DNA of 64,000 nucleotides from Cinnamomum chago (taxonomy: Eukaryota; Streptophyta; Magnoliopsida; Laurales; Lauraceae). Below, piece by piece: positions 1 through 64,000 of this stretch (the first letter of the stretch is position 1; every line of letters begins with the position of its first letter). The notes beneath the pieces are model-generated. The model was not told where the DNA came from. It searched no databases and was given only the letters and a program-made list of their open reading frames with translations. The stretch is taken from assembly GCA_038049695.1 (NCBI GenBank), contig CP142451.1, forward strand, positions 36,142,501 to 36,206,500. Direction: 5' to 3'. The position numbers and the translations under genes were made by a program.

Positions 1-5
1 AGGAA

Positions 6-13
6 GCCTAGTT
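6..13. repeat. Left 8-bp target-site duplication of hAT copy 1
   Basis: GCCTAGTT at 6-13 is repeated exactly at 8581-8588, immediately outside the right terminus. The pair fixes both element boundaries. Confidence 0.9.
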
Positions 14-29
14 CAAGGATGTAAATGCT

Positions 30-180
30 TCGAAGCGGCCGATATATCGGGCCTGGCGGCCGATACCGCCACGCCACAGAGTATTTATCGGCCGCTACGA
101 AAAAACGCACCGTAGCGGCCGATAATTTTATGTAGCGGCCGCTACGACCGCCACAAAGCGTAGCGGCCGCTACGTTTCCG
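30..180. repeat. CG-rich subterminal palindromic repeats of hAT copy 1
   Basis: This stretch is dense in AGCGGCCG and CCGCTACG motifs. It contains a perfect 14-bp palindrome GTAGCGGCCGCTAC (132-145) and a perfect 16-bp palindrome CGTAGCGGCCGCTACG (159-174). Related motifs recur near the right end (8480-8570) and at both ends of the two other family members. Clustered short subterminal motifs in hAT elements are known transposase-binding sites; a binding role here is inference. Confidence 0.8.
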
Positions 181-387
181 TGGCTTTATAAAGCCCCATC
201 ACAGCCGGCCCTAGCTCATTTTCAAGTGCTTCATTCCATTTTCATATGCTGTGTGCCCCTCCAAACCATCTCATTTTCAAGTTTCAACCACAAGAGCCAA
301 CTTTGAAGGAATCAAACACAAACAAGTGATTAACAACTACAAGTCGACAAGATCCAAGGCCCAAGCTTCCATTCCATTTCCACAAGG

Positions 388-2425
388 TATGTTTTTCTTT
401 TTTATTTTTTTCTAGTCTTTTGACTTTTGAGAATTGAGATCATCTATTCATCTCTTTCTAAGAGTCTACGTATTATAAAAAGCTTCATTGTCTTGTAATA
501 TGATGAGATCCATGTTTCCCTTTCATCATGCACACATATTTTTATTTTTTATTTTATTTTTCTCTACTTTTTATTTTCGGATTTATTTATTTTTTTGAAA
601 AAAAAATTTGAAAACTCATGGACAACCCATGAAACCACTTGGAAATTGCTTGTAAATGATAGATCTATGTTTCCCATGGATCAATCCATCACATTTTCAT
701 TGTTTGTTGATTTTTCTCTACTTTTTATTTTCGAATTTTTTTTTTTTTTGAAAAAAAAAATTGAATGCTCATGGACAACCCATGAAACCACTTGGAAATT
801 GCTTGTAAATAATAGATCTATGTTTCCCATGGATCAATCCATCACATTTTCAATGTTTGTTGATTTTTCTCTAATTTTTATTTTCGGATTTTTTTTTTTT
901 TTGAAAAAAAAAAATTTGAATACTCATGGACAACCCATGAAACCACTTGGAAATTGCTTGTAAATGATAGATCTATGTTTCCCATGGATCAATCCATCAC
1001 ATTTTCATTGTTTGTTGATTTTTCTCTAATTTTTATTTTCGGATTTATTTTTTTTTTCAAAAAAAAAAATTGAATACTCATGGACAACCCATGAAACCAC
1101 TTGGAAATTGCTTGTAAATGATAGATCTATGTTTCCCATGGATCAATCCATCACATTTTCAATGTTTGTTGATTTTTCTCTAATTTTTATTTTCGGATTT
1201 ATTTTTTTTTTGAAAATTTTTTTTTGAATACTCATGGACAACCCATGAAACCACTTGGAAATTGCTTGTAAATGATAGATCTATGTTTCCCATGGATCAA
1301 TCCATCACATTTTCATTGTTTGTTGATTTTTCTCTACTTTTTATTTTCGGATTTTTTTTTTTTTTTGAAAAAAAAAATTGAATGCTCATGGACAACCCAT
1401 GAAACCACTTGGAAATTGCTTGTAAATGATAGATCTATATTTCCCATGGATCAATTCATCACATTTTCATTGTTTGTTGATTTTTCTCTATTTTTTTATT
1501 TTCGGATTTATTTATTTTTTTGAAAAAAAAAATTGAATACTCATGGACAACCCATGAAACCACTTGGAAATTGCTTGTAAATGATAGATCTATGTTTCCC
1601 ATGGATCAATCCATCACATTTTCAATGTTTGTTGATTTTTCTCTAATTTTTATTTTCGGATTTTTTTTTTTTTGAAAAAAAAAAATTGAATACTCATGGA
1701 CAACCCATGAAACCACTTGGAAATTGCTTGTAAATGATAGATCTATGTTTCCCATGGATCAATCCATTACATTTTCATTGTTTGTTGATTTTTCTCTAAT
1801 TTTTATTTTCGGATTTTTTTTTTTTTTTGAAAAAAAAAAAATTGAATACTCATGGACAACCCATGAAACCACTTGGAAATTGCTTGTAAATGATAGATCT
1901 ATGTTTCCCATGGATCAATCCATCACATTTTCAATGTTTGTTGATTTTTCTCTAATTTTTATTTTCGGATTTATTTTTTTTTTGAAAATTTTTTTTTGAA
2001 TACTCATGGACAACCCATGAAACCACTTGGAAATTGCTTGTAAATGATAGATCTATGTTTCCCATGGATCAATCCATCACATTTTCAATGTTTGTTGATT
2101 TTTCTTTAATTTTTATTTTCAGATTTATTTTTTTTTTGAAAAAAAAATTTGAATACTGATGGACAACCCATGAAACCACTTGGAAATTGCTTGTAAATGA
2201 TAGATCTATGTTTCCTATGGATCAATCCATCACATTTTCAATGTTTGTTGATTTTTCTCTAATTTTTATTTTGAGATTTGTTTTTTTTTTTTAATTTTTT
2301 TTTTAAAATATTTGAATACCAATCAAATGTCTTGAAAATGGTTCCTAGATTTGTGATATATGTTTCCTCTAACATGTATCTTTGTTTTTTTTAATTTTTA
2401 ACATACTACTTGTTCATATTTATAG
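388..2425 (+). other. 5' leader intron of hAT copy 1 (proposed)
   Basis: A donor-like CACAAG|GTATGT near 388 and an acceptor-like TTATAG near 2425 enclose the AT-rich tandem array. The transposase ATG follows at 2473. Copy 2 has the same arrangement: CCAG|GTAAGT near 55601 and TTATAG near 56501. Splicing is inferred from the matching sites in both copies. Confidence 0.55.
590..2300 (+). repeat. Tandem array, about 11 copies of a ~154-bp unit
   Basis: The core TCATGGACAACCCATGAAAC recurs at about 617, 770, 924, 1079, 1232, 1387, 1540, 1695, 1849, 2003 and 2159, a period of about 154 bp. Each unit also carries AGATCTATGTTTCCCATGG and a T-run followed by an A-run. The units are very similar, which implies recent amplification or homogenisation. 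The open frames here are by-products of the repeat, since 154 is not a multiple of 3. Hat copy 2 has only a few diverged units at the same place (55750-56420). Confidence 0.92.
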
Positions 2426-2472
2426 TCAGCCAGGTATTCAGACTATCTGTATTTGTCAATTGATAAGTTAAA

Positions 2473-5400
2473 ATGCCTCGTGATATTGATCCCGCATGGA
2501 GCTTTGGTGAGGCAGTTGATAATAATAGGTTGAAAATCAAATGCAAGTTTTGTGGGAAAGTCACCAATGGAGGCATTACAAGATTCAAGCACCATTTGGG
2601 CCACATTTCTGGCAATGTTGCTGGCTGTACTGAAGTACCAAGGGAAATCAGGGAAGAAATGAAAGCTTTGGTTGGCCAAAACAAAGCTAGAAAAATAGAG
2701 ATAAAAGAAAAGAAGCGGCAAGATGTTGATGCTGCCCGCTATGATGTATTTGGAGATGAATACAATGATGAGGAGGAAGATAGACAGATGGAGGCTGCAC
2801 GCCGAGAGTCTTTAATGAGTCAACAAGAAGAACAGGAACATCGTGCATTTGCTGGAAGCAGATATTATGAAGCAGGGGGCTCATCTGCTTCTGTGCCAAG
2901 CAGGGGTAAGGGCATTGTGGGGTCCATGCGTAGGGCATTTAGCACCCGGGAACGGGATGTTGATGTAGAGTTGATCTCTACGGGAAGAGCAGTTCCTCCA
3001 CCTGTTGATCCTCTAGCACATAGAAAAGAGGGAGCTAAACAACCAAAAATATCTAATGTTGTGAAAGGGGTAATGAAGGCTGCAAGAGATAGATTGGCCA
3101 AAGCTACAGCAAAATGGCTAATTCACAAGAACATACCACCTACTGTAGTAGATTCCCCATATTTCCAGACTATTCTTGATGTTGCCGCAGAAGCTTGGCG
3201 GGGTATACAGGCGCCCTCCGTATATGATGTGGGCACTAAATATCTTGAAGAAGAATATAAAGAAATAAAGTCTTGGGTGGAAAAGTTTAGGCCCATGTGG
3301 CAACAGAATGGTGTTACCATCATGTGTGACGGGTGGACCAGTGGCACCCAAACACAATTAATAAATTTTTGGTGTATTCAGTCGCTGGGACCGTCTTTGT
3401 GAAGTCCATTGATGCATCTGAACATAGACGGACAGCCACATATATATATATATATACTCTTATGGATAAAGTTGTAGAGAGTGTGGGAGAGGAGTATATT
3501 GTACAGATTGTTACAGATAATGGCGCCAATTTCAAGGCAGCAGGTTTGAAATTAATGGAGAAGAGGACCCATTTATTCTGGACCCCATGTGCAGCACACT
3601 GCATAGATCTCATCTTGGAAGAGATTGGAAGGAAGACAAAATTGGCTTCATTGATCAAGGCATGTAGAGGAATTAAAAAATTTATATATGATCATTCATG
3701 GGTGTTAAGCTTGATGAAAAGATATACAAATAACCATGCCTTGCTGCGTCTAGGATTAACTAGGTTTGCAACCCATTTTCTGGCTATGGAAAGCCTTGTA
3801 AAGTTTAGAACGGAGCTCATTCAGATGTTTGCATCAGAAGAACGACTTCATTCGAAATGGGGCAATGCAACTAGTGGTCCGGAGTTTGAAGTCCCAAACC
3901 TGATGAGGGACAATAAATTTTGGAAGAAAGTGAGGAAGATATTAAAGGTTTTTTAGCCTTTAGTTAAAGTGTTGCGGCTTGTAGATGGTGATGACAAGCC
4001 GACAATGGGCTTTATATATGAAGCAATGGATCGGGCAAAGCAATCCATTATGGAAAATGTTAGATATCACGAGAAATATATAAAGATCATTGATGCCCGT
4101 TGGAACGATTAGTTGCACCATCCATTGCATGCTGCAGGTGTAATATCCTGTATTATGGGCCAGGATTAGTCTGGCCCAGGTAGCACTTTAGTGGTTCTCT
4201 TTTTGTGAAATTAGTAATACTACTTATTAAGGAATTAGAATTTGGAAAGTGTCCCACGTTTTGTTTTGGGACTGGAGTTGTATAACAACTATAGTGGAGG
4301 AAACTAGAGAAATATTAGGACTTGCCTTCTCCTTATATATTGATGCATAAGCAAACCCACGACCCTATTGTAGTGATTTAAGTTGGAAAAAATTCTGAGA
4401 AAGACTGTGGGCTGCTATCTAGGAGAAGGAGAGGAAGATTGATGTCCTATTCGCATCCGCACATCGCAAAAGCTACAATCACGTATCAAAGGTGAGTGGA
4501 TCTTCCTAATTAATTAGTTAAATAAGTAAGATGTTGATATTGGATTGTGAATTGGACATTCTGTGTTAAGAAAGAACTAATGTGGAAGAAGTGATTTGAT
4601 TATTCTGTATTAAGATGATCTGTTTTGGTTAAGAAGTCCTATGTAATTGAATATGGGAATGATACAAGTAGGATATAATGCAAATCCATGAAATAGGATC
4701 GAATATCTGTTGAAACAGAGTCTGTCGTCAATGGACGTATTGGCTGTTTGTGGGTTGTGGGACCCATCAGTGGACCTGATCGAAAATCACCACCCCACAT
4801 CTGGAAGAGGACTGATGGGCGACCATGGTGGAGTGGGACATCTTGCATTATGATCAGTGGGACCCACTGATCAAGGAAACCAATTACAGATGGCGTGAAT
4901 TTGTACAGAAAACCAGTAACTTCCGTTTTTGGTTTGTGGACCCCAGTGCATGATCTGATGAGGGATCAGATCCATGAGGATGATAGTGTAGTAGTGGTCG
5001 ACCATCACCTAGATGGCTGATCTTGATTTAGTTGAGTGGGGCCCACAGGATACTAAATGTGGAGTGTTGCAGGCGTGAATGAGCAGTCTGATCGATGATG
5101 GTAGTGGGACCCACTAACTAAACCAATCGTGGATTAGGACCCCACGTCTTGAAGTAGATTCAGAGACGATCCCAATGGTGGTGGTCTCATGTGGCCTGGT
5201 CTCCATCTGACCAGTTATCCAGGAACTTCAATTTTGTTAACCATAAGGGTTATTTATCAATTTATTGAGACTGTGGACCCAATAAGAATACCTGATGATT
5301 AATCAGAACCATGGGACTTGAGGTAGGGCATTGGGTGACCATATAAATCAGGTTTGATCATATATCATTCAAGTGGGGCCCATTGTTCCATATACGTATA

Positions 5401-8003
5401 TTAGACAGGCTTTTTATAAGAGTCTGGGAAGAGGCAGAGCTTTAAATAAGACCTGCACTTTATAATAAAATTACATAATAGTCATAAGGCTTATCAGAAC
5501 CTAGAATATGTGTATTATGAGTAATTATATAGATTAATGAGGCCATGATTAATTATACGGATTAATTATACGGATCGTGATTAAGTAACTGTGATCAATT
5601 TAACTGTCATTCATTTAATGCATTAAGATTACTTAATGTTATATTATGTTTGTTTGATGGTGGACCAACCATACTCCAACAACATCACTTATGAGTTGGA
5701 GTGGGGCAATAAACACTGAACTTAGTAAGGTTGGGTCCACACTGTTGATATGTAAATGAGGAAAATTATTAATAATATTGAGTTGTGGTTGTTATGAGAT
5801 GGTGAGGTCCCAAACGTGGGATGATGGACTTAGTGTCCGAGCCGTATAGCGGCTGGTCCATAGGGGACGTGTCCGATGAGACAGGGTCATAGTGACCGGT
5901 ATACATGTATACAATAGGCCTTTGAGGCGTGGTAAGGTGCATGGGCACGGATATATATTTATGGATGTATTATTGTGCATTTAATATATTGATTCAATTA
6001 TGTTAATCATGTGATATTATGTTTTATGCTGCTTATGTAATTAGGAATATTCATTCACCAGTAATACTGATGTTGTGTTGCCCCCTTCAGGTAATCTTAC
6101 TGCGGGTGGGATAAATCAGGATGGCGTTCAGCACGTAGATTTTGGCATGCGTGGCTGAAGAGAGAGAAATATTCATATGAGTGACAGAAGATTTAGCTTT
6201 TGTTTAGCAATTGATTTAATGATTAGTACATTATTATTTGAGTTAGAACATAGGGATTTGGATTATTCAGAGATTTTTGATGTTGTTTGACTTTATTTAA
6301 ATTAATTGGAATTATAGTTGATTTTTATGCCAAATCTCTTATGCGAATAATTTGATAAATTAATGGTATACATTGCCAAGTTATCACGATCCGGATATCC
6401 GACAGGGCCCCGGAATTTGGGTCGTGACAGCAGGTAATTAATATATATCTTTGTTTGTTGAAACTTTTTTGTTTTCCTAACTAATGTATTTATTATCTTG
6501 TTTGCTCACAGGACATTCTACATATTTATAATGTAGGTTATTTTTTGAATCCCGAATTCTATTACCGCAATGTCGAACTACACACCGAAGCAATAGATAC
6601 GGACTTGCGGGTAGGATTACGGGAGGTGATGAAGAAATTGTTAAGTCCAGATGATCAAATTGATGCCATACAAGAGGTGAGTGGGTGGTTACTTAAGAGA
6701 ATTTAATTATGTTGTAGGGGTTTACTGACTTATATCTAATTTTCACATTGTAGATATCTATATATACACAAAGGAGAGGAACCTTTGCTGACCCTCTTGT
6801 GATACGATCGATTGGAAGGATGCCACCTGGTATGACTATGAACAAAAGACATCCACATTGTAGATATCTTGTGATACGAATACAATCTAATTTTCTTTAT
6901 TTATTTTTTGCATTTCAGCTGATTGGTGGATGAATTTTGGAGAGAGTGCTCCACATCTAAGGAGTGCGGCTGTTCGCATCCTTAATCAAACTACAACATC
7001 TTCCAACTGTGAAAGAAATTGGAGCACTTTCTCTTTGATCCACACAAAGGTCAGGAATCGGCTTACCATGCAGAAACTCAGCAAGCTTGTCTATTGTCAT
7101 TACAATCTGAAGTTGAGAAACATAATTAGGGAGAGAAGGGTAAGGGATAGTCCTGATTATTGTCCTATTAATTTGGATCACATATTTAGAGAGGACGATC
7201 CCTTACTCCCACGGCTAGCCGAGATAGAGGATCCACTGCTAGATTCAGATCCGGGGTTTCAGGAAACGGTTCAAGAGTTGATAGGTGAGGACATGGGTGA
7301 GGCACCTGTAGAAGGTCAGCCACCTTAGGGAGAAGGTAACATTAGTAGGACAAGGAGGAGTGGGAAAGAACCTGCTTCTGAGAAAGCTAGTTCCACCACA
7401 GTCTCTTCAAGTAGCCATGGTGGAGGTCCTGGAGGAGATGGAGGAGGAGACAGTGGGACAGGTGGTACTAGTGAATACTATCAACATGATGAAGACGATG
7501 TCATTCCTGTAGAGGAAGTACAGGAGTTGCCTCCATCTGAAAGATTTGATCCAAGCCGTGGTTATCGACGGCGCCGAAGAGATTCACCACCTGGGGCTGG
7601 AGGTAGTACTGAGCAAGGAAATGTGGGTGGAGATTTTGGAGGACAACAAGCAGCATCATGGACTGATTCGTGGAACCCTGGTTACAGTGGACAAGGCCCT
7701 CACACTCAGTATTTTGACTTTTTTCCATATGGTCAAGTACAACAAGGAGAAGAACAGTCTTCAACTTCGGGGTCCTACTCATATGGTGACTATGGTGAAA
7801 CGCAATATGGTAGATATCCACCTGGACCACCTCCACCTCCTCCAAGTTCCTATGATGTGGGTGCGGCTGGCTTCTTTGGATTTGTGGATCCCAATACTCA
7901 TCAATATCAAATTCAATATGGTGCCAATAGAAATGATAATACTGATGGGGATGAGGATAACCATAGCCCCTTGAATCTTGGTAGACATTCCTTTTGGTGG
8001 TGA
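2473..8003 (+). pseudogene. hAT transposase (BED finger, DUF659, hAT C-terminal dimerisation), decayed
   Basis: A DNA-cutting transposase of the BED/DUF659 hAT group. Exons by GT/AG sites and comparison with copy 2: 2473-4137, 6537-6676, 6754-6829 and 6919-8003. The start is MPRDIDPAWSFG with a BED-type finger (CKFCGKV ... RFKHHLGH). The catalytic core shows MCDGWTSGT (first Asp) and VTDNGANFK (second Asp), then TPCAAHCIDLILEEIG. Exon 4 carries the dimerisation motif NCERNWSTFSLIH. The tail (7330-8000) is rich in Gly, Tyr, Gln and Pro. Damage: a one-base frameshift near 3365 in a T-run, and in-frame TAG codons near 3954, 4110 and 7326. The stop near 3954 is shared with copy 2. Intron 1 now contains a solo LTR. 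Confidence 0.88.
4139..6429 (+). mobile_element. Solo LTR, Ty3/gypsy-type, 2291 bp
   Basis: It starts TGTAATATCC and ends GTCGTGACA, and is flanked by the 5-bp duplication GCAGG at 4134-4138 and 6430-6434. No coding sequence of any length is present, which fits an LTR left after recombination between the two ends of a full element. The insertion is just inside the donor of transposase intron 1, and hAT copy 2 lacks it. Related sequence occurs at 29298-31445 (same strand) and 16171-16319 (reverse). Family assignment rests on the neighbouring gypsy protease sequence at 31446. Confidence 0.85.
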
Positions 8004-8759
8004 TCAAGGTATTCCTAATTTCCTATTTCTTTCACTAACTCTCTACTCACTTTGTCATTTCTAAATTGGTGTTGAATGTTGATTGTTGATCACTTCATAG
8101 TTCATTCACTTGATTGAATTTGAACCTTGAATGCTGAAGTATTGATATTTGATTGTTCAATGTTCACTAATGAGTAATGACCTAACTCTTAAGTCTTCTT
8201 AATTCTTATGCCTTTATTTCATGTTCTAATTTTTTTTTAATGAGCTTTCCATTACTTTTTAAGTTAACATGACTAAGAAACATGAATACATGTGAAAAAA
8301 CTAATCATTACTATTATTTTCTATTTATACAGCGATACAGGACCTCATATATTGAGGGCACCGCTACGCCCCCTTTTCTTACTTACTTTTGCAAAAGAAC
8401 CACATTTTCTTTCATTTTACAATTTTCTGGATTTTCTGGAATTTTTTCAGATTTTTTTGGCGATTTTTTAAAATCGCACCGCTACGCCTCTACGTATCCC
8501 CGCTACGCTACGTATCGCCCGCTTCGTAGCGGTTTGGCGGCGGGCCGCTACGCCTGCCGCTACCGCTATTTTCATCCTTGGCCTAGTTCATTAATCAAGA
8601 CTCATAATCAGCACAGGCCCAGCGCTTGGGCTAAATTAGGCCTAGAAATTTGCCCAGGTCCCAAGCCAGTGCAAGTGCTAGTTCTGAAAAAATAAATGCA
8701 TGACTAAACCATTAGTAAGCTACAAGTGCTTCACATATTCTTCACTTATAGAAACTTAC

Positions 8760-8825
8760 AGGGTAGTAATTTCCAGCAACAGGTTGGTTCACTTGAAGGT
8801 TCCAATCTGATCTAGAATCACGGAC
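8760..8825 (-). CDS. Alpha-mannosidase exon 17 of window
   Basis: 66 bp, 22 codons: [22 protein letters not shown]. Acceptor CTGCAG, donor CCT|GTAAGT. No further exon is seen before the left edge; hAT copy 1 fills the following intron. Confidence 0.92.
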
Positions 8826-11800
8826 CTGCAGGTCAATTGAGATTTTCAGTTAGCTATGTTAAGTATCAGCTCAAAAAACTGCACAGAAGCAAAATCTGAA
8901 AAAAAAAAAACATATCTTTTCTTCTTTTACTTGTCTGACAATTAATCCAAAATGAGATCTCTAATAGAAAAGAGCCATAAAATTTTTGGTGGCCGACTGT
9001 GTTGTGGAAGGTGATTCCAGGAATAACGCATTATCTACAGACAGAAATTGCTTAGAACCTACATGATTAATTTGTAGTTAATGAAATTAAAGCTACGGAC
9101 AACCTTCTAAGAAACAACTGTGGACAGCATTCTTGATGCAATTAGTTGGATGGCTCCCTTTCAAGCAACTGCCTTAACTGATGTTTTATTATAAACTTCA
9201 ATTAGAAAAATAATAGACTGATGAAGGGAGAATGGGAGATACTACTTTGATTTTATTTAAAGGACTTCATAAATCTTTTTGTTTTCAAAAGAAAAAATAA
9301 AGTTATATTTTAGCTAATTTGTCAACTCGTTAATTCCATTTCACAGCCATTTCAGTTTACCTCTAAAATAGACATTTTTGCCATTTCCGCATTTCATTTT
9401 CAAAAAAGACATGACCAAAATAAAGATTGAAATAGAAAAAGTCTGAATTAAAAAAAAATATGTATTTACTGATTTAGATCATACTACACTATTATTCAAC
9501 AATTTTAGTGTCCAAAGGACACTTTAATCCCTGAAAATAAAGATTCTCACAATTAAGATACAAAACAGGGAAAGGCTTTTATTTCTATCAAGTCCCTAAT
9601 TTCAACATGTGTTAATCCCTCCCATTGGATTGGGGAGAGGGGAATGAAGGTACATAAACCTGTCCACCCATTTTTCCTACCTTGATTTGAGGATAAATTG
9701 GAAAAGAAAAAAGAAAAAAAATCCAAAATAGTAACATCTTTGCAGCAATAGTCTGTTTTGTCTGTAACTGGCTGGAAAGTTTATATTCTTTCATTTTGAA
9801 ATTTTTTAAATAAAATATACCCCTATGACTAGAAGTTACCCACTTATCCTAATCATTTTTTTACACCTTATTCAACACTTCAAATCAATATAAATTATAT
9901 TATTTTCATCAACCCAAGGAGCTAGATAGATGTTAGGTCCAGCCCATAAATCAGCCCTTGCACATAAGTTGGCCCATGCATGGATAATCATGCAGTCATG
10001 TCGCTGTCATGCATAATCGAATTCCTTCCAAACATGCATAACCAGCCAAAATTCCATACACATTCGATCAATCCAATTATCCCCACATATCATGCATATC
10101 CAACCTTCCGTTATAGGCATGCATGCATATCCAGTCAAACTCATCCGTCATATTACTTTCCTAGCATCCCTATATCATTGCATGAATTTAGCTTTAGTCA
10201 TCTTTGACTGAGATTGTAATAAATGCCTGTGAAGACATTGGTACTAGTATAAAACATGTACTCTCAGATGAATAAAGAAATGAATTGAATATTTACACAC
10301 CAAGTAATCTTTTACACAGAGGACACCCTTCCCCAGCCTAATAGGATCTTTGATCCTATCAATAGAATCCCCGGGCCATGTAAGTGGGGCCTGTAGTTTA
10401 ATGATCCTTGACTGCTTATTCAATTGGCATCCATACGGGCCAAAGGATTTCCCAAATGGAACAATTCAAATTCTTTATTTGATGGATCAATACTACAATC
10501 CACATCCATCATTAAAGAGGCCAAATATCAGATGCTCACAATTACCCAATTGGAAAATTTTGGGGCCATCAATTTATCAGATAAATTATAACACCCCACC
10601 TCTACATGCATGCATGATATTGTCCGCTTTGGCCCACGGGCCTCATAGTTTTTATTCAGATGGGCCTCAACCCATCAAAAGGCCTCATGCAAGGTAAGAG
10701 TGTAAGCTCTACATATAATCCCATTCACTTTCCTCTCTATAGTCAATGTGGGATTCCGAGGCTTCACAATCCACCCCCCTTCAGGCTGCATGTCCCTGTA
10801 GCCTGTCAGCCCTCTTGGCCTGCCCACATGGAAACCCGCCCACTTGCACCGGACCACGACGGGTGCCCACACTCAAACTAGTTGAGAGTTGGCTCTGATA
10901 CCATTTGTAACGCCCCACCCCTACACACATGCATGATATTGTCTGCTTTGGCTCACAGGCCTCACAGTTTTGTTTCTGATGGGCCTCAACCCATCAAAAG
11001 ACCTCATGCAAGGTGAGGGTGTAAGCTAATCCCATTCACTTTCCTCTCTATAGTCAATGTGAGATTTCAGGGCGTCACATAAATAGCCCGGAACCAAAAC
11101 ATGAAGGTCACACATGCATAACAAACCCGAAGGATACTAGGCATCAAGAGTCAGGTTGAGAACCCAATAATTTCTCTTCTAGAAACACCCTCTTGAAAAG
11201 GATTGATTGATCCTTAGCTTCATCTCACCAGACATTGGACTCATAATAAACACACATGTTTTAGCAAAGTACAAATACAATAAAAAAGGACAAGTTGGAA
11301 GCATACCCTTTTAATAAAATCACGTCCGTTAGAATCCGTGTAGAATGTTTTGTTGGTAATCATGGTGGTTGTAATTTGAGTGGCAAGTTCTTTCCCAATT
11401 CCATCATCGATAGGTATAGGCCCAACCTAAAAATAAAGAAATATATTGTTATTCTTGAGACAATTGAAACAAAGTAGCAGTTAAGATTTGTAGATAGGCA
11501 TCCAACATGAAGAGATTTTTGGCACAGATGAGAATGGAATAACAATTACCGCAGAAACTAGTGTAAAGAAGAATATGCACAGGCCAACTAAATCAATACT
11601 AAAAAGGGAATGCTTACAGTGAACTCAATTTCAACATGTTCCTTTGCCTTGTACACTCTGGTTATCTGCAAGCACTTGCTGTTTAGTAAAGAGCAAACAT
11701 GAAATCTATAATAGGACGATAAACAAAAAAGCACCAATATCATGTTGTGCTTCGGCTTTACTGTTAAATCCACAGGATTGTGTGAACCCAAGTTTCTTTC

Positions 11801-14800
11801 TAAGCTGGGACTCTATGTATGAGTAGTATACCGTGTGAAGATCCTAAAATTGTGGATCTCACCGCTTGACTCTATATGTGTTAAGAACCCTAAAATCTGT
11901 AGTGAGTGCATCTAATGTTCTAGAGGGTCTACAAGTGTGAGTGCCAGCGCGTGAGGGGAAAAAAACTCTTGTAATGTTCTCCTTCGATCAGTGAAGCAAA
12001 AAAGCCTGGATTGCTGCCTCATGGACATAGGCTACTAGCCAAACCACATAAACTCTCATGTTTCATCATAATCAAAGCCTTGTCCGAACCATGTTGGGGT
12101 CGGCTACATGAATTCTGTTTCTCCATTCCAATCTATCATGAGCCATAAACTCTTGTCTCTCTTATAGATTTGTTTTATTTCCTTGTTATTTATTTTAGAT
12201 CTTGTGCGTGTCCGCAACAATTGGTAGCAGAGTGCTGTTGCGTGTTACCGTGCACTAGTTCTGTATTGTGTTGCACTTTCTTTCTTATGATTGTGATAGC
12301 AACGACTAGGTTTGAGTTACTGAAGTTCGATGATTGAAGATGAAAGTGGTATTGGTGAAAGATGGGTGTGCAATCACAACAGAAGGTAAAGATAATAAAA
12401 CTGAAGATATGACTGATGTAGATTTTGAGAAAAAGGATGAACTGGCAAAGGCTGATATTCTACTTGTTATTGATGAATTGGTTGTATTTAATGTATTTGA
12501 AGAAACCACGGCGAATGTTTTATGGGATAAACTGAAATAACTATACGAGGGAAAGAACATGTCAAATAGAATTTTTCTCTGTAGGCAACTTTATAATCTG
12601 AGGATGAAAGATGGATCTTCTCTACAAGAACATCTGAATGAATTTAACACCCTTGTTAGTAGATTGATTGTTGTTGGTGTTTAAATTGATGAAGAGGAAA
12701 ATGTTTCCCTTTTACTCTGTTAATGCCTAACTCGTGGGATGGATTGATAATAAATCTATCCAATACCAAGGACTTCACAATGGATTCTACGGTATCTGAT
12801 AAGTGTTAAATATTGCATGTTGTACCCATTATTAGTCCGAATTTTATTGGCATCTCATATGCATATATCATTTGCCTTACACAGAGATTTTATCATTCTA
12901 TCACATTAACGGATTATCGGATTATCATTTATAAATCCGATTATTTGGAGCGCATTTTTATGTAATTTCTCTTGTGTAGGCGGACCCCGCGACTATCCCA
13001 ATATTCCAGCTAGTGTCCTAAGCCATCAAGAAGAGATTTCAATAAAGAAATTACATGAAGAAATCTTAAGAAGTGTTGAAGAATTCCAAAATAAGAGGAG
13101 AAGATTTTATGGATAAAAGAAGTCATTTTCTAACACAAAGGATTGGTTGGTGTAGTGGTTGGAGCTTGGATTGGTATGGAATAGGTTAAGGGTTCAAATC
13201 CTAACAATTGCATATTATTTTTTTTTCCATCCAACTCACCTCTCCATGTGAAAGGATATGAGCCAATCAAAGCTTGCCATTGCACAAATCCATGTGAAAG
13301 GATATGAGCCAATCAAAAGCCTCCAAGTTGAAGGACCACATAAAGCAAAAGGCACATACGCTTTTGGAAGGAAAGTTTGTTGCAACCAATCAAATTGAAG
13401 CTATCCATGTGAAAGCAAATAAGCCAATCAAAAGCCTTCAAGTTGCAACTAATTAAATGGAAGCAATCCTTGTGAAATGAAATGAACCAATCAAATGTCT
13501 TCAATGTTCCTATAAATTAGAATGTTTTTGTAGAGTGAAGGGAGATCTTTTGACAAGTTAGTTTTTTTGCAATTTTGTTTTTACTCTTAGATTGTAATTA
13601 GGAGCTTCTTTGTAAGTAATCTAGAGAGTGTGTAATTGAAGATCATTAATGAAGATTTGGAGCTATCTCTTGATGTTTAGTGGCTAAGGCTCTTGGATTA
13701 GACTCTCCTTTTGAAGCTAAGTAATGTGACTAGTTCAATTTCATGCATGTTTTAGTTTAAATTCCTTACTTATGCCTTAATTGATTAGTAGATTTTAGAT
13801 CTAATCGTGCTAATCTCTCTCATTTCTCATGCTCTATCTCTACACTTGATGATTTGATAATCTCAATTGATGCTTTGTAGTTGGATTAAGTTCTCTCACA
13901 TAGCATGCTCTACAACCCTTATCTTTGATCTTTTGTAGCTTGATTTTGATGATTAATTGTTAGGGTAGTTAGGTTATGATTTAGAATCTTGACTTTTTTT
14001 TATTTTCTTTACTTTGATCTTCATTGCTATATCATCTAATCTAATTAGGCAAGAGATTGCTAATTGGATTGTAGATTTGGGAATTGTTAAAATATGCATT
14101 GTTTGAATTAATTACTTACTTAGTGGATTTTGGATTGCGTAATCCCTTCTTTTTATTGTTTTTAATTTAAATCCTTGTTTTATTTGTTATTTTCACTTCT
14201 AAATTGTTAGATACACATTTTACACAACTTGTTTTAAAATCCTACACATTTCACACATCTTCACACTAAATCTTCCATTTCCACCACCACTCATCCACTA
14301 GTTTGTTAGATTAGCTTAGATCTTATTCATTTTATATTTTAAATTGTTAATTATAGTAGTTTAATTGCCGTTTTAATTTTGTTTCACATTTCAATTGGTT
14401 TAATTCCATTTTCACATATAGTTTAGTAGTTTTAATTGTTCACTTCAAGTGTTTATATTAGCTATATCTTAGTTAAACTCTCATTTAATTGGATTCATTG
14501 CTTCTTCCATCCTCTCTCTGTGGGATCGATAATCCGGATTCTTTAGTCCTTTACTACTTGACGACACCGTAGTCTTGCGGTTAAGCGTTGCATATATAAG
14601 TGTCGATCAGTATCCTTATTGCTATTTGAAGAATCTCGCAAAAAACAAGGTTTGGCCTTTGTGAATGGGAGATGTTGCACAAAAAGGGGTGGATGAGGAT
14701 TTAGAAATTAGTGGAGTCGCCAAAGTACAAGATACTCAATTTTGAAACAAAAAGAGTACAGCTAATTGACAAAGCCGAGTTTTATTTTATTAATTTTTGG

Positions 14801-17800
14801 ATAAGGTGACAAATCTAAGATCACAGTCCATAGAACTTGAAAGATTGATAATACTCAGAGTGTATTATTGCTTGTCCCTCCTTTGGAGATCGTATGTCAA
14901 TATATAGATATTACATGCCTTAAACAAGGCTCTAAGTTAATAATTACATCAATTGCTATTCTAAGTAAGGAAACCAAAATCCTTAATAGAATATGTACAG
15001 CTACATTATATATTGACCAAATCAAACCACGTGTGATATGTGTTGGACTAGATCCCTTTATGGGCCTTGGGCCTGTTTAACACACCCACCCCCCCCCCCC
15101 CCTCAAATTGATGCGGGAGAATCAACAAGCATCAATTTGCCAACCAAGAACTGAATGTGTGGTCGTGGAAGACCTTTAGTGAGAATATCAGCAATTTGAA
15201 GCTCAGTGGAGACCTATGGAAGGCTATTGACATTACGTTTAAACTCATCACATATGAAGTGACAATCAACCTCGATGTGTTTAGTGCGTTCATGAAAAAT
15301 CGGATTTTCAGTAATCCGAATGTCAAATACAAGATGGCTCAGGCCCACTTGGGCCCAATATGGTGGCATCCAATCTCGTTGGATTTGGTCAAATATTTGC
15401 ACAGTTTTCTTCCTTCCTTAATTTGATTGTAATTAGATTTAGTCTAATACTCTTTCTTTAATTAGATTGTAATTAGATTAGCTGATTTATAGAGCTGATT
15501 TGTAGCCTTTGATGAGGCATCTGTATTCTATATAATGGGAGAGAATCTCCAATGAAGAGACACAAATTTATAACTCAAAATCTCTTTTACATGCTACGAT
15601 TGTTATGGTATCAGAGCTTCTCTTGTAAAGGCTACCAGTTGTTCATCTTTTGAAAAACCTCAAGGACTCTATCAGAGAGAAATCCTTCTCTCTGTCGTGC
15701 AGCAAACAGATCAAGGATCTGTCCTCAGAAATCTGGTTCCAGGAAAGCCAAATCTTCAACATCTTGAAATTTGATCGCTATGGCCCACCTGCGATCAGCC
15801 CTACTGCTCTTGGGAGACACAATCTTGTGTTTCAGAAGCACACAGATCAAGGATCTGTAATCTTGGCATCAACCAGATCAGTGATCTGTGATTTTTGTAA
15901 GCAGCAGGACTTCTGTCACGATATGATCAACAGTGGCCCACCTGTGATCATCATGACATATTCAGGAAATTCTACAGCAATGGTCGACCATCTCTTCTGA
16001 TATTTTTGGTGATTTTTTCAGCATTTTTTCGGGATCAGAGTTAGGCTTTTGGACCCCATTTGTGATTTTCCAGTTTTATCAGATTGTTTTGATCACAGTC
16101 GTACAAAATCTTGGATCGTGGATGGATTTTAGTGAAACTTGTATTGCTGGAAAGACATTTTGATACTGCTTGTGTCACGACCCAAATTCTGGGGCCCTGT
16201 CGGATATTCGGATCGTGATAACTAGGCAATGTTTACCATTCATTTATCAAATTATTCGCATAAGAGATTTGGCATAAAAATCAACTATAATTCCAATTAA
16301 TTTAAATAAAGTCAAACAATATTGATGTTCTACATACTGTTGGAAAGATCTTTCCAAGTAGATATTTGTAGAGCCCAAGATCGTCCCAATCGGAGCTGTA
16401 TTGAAGGAGATATGGGCACTTGAAGTTGACTGATGCATTACTTGGCAAGGTCACATGTGCGTCTCTCCAGGTCTTCGTTCTTGGTGAAAATCATTTGGCA
16501 AAAGGGATGTTCTCCTCCTTGGTGAGTAGGGGTGTACTCTCCCACTGCTGGTGAGTGGAGGGCGCTTCACACCATTAGTGAGCAGAGTGCATTCCCCGTC
16601 ACTTGGTGAGTGGAAAGTACCTCCTCGCAAGGTTCTCATTAGCTGACCTTTAAACTGCCATAACTTTTGATCTGACCATTGGATTTTGATGTTCTACATA
16701 CAGTTTGAAAGCTCTTACTGATTAGATAACTGTAGAGTCCAAGATCATCTCAATCAAGGATATACCAAAGGAGATATGGTGACTTGAAGTTGACTGATCC
16801 ATGACTTGGCAAGGTCACATGTGGGTTTCACCAAGTCTTGTTTTTTGGTGAAAATCACTTGGCAAAAGGGATGTTCTTCTCTTTGGTGAGTAGGAGGACA
16901 CTCCCCACCACCGCTAAGTGGAGGGGCGCTTCTCACCATTGGTGGGCGGAGTGCATTCCCCGCCACTTGGTGAGTGGAGCGTACCTCCTCGCCACGATCA
17001 CATTAGCTGAACTTTAAACTGTTGTAACTTTTGTCCTGACCATCGGATTTTGATATTCTACATATTGTTGGAAATCTCTAAAAAACTCAAGTAGATGTTC
17101 GTGGCCTCCAAGATCATTCTGATCCAATTTGTATTGAGGGAGATATTGACCCGAGAATGTTGCCACTCAATCTTTTTAAGGGGGTAAATCGTGTTGTGCC
17201 CCAAGAAAAGTCTTCAAAGTGCAAGTTTCTTGAGTTTTCGAGGCACAGGGTGAATGCCCGCGTCCAACTTGGCATCTTTTTTTACGGTGTGAATTTTGAA
17301 AATTTTGACCCGGAGTACCGTATCCACGCAAGATTGCAGTATTTTCCTGTTTGTCCCTGGTTTCACAATCTTCGATTTTGATGCAGTCTGAATCATTTTC
17401 TTTATTTCGGAATTCAGGAACTGTTTTTTATTATTCCATAACTTGAGAAATTCATTTTCCATGATTTTTCATTTTCCATGGAATCTTTGAGCTTTCAAAG
17501 AATCCTTCTTCCATGCTTCTGGCAAGTCATTTCCTGTCTTTTCCTCCTTAAAATTTATGTTTCAACAGGTTCTTCAGGTGAGGCAATGACAGTGGGGTGA
17601 ATCTACTGAAAGGGGATCAGATAGGAGAGAAATCAAGGTCCAAGTTAAAAGGGCATAAAAATGTAAGATGTTGGAATAGCCAAAAGAAAGGTCAATTGAG
17701 AAAACAACCGCAGAAACGAGAAGGTAAATCAGGATAAGTCCAAATCTGATTTGAATGAACCGGAACCCGGTTCAAAGAATTACCAAGGGGACTTGGCAGA

Positions 17801-20800
17801 AGAGAAGGAAAGATGTTTGTCTGAAGACGGTGAAGTGCTATCGGTTCTTCCACATGATAGTTCACGAGTGGATTTTGGATTCAGGAGCATCTTTTCACAT
17901 GACACCATGCAAGGGACTAAATCTATACTTACCAGCCGTGCAATGGTGGAACTTTTTTTTTTATAGGTGACAATAATACCTGTAAAATAATTGGAAGTGG
18001 AGACGTAAGAATCACAATGTTTGATGGCATGACACTCAATATCTCAGGTGTAAAGCACGTTCCAAATCTGGTAAAGTCTCCTGTCGTTAGAAAAATAGAA
18101 TCAGGATGGTTACACATTTTCTGCAGAGAATGGTCATCTGAAGATTGTAAAAGGTTCACTAATTGTTGTAAAAAGGGAACTATATTGGAATTTGTATCGT
18201 GTAAGGCCCCATATCCTAATTGTGTGTTTAGTTGCTAATTAATCGGGATTGGTGGGTAATTAGCTAGTTTCTTGGGGGTTAGAATGGAGATTAGATGGTT
18301 GAGTTTGGACCTAGTTGGAGACCTAAAAGGACCTTGTTGTTGGCCTAGTTGAGTGTAGGGGGTTATTTGTAATATTAGGATCTTATTGGTCTTGGACACC
18401 TTGGACAATAAGAATTATACCCAACACCTTACCTTTTATTAAACACCCTCTTGTTGGACTCAAATTCCCTGAAAAGCCCAATAGCTTGAAGTATTAGCGC
18501 CAATGACTAATTTGTAATACTACAACCACTAAGCTATATAACCCACATCTCAAGTCATTTCATTTCATTTCCCTCACTCTTCTATAACAAAGCTCTCTTC
18601 TCTCTACCACTCCCTTCTCTCTCGCTCCTACTTTGCAATCAAGAAGACCAAATATCTTACCAATCCAAGCTAGAGATGACCAATCCAAGCTTCAAGGACC
18701 TTTGATCATCATCTTCTACAATTCTCTTGGTTTGATCTCATTTGATGAGCAATTCCCTTCCCAAACCCTTTCTTTTTTCTAGATCTATGATCTAATTGAT
18801 AGGATCTTTGCATGCAAGCCCTTTTAGCCTCAGTTCCCTTGTTTTTGGAGTAGGATCTCTTGTTAGGGTTTAGATTGGGGGTTTTCTTGGAAATTAGATA
18901 GAGATCTTAAAAGATTCTTGAAGATCTTGGAGAATTCTATCTAGATCTAGCATGAGGCAAGTAGATATATATAATTTCATAACATGCATGCTTGTTTTCC
19001 TTGATTTGATGATGGATCTACTTTAGAATACCCTATTTCAAGCTCTTTGAATGGTTTTAATGTTACTTACATGATTATTGGATGGTAAATTGATAATTGG
19101 ATAGAATTTGGTATTGCAAGTGGTGGATCAGGCCTTGATTATGTTGGTTGAGATGGAATTCTAAAGAGTCTCTAGTTGATTGTAACAGTCTCCACGGCTA
19201 GCCATAGCACTTACGACTAGCCATAGGCTAATTCACAGCTAACCGTGAATATACTACAATTGCTTTTCCAAAACTGTGCAAATTCAGGGTTTTGTTCTAC
19301 GGTTATCTCAATACTACCTGTAAAGCTATCCACGGCGAGCCGTAAGGCTAACCATAGTGCACTCATAGTTAGTCATACCTAGACCATGGATAATCGTAAA
19401 CCTAAGTTTTTCCTTAAGTGCAGAATTCATGTTTCCAGTCCTTTGGTCTTGTTTGGAACCCTTTAAGCATGTCATGCCCTATTGTTAATTAATTGTGAGA
19501 CCATCCTATGTTGTGTATGAGCTAGAATTCACCTATGGATTGCCCAAACTCGTTTAAATCAGTGCCAGGTCAAATGTACAGAGGTTTAGGGCCTTTGATG
19601 TCACATAACATTGGAAAGCCCATGCTATAATTCCAATTGGACATCAGGGACCCTAAGGCTACGTAGGGTTGGATGGCATTGACCAAGGGCGATCTAGACC
19701 TAGGTTGGATATCGTCTATTGTCTTTATCTTGCCTTGTCTCATGATACATGTCTTATTATATTCTACTGTTTGCATGGCTTGTGCATGCTTCTCTAATTA
19801 TTTTACCAATTGTACTAGTTTTGTTTGATGTCGTGTTGTGTTGGACTTGTACCTTGGACCTAGCCTAGCGACCCTTGTTTATGCTATGGACTTCTTGTGT
19901 CTCTTTCATGTACTTCTTTACATTGATGACCCAGAGCTAGATGGACATGGAAGTTTAGTGCTACACTTAATGTACTCGCCCTTGCTAGATGAGCTAGTTG
20001 CACAGCCTACCTTGTATCGTACCCAGCTAGAGCTACCTTTGATCCACATGTCAACGCTACTTAGCTTCGATCCATTACTAGTAATACCAGGCTTGCGTGG
20101 ATTTAGCCTCGTTTATGCTTGCCATAAAAATGCCTTCTTTGGAGTGATTATACTCCGGTACCATACTCTTTTATACTTGCTAGCCACAAGATTAATTCCC
20201 TAATGGAGACCCATAGTACCCTTGGCGCAGCCCCGGACCTTCGATCGAGTGGACCAACTTTACAGATGAGGTTGATCGAATCCAACAAAGGGATTCCACA
20301 CGAAACAACACTCACAGCCATGAACTCATGGAGAAATCTCACGATAATCTTTATTAATTGAATAAGCATGGAAATAACAAGAGGGGTTCTTCTATATATA
20401 TATAGAAGAGATGATTTCTAAACTAAACAGAATACTAATAATAGGAAATTACTTAATCCTACTCTAAATAGAATTTAGAAAGCAATCCAATTAAGAAGCT
20501 AATTAATATTACTAACGTAGATAGGATAGGAATCTTTGATTGAAATAAGAGATTATGTGGACCCCATTAGATGATCCATCAAGATGGCCTGCGGGCCCTA
20601 GTCTTCTGTCGGGCTGCATCAACTCTCCCCGACTTGAAGGAACTCGACTCCGGCGAGTTAAACACTTGATAGCGCTCATAAAGATCTGGATTCAAGCTTT
20701 GAAAATCTGTTGCAGTGATCCATGTAGCATCGGAGAGAGGCCGATTCTTCCAGCGGACATAGAACTTTTGAAAACCTCCTAACGAGTAGAAACAATCTGA

Positions 20801-23800
20801 TCATCAAGCACATCAACAATCTCGTCAACAAGTGGAAGATTCGAAGGGAGAGCAATAGTCTGCTCTTCAGTTTCACCATCATGGTCATGACCTCGGTAGA
20901 GTGTAAGATCTTCTACGTTGAAGGTAGAATTAACTCCTAAATCGGATGGTAGATCAAGCACATAAGCATTGGGGCCAATCTTTTTGAGAATCTTGTATGG
21001 ACCAGCATTTCGTGGATGCAACTTTTTATAAGCTCCTGGAGGCACACATTCTGGACGGATACGAACCATGACCATATCTCCTTCAGCAAATTCAAGAAAT
21101 CGACGACGCTTGTCTGCTTGTTGTTTATTAGTGGCATTACTAGCAAATATATGGCGGCGGACCTCGTTGTGCACTTGTTGCATGTGGTGAAAAAAACTTT
21201 CAGCATCGGCACTTATTCGGGCATCAACCGGCAAAGGGAGAAGATCAACAGGAAGTCGTGGCCGAACCCTTGTAATAGCTTCAAATGGAGAAGTACCAAT
21301 AGACCGATTGACCGAGTTATTGTATGCAAATTCAGCCATAGGTAATGCTTGATCCCAAGTTGTGACGTGATCACGAACAAGACATCGTAACAACTGTCCA
21401 AGACTTCTGTGTACCACTTCAGTTTGGCCGTCGGTTTGATGGTGGTAAGCTGTAGAGAATTTGAGCTTGGTATTGGACAACATCCATAAAGTCTTCCAAA
21501 AATAGCTCATGAACTTGGTGTCTCGATCCGAAACAATAGTCTTTGGAAGGCCATGGAGACGAACAACTTCTTTGAAAAAGAGAGTGGCAACCTTGTAGGC
21601 ATCACTAGTGGAAGTACACGGAATAAAATGTGCCATCTTTGAGAAGCGATCAACGACAACAAAAATAGAATCAACTTTTCTTTGAGTCATTGGCAAACCT
21701 AGCACAAAATCCATGCTAATGTCTTCCCATGGAGTATGAGGAACAGGCAAAGGTTGATAAAGTCCAGTGTTCTTATTACCTTTAGCCAGTTGGCATGTCC
21801 TACATCGTTCGCAAATGCGAATAATGGTAGGTTTCATTCGGGGCCAATAATATCTATCGCTGACAAGAGCAAGGGTTTTGTCGCGTCCCAAATGGCACTA
21901 CATCCTCCCGAATGCAACTCGCGGACAACATATTCACGAATGGACGTGGCAAGGAGGCAGAGTCGTGTACCTGTAAACAAAAAATCATCATGAATGCTAT
22001 AATGAGGATGCTTACCAAGATCACCATTGCGGAGGTCTGCATAGATAGAACCAAAGTCTGGATCATCCGCATAATCTAGCTTGAGTTGGTCAAAACCTGG
22101 TACACTAACAGACATGGTTGTCAACAAATGTTTTCTTCGACTAAGTGCATCAGCGATCAAATTATCTTTTCCGACCGTGTGGCGAATGCTGAAACTGAAC
22201 TCCTGTATATATGCGCTCCACTTGGCACGGTTGGCACTGATCTTTTGCTGTGAATGTAGATGTCGCAAAGCATCATTGTCTGAGTAAAGAACAAACTCGT
22301 TGCCAATCAAGTAATGTCTCCAATGACGAAGGGATTGTACAACGACATAGAGTTCCAAATCATAAGAAGAGTACTTTTTCTTGGCATCAGAAAGTTTCTC
22401 ACTGAAAAATGCAATCGGATGTCTCTCTTGACTAAGAACACCTCCAATGCCAACATTTGATGCATCACAAGCAATTTCGAAGACCTTGTCAAAATTTGGA
22501 ATTTGTAAAACGGGTGCCTCCGTGATTTTACGCTTTATCTCTTCAAAGGCTCTAGTGGCTGAACTAGTCCACTTAAATTCACCATTCTTCATGCAATCTG
22601 TGATTGGAGCCATGATACTGCTGAAGTTTCGAATGAATCTCTTATAAAAGTTTGCAAGACCATGAAAACTTCGAACTTCAGTGAGTGTAGTAGGAATGGG
22701 CTAGTCCCGAATTGCTTTGACCTTCTCAGGGTCCATTTTAATTCCTTCTGCTGTCGGTGACATCCTTGGTCCCATTCCATTGAAAAATGTTTATTTGTGT
22801 CCCACTTTAACTTCCAAGCTTTTGTCAGTCGGGCAACTTGTTGAAAATAAATGTAACATCTCTTTTTCTTCTTCTGATTGTGTTGTGCAGGACTAGCTGT
22901 CCGGGAAGGAGATAGTGAGGGGGCCTAAGTGTGGACGCTTGTTTCCGCTGGATTTTTCTAAAATTTCTAGGAATCAATTTGACAATAATGTGTTTTGTTT
23001 TTCTCTTAGAGATAACTGCCGATTGTGGCATAATAGACTCGGACATCCTAATTCCAAGGCTTTGTCCCTTATGTTAAATTCTGGTTTATTAAATAAATTT
23101 ATTGGTTTATCTTCTTGTGTGCCTTTTGATTGTGCTACTTGTAAAATGGGAAAGACCAAAACTCTCCCGTTTCCTCATTCCACTTCACTCACCACTCAGT
23201 GTTTTGATTTAGGTCATAGTGATGTATGGAGCATTGCTCCGGCTCTTTCCCACGCTCACTATAAATATTTTGTGACTTTTATTGATGATTTCAGTTGGTT
23301 CACATGGGTCTACTTTCTGCATTCAAAATTTGATGTTTTTAATGTTTTTAAAATCTTTTTAGCTTATGTTGAGAATCAATTTTCCACTTGCATTAAAATC
23401 TTGCGATCTGATTCAGGCGGGGAATATATGTCCTCAGATTTTCAACGGTTTTTGCAAAAGAAAGGCATTATTTCTCAAAGAACTTGTCCTTATACTCCAC
23501 AGCAGAATGGAATCGCTGAAAGGAAAAATAGACATCTCCTTGATGTCACTCGTTCCCTTCTTCTTGAATCATCGGTTCCTACCCGTTTTTGGGTTGAGGC
23601 ACTGGCTACAGCAGTTCATCTTATCAATCGTAAACCATCAACCTCCATTGAGAATCAAAGCCCATATTACCGATTGTACAAGACCTATCCATCCTATGAT
23701 GATCTTCATGTTTTTGGCTCTACTTGCTTTGTGCACTTGCCTCCTTCTGAGAGAACAAAACTAACCGCACAATCAGCTCAGTGTGTGTTTTTAGGTTATG

Positions 23801-26800
23801 CGCCCTTCCAAAAAGGGTTCCTTTGTTATGATCCTCATATTCGTCGTTTACGTACCTCTAGGAATGTCGTTTTCTTTGAACAACAGTATTTTTTCAAAAT
23901 CACATTGACCCTCCTGACTCCTCTTCTTTCGTGTCTTTACCTGGTTTTTCTGACAACCCGTCAGTTGTTCGATTTAATCCTAAATTTGTGTATCACAGAC
24001 GGAACAGCACAACGCCTACCAGGGATCCCCCTCCTGATCTTCCTCCAGCATCCGATCCACCCCCAGCAACTGCTCCCTCTGGACATCCTTCATTGCGTCT
24101 CTCCTCTCGTATTTCGGTACCACCAGCCCGTTATGGATTCTCACATGCTTCCTTAATGGCCCCTTTATCTTCCTCTTCCATTCCCCAATCCTATTCTCAG
24201 GCTGTGCAGGACCCATGTTGGAACAAGGCTATGCAAGATGAATTGGCTGCGTTAGAGCAAAATCATACATGGGATATTGTCCCATCTCCTGTGGGTGTCA
24301 AGCCTATTGGCTGTAAATGGGTTTTTTCTCTTAAGTTAAAATCTGATGGTACTTTAGATCGATATAAGGCGCGTCTTGTCGCTCTTGGAAATCAGTAGGA
24401 ATATTGCATTGATTATGGTGAAACTTTTGCTCCGGTTGCCAAGATGACCACCGTACGCACAATTCTTGCTGTTGTTGTTGCTGCATCTCAGTCTTGGCCT
24501 TTATATCAAATGGATGTCAAAAATGCATTTCTACATGGTGATCTCAAAGAAGACGTTTATATGCGCTTGCCTTAGGGATGCTCATCCGGGAAGGGTATGG
24601 TTGCCAAACTTCGTCGCTCCCTCTATGGTCTGAAACAAGCTCCTCGCGCATGGTTTGAGAAATTTCAAGCTGCTCTTCTCCGCTTGGATTTTCATCCAAG
24701 CTCGTATGATCCCTCAATGTTTTTACATCATGCTCCATTCGAGATCACTGTACTACTTGTCTATGTTGATGATATCGTCATTACTGGTCCTAATGCCAAA
24801 ATGATTCAGGAGCTCCAAGCATCTCTTCGTGAGACATTTCACATGAAGGATCTCGGCCCCCTACACTATTTCCTCGGTCTTGAAGTTCATCAATAGACTA
24901 AAGGTATCGTTCTCAATCAGCACAAATACACTGTTGATCTCATTGCCTTGGCTGGTCTTACTGCTTTAACTCCTGTAGACACGCCGGTTGAACTGAATGT
25001 CAAACTCAGTCGCGATGAGGGCGATCTTCTTTCTGATCCTAGTGCATATCTCCAGTTAGTTGGTAGCTTGATCTACCTCACGATCACTCGTCATGATATC
25101 TCTTATGCGGTCAACATGATGAGTCAGTTCATGACTGCTCCTCGTCACTTTCATCTGGCTGCTGTTCGCCGCATCATTCGGTGCCTTATTCGCACACCGA
25201 CTCGTAGGTTGTTTTTTCCGTCCAACAATCCTTTATCTCTCAAAGCTTATTCCGATGCTGATTGGGCTGGTTGTCCGGATACTCGTAGATCGACGACAAG
25301 ATGGTGCATGTTTTTGGGTGATAGTCTCATTTTTTGGAAATGCAAAAAACATGAAAAAGTTTCCAAATCCTCTATCGAGGCCAAGTACCGAGCCATGTCT
25401 GCTGCATGCTCCGAAATTCTTTGGCTCCGTGGTCTGCTCTCTGATATTGGTTTTCCAGCAAAAGGAGCTCCGCCCCTCTATGCGGATAATACAAGTGCAA
25501 TTCAGATTACTGAAAATCCGATTTTTCATGAACGCACTAAACACATCGAGGTTGATTGTCACTTCATCCGTGATGAGCTTAAACGTGACGTCATCAGCCT
25601 TCCGCATGTCTCCACTAAACTTCAAATTGCTGATATTCTCGCCAAAGGTCTTCCATGACCACGACATCAGTTCTTGGTTGGCAAATTGATGCTTGTTGAT
25701 TCTCCCGCATCAATTTGAGGAGGGGTGTTAAACAGGCCCAAGGCCCATCTATGGGCCCATTTATCTCACGTGGATTTAAGTTGGGTCAATATTAGACCAT
25801 TGTACATATTTCTTTCTTTGGTTGCTTTCCTAACTTAGATATACTAATTGATGTAATTAGTTTCCTTCCTAACTTAGAACCCTAATTGATGTAATTAGTT
25901 GCTTTCTTATCTTAGGACCTTGATGAAAGGCATGTATATACATATAAATTGAGGGTCGATCTCCAAAGGAGAGACACACAATAATAGAATACAATTCTGA
26001 AACTTCTGGTCACTCATACGATTCTTGAAATTGTCTTGTTGCATGCTTGGATGAGCCACAACCATGTGTGCATGCATATAAACTAGAGATTGGAGAGTGA
26101 GCTTAGATAACATTGCCATCAGGTGTTACAAAATTCCTTAAAATCAATATCACAAGGATTATCTTTCTTGGATTATGAGAAATATTCTCTTACTCCTTTT
26201 TTCAAATGGATTTTTAAAACAGTATTCCCAATAAACTATGAAACAGTCATGGAAGCTTTAATTCATTCAGATATCAACAGTTAGATGCTTCTGATGATGA
26301 AACAACAATGTGATTAGGATGAAGATTCAAAAGAAACATTTTAAGCTTATTGTCATCTGGGAAAAGCACCTGAGATATCCACGGATTGATTCTTTGATGC
26401 ACTTCATCTAGTACTGGTCCCCGCAAAACCATCATTGGCTCCTAAAACAAGAACCCTATGTTTCTTAACATACAGTAATGAGTTATCCGAACAATTCTTC
26501 AATGATCATCATGAATAAGTGCAAGTTATAAGGGTACCTAACAATGTCAAAAGTCAACACGTACCTGTCCATCAGATTTTAAGGGAAATGTACCATTTGG
26601 ACGAAAGATATATGCTCCGGAGCCCTTAAACAACAGAAATCATACATAGGAATTATGTTTCTATTGAGCAGCACACTGCAAGCAACTAGAAACAAATGAC
26701 TACCTGGGGATCTTTACCACTTCCATCATCTCCAGAATAAAATTTGTATGATTGTTCAATAAATGCTTTAACCTAGAATGATAACAAAAATCATTAGATA

Positions 26801-29800
26801 TTCAAATAAATCTGAATATCAAATGCTGAAAATACTGTTGACCAAACTAAGATTGTGCTAAAAGTGGATTGATGAAGTGACAGATCTGCAACCCGCAAGG
26901 TGAACATGTCACGTGGAATTTGATACATTTTGTGAGAACAAGAATAAGAAAATACAAACGAGATGGAGAAAGTTTACAGAGTGAAGAGGAAGCAGGGTCT
27001 CTGAGCCTAGACCTGGCTCACTTTCTTGGGGCCTGGAAATTTAGCCCAGCCAGACCTGAAGACCTAATGTGAGCCCTGGATACTGCCCCAGAGCACCACA
27101 CCCAGGTGCCTGAAGGACCATACACTTCTGCGTTTCATCTTGAGCATTGATGATAACTCTAAGAGTACTACACTGCATGGAATTCACAGTGGCTCTATAA
27201 CAAGAACACCGTCCAATTTATACAAGAAAAAGAATAGGATAAGGAATCACTTTTTTTGAAATCTCCATTCAAAAACATAAATCCTCTCTAACCTACTCTC
27301 TAGCATTTTCTTAATCTCTTTCAACCCCACCCCCTCCTCCAATTGGTAACAAAAAGAACAATCCTTTGGTCTCCCGAAATAATTATCTGGCAAAAGCAAT
27401 TATCATGCTTTGCTGGTGATCACCATTTGTCTGTAGATTCAATCAATGCTGCATCCCACTCTTTTTGAGTTGTTGATGACAGTGGCCCATTGGATCAGAT
27501 TTTCCATGATCTCCTGTAGAAGCTTTCAATGTGCAACTTGATAAAAATGACAAGCTTGTAAGGCTTGGATCAATGAGTGAAAAGAGGAGGATGCTTGCTT
27601 TTTATTGAAAAGGGAAAGGAAAAAAATGATGGTAAAATCATTAAGAAAACGTAAGAGGCAGGACCATGGCCAGCATGATCACAAGATCACTACAGGGCCA
27701 TGGCTCTGATATGTGTGGCTTTATTACGAGAATACATCTGAATTTATACAAGAACGAGAATGGGAAAAGGAATCACTTGTTTGAAATTTTCATTCAAAAA
27801 CCTAAATCCTAATCTTTCTCACAAACAATTTGGGGAAGAAGAAACACATCAAAATGTTCAAGAGAAAAAAAATGAATACTGATAAGAAAATCATGAAAAC
27901 TTACATGTACATATCACATTACTTACCGCGCTTCTGCTATTGAAATAACAAGTTCGTTCGCCTTCTTTTACAGCATAAACAAGCCTTAAGTTTCCTTGCC
28001 CAACTTCTATGGTACCATTTTGATCTCTTGGTGATGTATGAACTGTTGACATGGATGAACTAGAACCTGCAATTGCAATAGAGAATATTAATACATGCAG
28101 TTTCATGTTCTGAAAAGGGCTTTACCATTTTGTTTTACTATTTGGAAGAATAGTGTACTAAATAGACCATAGACTAGTAATTAAATGCTCACCTGTGCGT
28201 TCTGCACTTGAAACAATGTAAGTGCTGAAACCAAAAGCTGATACAGTTGCAGAAAATGTAAGCCAAAAATTAGGCGTGATACTCGGGGTAATACCCGTGT
28301 ATGCCCTAACATAATAGTTTCTTAAGCCCACCGAATCATTGGATATAGGTAAAAGCTGTGATTCAATTTCTTTTCCTTCAGAGTCCAGAACAACAACTGA
28401 TTCATTGATAACCTGGAGCAATTTTGATGGGGTTAGATAAAAATAGCATTTAAAATAGTTAGACAAAAATGGCAAATCTCCTCATTAATATGTTTGTTCC
28501 TTGGAACAATAATATCAGTCCAAGCAGTGTTGAGAAATTCGTTTTGGTCATCATTTCGGTTTGCCTCCGAATCGAAATATTTCCACCGATTCGGGATTTC
28601 GGCGAAACGATTTGGATTTATATTTCCGAAAAATTTAAAAATTTAAAAAATATATGTACATATAGAAAAAAATTTATGGTTTCATACATATAGTTTATTC
28701 TTCTAAATCAACACATAATATGGGACATGTATGATACAGCAGTTGTAAAGAACAAGGGGCAGATAACAGCTGAAAAAAAAAAGGGGGGCAGTGAGCTTAT
28801 AAAAAAAAAGCAGCAAACTGCAAACTTAGCTAAAATATAAAAGCAATACTGACCCAGCCCAGCCAGGAACAAAACAGCAGCTGAGTTGGCCCAGCCCACC
28901 CAGCAGATAAAAGGAGGCACGTGTTGAAACGAAAGGGTGCAGATAATAAGGCATAACAGGTGTTGACTTCGGTTCAACAGCTCTGGGCAAGAATGAAAGG
29001 GCAACCGGAAGCAGGTTGCTTCTCTTGGTCGAACGAAATGACCAGCAGCAGATTCCGTTGCTGCCTAATCTTCTTCTTCTTCTCAAAAGAAAGGGGGTGA
29101 ATGAGATGGGATCAGTTAGGGTTTCTTTTTTTTACTTTTACTTTTGGGTAAAAAAATTACTTTTAGCCCCTCATTTTATTTTATTTTTTTCTATTTTAAA
29201 GGCTAACTACAAATATCAACGGAACTCTGGAATTTCTGGCTAACTACAAATATATATATGGGTGCTATTCGGTTCGGTAGAGGGTCCGAACTGAAATTGT
29301 AATATCCAAAGTCATTGGGCCCGGGATTAGTTGGCCCAGGTAGGACCTTGGTTAATTACTTATGATGGAATTAGAAGTTGCCTCACGTAAATGGTTTTTT
29401 AGAAAGGAAAGGAAAGGAGTTGTATGATAACTCTAATTAGGAAGAGGAAGTTTAGGAGAAGGATTAGAATTAGGAAGTATACCTCATATATATATATATA
29501 AAACAAACCAACGACCCTTAGTATGGTATTCTATTCTTCTTACTTTTGAGAAATTCTGAGAGAGTCTTGTGGGCTGCAATTTAGGAGAAGAAGAAGAAGG
29601 CAGTCACGGACGGATGTCCTATTCACGGCCGCATATTGCAAACGCAACGATCACGTACCAGAGGTGAGTGAATCTTCCCTGATTACCCTAGTAAAAGAGT
29701 ATGAATTAAGTTTGGAGAAGTAAGGTTATGGATAGTGAAATTTCATGACTGCAAATTCTGTTTGCAGTATTGTCGTTATACTCAGGTCTAAAGGGTGTTT

Positions 29801-30737
29801 CTATTTGTAGTACTGTCGTTATACTCAGGTCTAAAGGATGTTACGGTGTGATAAAAATCTCAACATGCTGGTGGCTAGTTTCTTGTGGGCAAAGATTACT
29901 TCTATAGGTTAATCTCAATTGAAAGAATGGGTTCAAACAAGAACCAGGGCAGAAGCAGGATTCTGAGTTTGCTGCCCATCTCAAACAATTCTGCCGAAAT
30001 TGGTTGTGGGACCCCATGGACCACTAGATAGTGAATCTGGTCTAGGGATCCTATGAGGGGGCCATGGGCGACCTTAGGTGTAATGGACCCACACTGAGTG
30101 GACCTTGGGTGGCCCACCAAATCTTCTACAATGAAGCCTGAGGCGTGAACCATAGGGAAAAAGGCAGTTTGGTCGATGATACTAGTGAGACCCACTGCAT
30201 GATCTGATCTAAGATCAGGACCCCACATCCTGTAGGGGACCCTTAGTCGACCCTAGTGATGGTGGTAGGAAGTAGGCCCCATATGCTTCTTTATCTAACA
30301 AACACAAAATTCCTATGCGTGAATGACTGTATTAAATCATTAAAGACTATTTAGGTCTGTGGGCCCAAGGGACCGACCTAATGACACATCAAATTCAATG
30401 GGATGGAAGCCTACCCCTGGACGACCTTGGATAGTAGGCCTGATCTTAGACTAGCCAAGTGGGACCCACTAGATTTCACATCAGGGTGTTGCATGTGTGA
30501 AACACATGTATTTCTAAGTTCTGTGTGTGTATAGGTAGTCTGGGTGGACTGTATGAAGGGGGATAACCCTGGACTCTGTATGTGGATTATAGTTAATTAT
30601 GTGGACTTTTGTATTGAAATCTGATGTGATGCTGTGTAATATTCGATTTGTGGTGAAGAGTGGGCCACCCCTACATCTAATAACATCAGTCATGATTAGA
30701 GGGGGGGCACTGAAAAGAAATTTGGGTTGGGGGGGGT

Positions 30738-30771
<34 letters not shown>

Positions 30772-33700
30772 CGCACATTGCTGATTATGTAGATTATTAA
30801 TAATGTTGAGATATGGTTGTTATGTGATTGTATGATATTCTGGATCCCAGACGTGGGATGTTGGACTTAGCATCCAGGCCGTTATAGCCGCTAGTCCTTG
30901 TGGACGTGTCTGATGTCTGATAAGACAGGGTCATGGTGACTGATATACATGTATACAATAAGCCTTAGTGGCGTGGTAATGTGCATGTGCACGAATATGT
31001 ATATGGATGTACTTGTAATGGCAATTGATCTACGGATTCAGACTTGTTTGTATATATGATACTATGTTATATACTGTTTGTATAATTAGGAATATTCATT
31101 CACCAGTAATACCGATGCTGTGTTGCCCGCTTCAAGTAATCATGTTGCGGGTGGGACAGAGCAGAACGTCCAGCACGTAGATTTTGGCTTTCGTAGCTAA
31201 TGGGAGTGAACGAGAAAAGTTCAATTAGTTGATAAGGGGATTAACCTTGTTTAGGGAATTTTATTAAATGTTTTAGCTTATCTTTGAATTGAGTTAGGAT
31301 TTGGAATTTGACTACTCAGAGATTAAGGATATTGTTTGACATTTATAATTTAATTAGAATTATATTTTGAACTAAATGCCTGATTCGTTGTGGAAGTCAT
31401 TTGATGAATGCGTGGAGAATATTTGCTAAATGATCACGATCTGGAATCCGATATGGACCTGAAGCCATATAGAGTTACATGGGCCAATGACGTAATCATT
31501 CCAGTAACTCATCGATGTTTGGTATCTTTCAAGATTGGTAATTATGAAGATAATATTTGGTGTGATGTTATCAATATGAATGTCACTCATATTCTTCTTG
31601 GAAGACCATGGCTTTTGGATATGAATGTGCATACTAACGAAGAGAATAGCATACATTCTTTTCTTTGGAAAGGACAACAGATCGAGCTCATTCCATTGCC
31701 ATCACAAACACCTTCTCCATCTACATCTTCACCTCCATTTGAAGAATCAAAGAGTGAGCAGAAGAAAGAAATAGATGTTGTGCTTGTGCCACAAGAGCTA
31801 CAACCCATGATAAAAGACATCAAGGATGACATTGAACAGCAAGCTCAAGAAACTGATGATGTTACGACACTGTCAGATGAAATCGCATGCAACACTTTTG
31901 CTATGGAGCATATTTCAGAAGAGCCAGAAAACACAGGGACTACAATCATTGCTATGGATAGTGCTGATCAAAAGAGGCAAGAGGCAAATGAAGAAGGTCA
32001 AGCGCATGTTGAGGACATAGCTCTAATGAGCAACAATCCTAATCATTCAGTGGATCTACTAGATGTTCAGGAGACATCAATAGCCGAACAAATTGTTGAT
32101 AACCCCCACATTGACTTCATCTTCGGGAATCAATGATGGATATCCAAAGATCAAGATATGTTGGTACACATGCAACAATTGAAACATCTTATGGTTCGAT
32201 CACAGATTCAAGAAAAATACAAACATCAAAAGAAGCAATACCTCCAATCTGCTTCTAATTGGAGGAAGAAATCATGTCGAGTTCCCAAGCTTTTTGACGA
32301 ATATAAAGATCAAGAGCTTTGAAAGTTTGTATGCTTGATTTTTGACCCAGGTGGACATTTACAGAACTCGAGGTCGAGTTCTCTCCAAAGCGGGGGAAAC
32401 TGATGCAGGCCAGACCCATGGTCTCCCAACTAATTGGGCCCAGTCTACAAGCCCAATTGATCATTCATTTAGTTAGAGCTTTAATTAGTTAAGAGTCTTA
32501 TTTAGAGAGTTGTTATTTATTTAGAAGTCATTAAAATTAGGAGTTTTATTTATTTGGATTATGACCAAGTTTAGTTTCCTTTATTGTTTAGGAAAGCAAA
32601 GTCCTATTAGGAAAGGGGATGTCCAACCCTTCCTATAAATATGTAATCCCTCCATTAGGAGAGTAGTTCATAATAATAAAGATTGGTTTGTTTGGTTTTC
32701 TCTTTATCTTCAATGGAAGATTGTTATTGAGTTCCGAGAGGAATTCGGCTAATTCCCTTTTGCAGAATTGGTTATCACTGGAATCCGTCCAGGATTCGGC
32801 AAACTCTCTCGCACGGCTTGTCTACACCCCTTTTCATCACTACTTGCGGATCCAGGCTGCTTCAGTTAGGTGGTGGTCCCAAGGTTAGAATTAGAAACCT
32901 TAACCGAATTTAACAAACATGTCTCCATATTATCTCAAGACTCAACCAAATACTTCTTTTATTATGATTTGCACACATACCTGTATTTGTAGAGATCTAT
33001 TCACTCAATATTACTGATTGTGTATTTTCGCCCCAATCCCAAGTAAGCTAAACGTAGAAAGGCAGGAGGATCCCAACAATGAAGATATTGGATATGACAT
33101 TTATGGCTAAGCGACACGGGACTAACAAATCAAATTAGAAATTAGATAAGTGCAGTAGTGGGTTCATTTAAATTGCGAAGACTTTCTTTTATGGTATAAT
33201 TTATTTATTTATTTATTTTGGATATTTCCATTGCCATTGTGATTTGGATATTCTTTAAAAATAAGATTGAGATTTTGGGTAAAAGCCTGATTATTTATGC
33301 TTCAAATGATTTAACTTATAATGATGGTGTTGCGCTACTTGTTGGTTACGATACGGGATCCGACAGGGCCAGATTCTTGGTCATTACAATTGGTTACCTC
33401 CAACTCAATATATAAAAGCCCATTCAAGTACTCAAAAAGATTACAGAACATAGCCAATGCAATCCCTTTACTATTTTCTTCTTCTACAAAAAGAGTTTTT
33501 ATTTTCTCTTGTTTTTGGTTATTTTAGGCAAATCCATATTTTGCCTCTTAAGTGAAGTTCTAAGGCAGAGAGCACATTACATCTTGGGGATGAATTTTCC
33601 ATGCAGACCACCAATATGGTTATTGGTTATTCGATGCACCTTGCCCTTAGTTTCTGTTTTCTTTTTTTGTTTTTCTCTCTACTTCACTCTTTAATTACTT

Positions 33701-36700
33701 ATTTTAATTGCCTCTTGACTTTCTTCAATTACATATTCTGAAAGTGCAAGCTAGACCAATGCAAAGTCCTAGAGGGGGGATGAAAAGGACTAACAAAAAA
33801 TTTTAATTTAATCAAACAATTTAGTCCAAATAAACACAAACACAAACCAAACCAAACCAATCCAAGCCTTTTCCCACTAGGTGGGGTCGGCTATATGGAT
33901 TTAACGACGCCAATCAAATCTGTTTAGGGTCATGTCCTCCGTTAGATCCATGTAGGCAATGTCATGTTTAATAGTTTCTTTCCAACTTCTCTTGGGCCTC
34001 CCTCTCCCTCAATTTTAATTTAATCAAACAATTTAGTCCAAATAAACACAAACACAAACTCGCTTAAATTGCACAACAATGTATAACTATGAGAGAGGGC
34101 AATTAAGTGATCATATGTGAAGTACTACACAAATGATATAAGTTGAACCCTCAATGATATGTGAATTTATTCAATGTGTTCTAGCACATGTGAATTGTAT
34201 GTCAAATCAACAAAAATGTGACTAACTAGTATGTGTATCTCATAGCATGTCTAGAAAACAAGTAAAGCATAGAGAGACAAAGGCACATAACGATTTATAG
34301 TGGCTTGGTCCATGACCTACATCCACTCCCAAGACAACCACAGACCAATGATCTTTTGGCTTTCACTGTGAGAGGTTTTCAACGGGTGCACCTCAGAAGC
34401 CTTTTCACCTAGTTTAAAGATACAGTGGTCCAATCACAAAGGTCTACTCCAATGCCAATTTTTTTATACGGTGCTTTGAGCACAAAGATCTACTCCACCA
34501 CTCTTTTGTTTTTATAGTAGTTCGATCACATAGGTCGAATCCACTTTACAATGATGTAAGAAATAATTAAATAAGAACGCTTGCCTCTTTGTGGACGAAT
34601 CTAACTTGATGCATGTTCTTTGAAGCTTGAACTTGAGCTCCAAGCTTTGACTCCTCACTTCGCTACTTGGTGATGAAGATGCTCCAATTGTGCTCGACAA
34701 TTCACTCAAGGGTGACTAAGATGTAAAGGATCTTTCCACAATTCACTTTTAAATGAGCTTTGAATGCTCAAATGGAAGGTCTTGAAGGTCTAAGAGAAGT
34801 TTGCCTATGGGGAGTAATCACACTTCAAAACACTAGATCCTAATTCCATTAAACCCTCTTCTCTTAAGCTTCGAATGCTCTTAGATCTAACTATCAAATC
34901 CTAGAGAATAATGCAAGATGATTTTGAGGTCTCTAAAATGTGATTAACCGAGGGTTAGTTCGTGCTTATTGGGCCTGTTTGGGAACTTAACTAGCAGAGT
35001 GAAGTGAGATAAAGCCTCTATTTTTCAGACAAAGGGTCACATCAAAAGTACACATTTTCAAAATTCCCTCCTTTTTCAAAAAAATATATCAAAAAGCAAC
35101 CTCCTTTCTCCACTAATATACCAAAAAAAAAAAAAAACCCACTTTTACACAAAAAGCCAAAAATATTCCCTACAAGACAACTAAAGACAAAATATCATCA
35201 TAACCCACTTATGTTTTATTCTTTCACTATTTAAGGCTTCACTCCACTCTACATGTAAAATCTCCAAATAGACCCTAGGAGGGCTCTCAAAATCACATTC
35301 ATTACAGCCACTAAAATGAGACAGATATATATAAAAGACCTCATAACAGCTAGTCTATGGTTAGTCAAAACTGGCTTTGGCCAGTCGTGGCTTGCCAATA
35401 ATTAGTTTGACCAAAAGTCAAAGTACCCAATTTGCACAACGGTTAGCTGGATGGTTAGTCATGGAATACTACTGTTAGCCGTAGGCGACCATAGTTCAAA
35501 AAAGCAGGAAAAAAGCATTTTGGAAGTAGATCTGTAACGGTTGCCTTCTCAGGTCATACGGTTAGCTAGACGGTTAGTCGTATGACATATACAGTTAGCC
35601 GTTAGGCAACTGTAGTTCAAAAACGCTGAAAGACAACATACTAGAAAAGCAACCATAGAGAATTTACAATGACCTTCCAGAGGACTTACAGTTAGTTGTA
35701 CCCCTATTACGGCTAGCTGTGAGGCCTACAGCTAAACAACTGGGTTGCCCAGATTAGCCAATTTAACCCTGTTCGTTATACTGTTTGGTTAGGGTTTCTA
35801 AGGGCCTATTCTTGGTTTGCCTAAGGTCTAATTTACCTGAATAGGTTGGTGCAAAATGGATTACACCTTGATGAAGTACCGGCCTTCCAAGACTTGATGT
35901 ACTAGACTTTAACTTGATCTCCCTTGTTGAAGCTTCCAACGGGAAGTGCAAATTTGACTATGACACTAACATATTTTTCCTAGAAATTTCCCCTACAAGT
36001 TTTAGCTCTTCGTAATGTACATCCCCCCAATAAAGTGGAGATCCATATATTCTGTCTTTGTACGACTATCCTAAACCCCTTGGATTCTAAATCCTCCTGC
36101 CATCTCTCAAGTATCATATTCATGACATCTCTCGATTCATCCAATAGTCATTCTATATACATACACAATATATATATCGTCAAAGCCTTGTCCCAACTAT
36201 GTTGGGGTCGGCTACATGAATTATGTTTCTCCATTCCTATCTATCTTGATTCTTGAGTCAAATCTCAGATAATTTGCACCTTTTAGATATATTTTTACTA
36301 CCTCCATCCACATCCTATTTGGCCTACCCATTCCCCGTCATGGGCCATCAACCTGCATGGTCAAACTTTTCGTTACCGGCGCCGTTGCCAGCATGCGTTG
36401 CACATGCCCAAACCATCTCAAATGAGTTTCTCTAATTTTATAGACTATTGATGCGATCCCTAAATGCTCTCAAAAATACTAATTTCTAATTTTATCCCTC
36501 CTAGTTTTACCACATATCCACTACAACTTTCCCATCTCTACTACATCCATTTTATGCATATGTTGCTTCTTGATTGGCAACAATCTACTCCATAGGTCAT
36601 AGCTAGTCTAATCATTGTCCTGTAAAATTTTCCCTTCAATCTTATTGGAATTCATCGGTCACAAAGCACTTCAAAAGCAAGTCTCCACTTCAACCATCCT

Positions 36701-39700
36701 GTTTTTATTCTATGTTTGACATCATCATCAATCTCTCCATCCTTGTTAATTATAAAGCCAAGGTAACAGAATGAATCTCTTCATGATATATATTTTGTCT
36801 TTGTACGACTTATTTTGAAGCTTTGGATTCTATAGCCTCCCCCCATCTATCGAGTTTTACATTCACACCATCTCTCAATTCATCTACCAACATTATATCA
36901 TCTACAAACAACATACACCAAGGTACCTCTTGAATATGAGTAGTTAACTCATCCATAATCAATGTAAAGATATAAGAGCTTAGAGTTGACCCCTGATGCA
37001 AACCTATGGTCACTAGGAAGTAGGAACTCACATCTCTCTTCACAGGTAGTTCTCACTCTTTATTGCTCCCACGTAAATGTCTTTAATAATTTCAATATAA
37101 CCTCTTGGAATATTCTTTTCATTTAAAACCCGCCAAATTAAATACCTAGGTACCCTATCTTAAGCTTTTTCGACATTGATGAAGACCATATGCAAATTTT
37201 TCCTATTCATTTGATATTTTCCATTAACTACTTGAGTGAGAAGATAGCTTCCATAGTTGAACTCCCTGGCATAAAACTATTGGGAAGTCCCACATCCCAC
37301 ATCGCCTAAGTAATAGGCTTGACGTATCTTAATATACCTGTATGGGCCTTCCACCTATCAGCTTAAGCTTTTGGATTGGTATATGGTTTTATTACATGGT
37401 ATCAGAGCCAAGTCAAAAATTAGTGCTTCAGTTAATTTTTATTCTTCAAGATCCAAGGAATTGTGGATTCTCCTGGTCATCTTCCAAGATCTAGAAGCCC
37501 TTCAAAGCTCATATCTCCAGCCTGATCGTCTTTGATCATCTCTGATCGTCTCAGATCTGACGTGGCCCACCTGCGATCATCATCTACTACTCAGCGGAAG
37601 CAGCCCATATTGGTCGCCTGGATTTATACATATTTATGAAGATTTTCTCACAATTTATGGATCATCAGAGGTAGGCCATCTACCAATTTTTGTAGAAAAT
37701 CAGTTTTGTCCATTTCTTTTCATCTCAGCCATTCAAAAGTTTGGATTTGGCTTCATTCTACCTGCGACCACTTCCAAGAGTTGCAGAAATTTGCTGTAAA
37801 CCCATCTCCATACTCAGATCTGTCAACAGATCACTAGGTGGGGCCCCCCCCTAACACAACCCAACTCAAAAATTTGGGTCGTCAGTACCTGTTAGTGCAC
37901 AGTTCTGTGCAAAAGTTGCTGTATCAGCAACTGTTCTATTGCTGGTTACTGCGGGTTCTTCCTACTGCTATTTATACTGCTGATTGTTACTGCTGCATCT
38001 ACTTAATCCAATCTGCTGATTCCTTTTGCAATGCTGCTGTGATAATTTGTTCGTCTGTGTCTTTCTGGGTACTGTTTGTTGTCACTTTTATTCTGTGCCT
38101 TCTGGGAACTGCTCTTGGCTGCTGGTTGCTGTCTGCTGCACCAGTACTGCTGATTGTGTTATTACAATCTTGACTGTGGTCTGATCCGTCTACGATTGGA
38201 CTGCAACAGTACTGCTGCCCAATTAAGCACCCTGTCTTCATTGTGTGTGCTTCTTACTTAGTCTTTAGTAATGGAAAAACATGAGATTAGCCTGGTTCAC
38301 TTTGATGGAACAAATTATACCTCATGGGCCATCCAATTTCAAATTTACTTGGAAGGAAAAGAACTCTGGGCCCACATTGATGGATCTGAACCTCAACCTG
38401 AGGAAGATGACAAGAAGATTTTAGCTTGGAAGACGAAGGATGCTAAAATCAAAACCTAGTTGTTAGGGTCTGTTGAATCACATTTTATCCTCAACCTAAA
38501 ACCTTGCAAAAATGCCCGTGAAATGTGGGACTATCTTAAGAAGATTTATCAACAAGGCAATGCTGCTCGCCAGTTTCAATTGGAACTTGAAATTTCTCAA
38601 TTCACTCAAGGCACCTAGTCTATTCAAGAGTATTACAATGGCTTCCGCAGACTGTGGTCCGAATATGATGAGATTAAGTTTGCCATGGTGTCTACAACAC
38701 TCCTACCGGAATTACTTCCATTACAGCAGAGTAGTCATCGGGATCAGCCTCTCATGAAACTTCGTCTAGAGTTTGAGACAGTTAGATCGAACTTGATGAG
38801 CAGGGCTACTCTTCCTAGCTTGGATGATTGCCTTCAGGAACTTCTGCAGGAAGAACAGCGTCTGGCTACTAAAACTACTCTGGAACAATAGAGATTTGCT
38901 GAGGCTCCGTTTGCCTATGTTGCTACAACCAGACAACCTCCCCGCGACATCAGTAAAGTTCAGTGCCATAACTGCAAAAAATATGGTCACTATGCAAATC
39001 AATGTAAGGCAAAAATTTGCAGATATTGTAAGGCCACTGGTCATGTTATTGACAAATGTCGGAAGAAGGCTCGCAATTCTACTTCCCGCAACTATGTGCA
39101 GTCAGCCCCTGGTCCTTACACAGTGCTGCCAGCTCCTACTGCTTACACAGTGACCACTCCACAATATGCCTCCTCTGACTTCGGTGGTACTCTGCAGTAT
39201 GAGTCATCCTCACAGCCTGGTTCCTCATCACACTCTGCGTCCCTGGCTCCTCTCACCCCTGAGATGGTAAACCAAATGATCATCAATGCCTTGGCCTCCA
39301 TGAACATCACAGGTACTGATTCCCCTCTTACCAATACTTGGTACTTAGATTCTGGTGCAAGTAACCATATGACATCTTCACCCACAAAATTACAAAATGC
39401 CGTTCCTTACACTGGTCATCTCACTGTTCAAGCTGCCAACGGTGATCATCTTCCCATCACCTCTGTTGGTGATACCCCTGGCCCCTTACCATTAACCAAT
39501 GTTTTAGTTTCTCCTCATCTTGCTACTAATTTGGTTTCTGTGGGTAAACTTGTTGAAAATAATTACAATGTCTCCTTTTCTTCTTCTGGATGTGTTGTGC
39601 AGGACCAGGAGTCGAGGGAAGTGATTGCGAGGGGGCCTAAGGGTGGAAGACTTTTTTCCTTACCAATGTCTTCAGTTGTTCAGAATAAAACTTTACATCA

Positions 39701-42700
39701 GTTATTTTGTTTTTTTATTAAGAATAATTCTCGGTTGTGGCATAATAGACTTGGTCATCCGAATGCTTCTACATTGTCTACTTTATTTCAATATGGATTA
39801 TTAAATAAGCCTATTGACTCTGCTTCTTTTGAATGTGATGCTTGTAAATTAGGAAAGAGTAAAACTTTACCTTTTCTGCACTCCATAACACGGAGCACTG
39901 CATGTTTTGACTTGATTCACAGTGATGTTTGGGGCATTGCTCCGACCCTTTCCCATAGTCATTTCAAGTACTTTGTAACATTCATTGATGACTACAGCAG
40001 ATTTACTTGGATTTATTTATTACATTCTAAGTCTGATGTTCTTAATGCATTTAAATTTTTTGTTAACTATGTTGAAAACCAATTTTCCAAATGCATTAAA
40101 ACTTTGCGCTCAGACTCGGGGGGAGTATGTTTCCAAGGATTTTCAATCCTTTTTAAACAATAAAGGAATCATTTCTCAACTTACCTGTCCGTATACTCCA
40201 CAACAAAATGGAGTCGCAGAACGGAAAAACAGACATCTTCTTGATGTAACTAGAACTCTTCTGATTGAATCATCCGTTCCCCCTCGTTTTTGGACTGAAG
40301 CTCTCACCACGGCTGTCTATCTCATAAACTGCCTTCCATCACCTACCATTGCTCATTTCACACCTCATTTTAAACTGTTTGGTCATCATCCTATGTTTGA
40401 TCACCTACATACCTTTGGTTGTGTTTGCTTCGTTCGTCTACCTCCCACAGAAAGAACGAAACTAACAGCACAACCTCGCAGGTGGCCTTTTTGGGTTATA
40501 CCACTAATCAAAAAGGTTTTGTTTGTTATGATCCCATTGGTCGTCGTATCAAGGTTTCTCAAAATGTTATTTTATTTGACAATCAATATTTCTTCCAAAC
40601 TCACATGGACTATCCTCATCCATCTTCACCAGCTCTCTTACCCAGTTTTTCGGATCAAACAACTGTTACTCGATTTAATCCTGCTTTTGTATATCACCGA
40701 TGGGAAAAACCTACCACTACAGATGGCTGCCCTCCTGATCCTCCACAAGCAAATGGTTCAATGCCTACTCATGCCTTGCGTCGCTCCACCAGAAATTCTA
40801 GACCGCCTGAGCGGTATGGATTTACCCATACTTCTTTGATGACCACCCTATCTTCTGTCTTTATCCCAAGTTCGTATTTGAAGGTTGTACAACAAGATTG
40901 CTGGAACCAGGCCATGCAGGAGGAATTCGATGCATTGGATCAGAATCACACCTGGGATATTGTGGAGTGTCCTTCAGCAGTTAAACCCATTGGTTGCAAA
41001 TGGATCTACTCGATTAAACTTAAATCTGATGGGACCTTGGATAGACACAAAGCTCGACTTGTGGCACTCGAAAACAGACAAGAGTATGGCATTGACTACG
41101 AGGAAACATTTGCACCTGTGGCAAAAATGACATGTGACAAAACTATGATAGTAGAACTAGAAAGATTGAAGATACTCAAAATTGTATTATTGTTTCTTCT
41201 CCTTTGGAGATCGTATGTCAATATATAGTTATTACAATGCCTTAATCAAGGCTCCAATTTAAGAAACTAACTAATTACAATCAATTTCTATTCTAAGTTA
41301 GGAAACCAAAACCTTAATAGAATATGTACAGCTGAATAATATATTGACCAAATCAACCCACGTATGATATGTGTTGGACTGGATCCTGTTATGGGCCTTG
41401 GGCCTATTTAACACCCCCCCTCAAATTGATGCGGGAGAATCAACAGGCATCAATTTGCCAACCAAGAACTGATGGCGAGGTCGTGGAAGACCTTTGGTGA
41501 GAATATTAGCAATTTGAAGTTCAGTAGAGACATGCGGAAGGCTGATGACATCGCGTTTAAGCTCATCTCGTATGAAATGACAATCAACCTCGATGTGTTT
41601 AGTGCGTTCATGAAAAATCGGATTTTCAGTAATCCGAATTGCACTAGTATTATCTGCATAGAGGGAGGTAGCTCCTTCTGCAGGAAAACCAATGTCAGAG
41701 AGCAGACCTCAGAGCCAAAGAATTTCGGAGCAGGCAGCAGACATGGCTCGATACTCGGCCTCGGTAGAGGATTTGGAAACTTTTTCATGTTTCGTGCATT
41801 TCCAGGAAATCAGACTATCACCCAAAAACATACACCATCCTATCGTCGATCTACGAGTATCTGGACAACCAGCCCAATCAGCATCGGAATACGCTTTGAG
41901 AGATAGAGGATTGTTGGATGGAAAAAACAACCCCCGAGTCGGTGTGCGAATAAGGTACCGAATGATACGGCGAACAGTAGCCAGATGAAGATGACGAGGA
42001 GCAGTCATGAACTGACTCATTAGGTTGACCGCAAAGGAGATATCCGGACGGGTGATCGTGAGGTAGATCAAGCTACCCACTAACTGGCGATATGCGGTAG
42101 GATCTGGAAGAAGGTCACCCTCCTCTTTAATGAGCTTGACATTTAGTTCGATCGGCGTATCGACTGGAGCGGAAGAAGTAAGGCCAGCCAAATCAATAAG
42201 ATCAACCGTGTATTTGTGCTGATTGAGAACGATACCCTTAGGCGATTGATGAACTTCAAGACCAAGGAAATAATGTAAGGGGCCTAGATCCTTCATTTGA
42301 AATGTTTGATGAAGAGAAGCTTGGAGTGCCTGAATCATTTGTGCATTTGGACCAGTAATGACAATGCCATCCACGTAGACTAGGAGCACAGTAATCCCGG
42401 ACGGAGCATGATGTAAGAACATGGAAAGATCATACTGGCTAGGATGAAAATCCAAACGGAGAAGAGCAGCTTGAAATTTCTCAAACCATGCGCGAGGAGC
42501 TTGCTTCAGACCATAGAGAGAGCGACGAAGCTTAGCAACCATACCCTTCCCAGAGGAGGACCCTAGAGGTAGACGCATATAAACATCTTCTTTGAGATCA
42601 CCATGAAGAAACGCATTTTTTACATCCATTTGATAAAGAGGCCAGGACTGAGATGCAGCAATAGCAAGGATGATGCGTACGGTGGTCATCTTGGCGACAG

Positions 42701-45700
42701 AAGCAAAGGTCTCATCATAATCAATGCCATATTCCTGCCGATTTCCGAGAGCAACAAGGCGCGCCTTATACCGATCTAGAGTGCCATCTGATTTTAACTT
42801 GAGAGAAAAGATCCACTTGCAGCCAATAGGTTTGACACCCACAGGAGAGGGGACAATATCCCACGTATGATTTTTCTCTAAAGCAGCCAATTCATCTTGC
42901 ATAGCCTTGTTCCAACATGTATCCTGCACAGCCTGAGAATAGGATTGGGGAATGGAAGAAGAGGACAAAGTGGCCATTAAGGAAGTATGGGAGAACCCAT
43001 AGCAGTCGGGTGGGACCGAAATGCGAGTGGAGCGACGCAATGAAGGAGGGCCAGATGGACCAAGTGCCAGAGGTGGACCGGATGCTGGAGGAAGATCAGG
43101 AGGGGGATCCCTGGGAGGCGCTTCTCTGTTCCGTCTGTAATACACAAAGTCTGGATTAAAACGAACAACTGAGGTGTGGTCAGAAAAACCAGGTAAAGAC
43201 ACCAAGGAGGAGGAGGCAGGAGGATCAAGGTGTTTTTGAAAAAAATACTCTTTTTCAAAGAAAACGACATTTCTAGAGGTCTTGAAGCGACGAATGTGAG
43301 GATCATAGCAAAGGAACCCTTTCTGGAAGGGCGCATAACCTAAAAACACACACTTAGCGGATTGTGCGGTAAGTTTGGTTCTCTCAGAAGAAGGTAAGTG
43401 CACAAAGCAAGTGGAGCCAAAAACATGAAGATCATCATATGATGGAGATGTCTGGTACAAGCGGTAATGTGGGCTCTGATTTTCAATAGAGGGTGATGGC
43501 ATACAATTTATAAGATGAGCTGCTGTAGCCAGTGCCTCAACCCAAAAACGGGAAGGAACTGATGATTCAAGAAGGAGGGAACGAGTGACATCAAGGAGAT
43601 GTCTGTTTTTCCTTTCAGCGACTCCATTCTGCTGTGGAGTATAAGGACAAGTTTTCTGAGAAATAATGCCTTTGCTTTGTAAAAACTTTTGAAAATCAGA
43701 GGACACATATTCCCCACCCGAATCAGATCGCAAGACTTTGATGCAGGTGGAAAATTGATTCTCAACATAAGCTAAAAAATTTTTAAAAACATTGAAGACA
43801 TCAGATTTGGAATGCAGAAAGTAAACCCATGTGAACCGACTGAAATCATCGATAAAAGTCACAAAGTATTTATAGTGAGCATGAGAAAGAGCGGGAGCAA
43901 TTCCCCATACATCGCTATTAACTAAATCAAAACACCGAGTGCTGTGCGAAGTGGAAAGAGGAAAAGGAAGAGTTTTGCTCTTGCCCATTTTACAAGTAGC
44001 ACAATCAAAAGGCACACAAGAAGATAAGCCAAGAGATTTATTTAATAAACCAGAATTCAACATAAGGGACAAAGCCTTGGAATTAGGGTGTCCGAGTCTT
44101 TTATACCACAATTTGCAGTTATCTCTAATGGAAAAACAAAACACATCATTGTCAAATTTATTCCTAGAAGTCTTAGAAAAATCCAGCGGAAACAAGCGTC
44201 CACACTTAGGCCCCCTCGCGATCTCCTTCCCGGACATCTGGTCCTGCACAACACAACCAGAAGAAGAAAAAGAGATGTTACAATTATTTTCAACGAGCTG
44301 CCCGACTGACAAAAGGTTGGAAGTTAAATTTGGACACAGATAAACATTTTTCAATGGAATGGGACCAGGGATGTCACCGACAGCAGTAATGGGAACATGG
44401 TCCCCGTTAGCAGTTTGTATTAGAAGATGGCCATTGTATCTTTGCACATTTGAGAGTGGGGCACGGGAAGACGTCATATGATTAGACGCCCCGGAATCAA
44501 GGAACCAAGTAGAAGATGAGGGGATGTACCTGAGAGGCCAAAAGCAGAGAGGGCATTGACAATCATCTGTTGGACCAATTCAGGAGTGAGAGAGGATGAG
44601 GGCTCAGGCTGCGAGGGTGCCGATGGAGGAACAGGCATAACCGAAGAAGCAACATACGCATGCGGAGTCTGATACTGCGGAGTCTGAGACTGCGGTGATG
44701 GACGTTGTGGGCGGCGGCGACATTCAGAGATGATATGTCCCGACTTTTTACAGTAACTGCAGACCTTTTGTTTGCATTGAGTTGCAATATGTCCAAATTT
44801 TTTACAACTGTAACATTGCGTTTTGCTCAAGTCTCGAGGTGGAGGCTGAGAAGTCCTATTGGCAGAGAACGCGACGGAATAAGTCTCGGTCTTTGATTGA
44901 GCTATATGAGCTGAGGTCGCAATGCACTGTTCTTCTCGTAGGAGTTCATTCAGACAGACATCCAACGAAGGTAATGGCGTCCGATTCATTAGGGTAGATC
45001 GGACAGTCTCGTAATCATTCCGTAATTTCATCAAAAATTGATCCCTTTGACTAGAGTCCTGAAGATCTTGAATTACTGTCAACACATCGTCAGCCACATC
45101 CGCATACTTAATACTATTGTATTCCGACCACAGTGTACGGAAACCTGAATAGTAGTCTTGTACCGACAAGGTCCCTTGTGCATATTCAGCAATCGCACAT
45201 TCAAGATGAAATTGATGCGCAGAGTTATCTTGATGGTATACTTTCTTCAAATACCCCCACATGGCTTTAGAGGTTGAATAAGGCTTGAGATTCATTATCA
45301 GATGAGGCTCGACAGATCCCAGAATCCAAGATTTGATTTTGGCATCTTTAGTATGCCAAGAAGAGATCTTCTTCTCATCCTCAGTGGGTTTAGGGTAAGT
45401 CCCAGACACAAATCCCCACAATTCCTTAGCTTCTAGGTATATTTGAAATTGAAAGGACCAAGCAGGGTAATTTTTTCCAGTGAAACGGATCAAGGTAACT
45501 TCAGATTTTTCCATCTCAACTTGATATTGGCAAAAAAAAAATTGGTCAAGACACCAGCAAAGAGAACAGCAGCAACCAGGAAGGTGTACGTGAGCCCCAC
45601 CAATTGATCTTCTCACAGATCTGAGGATGGAGATGAACTCTAATAGAAATATAGAAACAGCAGCAGCAAAATCAAGTGACTCACGTAGCCACAGCACACA

Positions 45701-48700
45701 ACTGGGACAAAAAAAACTCCAGACGACCCTGTCGTCAGTGGAAGAATTTCCACGTGGTCCCCAGATGGTGATCAATGGTCAGATCAAGGACTGGGGATGG
45801 AAGGTTAGACTATTTTCGCAACTATTGGAAGAAGTCTCACTCAAAACGGACCAAAATCCACAATTCTGGACGGCTGAGATGAAATCTGATAGAAAAAACT
45901 GAAATACCAAAAATATGGTAGATGGCCTACCTCCGATGATCAAAAATTGCTGAAAAAATGTCCAAGAATTCTAGGATGAGTGGTCGACCAAGATGGGAGG
46001 CTCTGTTGATGCTCCAGTACTGATCAAAGGTGGGCCCCTGATGAGTTGCTCCAAGTTGCTGACGTGAATGGTTCCCAGAACCTAAATCTGTTCTCTGATT
46101 TCTCTGCTGAGTCAAACAACCGTCCACAAGGCTCTGAATCAACTGTCGATCAAGATAGGATGATGTCTGTGATGAACTTGGGCTGATCTGTGGTGGGCCA
46201 CAGTGATCAGACTTCAAGATGTTGATGAAAAACTATGTTTAACATGCACGAACAGTCAAGGACAGGATGTCAATGACTGTTATCACCAAGATTCGACAAA
46301 CAAGTCGAAGAAGAAGACTAGAAGAGGAAAGATTTATCAAAAAGCTCTGATACCATGACAAAACTATGATAGCAGAACTTGAAAGATTGAAGATACTCAA
46401 AATTGTATTATTGTCTGTTCTCCTTTGGAGATCGTATGTCAATATATAGTTATTACAATGCCTTAATCAAGGCTCCAATTTAAGAAACTAACTAATTACA
46501 ATCAATTTCTATTCTAAGTTAGGAAACCAAAACCTTAATAGAATATGTACAGCTGAATAATATATTGACCAAATCAACCCACGTATGATATGTGTTGGAC
46601 TGGATCCTGTTATGGGCCTTGGGCATGTTTAACAATATGTTTGATTACTTCTCGCCATTGCTGCATCTAAATCTTGGCCATTATACAAAATGGATGTCAA
46701 AAATGCATTTCTCCATAGGGATCTGCAAGAAGAAGTCTATATGCGTATACCACAAGGCGTCTCCTCTCCCTCCAAGCGGTCTGTCTGTCGACTGCGCAAA
46801 TCGCTTTATGGTCTAAAGCAAGCTCCTCGAGCATGGTTCGAAACCTTCAGAGGTCGCTTACGCGAAAGTGACTTTACTCAGAGCCCTTATGATCCATCTC
46901 TCTTTCTATGCCACACATCTACTGGGGTTACTATGCTTCTGGTATATGTTGACGATATTATTATCACTGGAACGGATGCTGGTATGATCAAATCTCTCCA
47001 AGATTCCCTCCGGCATTACTTCCATATGAAGGATTTGCGCCCTTTGCATTATTTTTTGGGCTTAGAGGTGCATCAATCTCCCAAAGGTCTATTTGTTAAT
47101 CAACACAAATACACATCAGACCTTATCGAGTTGGCTGACCTCCATGATTCTTTGCCTGTTGATACGCCTATTGAGGTAAATCTCAAGCTGAGTAAAGATG
47201 ATGGCGATCTTCTTTTTGATCCTCATACCTACCGGCGCCTGGTGGGAAGTCTTGTCTATCTCACCATCACTAGATCTGTCATATCCTATGTCGTTAATCT
47301 TGTGAGCCAGTTCATGACCGCTCCTCGACACCTTCATTTAACAGCTGCGAAGCGCATTATCTACTATCTGCTAAGAACTGTCCCTCGTGGTTTATATTAT
47401 CCAAAGGATAATCCTCTTCATCTGACCGCTTATGCGGATGCTGACTGTGCAAGCTATCAAGACACACGTCGTTCTACTACTGGTTGGTGCATGTACCTTG
47501 GAAATTCGCTCATTTCTTGGAAATGCAAGAAACATGAACGTGTGTCCCGCTTTTCCACGGAAGCTGAATATAGGGCAATGTCTTCTACTTGTTCTGAGAT
47601 CTTATGGCTACGGAGACTTCTTTCGAAACTTGGGTTCACTCAAGCCTCTCCTACTTCATTGCATGCCGACAATACTGGGGCTATCCGAATCACTGAAAAT
47701 CCCGTCTTCCATGAACGTACCAAACATATCGAAGTTGACTGTCACTTTATTCGGGATGCATATAAGCGGGATGTAATTAGTCTACCTCATGTCCCTACAG
47801 AGTTTCAGTTTGTAGATATCTTCACAAAGGGACTTCCTCGGCCTCGACATCAATTTCTTGTTTCCAAATTGCTGCTTTATGACTCCCCAGCATCAATTTG
47901 AGGGGGGGTGTCAATCCAAGCCCAGGCCCATTTTGGGCCCAAACATCATATCTTACTTAGTCAAAGACAAGTACATACTTAGTTTGTAAAACTAAATTTT
48001 AGGATCTAGATAAGATGAGATATTGATATTTGCATGTAATCAGGGCATTCAGCCCCTATATAAGATGAGAACAGTCGACCCTCATGAGCACGGCATTCAG
48101 CATACCTTTTGTGTTTTCTTTCCATCTCTCTCAATTACATGGTATCAGAGCGGGTTTCGATCCCGGTGTTCTTATGTAGCCCACGTGACAGGCCCGTCCA
48201 TGAAATCCGTTGGGCCTGCACGTGAGGGGGAGTGTTGGGAAGTCCCACATCCCACATCGCCTAAATAATAAGCTTGACGTATCTTAATATACCTGTATGG
48301 GCCTTCCACCTATCAGCTTAAGCTTTTGGGTTGGTATATGGTTTTATTACAAAAACCAAAATGATTTTCAGATATCTTGGTCTTTTGTCTAAGTTTTTAC
48401 TCCATTACTCCCTCCCATAGCTTCATAAGTCATAAGTTTAATCCCACAATAGTTGTATGTGTAATTTTCGCTTGAAGCACCACTAATCAAATAGCCATTA
48501 TAGCACCATTCTGTAAGGGCCACCCAATTTGAGCTGCCACAAATCATGGGAAGGCCTATGCAATGAATGAAGGATGCCTATACAAGGACAGGTGTGGATT
48601 TCAGAACAGGAGAGTAGCCTATATATGCCAAAACGGGTGGTTATCAATGCCAGTACCGGTCACTGTTTATATTAAAAGAAGAGGAGGAGGAGGCAAAAAA

Positions 48701-51700
48701 GTTTATTTCTTAAGTTCTCAATAGACCTACACATGAAACAATCAAGTTGAGCTCGAACAATCAAGCCAAGCCCGGCTGAATAGCTTAAAAGCTGGCTGGC
48801 TTGTTTATAGCCTTAGAAACAGCAGTTCATTTATAAACATTTTTTGAGAAAATTCATTTATAAACATTCTGATAAGTTGTCTTGAAATGCAGGGAAAGAA
48901 TGGAGTTGAACTGCAGATCTGCATGCAGCTGAATCTATAAGATCCAGAAAGAACAAATTCATTTAAAATTGGTTGCATTTTTTAATGAACACAGCATAGA
49001 ATAAAATGGAAATACTTACAGGTATTCGAACAATATCCACTCTTTTCCATGCAAGAGAATTGTAGACAACAATAACCTATAAAGGAAGGAACAAAAGGTA
49101 TTAAGAGAAGAGCAACTTAGCTCTTTTACATTTTTTTTTTTTTTTAATAATGAAAAGAAAGTTTTGACCTTACCAAGCTATTACCATGAGACAAATCTAG
49201 TTCTGATGGAGGACAATAACTTATATTCAAAAGAGGACACTGGAAAGGGAAATTCATACATCAGAACCAGTTGTGTTTTAATCTCAAAAATTAAGACTAG
49301 TCAAGATAATTAATGGTTCTAGTTCCAAACTTATCACAGTAGTCATTCCAAAGATAGCACCAGATAATTTATGCTCACATACTGATGCCCATGGTGCACA
49401 AACATCTTTGTGTAAGTATACATGTGTGGTTCTATTAAATAGAATGTGTCATAATCAGTTTTTCCAGAAGTTCAAACGTTCTACAATCTAAATTTAATTT
49501 GGTTCAAGTATGTCTTAATCGTCAGTATTCCTTACATTCATTTTCTAATGCAATCTATATTAACCTGACCATGATAATAACAAGATCTATGAATTATGAA
49601 ATATTCACAAGCAACAGAGGCATATTTTTTTGCCTGGTCAAACTTGGTTTCAAGGTTTTGGCATCCACTTTTTGATTTTGACTCTGTCAAGCAAGCAAGT
49701 GAAGATTCAACTAACTCTGCGGCCTGCAAAACAGTATGTTATAGCATGTATCAGGCACTGTGAAAGAATAATTAGAAGAATAAGAGATATCAGGTCCTCA
49801 TTCAAGAGAATTAGTTTAAAAAAAAAAACCAGCTTCTGTAATATTATAAATTCTTCAGGTGGGACTCATCATGAGATGGACTATGCCTGAATATCTCCCC
49901 TACCAGAGTGGTGTTTGCAAATGGATAATAAGAGTCAAGGATAAACATTTAACAAGAGCAAAATCGCACACATATGGTCATATGATGGTGATATTTTCAA
50001 GCATCTTCTGTCCATAATAAGATCCATCATATAATATGTAAAGAGCCACTAACAGGTCGAATTGGATGTGAAATTTGTGGTGCTGAGAAAATTTGTGATA
50101 AAATATTTCCTTAAGAAGAATTCCGTGACAACAAACTAAATTTGTCACCTCCACATAACCTATTGACAGTCTCTTTGCATAATCATTAGCCACATGCTGC
50201 TTCTCTGTTCCACTAACTCCATCGTGATGTTGCACAAGGGCCAGAGCATCAGCCAAAGTGTCAGTTTTGGGCCCTGAACTATTTGTGTTCTTGAGAAATT
50301 CCAATTGCCTCGCTGCCTGACCATCCATTAGTAATTCAACAGTATTCAAAACCATGGGGAGGTATGAAAAAATTTCTCAATATGGATTGAAAGAGTGGGG
50401 AAATCTTACCAGATAGTAAGCACTCATTGCTCTTACATAGCCTTTAATGGCTGCCCGACTTGTGAAGTACCCTGTATAATATGCATTTACCCTCTCTGCA
50501 TATCTGAAAGTTTCAAGGATTTGAGTACAAGATCAATAGAAAAACAAATAACTGAACATGCAGAGGGAATGATCCACTGTGTTCATCTCACTCAATAAAA
50601 TAGTGCAGGATCTCATGTGGGGAGCTCGCGAGGTCACCATCTGCTAGTTTTCACCATCAGATAGGACAAGACTATTGTGATTTGCATAGGAAGATATACC
50701 CAGATTGGATAACATAAGCCATTCTATAGTTATGGCGTTCAGGCTGTACTGAATTCACGAAGGCCCCATAGAAAATCGCGTCGCCTAAGATGAAATCTTG
50801 CACTATATTCTTGTTAAAGATGGGGCCTTTATGAGGCCAACATCTGTTAATGTCCACCATTCAGATGGGAGGACTGCTGCAGATTGCATATAGCTCAAGA
50901 TCATGATTACATGACCATAGCCATTCGGTCATGATGGTTTTTAACTCATACTGAATCCATGGAGGCGCCTCCCATCCATCAGTGGATATAGACAGCAGGT
51001 GCAAATCTCTCATTATATTATAGTGCAAGATGAACAAATTGGAGCATTCCTCCAATATACAAATTGGAGGGGTGTTCATTGCCTTCATGGAGACTGATAA
51101 TGATAAGTTACGATCACACACAAGCAATGTCATTGACTGTAAATAAGTGCCATGTTGCTTGATAGTCTATGATGTCACCTTTTTTCTCTTATTTCTTGTC
51201 AATGCTATGACTGTTAAAAGTTTAGCAAATTCATACTCCCTTTCTTTTAAGAACTATGAAATTGCAACTATATTTTCAGAATATACCACTCACGGGAAGA
51301 AATCATCAGTCTTGAGTGGCCAGGACTCATTTGCTGCATACTTTGCGTCCGTGTAAATGGATGGGGTTGAATACAGGGCATTTACTCGCCCATCCTAAAA
51401 AAATCCAAACCAATGACTAAGTAAGGATGTGCAGAATTGTGAAAAGAAAATTGGAAGAACATAAAACATAACCCTGCTGAGCAGAACATAACTTGATCAT
51501 ATGTTTAAAAACAAGAAGATTGCAAAATAAAAAATATCATACAACAATCAGGTCCTACTTTGTAGATCACCAAGCTCGAAAAGGCTGGTCTGATTACCAG
51601 ATTGGCTACACAAGTAATGAGAGTCAAATCTGGACAGTGAAGTTTCTAGCAACCCACTTTTATATATATTCATGACCCACCTAATGCATAGATGAGCCTG

Positions 51701-53053
51701 AATTTAGGGCAAAGTACTACATCCCCACCTGGTGGACACAAGCCCTGTACACAGCACTGTTGTAGGATTAGCATATCTTTTTAATCAGCAGTAAATAATT
51801 AAAAAAAAAAAACTACTAGAAATAAAGCAAGATAATGCAGCTATTGAACCACACTTCACATATAGCTCAAATTAACGGTCATTGGTTGATTAGATTAATT
51901 AGCTTCATTACATTTAAAGAATGAAAGTTCTCCAAACATTTCCTCAATGATTCTTCTTCTTCTTTTATTGAAAATAGCTAAACAGTACAAGGCCCATTTG
52001 CTGGAAAGCTACCAACCACAAACTAACTGCAAAAGAAGATATAAAGAAAAAACAAACACACAAATACAAAGATCAAAGAAGATATGAGCCACCCCGGCTT
52101 ATGTTCAAGTTGCGACATAAAGTGATGATGTAGGGAGTTCAACTGTTTTAGTGTTTTCTAAAATGACACAAACAATATGCTCAGAGAATAAAAATCAATC
52201 ACATTTACTTGAAGACCCAAGATTGTACACAAGTTACAAAAAGAAAATGACTAAACTACCCATAATAGAACATGTATGTGAAATGTATCTCTTATCTCCA
52301 ACAGTAATAGAACTATAACCAAGCAGAATTTACACCTATGGAAGTCCCGTACAATGGTGGTGCAGAATTCCACCCCATCCTATCAAAATGAAAGGCGGGG
52401 ACTGAAAATCCCACACAGCTGTGGGATTCCCATACGAGAGCAACCCTTAAAATATAATAGACTATTGCATGTAGCAAACACATCTAGTAACATATACCTC
52501 GTTGACATAATGAATGAGCTTGTCCATCTGTCTGAACCATGAGTTAGCATACTGGTACGTGAAATCTGTCCCCATAGTCCACATGACATGATTGGTGCGA
52601 GTGATGTTGGCCTGAAAGAAAAAAGCTAATAAAAAAATGAACAAGGAAAATTCCTTAGTATTTCTGGCTGTAAGAAACAAGATGCTTTCTCTGCCACCCC
52701 AAACACACTGTATAATAGATGACCCATTTCACAAGAACAACTACTCCACTTCCTATGAGTACATCCGAATGCACATTGAATAGGTAGATCTAAAAAAACT
52801 CATTTGGTGCTTACCTGTGATACTGCTGCAGCTACGAAGTCATTCACTCGCTCTTGGAGATTGTAATCAAAGAGAAGAATGTTGTCCTTCAATTCAGAAA
52901 ATAATCCTCTCAAACAAGTCTGAAACCTAACTATTTCAAGTTGTTTAGAATTCCTATTTAATGACTTACCTGAACAATCGGGGATTCATCATTTACTTCA
53001 AAAGAGAAACCATCAGGAGGACCATAACCATCCGGAAATGCACCCGCAAAAAT
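8760..53053 (-). CDS. Alpha-mannosidase, GH38, partial gene (17 exons in window)
   Basis: This enzyme releases terminal alpha-mannose from N-glycans, normally in the vacuole/apoplast (plant lysosomal-type alpha-mannosidase, usually about 1020 residues). Exons in transcription order: 53053-52970, 52886-52815, 52611-52498, 51394-51294, 50503-50410, 50316-50149, 49723-49634, 49239-49174, 49076-49020, 28412-28193, 28066-27927, 26772-26704, 26624-26565, 26441-26370, 11665-11618, 11426-11307, 8825-8760. They give 547 codons without a stop and with phases that match. Key motifs are [14 protein letters not shown] (Asp at the family's acid/base position) and [14 protein letters not shown] (zinc-ligand His). 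The N-terminal exons with the nucleophile motif lie past the right edge and the C-terminal exons past the left edge. All introns are GT-AG except one GC-AG. The open frame suggests a working gene despite transposon-filled introns. Confidence 0.93.
8826..9930. other. Intron sequence of the mannosidase gene, no gene seen
   Basis: AT-rich, with A- and T-runs. Small open frames here have no recognisable motif. No repeat structure is evident by eye. Confidence 0.6.
9931..10298 (+). mobile_element. Possible solo LTR, degraded
   Basis: The stretch begins TGTTAGGTCCAGCCC and ends near GAATATTTACACA, with an AATAAAG polyadenylation-like signal near the end, as in copia LTRs. I could not find a convincing target duplication. 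It could equally be ordinary intron sequence. Confidence 0.35.
10587..11079 (-). mobile_element. TRIM retrotransposon (493 bp), both LTRs and TSD present
   Basis: Terminal-repeat retrotransposon in miniature. LTRs lie at 10587-10768 (182 bp) and 10906-11079 (174 bp), flanked by the 5-bp duplication TAAAT at 10582-10586 and 11080-11084. The 137-bp internal part holds a tRNA-Met primer-binding site on the minus strand (TGGTATCAGAGCCA, 10890-10903) and a purine tract (AGGGGGGTGGAT, read on the minus strand near 10770). It codes for nothing. The LTRs differ by roughly a tenth of sites plus an 8-bp indel, so the insertion is old. Confidence 0.85.
11307..11426 (-). CDS. Alpha-mannosidase exon 16 of window
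   Basis: 120 bp, 40 codons: [20 protein letters not shown], then [13 protein letters not shown]. Acceptor TTTTAG, donor AGG|GTATGC. Confidence 0.93.
11618..11665 (-). CDS. Alpha-mannosidase exon 15 of window
   Basis: 48 bp, 16 codons: [16 protein letters not shown], which continues WISQ|ITRVYK as in homologues. Acceptor TTGCAG, donor ACT|GTAAGC. Confidence 0.92.
12057..12143 (-). mobile_element. 87-bp LINE-tail-like insertion with 10-bp TSD
   Basis: The insert lies inside the copia LTR between two copies of CATAAACTCT (12047-12056 and 12144-12153). On the minus strand it contains GTAGCCGACCCCAAC, the same core as at 33848-34010 and 36160-36240. It looks like a severely 5'-truncated LINE end or a related SINE. 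Confidence 0.7.
13138..13203 (+). mobile_element. SINE-like tRNA-derived head (pol III A and B boxes)
   Basis: The A box-like TGGTGTAGTGG (13148-13158) and the B box GGTTCAAATCC (13191-13201) are about 32 bp apart, as in tRNA genes. The ends cannot form an acceptor stem, so this is not a working tRNA. It sits within the solo LTR; its 3' limit is unclear. Confidence 0.5.
13243..13500 (+). repeat. Degenerate direct repeats within the solo LTR
   Basis: Variants of CCATGTGAAAGGATATGAGC followed by CAATCAAA and often CTTCAAGTTG occur about four times (near 13243, 13291, 13403 and 13467). They lie just upstream of the TATA-like motif, where LTR U3 enhancer repeats usually sit. Confidence 0.6.
14807..15320 (-). 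mobile_element. Copia fragment: 3' LTR and RNase H end
   Basis: An LTR at 14807-15082 (276 bp, ending TGTTAAACAGG.. on the minus strand) matches the 279-bp LTRs of the copia at 41135-46634. A poly-purine tract and a short piece of the RNase H end follow ([18 protein letters not shown] on the minus strand). It stops abruptly at the start of another LTR. Truncated fossil. Confidence 0.8.
15321..16170 (+). mobile_element. Copia 5' LTR, primer site and leader, truncated
   Basis: The LTR starts TGTCAAATACAAGATGG and runs to about 15605. The primer-binding site TGGTATCAGAGC follows at 15606-15617. The non-coding leader to 16170 resembles that of the copia at 41135-46634. It ends where a gypsy-type LTR fragment begins. 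No coding part is present. Confidence 0.72.
16171..16319 (-). mobile_element. 149-bp fragment of the gypsy-type LTR family
   Basis: Starting TGTCACGACCCAAATTC, it matches the reverse complement of the last 150 bp of the solo LTR at 4139-6429 with few differences, then stops. Confidence 0.85.
16320..17160. repeat. Tandem repeat, ~364-bp unit, about 2.3 copies
   Basis: The phrase GATGTTCTACATACTG recurs at about 16324, 16688 and (as GATATTCTACATATTG) 17052. Each unit carries TTGACTGATGCATTACTTGG, GTTGGTGAGTGG-type motifs and CATTAGCTGA. No coding function seen. It may be part of the internal region of a gypsy element. Confidence 0.8.
17161..17589. other. Unassigned sequence between repeats
   Basis: No recognisable gene, LTR end or repeat. 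It lies between the tandem repeat and the later copia part, so it is probably remaining internal sequence of one of them. Confidence 0.4.
18199..20222 (+). mobile_element. Probable LTR-type repeat, unclassified
   Basis: It begins TGTAAGGCCCCATATCC directly after the copia protease remnant. A TATA-like CTATATAACCC sits near 18534, followed by a CT-rich stretch, as in LTR promoters. It contains a cluster of GGCTAGCCATAG / GCTAACCGTGAA motifs (19185-19410). The right boundary is set only by the gypsy LTR. No coding sequence recognised and no TSD found. Confidence 0.5.
20223..22747 (-). mobile_element. Ty3/gypsy relic, chromovirus-like, 3' part
   Basis: Minus-strand order: end of reverse transcriptase (22747-22560), RNase H (about 22560-22120, [20 protein letters not shown]), then integrase 21891-20779 with zinc finger, [27 protein letters not shown] and [16 protein letters not shown] chromodomain-like end follows (about 20780-20590, [20 protein letters not shown]). 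A probable 3' LTR occupies 20223-20581 (TGATGGATCATC to GGGGCTGCGCCA). The 5' half is absent, cut at the junction with a copia. A few breaks; fossil. Confidence 0.85.
22748..26043 (+). mobile_element. Ty1/copia relic, 5'-truncated, with 3' LTR
   Basis: It starts inside the protease region, then GAG-pre-integrase ([14 protein letters not shown]), integrase ([37 protein letters not shown]), reverse transcriptase ([22 protein letters not shown]) and RNase H ([33 protein letters not shown]). A purine tract and the LTR at 25726-26043 (TGTTAAACAGGCCC...) close it. It is a close relative, in opposite orientation, of the copia at 41135-46634. Several breaks; fossil. Confidence 0.87.
26370..26441 (-). 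CDS. Alpha-mannosidase exon 14 of window
   Basis: 72 bp, 24 codons: [24 protein letters not shown]. Its donor CAG|GTGCTT opens the 14.7-kb intron. Confidence 0.92.
26565..26624 (-). CDS. Alpha-mannosidase exon 13 of window
   Basis: 60 bp, 20 codons: [33 protein letters not shown] is a strong family signature. Donor CAG|GTACGT; the intron before it is only 79 bp. Confidence 0.92.
26704..26772 (-). CDS. Alpha-mannosidase exon 12 of window
   Basis: 69 bp, 23 codons: [23 protein letters not shown]. Acceptor TTCTAG, donor CAG|GTAGTC. Confidence 0.9.
26773..27926. other. Mannosidase intron, 1154 bp, no gene seen
   Basis: AT-rich intron between exons 11 and 12 of the window. Nothing beyond simple A/T runs and a loosely duplicated phrase around ACACCGTCCAATTTATACAA (27209) and GAATACATCTGAATTTATAC (27730) is evident. 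Confidence 0.55.
27927..28066 (-). CDS. Alpha-mannosidase exon 11 of window
   Basis: 140 bp. It completes a split Gly codon, then [54 protein letters not shown] is family-conserved. Donor GCG|GTAAGT. Confidence 0.9.
28193..28412 (-). CDS. Alpha-mannosidase exon 10 of window
   Basis: 220 bp ending in phase 1: [20 protein letters not shown] through [14 protein letters not shown]. It joins directly to VRIP of the exon 20.6 kb away; the homologues are continuous here. Acceptor CTCCAG, donor CAG|GTGAGC. Confidence 0.92.
28413..29297. other. Intron start with possible degraded DNA-element remnants
   Basis: The segment 28540-28640 has repeated ATTTCGG/CCGAAAT motifs, and 29260-29297 has TATTCGGTTCGG up to the LTR boundary at 29298. 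Such motifs occur in non-autonomous plant DNA elements, but no paired termini were found. No gene. Confidence 0.35.
29298..31445 (+). mobile_element. Gypsy-type LTR, second copy of the 4139-6429 family
   Basis: It begins TGTAATATCCAAAGTC and follows the order of the solo LTR at 4139: GGGCCC-rich start, TATA-like stretch near 29487, a run of GGACCCCA-type motifs, and the ATATTCATTCACCAGTAATAC segment near 31090. Homology stops close to 31450, where gypsy protease-region sequence begins. A long G-run (30738-30771) lies inside. Confidence 0.78.
30738..30771 (+). repeat. Homopolymer G-tract, about 34 bp
   Basis: An uninterrupted run of G follows GGGGGGT. The corresponding place in the solo LTR at 4139-6429 has no such run. 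This can form G-quadruplexes and is also prone to assembly error. Confidence 0.9.
31446..32398 (+). mobile_element. Ty3/gypsy internal fragment with protease-end motif
   Basis: The open stretch to 32136 encodes [20 protein letters not shown] and [20 protein letters not shown], typical of the retropepsin end of plant gypsy polyproteins. A Ser/Pro/Glu-rich linker follows with no domain I recognise. A purine tract AAAGCGGGGGAAAC precedes the next LTR at 32401. Reverse transcriptase and integrase are missing; fossil. Confidence 0.72.
32401..33388 (+). mobile_element. Gypsy-type 3' LTR, probable
   Basis: It begins TGATGCAGGCCAGACCC just after a purine tract and ends near CTTGGTCATTACA. Its last 130 bp (ATACGGGATCCGACAGGGCC) resemble the end of the solo LTR at 4139-6429. 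TATAAATATG near 32634 is a promoter-like motif. The 3' end is less certain and no TSD was found. Confidence 0.6.
33389..33798. other. Unassigned AT-rich sequence
   Basis: No gene or clear repeat structure seen. Confidence 0.4.
33848..34010 (-). mobile_element. 163-bp LINE-tail/SINE-like insertion with 49-bp TSD
   Basis: It is flanked by 49-bp direct repeats (33799-33847 and 34011-34059, starting AATTTTAATTTAATC). On the minus strand it ends with a (GGTTT)n-like tail and carries TATAGCCGACCCCACC, related to the inserts at 12057 and 36160. An unusually long duplication with a simple tail is a mark of target-primed reverse transcription. Confidence 0.85.
34060..34969. other. Unassigned repeat-like sequence
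   Basis: Contains AACGATTTATAGTGGCTTGG and several GTGGTCCAATCAC / GTAGTTCGATCAC variants. It resembles LTR-retrotransposon non-coding sequence, but no ends were recognised. No gene. Confidence 0.4.
34970..35277. mobile_element. MITE-like element with imperfect inverted ends
   Basis: The left end GGGCCTGTTTGG and the inverted right end GGGTCTATTTGG are followed inward by AGAGTGAAGTGAG and AGAGTGGAGTGAAG. The ~300-bp size and AT-rich centre fit a PIF/Harbinger- or hAT-type MITE. No clean TSD was seen, so the superfamily is open. Confidence 0.5.
35340..35735. repeat. Cluster of GGTTAGC/GCTAACC-type motifs
   Basis: Variants of ACGGTTAGCTAGACGGTTAG and GTTAGCCGTAGG occur many times over 400 bp. 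A similar cluster lies at 19185-19410. The motif is partly self-complementary. No function is evident. Confidence 0.65.
36036..36158 (-). mobile_element. LINE fragment, short
   Basis: The minus-strand copy of TCTTTGTACGAC...CATCTCTC resembles 36795-36895 in the longer LINE next to it, so this is a second fragment of the same family rather than its continuation. Confidence 0.6.
36159..37277 (-). mobile_element. LINE (L1-like) 3' part, interrupted by a composite LTR element
   Basis: On the minus strand, reverse transcriptase sequence [20 protein letters not shown] and [20 protein letters not shown] lies at 37020-36860. The ORF2 C-terminal motif HLRWFGHV lies near 36420, and the tail with AGCCGACCCCAAC near 36205. 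Frameshifts and stops break the frame, e.g. just after the VDELRDGVN segment. The 5' portion continues beyond the inserted element at 48352-48480. The fragment is long dead. Confidence 0.8.
41135..46634 (-). mobile_element. Ty1/copia element, near whole, nested (5500 bp)
   Basis: LTRs of 279 bp each (41135-41413 and 46356-46634) differ at about 6 sites (about 2%), making this the youngest datable element in the window. Flanks ACATG and ATATG look like a slightly altered TSD. On the minus strand: primer site near 46355, leader, gag from about 45513 with two CCHC knuckles ([28 protein letters not shown]), protease (SNHMTSS region near 44480), integrase ([20 protein letters not shown]), reverse transcriptase ([20 protein letters not shown]) and RNase H to about 41450. 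It looks close to whole with two or three breaks. Confidence 0.9.
47909..48139 (+). mobile_element. Internal copia LTR (231 bp) followed by a primer-binding site
   Basis: After the RNase H end and the tract GAGGGGGGG, this LTR begins TGTCAATCCAAGCCC and ends CTCAATTACA. TGGTATCAGAGC follows at once at 48140. The same LTR family, in reverse, is at about 63283-63495 next to a nearly identical RNase H. So this is the copia body's own 3' LTR trapped inside the composite. Confidence 0.85.
48352..48480 (-). mobile_element. Continuation of the LINE interrupted at 37277
   Basis: After the AAAAC duplication the minus strand carries AGCTATGGGAGGGAGTAATG and related phrases typical of the LINE reverse transcriptase region preceding that at 37277. 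The right end is indistinct. Confidence 0.65.
48481..49019. other. Intron sequence before exon 9, no gene seen
   Basis: Contains GGCCACCCAATTTGAGCTGC and GAGGAGGAGGAGG, but no recognisable element or coding sequence. Confidence 0.5.
49020..49076 (-). CDS. Alpha-mannosidase exon 9 of window
   Basis: 57 bp, 19 codons: [19 protein letters not shown], start of the C-terminal GH38 domain. Donor CCT|GTAAGT opens the 20.6-kb transposon-filled intron. Confidence 0.92.
49174..49239 (-). CDS. Alpha-mannosidase exon 8 of window
   Basis: 66 bp, 22 codons: [22 protein letters not shown]. Acceptor TTCCAG, donor TTG|GTAAGG. NIS is a potential N-glycosylation site conserved in the family. Confidence 0.92.
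49634..49723 (-). CDS. Alpha-mannosidase exon 7 of window, GC donor
   Basis: 90 bp, 30 codons, [20 protein letters not shown] to LETKFDQ. The next exon begins [11 protein letters not shown], and the family is continuous at [11 protein letters not shown], so the junction must fall after CAG at 49634. The intron then starts GCAAAA, a GC-AG intron. Confidence 0.87.
50149..50316 (-). CDS. Alpha-mannosidase exon 6 of window, zinc-ligand motif
   Basis: 168 bp, 56 codons: [10 protein letters not shown], then [20 protein letters not shown] and [19 protein letters not shown]. The QHHD motif supplies the last zinc-ligand His of GH38. Donor GAG|GTGACA; acceptor GGTCAG. Confidence 0.94.
50410..50503 (-). 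CDS. Alpha-mannosidase exon 5 of window
   Basis: 94 bp. It completes the split Pro codon, then reads [20 protein letters not shown] and [26 protein letters not shown] is a family-conserved stretch. Acceptor TTTCAG, donor CTG|GTAAGA. Confidence 0.92.
51294..51394 (-). CDS. Alpha-mannosidase exon 4 of window
   Basis: 101 bp ending in phase 2: [20 protein letters not shown], then [14 protein letters not shown] split over the junction. Donor CCC|GTGAGT; acceptor TTTTAG. Confidence 0.92.
51395..52497. other. Mannosidase intron, 1103 bp, no gene seen
   Basis: AT-rich intron between exons 3 and 4 of the window. No element boundaries or repeats were recognised. Confidence 0.55.
52498..52611 (-). 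CDS. Alpha-mannosidase exon 3 of window, acid/base motif
   Basis: 114 bp, 38 codons. It contains [20 protein letters not shown] followed by [15 protein letters not shown]. The Asp of MGTDF aligns with the general acid/base of lysosomal GH38 enzymes. Donor GAG|GTATAT; acceptor TTTCAG. Confidence 0.93.
52815..52886 (-). CDS. Alpha-mannosidase exon 2 of window
   Basis: 72 bp, 24 codons: [20 protein letters not shown] and VSQ. It matches the family segment DLFDYNVQERVNAFV. Donor CAG|GTAAGC; the intron before it is 83 bp. Confidence 0.92.
52970..53053 (-). CDS. Alpha-mannosidase exon 1 of window
   Basis: 84 bp, 28 codons, phase 0, beginning [13 protein letters not shown] and ending ESPIVQ. Acceptor CTGTAG and donor CAG|GTAAGT. 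This segment follows the nucleophile region in plant GH38 enzymes. The upstream exon is not found before the right edge. Confidence 0.92.
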
Positions 53054-53269
53054 CTACAGAGAGAAAAGGAGAGTACCAGTAAAAAAATTAGTGTGTTTGG
53101 ACAAGCCAATACTGCAATATGTTGCAATGCTTTATAATAAATATAAACATTGATTTCTGCCGAGTATTTTGATTTTCAAAGTTCCAATTCCCCACAATGT
53201 TTTGATTGCTATATAATGAAGTTGATGGCTATATAATGTACACATCATGTTAAAAACAAACATATATAT

Positions 53270-53372
53270 GGGTGCGATCATACCAATGCTAATGCATCGG
53301 ATCCCATCAGAACTCCGCAGTTAAGCGCGCTGGGGCGAGAGTAGTACTAGGATGGGTGACCTCTTTTGGAAG
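53270..53372 (+). pseudogene. 5S rRNA-like sequence, 5' part (nt 1-103)
   Basis: It begins GGGTGCGATCATACC, the 5' end of plant 5S rRNA, and continues through CATCAGAACTCCGCAGTTAA and TAGTACTAGGATGGGTGACC. With 54080-54096 it totals 120 nt, the normal 5S length. A few changes from the usual plant sequence, and the hAT insertion, mean it is not a working gene. It is joined to LINE sequence downstream. Confidence 0.88.
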
Positions 53373-54071
53373 CATAGAAGAAAATAGCGGCCGCTACGCT
53401 ATATCGGCCGTAGCGGCCGCCACCGCCACGCTACGGCCAATTTATTGGCCGTCGCGTCCCACCCGTCGCGGACGTAGAGGCCGCTACGGGGTGAGAAAAA
53501 TTCCAACTTTTCAAAAAAATTTAAAATGCATAATAAGACTTATTTCTTTTCTTCTTCTCTCCAAATAACATTTCTACACAACTCTTCTACCCATTTATGT
53601 TTAAAAGAACACCAAAAAGCACATGATCTCGCCAAATTATAGTCAATACAGAGAGTTATTCTCAATGATTCTTCTCTAAGTACATCCTATTAAACACCCC
53701 CTTTGGTAGATGTATTTTTTTCTCTAGGTACTCTTAAGTCTTGACTTCATGACATAGTTTTTTCTTTTATAAGCCTTTCATTAGTTTCTAAGTTAGCATA
53801 ACTAAGCAACATGAACACATGTGAAAACAATGATCATTACTATTATTTTCTATTTATACATCGATACAGGACCTCATACAGTGAGGGGACCGCTACGCCC
53901 CTTTACCTTAGTTACTTTTACAAAAAAAACATACATTTTCTCTCATTTTCCAATATTCTAGATTTTCTAGAATTTTTTCATAATTTTTTGATGATTTTTC
54001 CAAATCCTGCCGCTACATAGCGTTTTGGCGGCAGGCCGCTACGCCCGCCGCTACCGCTATTTTCATCATTG
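53373..54071 (+). mobile_element. Non-autonomous hAT element, 699 bp
   Basis: It is flanked by perfect 8-bp repeats TTTGGAAG (53365-53372 and 54072-54079). Inverted ends: CATAGAAGAAAATAGCGG and, from the right, CAATGATGAAAATAGCGG. The AGCGGCCGCTACG motifs and the 3' 400 bp (GATACAGGACCTCATACAGT onward) match hAT copies 1 and 2. It is an internal-deletion derivative with no transposase. Confidence 0.92.
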
Positions 54072-54079
54072 TTTGGAAG

Positions 54080-54102
54080 TCCTCTTGTTGCACCCCTTTT
54101 TT
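54080..54102 (+). pseudogene. 5S rRNA-like sequence, 3' end plus T-run
   Basis: TCCTCTTGTTGCACCCC matches the last 17 nt of 5S rRNA and is followed by TTTTTT, like a pol III terminator. It continues the 5' part at 53270-53372 across the hAT insertion. Confidence 0.85.
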
Positions 54103-54795
54103 AACTCCACCAGTTTTTACTACCAGTCCCAAGCCAGAGTAAACGAGGAGGGGTTGCATTAAGTAAGTTGACAGTCAGCGTAAAATTTTGTCACAACCCA
54201 AACATGAATTCTCACATTACAACATTTTGGCAGAGGACTAGGAATATGGAAAACTATGAGATGTTTAAGAAGGCAAAGAAAGAATCTAAGAAAGAAATAA
54301 GTGATGCAAAGTTCAAAGGATATGACGACCTATATAATAGGCTAGTAACAAGAGAAGAACAGGAGTATTTTTAAGCTTGCAAAAATAAGGGAAATCAAAA
54401 GTATAGACTTAGATCATGTCAAATGTATTAAGAGCAATGGCCAAAAGGTTTTAGTGAAGGACAATGATATCAAAGAAACTTTAAATTCTTTCTTAACGAT
54501 ATCAAACAATGATATCAAGGTTTTAGTTAAGGGAGTATTTTAACAAACTTTAAATTGAAGACTATATAGGAGACATAAGAACAAGAGAGTATACTTCGTT
54601 AGCTGAATATACATTTTTCAGTAGACATAGAGTGGTGGAAATGAGGAAAGCATTGAAAATATACACATGAAAGGCTATGAGTCTTGATTAAATTCCGATT
54701 GAGGCTTCGAAATGTTTAGGAGAAGTTAGAGGGATTTGGTTAACTAGACTCTTCAACAAGATATTGCTGACAAAGAAAATGCCGGATGAATGGAG
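54103..54795 (+). mobile_element. LINE (L1-like) fragment fused to the 5S sequence
   Basis: Encoded fragments include MFKKAKKESKKEISDAKFKG (from about 54258), YDDLYNRLVTREEQEYF and, near the end, RLFNKILLTKKMPDEWS, typical of the linker and early reverse transcriptase of plant LINE ORF2. The frame is broken by stops, for example TAA near 54373, and by shifts. It is cut at 54795 by the copia LTR. Confidence 0.75.
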
Positions 54796-55249
54796 TGTTA
54801 GAACCTAGAGAATAAGACTTATTTATAATATGAAATATGTTAGGGGACCTTGGTGTAAATATCAGAATGTTGAGGGGCTTTTTTGTAATTTGCATAAGCT
54901 AAAATGTAATAATATAGGAATGGTCAAAAGCCATAGTGGGTTCGACTATTCTTCTTCTTCCCTCTCTAAATCCTCCTCTTTCTCTTTCTGTTTCTTTTTC
55001 TTCCCTTTGTCATTTTCAAACAAATCCAACATTAGAACCCTAGATCTAATCCAATCTAGGGTTTCAACTTGGTATTAGAGCTAAGCAATGAGGAGAAGAC
55101 TTGCATAAGAAGAGATCTAGTGGTCTAGATCTATATTTTTTCAGCAAGTTTGGACTGATTCAGCCCCAACTGAACACAAATAGACGTTCGGCTGGCAGTC
55201 AGTCGGTTGGTTATGCTCTCTAGGTGTTAGATAGTGGGTTGCAATCATG

Positions 55250-55401
55250 GATGAAAATCTCGGATATATCGGCCATGGCAGCACTGGCCGCCACACTAAA
55301 TGGTAATTATCGTGTGTCGCACACAGATGAAAATCTCGGATATATCGGCCATGGCAGCACTGGCCGCCACGCTAAATGGTAATTATTGTGTGACGCACAC
55401 A
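55250..55401 (+). repeat. 76-bp tandem duplication at the left end of hAT copy 2
   Basis: GATGAAAATCTCGGATATAT occurs at 55250 and again at 55326, and the following 56 bp are nearly identical. This repeats the terminal segment itself, so the element has two adjacent copies of its subterminal sequence. Confidence 0.85.
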
Positions 55402-55749
55402 TAGCGGCCGCTACGTGGCGGTGGGTTTTAAATACCCCACCAGCCGGCCCTAATTGCTACTTTTCACTCTCTTTTCACCTTTCTCTCCATTTTTACTACT
55501 ATGAATTCTTCTAAGTGCCTCCCAACTCCAAAGTTTCAAGATTTTACCACAACAAACATCACGAGATCCAAGCTTCCATTCCATCTTCATCAAGATTCCA
55601 GGTAAGTTTTTCTTTTGGATTTTTTCTAGTTTCGACTTTTGAGATAATCTCTCTCTAACCAATATAAATCACATGATAATGCTTCCTTGTCTTGCAATAT
55701 TGTTAGATCCATGTTTCCCTTAGATCATGCACACATATTTTTCTTTTTT

Positions 55750-56420
55750 CTTTTTTATTTTTACCATTTTTTATTTTCTGAATTTTTTTATTTTTTGAAA
55801 AAAAAATGTTATTAGTCATGGAAAACCAATGAAACAACTTGAAAATTGGTTGTAAATGATAGATCTATGTTTCTTATAGATCAATCCATCACATTTTTCA
55901 TTTTTTTTCTTTTTTTTCAATTTATTCATTTTTTATTTTTAAAAATGTGATTACTCATGAACAACTCACGAAATCACTTGAAAATGATAGATCTATGTTT
56001 CTCATAGATCAATCCATCACATTTTGAATGTTTATTGATTTCTTTTTGGATTTATTTATTTATTATTTTTAAAAATGTGATTACTCATGGACAACCCATG
56101 AAACCACTTGAAAATGCATTATAATTAATAGATCTATGTTTTCCATAGATCAATCCAAAAAAATATGCTTTTTATTTGTTTTCTTATTTTCAGATTTTTA
56201 ATTTTTGAAAAAAAAAATATTTTTAATAATTGAAAACTAATCAAATGTATTGAAAATGGCTCACAAAGTATTGAAGTATGTCTCGCATAGATCAATCCAA
56301 CACATTTTTGTGTCTTTTTTTTTTAGTTTTTTTCCTTCTTTATTTTCTGAATTTTTTATTTTTTGAAAAAAATAATATTTTAAGTTATGAAATACCCATC
56401 AAATGTCTTGAGAATAACTC
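55750..56420 (+). repeat. Diverged tandem units in the leader intron of hAT copy 2
   Basis: About four to five loose copies of the unit seen in copy 1 (ACTCATGGACAACCCATGAA, AGATCTATGTTT). Spacing and sequence are much more variable than at 590-2300. Confidence 0.75.
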
Positions 56421-56551
56421 CTAAATTCTAGATATATGTTTCCTCCCACGTATTTCTGTGTTTTTAACAATTTTAACATATTAATTTTTCAAATTTTATA
56501 GGTATTTGGTATAATATTTGTGTCATTATGTGTACCAACTGACAATTGAAA

Positions 56552-59500
56552 ATGCCGCGTGAAATTGATCCTATATAGAGTTTTGGTCAGGCGGTTGAGA
56601 ATAATTAGTTGAAAATCAAGTGTAACTTCTATGGGAAAGTGACCAATGGGGGCATTATAAGATTCAAGCAATACTTGGCCCATGTTGCTGGCAATGTTGC
56701 AAGTTGTACTGAAGTATCGAGGGAAGTGAGGGAACAAATGAGAGCATTGTTGCCAAAAAAGTAGAAATAAAAGAAAAGAGGCAGCAAGATGTTGATGCTA
56801 CCCGTTATGAGGTATTTGGGGATAAAGCCCTTGGAGATTTTGATGATGAGGATGACCCACAAATGACAACTGCACGCTGAGAGTTCGTCATGACACACCA
56901 AGAAGAACAAGAGCGTCGTCATCGTGCATCTAGTGGAAAAGCATACTATAAAGCAAGGGGGTCATCTAGTGTGCCAAGTAAGGACAAGGGCATTGCGGGG
57001 GCCATGCATAGAGCATTTAGCACCTTTCAACGGAATTATGATGTAGAAATAATTTCTGCTAGAAAAGCAACTCCTCCCCCGGTTGATCCTCTAGCACATA
57101 GATCGGAGGGAGCTAAGCAACCAAAGATATCAAATGTTCTTACAGGGGCTTTAAAGAGTGCAAAAGATAGATTAGCCAAAGCTACAGCTAAGTGGCTAAT
57201 TCCTAAGATCATGCCCTTTACGGCAATAGATTCCCCTTATTTTCAGACTATTCTTGATGTTGCCGCCAAAGCCAGGCGGGGTATACAGTCGCCCTCGATA
57301 TATGATGTGGGCACCAAATATCTAGAAGATGAATACAAAGAAATAAAGGTCTGGGTGGAAAAGTTTAGGCCCATATGGCAACAGAATGGTGTTACCATCA
57401 TGTGTGACAGGTGGACCAGTGGCACACAAACACAATTAATAAATTTTTTAGTGTATTCAGTCGTTGGGACCGTCTTTGTGAAGTCCGTTGATGCAATTGA
57501 ACATAGACGGAAAGCTAAATATATATTCAGTCTTATGGATAAAGTTGTGGAAAGTGTTGGAGAAGAGCATATTGTACAGATTGTAACGGATAATGGTGCA
57601 AATTTTAAGGCAACGGGTAAGATGTTAATGGAGAAGAGGACTCATTTATTTTGGACCCCATGTGCAGCTCACTGCATAGATCTCATCTTGGAAGAGATTG
57701 GAAGGAAGAAAAAAGTAGCTTCAATGATCAAGGCATGTAGAGGAATTACAAGATTTATATATGATCATTCATGGGTGTTAAGCTTGATGAAAAGATACAC
57801 AAATAACCATGCCTTCTGCGTCCAGGACCAAGTGACCAACTAGGTTTGCAACCATTTTTTTACTATGGAAAACCTTGTAAGGTTTAGAACGGAGCTGATT
57901 CGGATGTTTGCATTAGAAGAATGGCTTCATTCGAAATGGGGCAATGCAACAAGTGGTCCGAAGTTTGAGGTCCCAAACTTGATGATAGACAATAAATTTT
58001 GGAAGAAAGTGGGGAAGATATTAAGGATTTTTTAGCCTTTAGTTAAAGTGTTGCGGCGTGTAAATGGTGATGACAAGCCGACGGTAGGCTTTATATATGA
58101 AGCAATGGAGCAGGCAAAGCAAGCTGTTATGGAAAATGTTAGATATCACGAAGAATATATAAAAATTATTGATGCCCGGTGGAACGATCAGCTGCACCAT
58201 CCATTGCATGCTGCAGGTTATTAAGATATATCTTTGATACTTTTTTTTTCCTAACTCATGTATTTATTATCTTGTTTGCTCACAGTATATTCTACTTATT
58301 TTCAATGTAGGTTATTTTCTGAATCCCGAATTCTATTACCGCAATGCCCAACTATACACCGAAGCAATAGATACGGACTTGCGGGTAGTATCACGGGAGG
58401 TATTGAAGAGATTGTTAAATGAAGATGATCAAATCAATGTCATACAAGAGGTGAGTGAGTGGTCACTTAAGAGAATTTAATAATGTTGCCACACACATGT
58501 AGGGGTTTACTAATTTATTTTTAACTTTCACATTGTAGATATCTATATATACACAAAGGAGAGGAACCTTTGCTGACACTCTTGTCCAACGATCGATTGG
58601 AAGGATGCCACCTGATATGACTATGAACAAAAGACCCCTCCTAATAGTCTTAATCTATTTATCTTAATTGATTAGAAAGAGTTAAGGATTACAAATATCT
58701 AATTTTCTTTATTTATTTTGCATTTCAACTAATTGGCGGGTGAATTATGGAGAGTGCACTCCACATCTAAGGAGAGTGGTTGTTCACATCCTTAATCAGA
58801 CTACAATATCTTCAAACTGTGAGAGAAATTGGAGCACTTTCTCCTTGATCCACACAAAGCCCAGGAATCGGCTTACCATGCACAAACTCAACAAGCTTGT
58901 GTACTGCCATTACAATCTGAAGTTGAGAAATAGAACTAGAGCAAGAAGGGCAATGGATGATCCTGCTAATTGTCCTATTAATTTGAATCACATATTCTGA
59001 AAGGACGATCCCTTACTCCCATGGCTAGCCAAGATAGAGGATCCACTGCTAGATTCAAATCCGGGCTTTCAGCAAACAGTTCAAGGTTTGATAGATGAGG
59101 AAATGGGTCAGGCGCCTGCAGAAGGTCAGCCACCTCAAGGAGAAGGTACTAGTACAAGTGCACATAGGAGTGGAAAAGAACCTGCTCATATTGTATCTTC
59201 TGACAAAGGTAGTTTCACCACCGTCTCTTCAAGTAGCCATGGTGGAGGAGATGGGGGAGATGGAGGAGGAGACAGTGGGACAAGTGGTAATAATGAATCT
59301 TATCAACATGATGACGAAGATGTCATTCCTATAGAGGACGTGTAGGAGTTTCCTGAAACTGAAAGATTTGATCCAAACCGTGGTTATCAACGGCGTCTAA
59401 GAGTCTCACCACCTGGAAATAGTATTGAGGAAGGAAATATGGGTGGAGATGTTCGAGGAGAACAAGCTGCATCGTGGAACCCTTGTTACAGTGAACCACA

Positions 59501-59801
59501 TTCGGACTTCTGGCCACATCCACAAGGACCATCACATTATTTTCAATATGGACAATTACAACAAGAAGATGAACAATCTTCAGCTTCAAGGTCTTACTCA
59601 AATGGTGACCATGGTGAAATGCAATATAGATTTCCTCCACCACCTCCTCCAAGTTCCTATGGTATTGGTGCCTTCTTTGGATTTGAGGATCCCAATGCCC
59701 ACCAATACCAAATTCAATATGGTGGGCATATGACTAGGGGCAACACCAACGAGGATGAGGAGAACGATTTCATTCCTGGTAGACATTCCCTTTGGTATTA
59801 G
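56552..59801 (+). pseudogene. hAT transposase, copy 2, strongly decayed
   Basis: Same gene as at 2473-8003. Exons by comparison: 56552-58216, 58311-58450, 58539-58614 and about 58729-59801. The BED finger has lost a Cys (NFYGKV for KFCGKV) and early stops interrupt it. The core keeps MCDRWTSGT and VTDNGANFK; exon 4 keeps NCERNWSTFSLIH. Damage includes several stops (e.g. near 56577 and 56608), a frameshift near 57817, the TAG near 58034 that copy 1 also has, and a third intron with both ends changed (GT to AT at 58615, AG to AA near 58727). The Gly/Tyr/Gln-rich tail is retained. Confidence 0.88.
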
Positions 59802-60693
59802 AGCGGAGCGGACTAGCCAAGGTATTTCTTCATTCACAAACTCTATAATCAATACTCTATAAGTAGAATAGTATACTGTTTTTTTATGAAGTTATTCATT
59901 ATTATGTCATTTCTCATTTGTTGTTGAATGTTGGAGTATTGATTGAATGATTGTTCACCGGCCACTTCATTGTACATTGTTTGTTATTGAAATCCTAAGA
60001 CCTAACTCTCAAGTTTTAAGCCTTTACTTCATGACATAGTTTTTTTTATAAGCCTTTCATTAGTTTCTAAGTTAGCATAACTAAGCAACATAAATACAAG
60101 TGGAGAAAATGATCCATTACTATTATTTTCTATTAATACAGCGATACAGGACCTCATACAATGAGGGGACCGCTACGCCCCCTTATCTTACTTACTTCAG
60201 CAAAACAAACACACTTTCTATCATTTTAAAAATTCTGGATTTTCTGGAATTTTTTCAAAATTTTTGAACGTCACCGTTACGCCGCTACGTATCGCCCGCT
60301 TCTAAGCGTTTTGGCGGCCGGCGGCTACCGCTATTGTCATCCATGGTTGCAATGGTGCTCGATAGTGGCTGGAACATTCTGATTCAAGTCTGATACATGT
60401 TTGAAGGTCGGTTCTGTATCGTAATTAGTTGACGAACGGCTGTTGTTCGTCAGTTTGGTGGCTGGTTGTTTGGTGTATGCTCATTTCAGGTTGGAGGCTT
60501 TTTGTCTAATGGCTTTTTATTTGAGTCTGGCTGTTCATCAACTTGGTGGTTGTTTGTTTAGGTTCCTAGTTAAGTCTATTTTAGGCTCGTTTGCGTTTGG
60601 AAGACATGTGACATTTGTGTTTGGCAGACATGTGTTGGTAATCAATTGATGTGTGTTGCAGTCAAACAGGTGATTGTCTGATAGTGTGATTTA

Positions 60694-60975
60694 AGGGTGT
60701 AAAAAAAAAAAAAAACTATCTAACCGAACCACGGTTACTAACCGTGTTTCACGGTTCGGTTACGGTTACAGTTTTTGAAATCCAAAAACCACACTTCCAG
60801 TTCAGTTACGGTTTTCCGTATTAACTCATGGTTATTAACCGAACCGAACCGTAAAATACGGTTCGGTTAACTGCAATACGGTTAACCGTACCGTTATACT
60901 AATAAAAGAAAAAATAAAGGGCCTAGATGAAATAATTCATAACTTATGTAATAAGTAACAAAACCCTAGCAAGTC

Positions 60976-61018
<43 letters not shown>

Positions 61019-62213
61019 GCTGTAGCTAAAAAGTGTGGTCTTTGATTTCATCCTGTTCTTATTTTTCTCTTCTTTCTATATATATTTACTTTGTGGGGTT
61101 TCAGGAAATCATGCTGATGTTGTTCTCAGATTCAACTCTGTCGATCCATATACGGTGAGTTCTCTGAGAAACCAATCTGGGTTTCGAGCAACATAGCTTA
61201 ATTTTTCGATTTCGTTTGAATCTGAAAGGACCCAGTTTGGAAAATCCCGAGATTTGTTGAAGTTTGACCACAAATGAGTTGATTCTATCAGGGACTTGAA
61301 AAGCTGCAGTAGGAAGAGAAAACCCATCAAGGTTTTGAATTTGATCTAGGATTCATGGTGTCTGACCTGTATTTTGTAAAAAAAAAAAAAAACAACAAAG
61401 GCAATTGTTATGATATGAATGTTGTCAAGTGATTGGGGTTTCTCGATCCATATCTTGTGAGTTCTTTAGGAACCCAAGTTTGGGTTTTGATTTTTTATAT
61501 ATACAGATCTTCTTTTTCTTCGTTTATCTGAATCTGAAGGGCAGGGGTGGATGCTCCAATGCTATCGAGTTCCTTAAAAAGCAGTAGCAGTAAAGGAAAG
61601 TCCATGAGGGTAATGAATTGAGTCCAAGCATCTTTCCTCTGTCCTGTGATTTTTACTTGGAAAAAAAAAAAAATGTTGTGAAATAATAAAATCACAGATT
61701 GGTGGCTGCTGTTCTGTAAATAGAGAACCACAAGGTTCTTGCTTTTGAAGGTTTCTTGTCATATATTGATTTTAGGGCGCGCATGTTTGAAGATGATTTT
61801 TAGTCTTGCTTAACACCCAATTTTGCACTTCTTGAATTGTGGAGATGGGGTACACCAGACAGCCCCAAAGGGGGACTGAAACCTGGCTGCCAACATGCTG
61901 CAGGGCTCATCCTCTACCATTAGGTTTACTCTTTTTTGGGTGGTAGTAGCTGGGGACTGCTACTTAATAGTAAGGGAACACTTAAGCATGATCAAGTTTG
62001 CTTGCGCTTGAGGTGTGAAAATGGTGCATGAACAGACTTTTCCACGGTTATTAACCGTAACCGAACCGTCTAATACGGTTAACCACGGTTCGGTTTTCCA
62101 CGGTTTTGTGGATACGGTTACAGTTACGGTTTTAAAAGACAGAAAACCGCAGTTACGGTTCGATTAAAGGTTTTCCCAAAATGACCGGTTAACCAAACCA
62201 TTACACCCCACTG
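60694..62213. mobile_element. Non-autonomous DNA element rich in GGTTCGG/AACCGT motifs
   Basis: The left end GGGTGTAAAA and right end ...CATTACACCCC are inverted. Both ends are followed inward by arrays of CGGTTCGGTTA / ACCGAACCGTA motifs (60725-60895 and 62040-62200). Flanks TGATTTAA and TGATTTCT could be an altered 8-bp TSD, suggesting a hAT-type element. The middle has no transposase. It lies in the copia leader. Confidence 0.65.
60979..61016 (+). repeat. (TC)n microsatellite
   Basis: About 19 perfect TC dinucleotides, inside the GGTTCGG-type element. Confidence 0.95.
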
Positions 62214-63282
62214 ATTTCTAGCATCAATGTGTGATGTGTCTAGTGTGTTTTTGAGTGTTAGTCAAGTACTGGAGATCTGCAGTTGTCCATCTCACAGGTT
62301 GGTGATTTCTTTCCTACTTTTTTGGATTCATCAAATTGATAATTAAGTGGAACCTCAGTTTAAATGGAGTCCAAGGGTGAAAGCTCCACGGGATCCAGCC
62401 AACAACTCCTCCCTAATGTTGTTAATCCTAATGAAAGGATAACACCAAGTCTTTTCAATGGTACTAATTATAAGGATTGAGCCTATTCAGCCAGAATGGC
62501 CATCAGAGGTTCAAAGAGACTTGGTTATATTAATGGAAGTATCAAGGAACCAGAAAAAAGATGATCCTAAATATTCAGATTGGATATCAGAAAACACGTT
62601 GGGCATGAACTGGATTCTTAATTTGATGGAAGAAGGAATTGCGAAAAGTTTTTAAGTATTCTGAGACTGGAAAAGAACTTTGGGAGTCAATCGAACGCAG
62701 CCTATGCTCAAAAGCGAAATAATGCCAGGATCCTAGAGTTGAAAATGGAGATTGCTAGTTTTAAACAAGGAACTTTATCAATTGGAGACTACTATTCTAG
62801 ATTCAAGGCGTTGTGGATAGAGTTGGAGTCCTATATGAGCCCTGAACCTTGTTGTGCTAAGAAAAAGGCAAAATTGTTGGAGGATCAACATATATTTGAA
62901 CTCTTGGGAGGTGTTAACTCAGAGTATGAACCCATTTGCACACAAGTAACGAGTCAGGATTCGCTACCTTCCATTGGTACAAAATTCGCCCTACTACAAA
63001 GAGAGGAAAGTTGTCTGATGGTTATGAATCCCAAACCTGATATCACACCTGAGAGATCTGCTCTTGCAAACAACAATGTGGGTAACACATTGTCAAATAC
63101 AGGTTATGGTGGTTATGGCGGAGGTAGAGGACGTGTCCATGGAAATAATTGTGGAGGTGGGCGTAATGGTGGAAGTGGAGGTCGTGGCCGAGGTCGAGTC
63201 AAACTTTTTTGCACTCACTGTGGGAGATACAGACATACTCAAGAAAATTGTTGGATCTTGAATGGTAGGCCATGTTTTTCAT

Positions 63283-64000
63283 AGAGATGGAAACCAGAAC
63301 ACAGAAAATCCAAATAAATGTTTTTAATCCAGTGCCCCTTAGGGTCGACTGTTCTCCCATTATAAAGGGGCTGAATGCCCTGATTACATGCAACTATCAT
63401 TATCTCATCTAATCTAGATCCTAAAAATCAGTTTTACAATTGACTAAGTAAGATATGATGACTGGGCCCAAAATGGGCCTGGGCTTGGATTGACACCCCC
63501 CCTCAAATTGATGCTGGGGAGTCATAAAGCAGCAATTTGGAAACAAGAAATTGATGTCGAGGCCGAGGAAGTCCCTTTGTGAAGATATCTGCAAACTGGA
63601 ACTCGGTAAGGACATGAGGTAGACTAATGACATCCTGCTTATATTCATCCCGAATAAAGTGACAGTCAACTTCGATATGCTTGGTACGTTCATGGAAGAC
63701 GGGATTTTCAGTGATTCGGATAGCCCCAGTATTGTCAGCATGCAATGGAGTAGGAGATGTTTGAGTGAACCCAAGTTCCGAGAGAAGGCCCCGTAGCCAT
63801 AAGACTTCAGAACAAGCAGAAGACATGGCCCTATATTCAGCTTCCGTGGAAGATCTGGACACTCGTTCTTGTTTTTTGCATTTCCAAGAAATAAGCAAAT
63901 TTCCAAGGTACATGCACCAACCAGTAGTAGAACGACGCGTGTCTTGACAGCCAGCCCAATCAGCATCCGCATAAGCAGTCAGATGAAGAGGATTATCCTT
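63283..64000 (-). mobile_element. Ty1/copia element in reverse, RNase H end and 3' LTR, runs off the edge
   Basis: The LTR (about 63283-63495, TGTCAATCCAAGCCC on the minus strand) and the RNase H end (63503-63913 and beyond, [40 protein letters not shown]) match the body and internal LTR of the composite at 46690-48139. It was inserted into the gag region of the copia starting at 54796. The rest lies beyond the window. Confidence 0.85.

Follow-up and report, generated by a model that had tools for sequence, protein, structure and literature searches.

In the window (the whole stretch of 64,000 nucleotides analysed here), short LTRs of a TRIM enclose a copia body that ends in an LTR of another kind, and the question is how two families came to lie within a single TSD. 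The order of the parts, read directly from the letters, is LTR-A, PBS, copia-B body, LTR-B, PBS, TRIM interior (INT), LTR-A.

37273-37277, no strand: left TSD AAAAC (read directly)
37278-37396, plus strand: 5΄ LTR-A of the TRIM, start TA, end ACA, 115/119 identical to the 3΄ copy
37397-37408, plus strand: first PBS, TGGTATCAGAGC, then the copia-B leader; left junction (read directly)
37409-41134, plus strand: copia-B leader, gag, protease and integrase, then RT as far as the nested copia; broken frames (domain hits)
41135-46634, minus strand: second, nested copia in the RT of the outer copia-B, a later insertion
46640-47899, plus strand: rest of copia-B RT (RVT_2, E 2e-45) and RNase H region (by eye)
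47900-47908, plus strand: copia-B polypurine tract (sequence read)
47909-48139, plus strand: internal LTR-B, 231 bp, complete and unmixed with LTR-A (sequence and plain copies)
48140-48151, plus strand: second PBS, TGGTATCAGAGC, then the TRIM interior; right junction (read directly)
48152-48232, plus strand: INT, 81 bp, with purine tract GAGGGGGAG at 48224-48232 (sequence and copies elsewhere)
48233-48351, plus strand: 3΄ LTR-A, 119 bp (match to 5΄ LTR-A)
48352-48356, no strand: right TSD AAAAC (read directly)

The initial annotation had described two matching 119-bp outer LTRs with AAAAC on each side, and we confirmed both points; the two copies differ by four mismatches, all transitions. The unrelated 231-bp LTR, second primer site, TRIM-like segment of ~80 bp and purine tract that it had placed behind the body were all located as well (47909-48232). 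Its copia body is present as the outer copia-B but has a second copia nested in its RT on the minus strand, and so comprises two elements. Pfam domains in the first part of the body were a zinc knuckle, GAG-pre-integrase (2.5e-13) and the start of RVT_2, with rve under its cut-off. The left LTR-A copy starts with TA, not TG.

TRIMs have short LTRs and a very short, gene-less interior with a PBS and a purine tract. LTR-A and INT conform to this description: plain copies (LTR-A of 118-119 bp, PBS, interior of ~81 bp, LTR-A), for which a search had been suggested, were found at many loci (e.g. L023-L025, L029, L030, L032-L036 and L038), with the same polypurine tract. The body and LTR-B are of the Ty1-copia type, having an RVT_2-type RT, a GAG-pre-integrase domain and, in plain copies, their own LTRs at both ends, as in C9:49792498-49797949, whose ends were read. 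Plain copia-B LTRs (L013-L017) match the internal LTR-B at 94-97% over 47921-48139, and in plain copies elsewhere (L017, L041) it is LTR-B that precedes the copia-B leader. Chance was excluded as an explanation of the arrangement, since TRIMs and copia-B elements both occur in plain form in the genome, together with further composites.

One way to obtain such an arrangement would be nested insertion, or a chance neighbourhood of TRIM and copia, followed by loss of the missing LTR-B through deletion; nesting is indeed common here, and the window element itself holds a nested copia. However, at the left junction of the window LTR-A passes straight into the PBS with no LTR-B remnant between them, and the deletion would have had to stop repeatedly at the same LTR/PBS base, for several different partners and for each of the two reciprocal orders. 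This explanation is thus already contradicted, and we give it almost no credence. A rearrangement unique to this locus was also rejected, as the architecture recurs elsewhere in the genome; the left junction, whose uniqueness would have spoken for such an event, has counterparts at several other loci, where LTR-A is likewise followed by a copia leader.

Six LTR-A-flanked copies, representing five partner types, were read at both ends, and the TSD was perfect (5 bp) in four, contained a mismatch in one and was absent in one:

Window: AAAAC, perfect
C11:16.93M: TGCTG, perfect; copy known from its ends alone
C11:27.95M: GATTA, perfect; copy known from its ends alone
C7:42.83M: TTATT, perfect; copy without an internal LTR
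C8:56.19M: GTATG/GTACG, one mismatch
C9, TRIM-TRIM chimera: TSD looked for, none found

Their outer LTR pairs showed 0-4 mismatches in 116-119 sites (the C7 pair with gaps), and a foreign LTR adjoins the second PBS in the window, in C8 and in both C11 copies. The reciprocal order, here called the B-form (LTR-X, PBS, INT, LTR-A, PBS, body, LTR-X), is also present:

C12: TSD GCCAG, LTR-X copies 7/222 apart
C3: TSD TCTCT, weak, as it lies inside a CT repeat
C10: TSD TTTGT, body lost

At a further locus (L112), one PBS-INT-LTR-A unit splits an LTR-PBS-leader sequence that resembles a contiguous one at 15314-15866 of the window. L071, examined for a copia body upstream of L011, proved free of copia sequence, and L011 is a bodiless B-form.

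The initial annotation had proposed that copies of the same order with different TSDs would reveal a mobile composite. Such copies were found, but their partners differ or, in the copia-B group, their TRIM units were acquired separately; they therefore argue for fusions that formed repeatedly, each inserting as a unit, and against the spread of a single mobile composite. Spread of one composite family was rejected likewise, as the bodies differ between loci. We compared the distances between LTRs with those between TRIM units in ten pairs, of which three (L108/L126, L123/L126 and L110/L122) were left unused because one TRIM unit was cut or damaged. Four of the pairs, all within the copia-B group, had LTRs 10.8-16.7% apart and TRIM units only 2.5-4.5% apart, and LTRs so diverged beside TRIM units so similar indicate that fusions arose repeatedly. 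However, L027/L116, L022/L127 and L077/L124 were alike in both LTR and TRIM unit, which counts against independence for these pairs. Judged by the sequence distances, fusions formed independently within the copia-B group.

These data also bear on the possibility that the composite is an established autonomous LTR-A family from which the TRIM was derived by deletion, as has been proposed for OsajLTRA10 of rice. The copia leaders that follow LTR-A at several loci would agree with this, but the bodies vary by locus, copia-B occurs at other loci between LTRs of its own, and a foreign LTR lies beside the second PBS in the four copies named above. In addition, the TRIM units of the chimeras form no group of their own: in 17 chimeric units, the distance to the closest plain TRIM was about the same as that to the closest chimera (17 of 18 rows; for L012, where another TRIM in the locus had been measured, a direct comparison was used instead). 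Leaders of families D and F joined to their own LTR ends exist as well. The parental junction, as predicted from one composite for each of these two families, was found at nine places without mismatch for family D and at one exact place plus 14 with 1-3 mismatches for family F, with search patterns that held only 10 and 7 LTR-end letters, respectively, two of them differing from LTR-A; that of family E was not found at ≤3 mismatches. Derivation of the TRIM from such a family is thus very improbable.

The order, the TSDs, the paired outer LTRs, the PBS-exact joins and the recurrence are what an explanation has to cover. In all probability they are best explained if a TRIM RNA and a copia RNA were copackaged and the minus strand switched once from one to the other, often at the PBS, a reading drawn from sequence comparison. 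Recombination of copackaged RNAs was the second of two options in the initial annotation and is the best-supported one, with the LTR/PBS border as the switch point in the window. We infer the copackaging, the priming by a nascent strand and the timing within the particle. In this scheme, a TRIM RNA and a copia-B RNA would enter one copia particle, and the minus strand would start on the TRIM RNA and copy LTR-A and INT as far as the PBS. The complement of the PBS letters corresponds to the 3΄ end letters of initiator tRNA-Met; nascent DNA would end in the same letters and could therefore anneal to the copia PBS in the manner of the tRNA. The paired end would be extended across the copia 5΄ end, and once the customary R transfer had taken it to the copia 3΄ end, LTR-B and the body would be copied back to the copia PBS. 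Plus-strand transfer via the common PBS would then put LTR-A in front, and integrase would place the product as a single piece with the TSD AAAAC. A start on the copia RNA instead would give the reciprocal order, which was found, and a switch within the body would give the truncated chimeras, which are likewise present.

The same order could also arise at the DNA level, through homologous recombination between a one-LTR copia circle and a chromosomal TRIM, or the mirror image for the B-form. A single crossover in the common LTR-end/PBS sequence, where 18 letters are shared in the window, suffices for the exact order and keeps the TSD of the TRIM. However, several partners share little past the 12-letter PBS, and homology of 12 letters is too short for efficient recombination in plants. 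Many separate circles would also need to strike a target of ~331 bp, and chimeras that are truncated, with a far join in gag or pol and little overlap there, are not predicted by a crossover; the joins away from the PBS that we compared with copia (L120, L121 and C7) overlap by ~2-5 letters. We therefore consider DNA-level recombination unlikely. The ATTACA before both PBS, which had been suggested as a natural point for the exchange, is present in the window, but it does not account for the junction, since other composites share from no letters to ~7 before the PBS.

Joins lie often, but not always, at the PBS. With one filter, foreign sequence adjoined the PBS in 25 of 151 TRIM interiors, compared with 0 of 162 at an interior control position (Fisher, P = 4e-9); since, of 28 interiors taken completely in list order, only 1 had clearly foreign sequence at its PBS, the former fraction is not a genome-wide rate. 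The filter passes over foreign stretches that have G at position -12 or -11; it gave 30 places. Five were left out: three (L037, L115, L118) are plain TRIMs in which LTR-A is altered or partial, and two (L109, L111) have ambiguous upstream sequence containing inverted LTR-A pieces. Assessment was by eye for many of the upstream LTRs and for some of the far sides. Among the places passing the filter, 10 of 17 B-type chimeras had joins away from the PBS, which is thus a hot spot and not the sole site.

For template-switching complexes with three LTRs, near-identical outer LTRs and a flanking TSD, the published account is that synthesis switched between RNAs packaged together (Sabot and Schulman 2007, PMC1950507). 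The window element shares with them the single TSD round a three-LTR element and the likeness of the outer LTRs, and it contains two complete cores, that of copia (later split by the nested element) and the non-coding TRIM interior. However, the four named cases join like elements (Angela-like, Squiq, Opie), whereas the families here are unlike; a switch from R to R, with chimeric LTRs, was predicted there, whereas here the join is at the PBS and the internal LTR-B matches plain LTR-B along its length, and an LTR-B that is whole fits a switch at the PBS and not at R. Both orders are found here, unlike in those complexes (PMC1950507). The fusions are thus a variant of known template-switch complexes, with unlike partners, a PBS join instead of an R join, and both orders.

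According to the accessible part of its description, the rice element OsajLTRA10/OsajRetroS10 is a copia with 115-bp TRIM LTRs and a TRIM interior, in which a 25-bp sequence ending TGGTATCAGAGCC flanks both sides of a break near nucleotide 130 (Gao et al. 2016, PMC4717578). By that description, its layout resembles the LTR-A-flanked form here; its authors read it as the source of the TRIM via internal deletion, and the accessible text mentions no internal LTR (PMC4717578). Tandemly arrayed TRIMs and Cassandra arrays, as far as their accessible accounts go, consist of head-to-tail units with common LTRs (PMC4717578, PMC7215508), and Wukong is listed with them (PMC4528315); template switching is one route offered (PMC7215508), the alternative being recombination or unequal crossing over. 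Such arrays resemble what would be expected if a TRIM minus strand primed on a second TRIM RNA, but each involves one family only. In VejuL and BARE-2, template switching is credited with lengthening a TRIM and exchanging a copia LTR, respectively; VejuL carries unknown DNA and the BARE LTR a Wis-2 sequence, and the parts of these accounts available describe neither reciprocal orders nor PBS-exact joins (PMC1950507, PMC13317346). No earlier description of unlike elements joined at the PBS in both orders was found in the open-licence literature, covered mostly at listing level.

Little is settled about the autonomous elements that move TRIMs: in the accessible part of one survey, 278 of 289 TRIM subfamilies lacked a protein-coding relative, and putative autonomous ones numbered only four (PMC4717578), and the partners of Cassandra are called unknown in the text available (PMC7215508). 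Fusions with other large partners may point to the movers, and they offer an alternative to TRIM origin by deletion as an account of published large elements with TRIM LTRs. We tentatively propose, giving it somewhat less than an even chance, that the finished minus-strand 3΄ end regularly takes over the role of the tRNA primer at the PBS of a foreign RNA in the same particle. Any two elements using the same tRNA would be joined by such a relay, and the genome would keep a record of the copia families whose particles take up TRIM RNA; OsajLTRA10, in which the PBS is duplicated, and other published 'autonomous partners' of TRIMs would accordingly be relay products, not ancestors. If the main reading, a switch between copackaged RNAs, is right, every TSD-flanked TRIM-copia fusion would be the fossil trace of a particle that held two RNAs, and a census of fusions would list helpers by family in any sequenced plant. 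The fusions also mark the step at which the minus strand is completed at the PBS as a probable recombination hot spot between unrelated retrotransposons.

The nested copia has LTRs (LTR-N) of 279 bp at 41135-41413 and 46356-46634 with 6 differences in 279, a PBS at 46344-46355 and a TSD with one mismatch (ACATG, 41130-41134; ATATG, 46635-46639). Since it sits in the RT of the outer element, the composite without it measures ~5,569 bp; the nested element makes up about half of the 11 kb.

The initial annotation described a composite in which 119-bp TRIM LTRs (LTR-A) enclose a copia body that ends in a different, 231-bp LTR (LTR-B, of the family copia-B), and the order AAAAC, LTR-A, primer site (PBS), copia body, LTR-B, PBS, TRIM interior (INT), LTR-A, AAAAC was confirmed from the sequence. 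While this outer order stands, the body had been taken as a single copia, and a second copia, nested in the outer RT and making up half of the reported 11-kb element, had been overlooked; the composite measures ~5.6 kb without it.

Features of the composite and other copia sequences in the window
37278-37396, LTR-A, left
41135-46634, minus strand, nested copia in the outer RT; 279-bp LTRs, TSD ACATG/ATATG
47909-48139, LTR-B
48152-48232, INT
48233-48351, LTR-A, right
15314-15866, unbroken copia LTR/PBS/leader, parent type of chimera L112 (C3:108.02M)
22748-25862, minus strand, copia relative, 88% identical to 41269-44386
63326-64000, minus strand, copia relative, 90% identical to the 3' part of copia-B, running off the window end

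The two LTR-A copies of the composite carry 4 differences over 119 sites (K 0.034), which corresponds to an age of about 1.3 million years at a rate of 1.3e-8 per site and year. The LTRs of the nested copia show 6 differences in 279 bp, and because this divergence (0.022) is lower than that of the composite, it fits a later insertion. Copia domains are present in the composite body, with broken reading frames. The nested copia contains an open stretch of 956 codons on the minus strand.

We searched the genome (1.06 Gb, 14 contigs, here C1, C3 and so on) for the parents of the composite. Plain TRIMs (LTR-A/PBS/INT/LTR-A), for which the initial annotation had proposed a search, are present, and so are plain copia-B elements flanked by LTR-B on each side (e.g. 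C9:49792498-49797949, both ends read); therefore, both parents exist separately in this genome. The leaders of loci L041 and L042 are 95-96% identical to that of the window composite.

A pattern requiring LTR-A/PBS and then any letter but G yielded 39 genome matches, many of which were INT variants with A at that position or other TRIM interiors. Six LTR-A-flanked copies, including that of the window, were readable at both ends; copies with LTR-A outermost are here called A-forms.

A-forms readable at both ends (partner; TSD; differences between the LTR-A copies)
Window: copia-B; AAAAC; 4/119
C11:16.93M (L103/L124): family D; TGCTG; 2/118; 10.6 kb between junctions, known from its ends
C11:27.95M (L104/L125): family E; GATTA; 3/118; 4.7 kb between junctions, known from its ends
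C8:56.19M (L027): family F; GTATG/GTACG; 0/118
C7:42.83M (L028/L040): copia-B; TTATT; 4/116 plus gaps
C9:40.866M (L101/L148): another TRIM; no TSD (flanks CTTAA and ATTTT); 3/118

The C7 copy has no internal LTR; its gag meets INT just before the PBS, with a short overlap. Judged by LTR identity, L027, whose LTR-A copies are identical over 118 bp, is the youngest of the composites measured; of its copia part, only a piece of the leader and the internal LTR are left. The C9 copy (C9:40865659-40866375) joins two TRIM families: LTR-A and a PBS are followed by the interior and LTR of the second family, then by a PBS, INT and LTR-A. This second-family LTR has GATCCTACAA at its end, closely similar to the end reported for OsajRetroS10, a rice TRIM.

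If these copies are fusions, the junction of the internal LTR with its own leader should occur elsewhere in the genome. With the composites themselves excluded, the C11:16.93M junction occurred at 9 places with 0 mismatches and 8 more with 1-3, and the C8:56.19M junction at 1 exact place and 14 with 1-3; the patterns held only 10 and 7 LTR-end letters, two of which differ from LTR-A, and matches at 2-3 mismatches are therefore weak. No place within 3 mismatches was found in the genome for the C11:27.95M junction. The exact C8 junction and the left PBS of the C8 composite have the same unusual last letter, so this PBS probably derives from the copia.

We then considered the reciprocal order, LTR-X, PBS, INT, LTR-A, PBS, body, LTR-X (B-form). 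Among 151 PBS-INT matches, 30 had a letter other than G at both -12 and -11, and all 30 were inspected. L037, L115 and L118 were rejected as plain TRIMs with altered or partial LTR-A, and L109 and L111 were set aside as unclear cases. In the remaining 25, foreign sequence ends exactly at the PBS; it is LTR-like in 24, and in L119 copia coding sequence, judged by eye, abuts the PBS. Seven are B-forms, with a second PBS and leader after LTR-A (L107, L077, L112, L022, L126, L012 and L122, the last with a damaged LTR-A). In ten, some of the TRIM or of the body is missing at the far join: the sequence beyond that join matches the window copia body by BLAST in L110, L116, L120, L121 and L123, was judged by eye in L108, L114, L117 and L127, and is the LTR itself in L011, which is better explained as a B-form that later lost its body. 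In the other seven, LTR-A is followed by other sequence (the A-forms of the window, L027, L124 and L125; also L026, L113 and L020). Further B-forms were found outside these 30 matches (L010, L055, L096, L008/L074, L085 and L089), with coding sequence after the PBS in L008/L074, L085 and L089. In L112, one PBS-INT-LTR-A unit, 92% identical to window 48139-48349, splits copia flanks that match window 15314-15866 at 90% and 94%.

B-forms with TSDs
C12 (L012/L070): LTR-X copies 7/222 apart; GCCAG
C3 (L010/L069): LTR-X copies 11/214 apart; TCTCT, weak, inside a CT repeat
C10 (L011): TTTGT

Inverted LTR-A pieces precede the TRIM interiors at L109 (C1:120.7M) and L111 (C3:36.69M), which the model presented below does not explain. 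At L098 (C6:32.34M), three LTR-A-like 3' halves recur at intervals of ~315 bp and the interior differs; this is apparently a related TRIM in tandem array.

The same type of filter placed inside INT gave 3 of 162 matches, all of which look like INT variants by 12 letters. Foreign joins were thus 25/151 at the PBS versus 0/162 inside INT (Fisher P = 4e-9), or 30/151 versus 3/162 unsorted (P = 1e-7). The value of 25/151 should not be read as a genome-wide rate, because a list-order sample, the first 28 of 118 places (C1 to C3:27976150; 20 read in one pass, 5 from other loci read, 3 from the match table), gave a lower one: one clearly foreign join at the PBS (L133), one unclear (L109), one rearranged (L139) and 25 with LTR-A upstream, at least partly. 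Two places outside the 28 both had LTR-A upstream, one partial. The far join also lies at the PBS in 7 of 17 B-type chimeras (P ~4e-14 if joins were even over a 4-kb body, assuming correct sorting of the by-eye cases and independence, which is uncertain for, e.g., L022/L127).

Upstream sequences of 35 loci formed 19 blastn clusters, or 15 after L109, L111, L119 and the C9 TRIM partner were set aside. Clusters B, D and F and the L112 family are backed by plain copies or parental junctions; the others were judged by sequence character, L133 being the least grounded. In four measured pairs of cluster B, LTRs were 10.8-16.7% apart and TRIM units 2.5-4.5%; for C12 versus C3, the 5' LTR differed at 27/211 sites, the leader at 78/679 and the TRIM unit at 7/210. 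The reverse was seen for L077 versus L096 (leaders 8/276, TRIM units 18/199). Both parts were similar in L027/L116 and L077/L124, each an A-form with a B-type, and in L022/L127, which may share descent. Measured for the TRIM units of 17 chimeras, the distance to the closest plain TRIM was 0.5-4.6% and that to the closest other chimera 1.0-4.6%. Taken together, these distances indicate that the fusions formed repeatedly.

A single minus-strand switch can explain all chimera classes. The 3' end of a finished minus strand is the PBS complement, GCTCTGATACCA, identical in sequence to the tRNA-iMet 3' end, and could act as a primer at the PBS of another RNA in the same particle. R transfer on this second RNA would rebuild its full LTR, which accounts for the complete LTR-B, and plus-strand transfer via the shared PBS would close the product with the LTR of whichever RNA synthesis started on: a start on the TRIM would give the window's order, and a start on the copia the B-form. 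Truncated B-forms would arise if the switch onto TRIM RNA took place within a body and plus-strand transfer then proceeded normally, with no further event. Switching in R, the route described by Sabot and Schulman, would instead leave an LTR of mixed origin, and the window composite has none. Plus-strand strong-stop DNA might also be exchanged between two minus strands via the PBS, but this requires two exchanges. Recombination between a resident element and a one-LTR circle yields the same full forms and could account for any single locus. The initial suggestion that copackaged RNAs recombined was right in outline; the observation behind it is real, and such fusions extend beyond the window.

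Sabot and Schulman 2007 (PMC1950507) described TSD-flanked complexes of three LTRs whose parents were like elements. The portions of Gao et al. 2016 (PMC4717578) that we consulted report TRIMs in tandem as well as a rice copia that has TRIM LTRs and, on both sides of the break, a PBS-ending 25-bp repeat; this copia is read there as the source of the TRIM; its layout, compared by description only, is like that of the A-form. In the available portions of the literature searched, including PMC7215508 and PMC13317346, we found no account of TRIMs and copia elements joined at the PBS in the two reciprocal orders. Through such fusions, a census could address which elements act as TRIM helpers.

In the window composite, the PBS and first INT letters (48140-48165, GGGTTTCGATCCCGG) look like the complement of the T arm of tRNA-iMet, the likeness extending far past the usual 12 letters; T-arm-like motifs also occur in other TRIM interiors of this genome (L073, L092).
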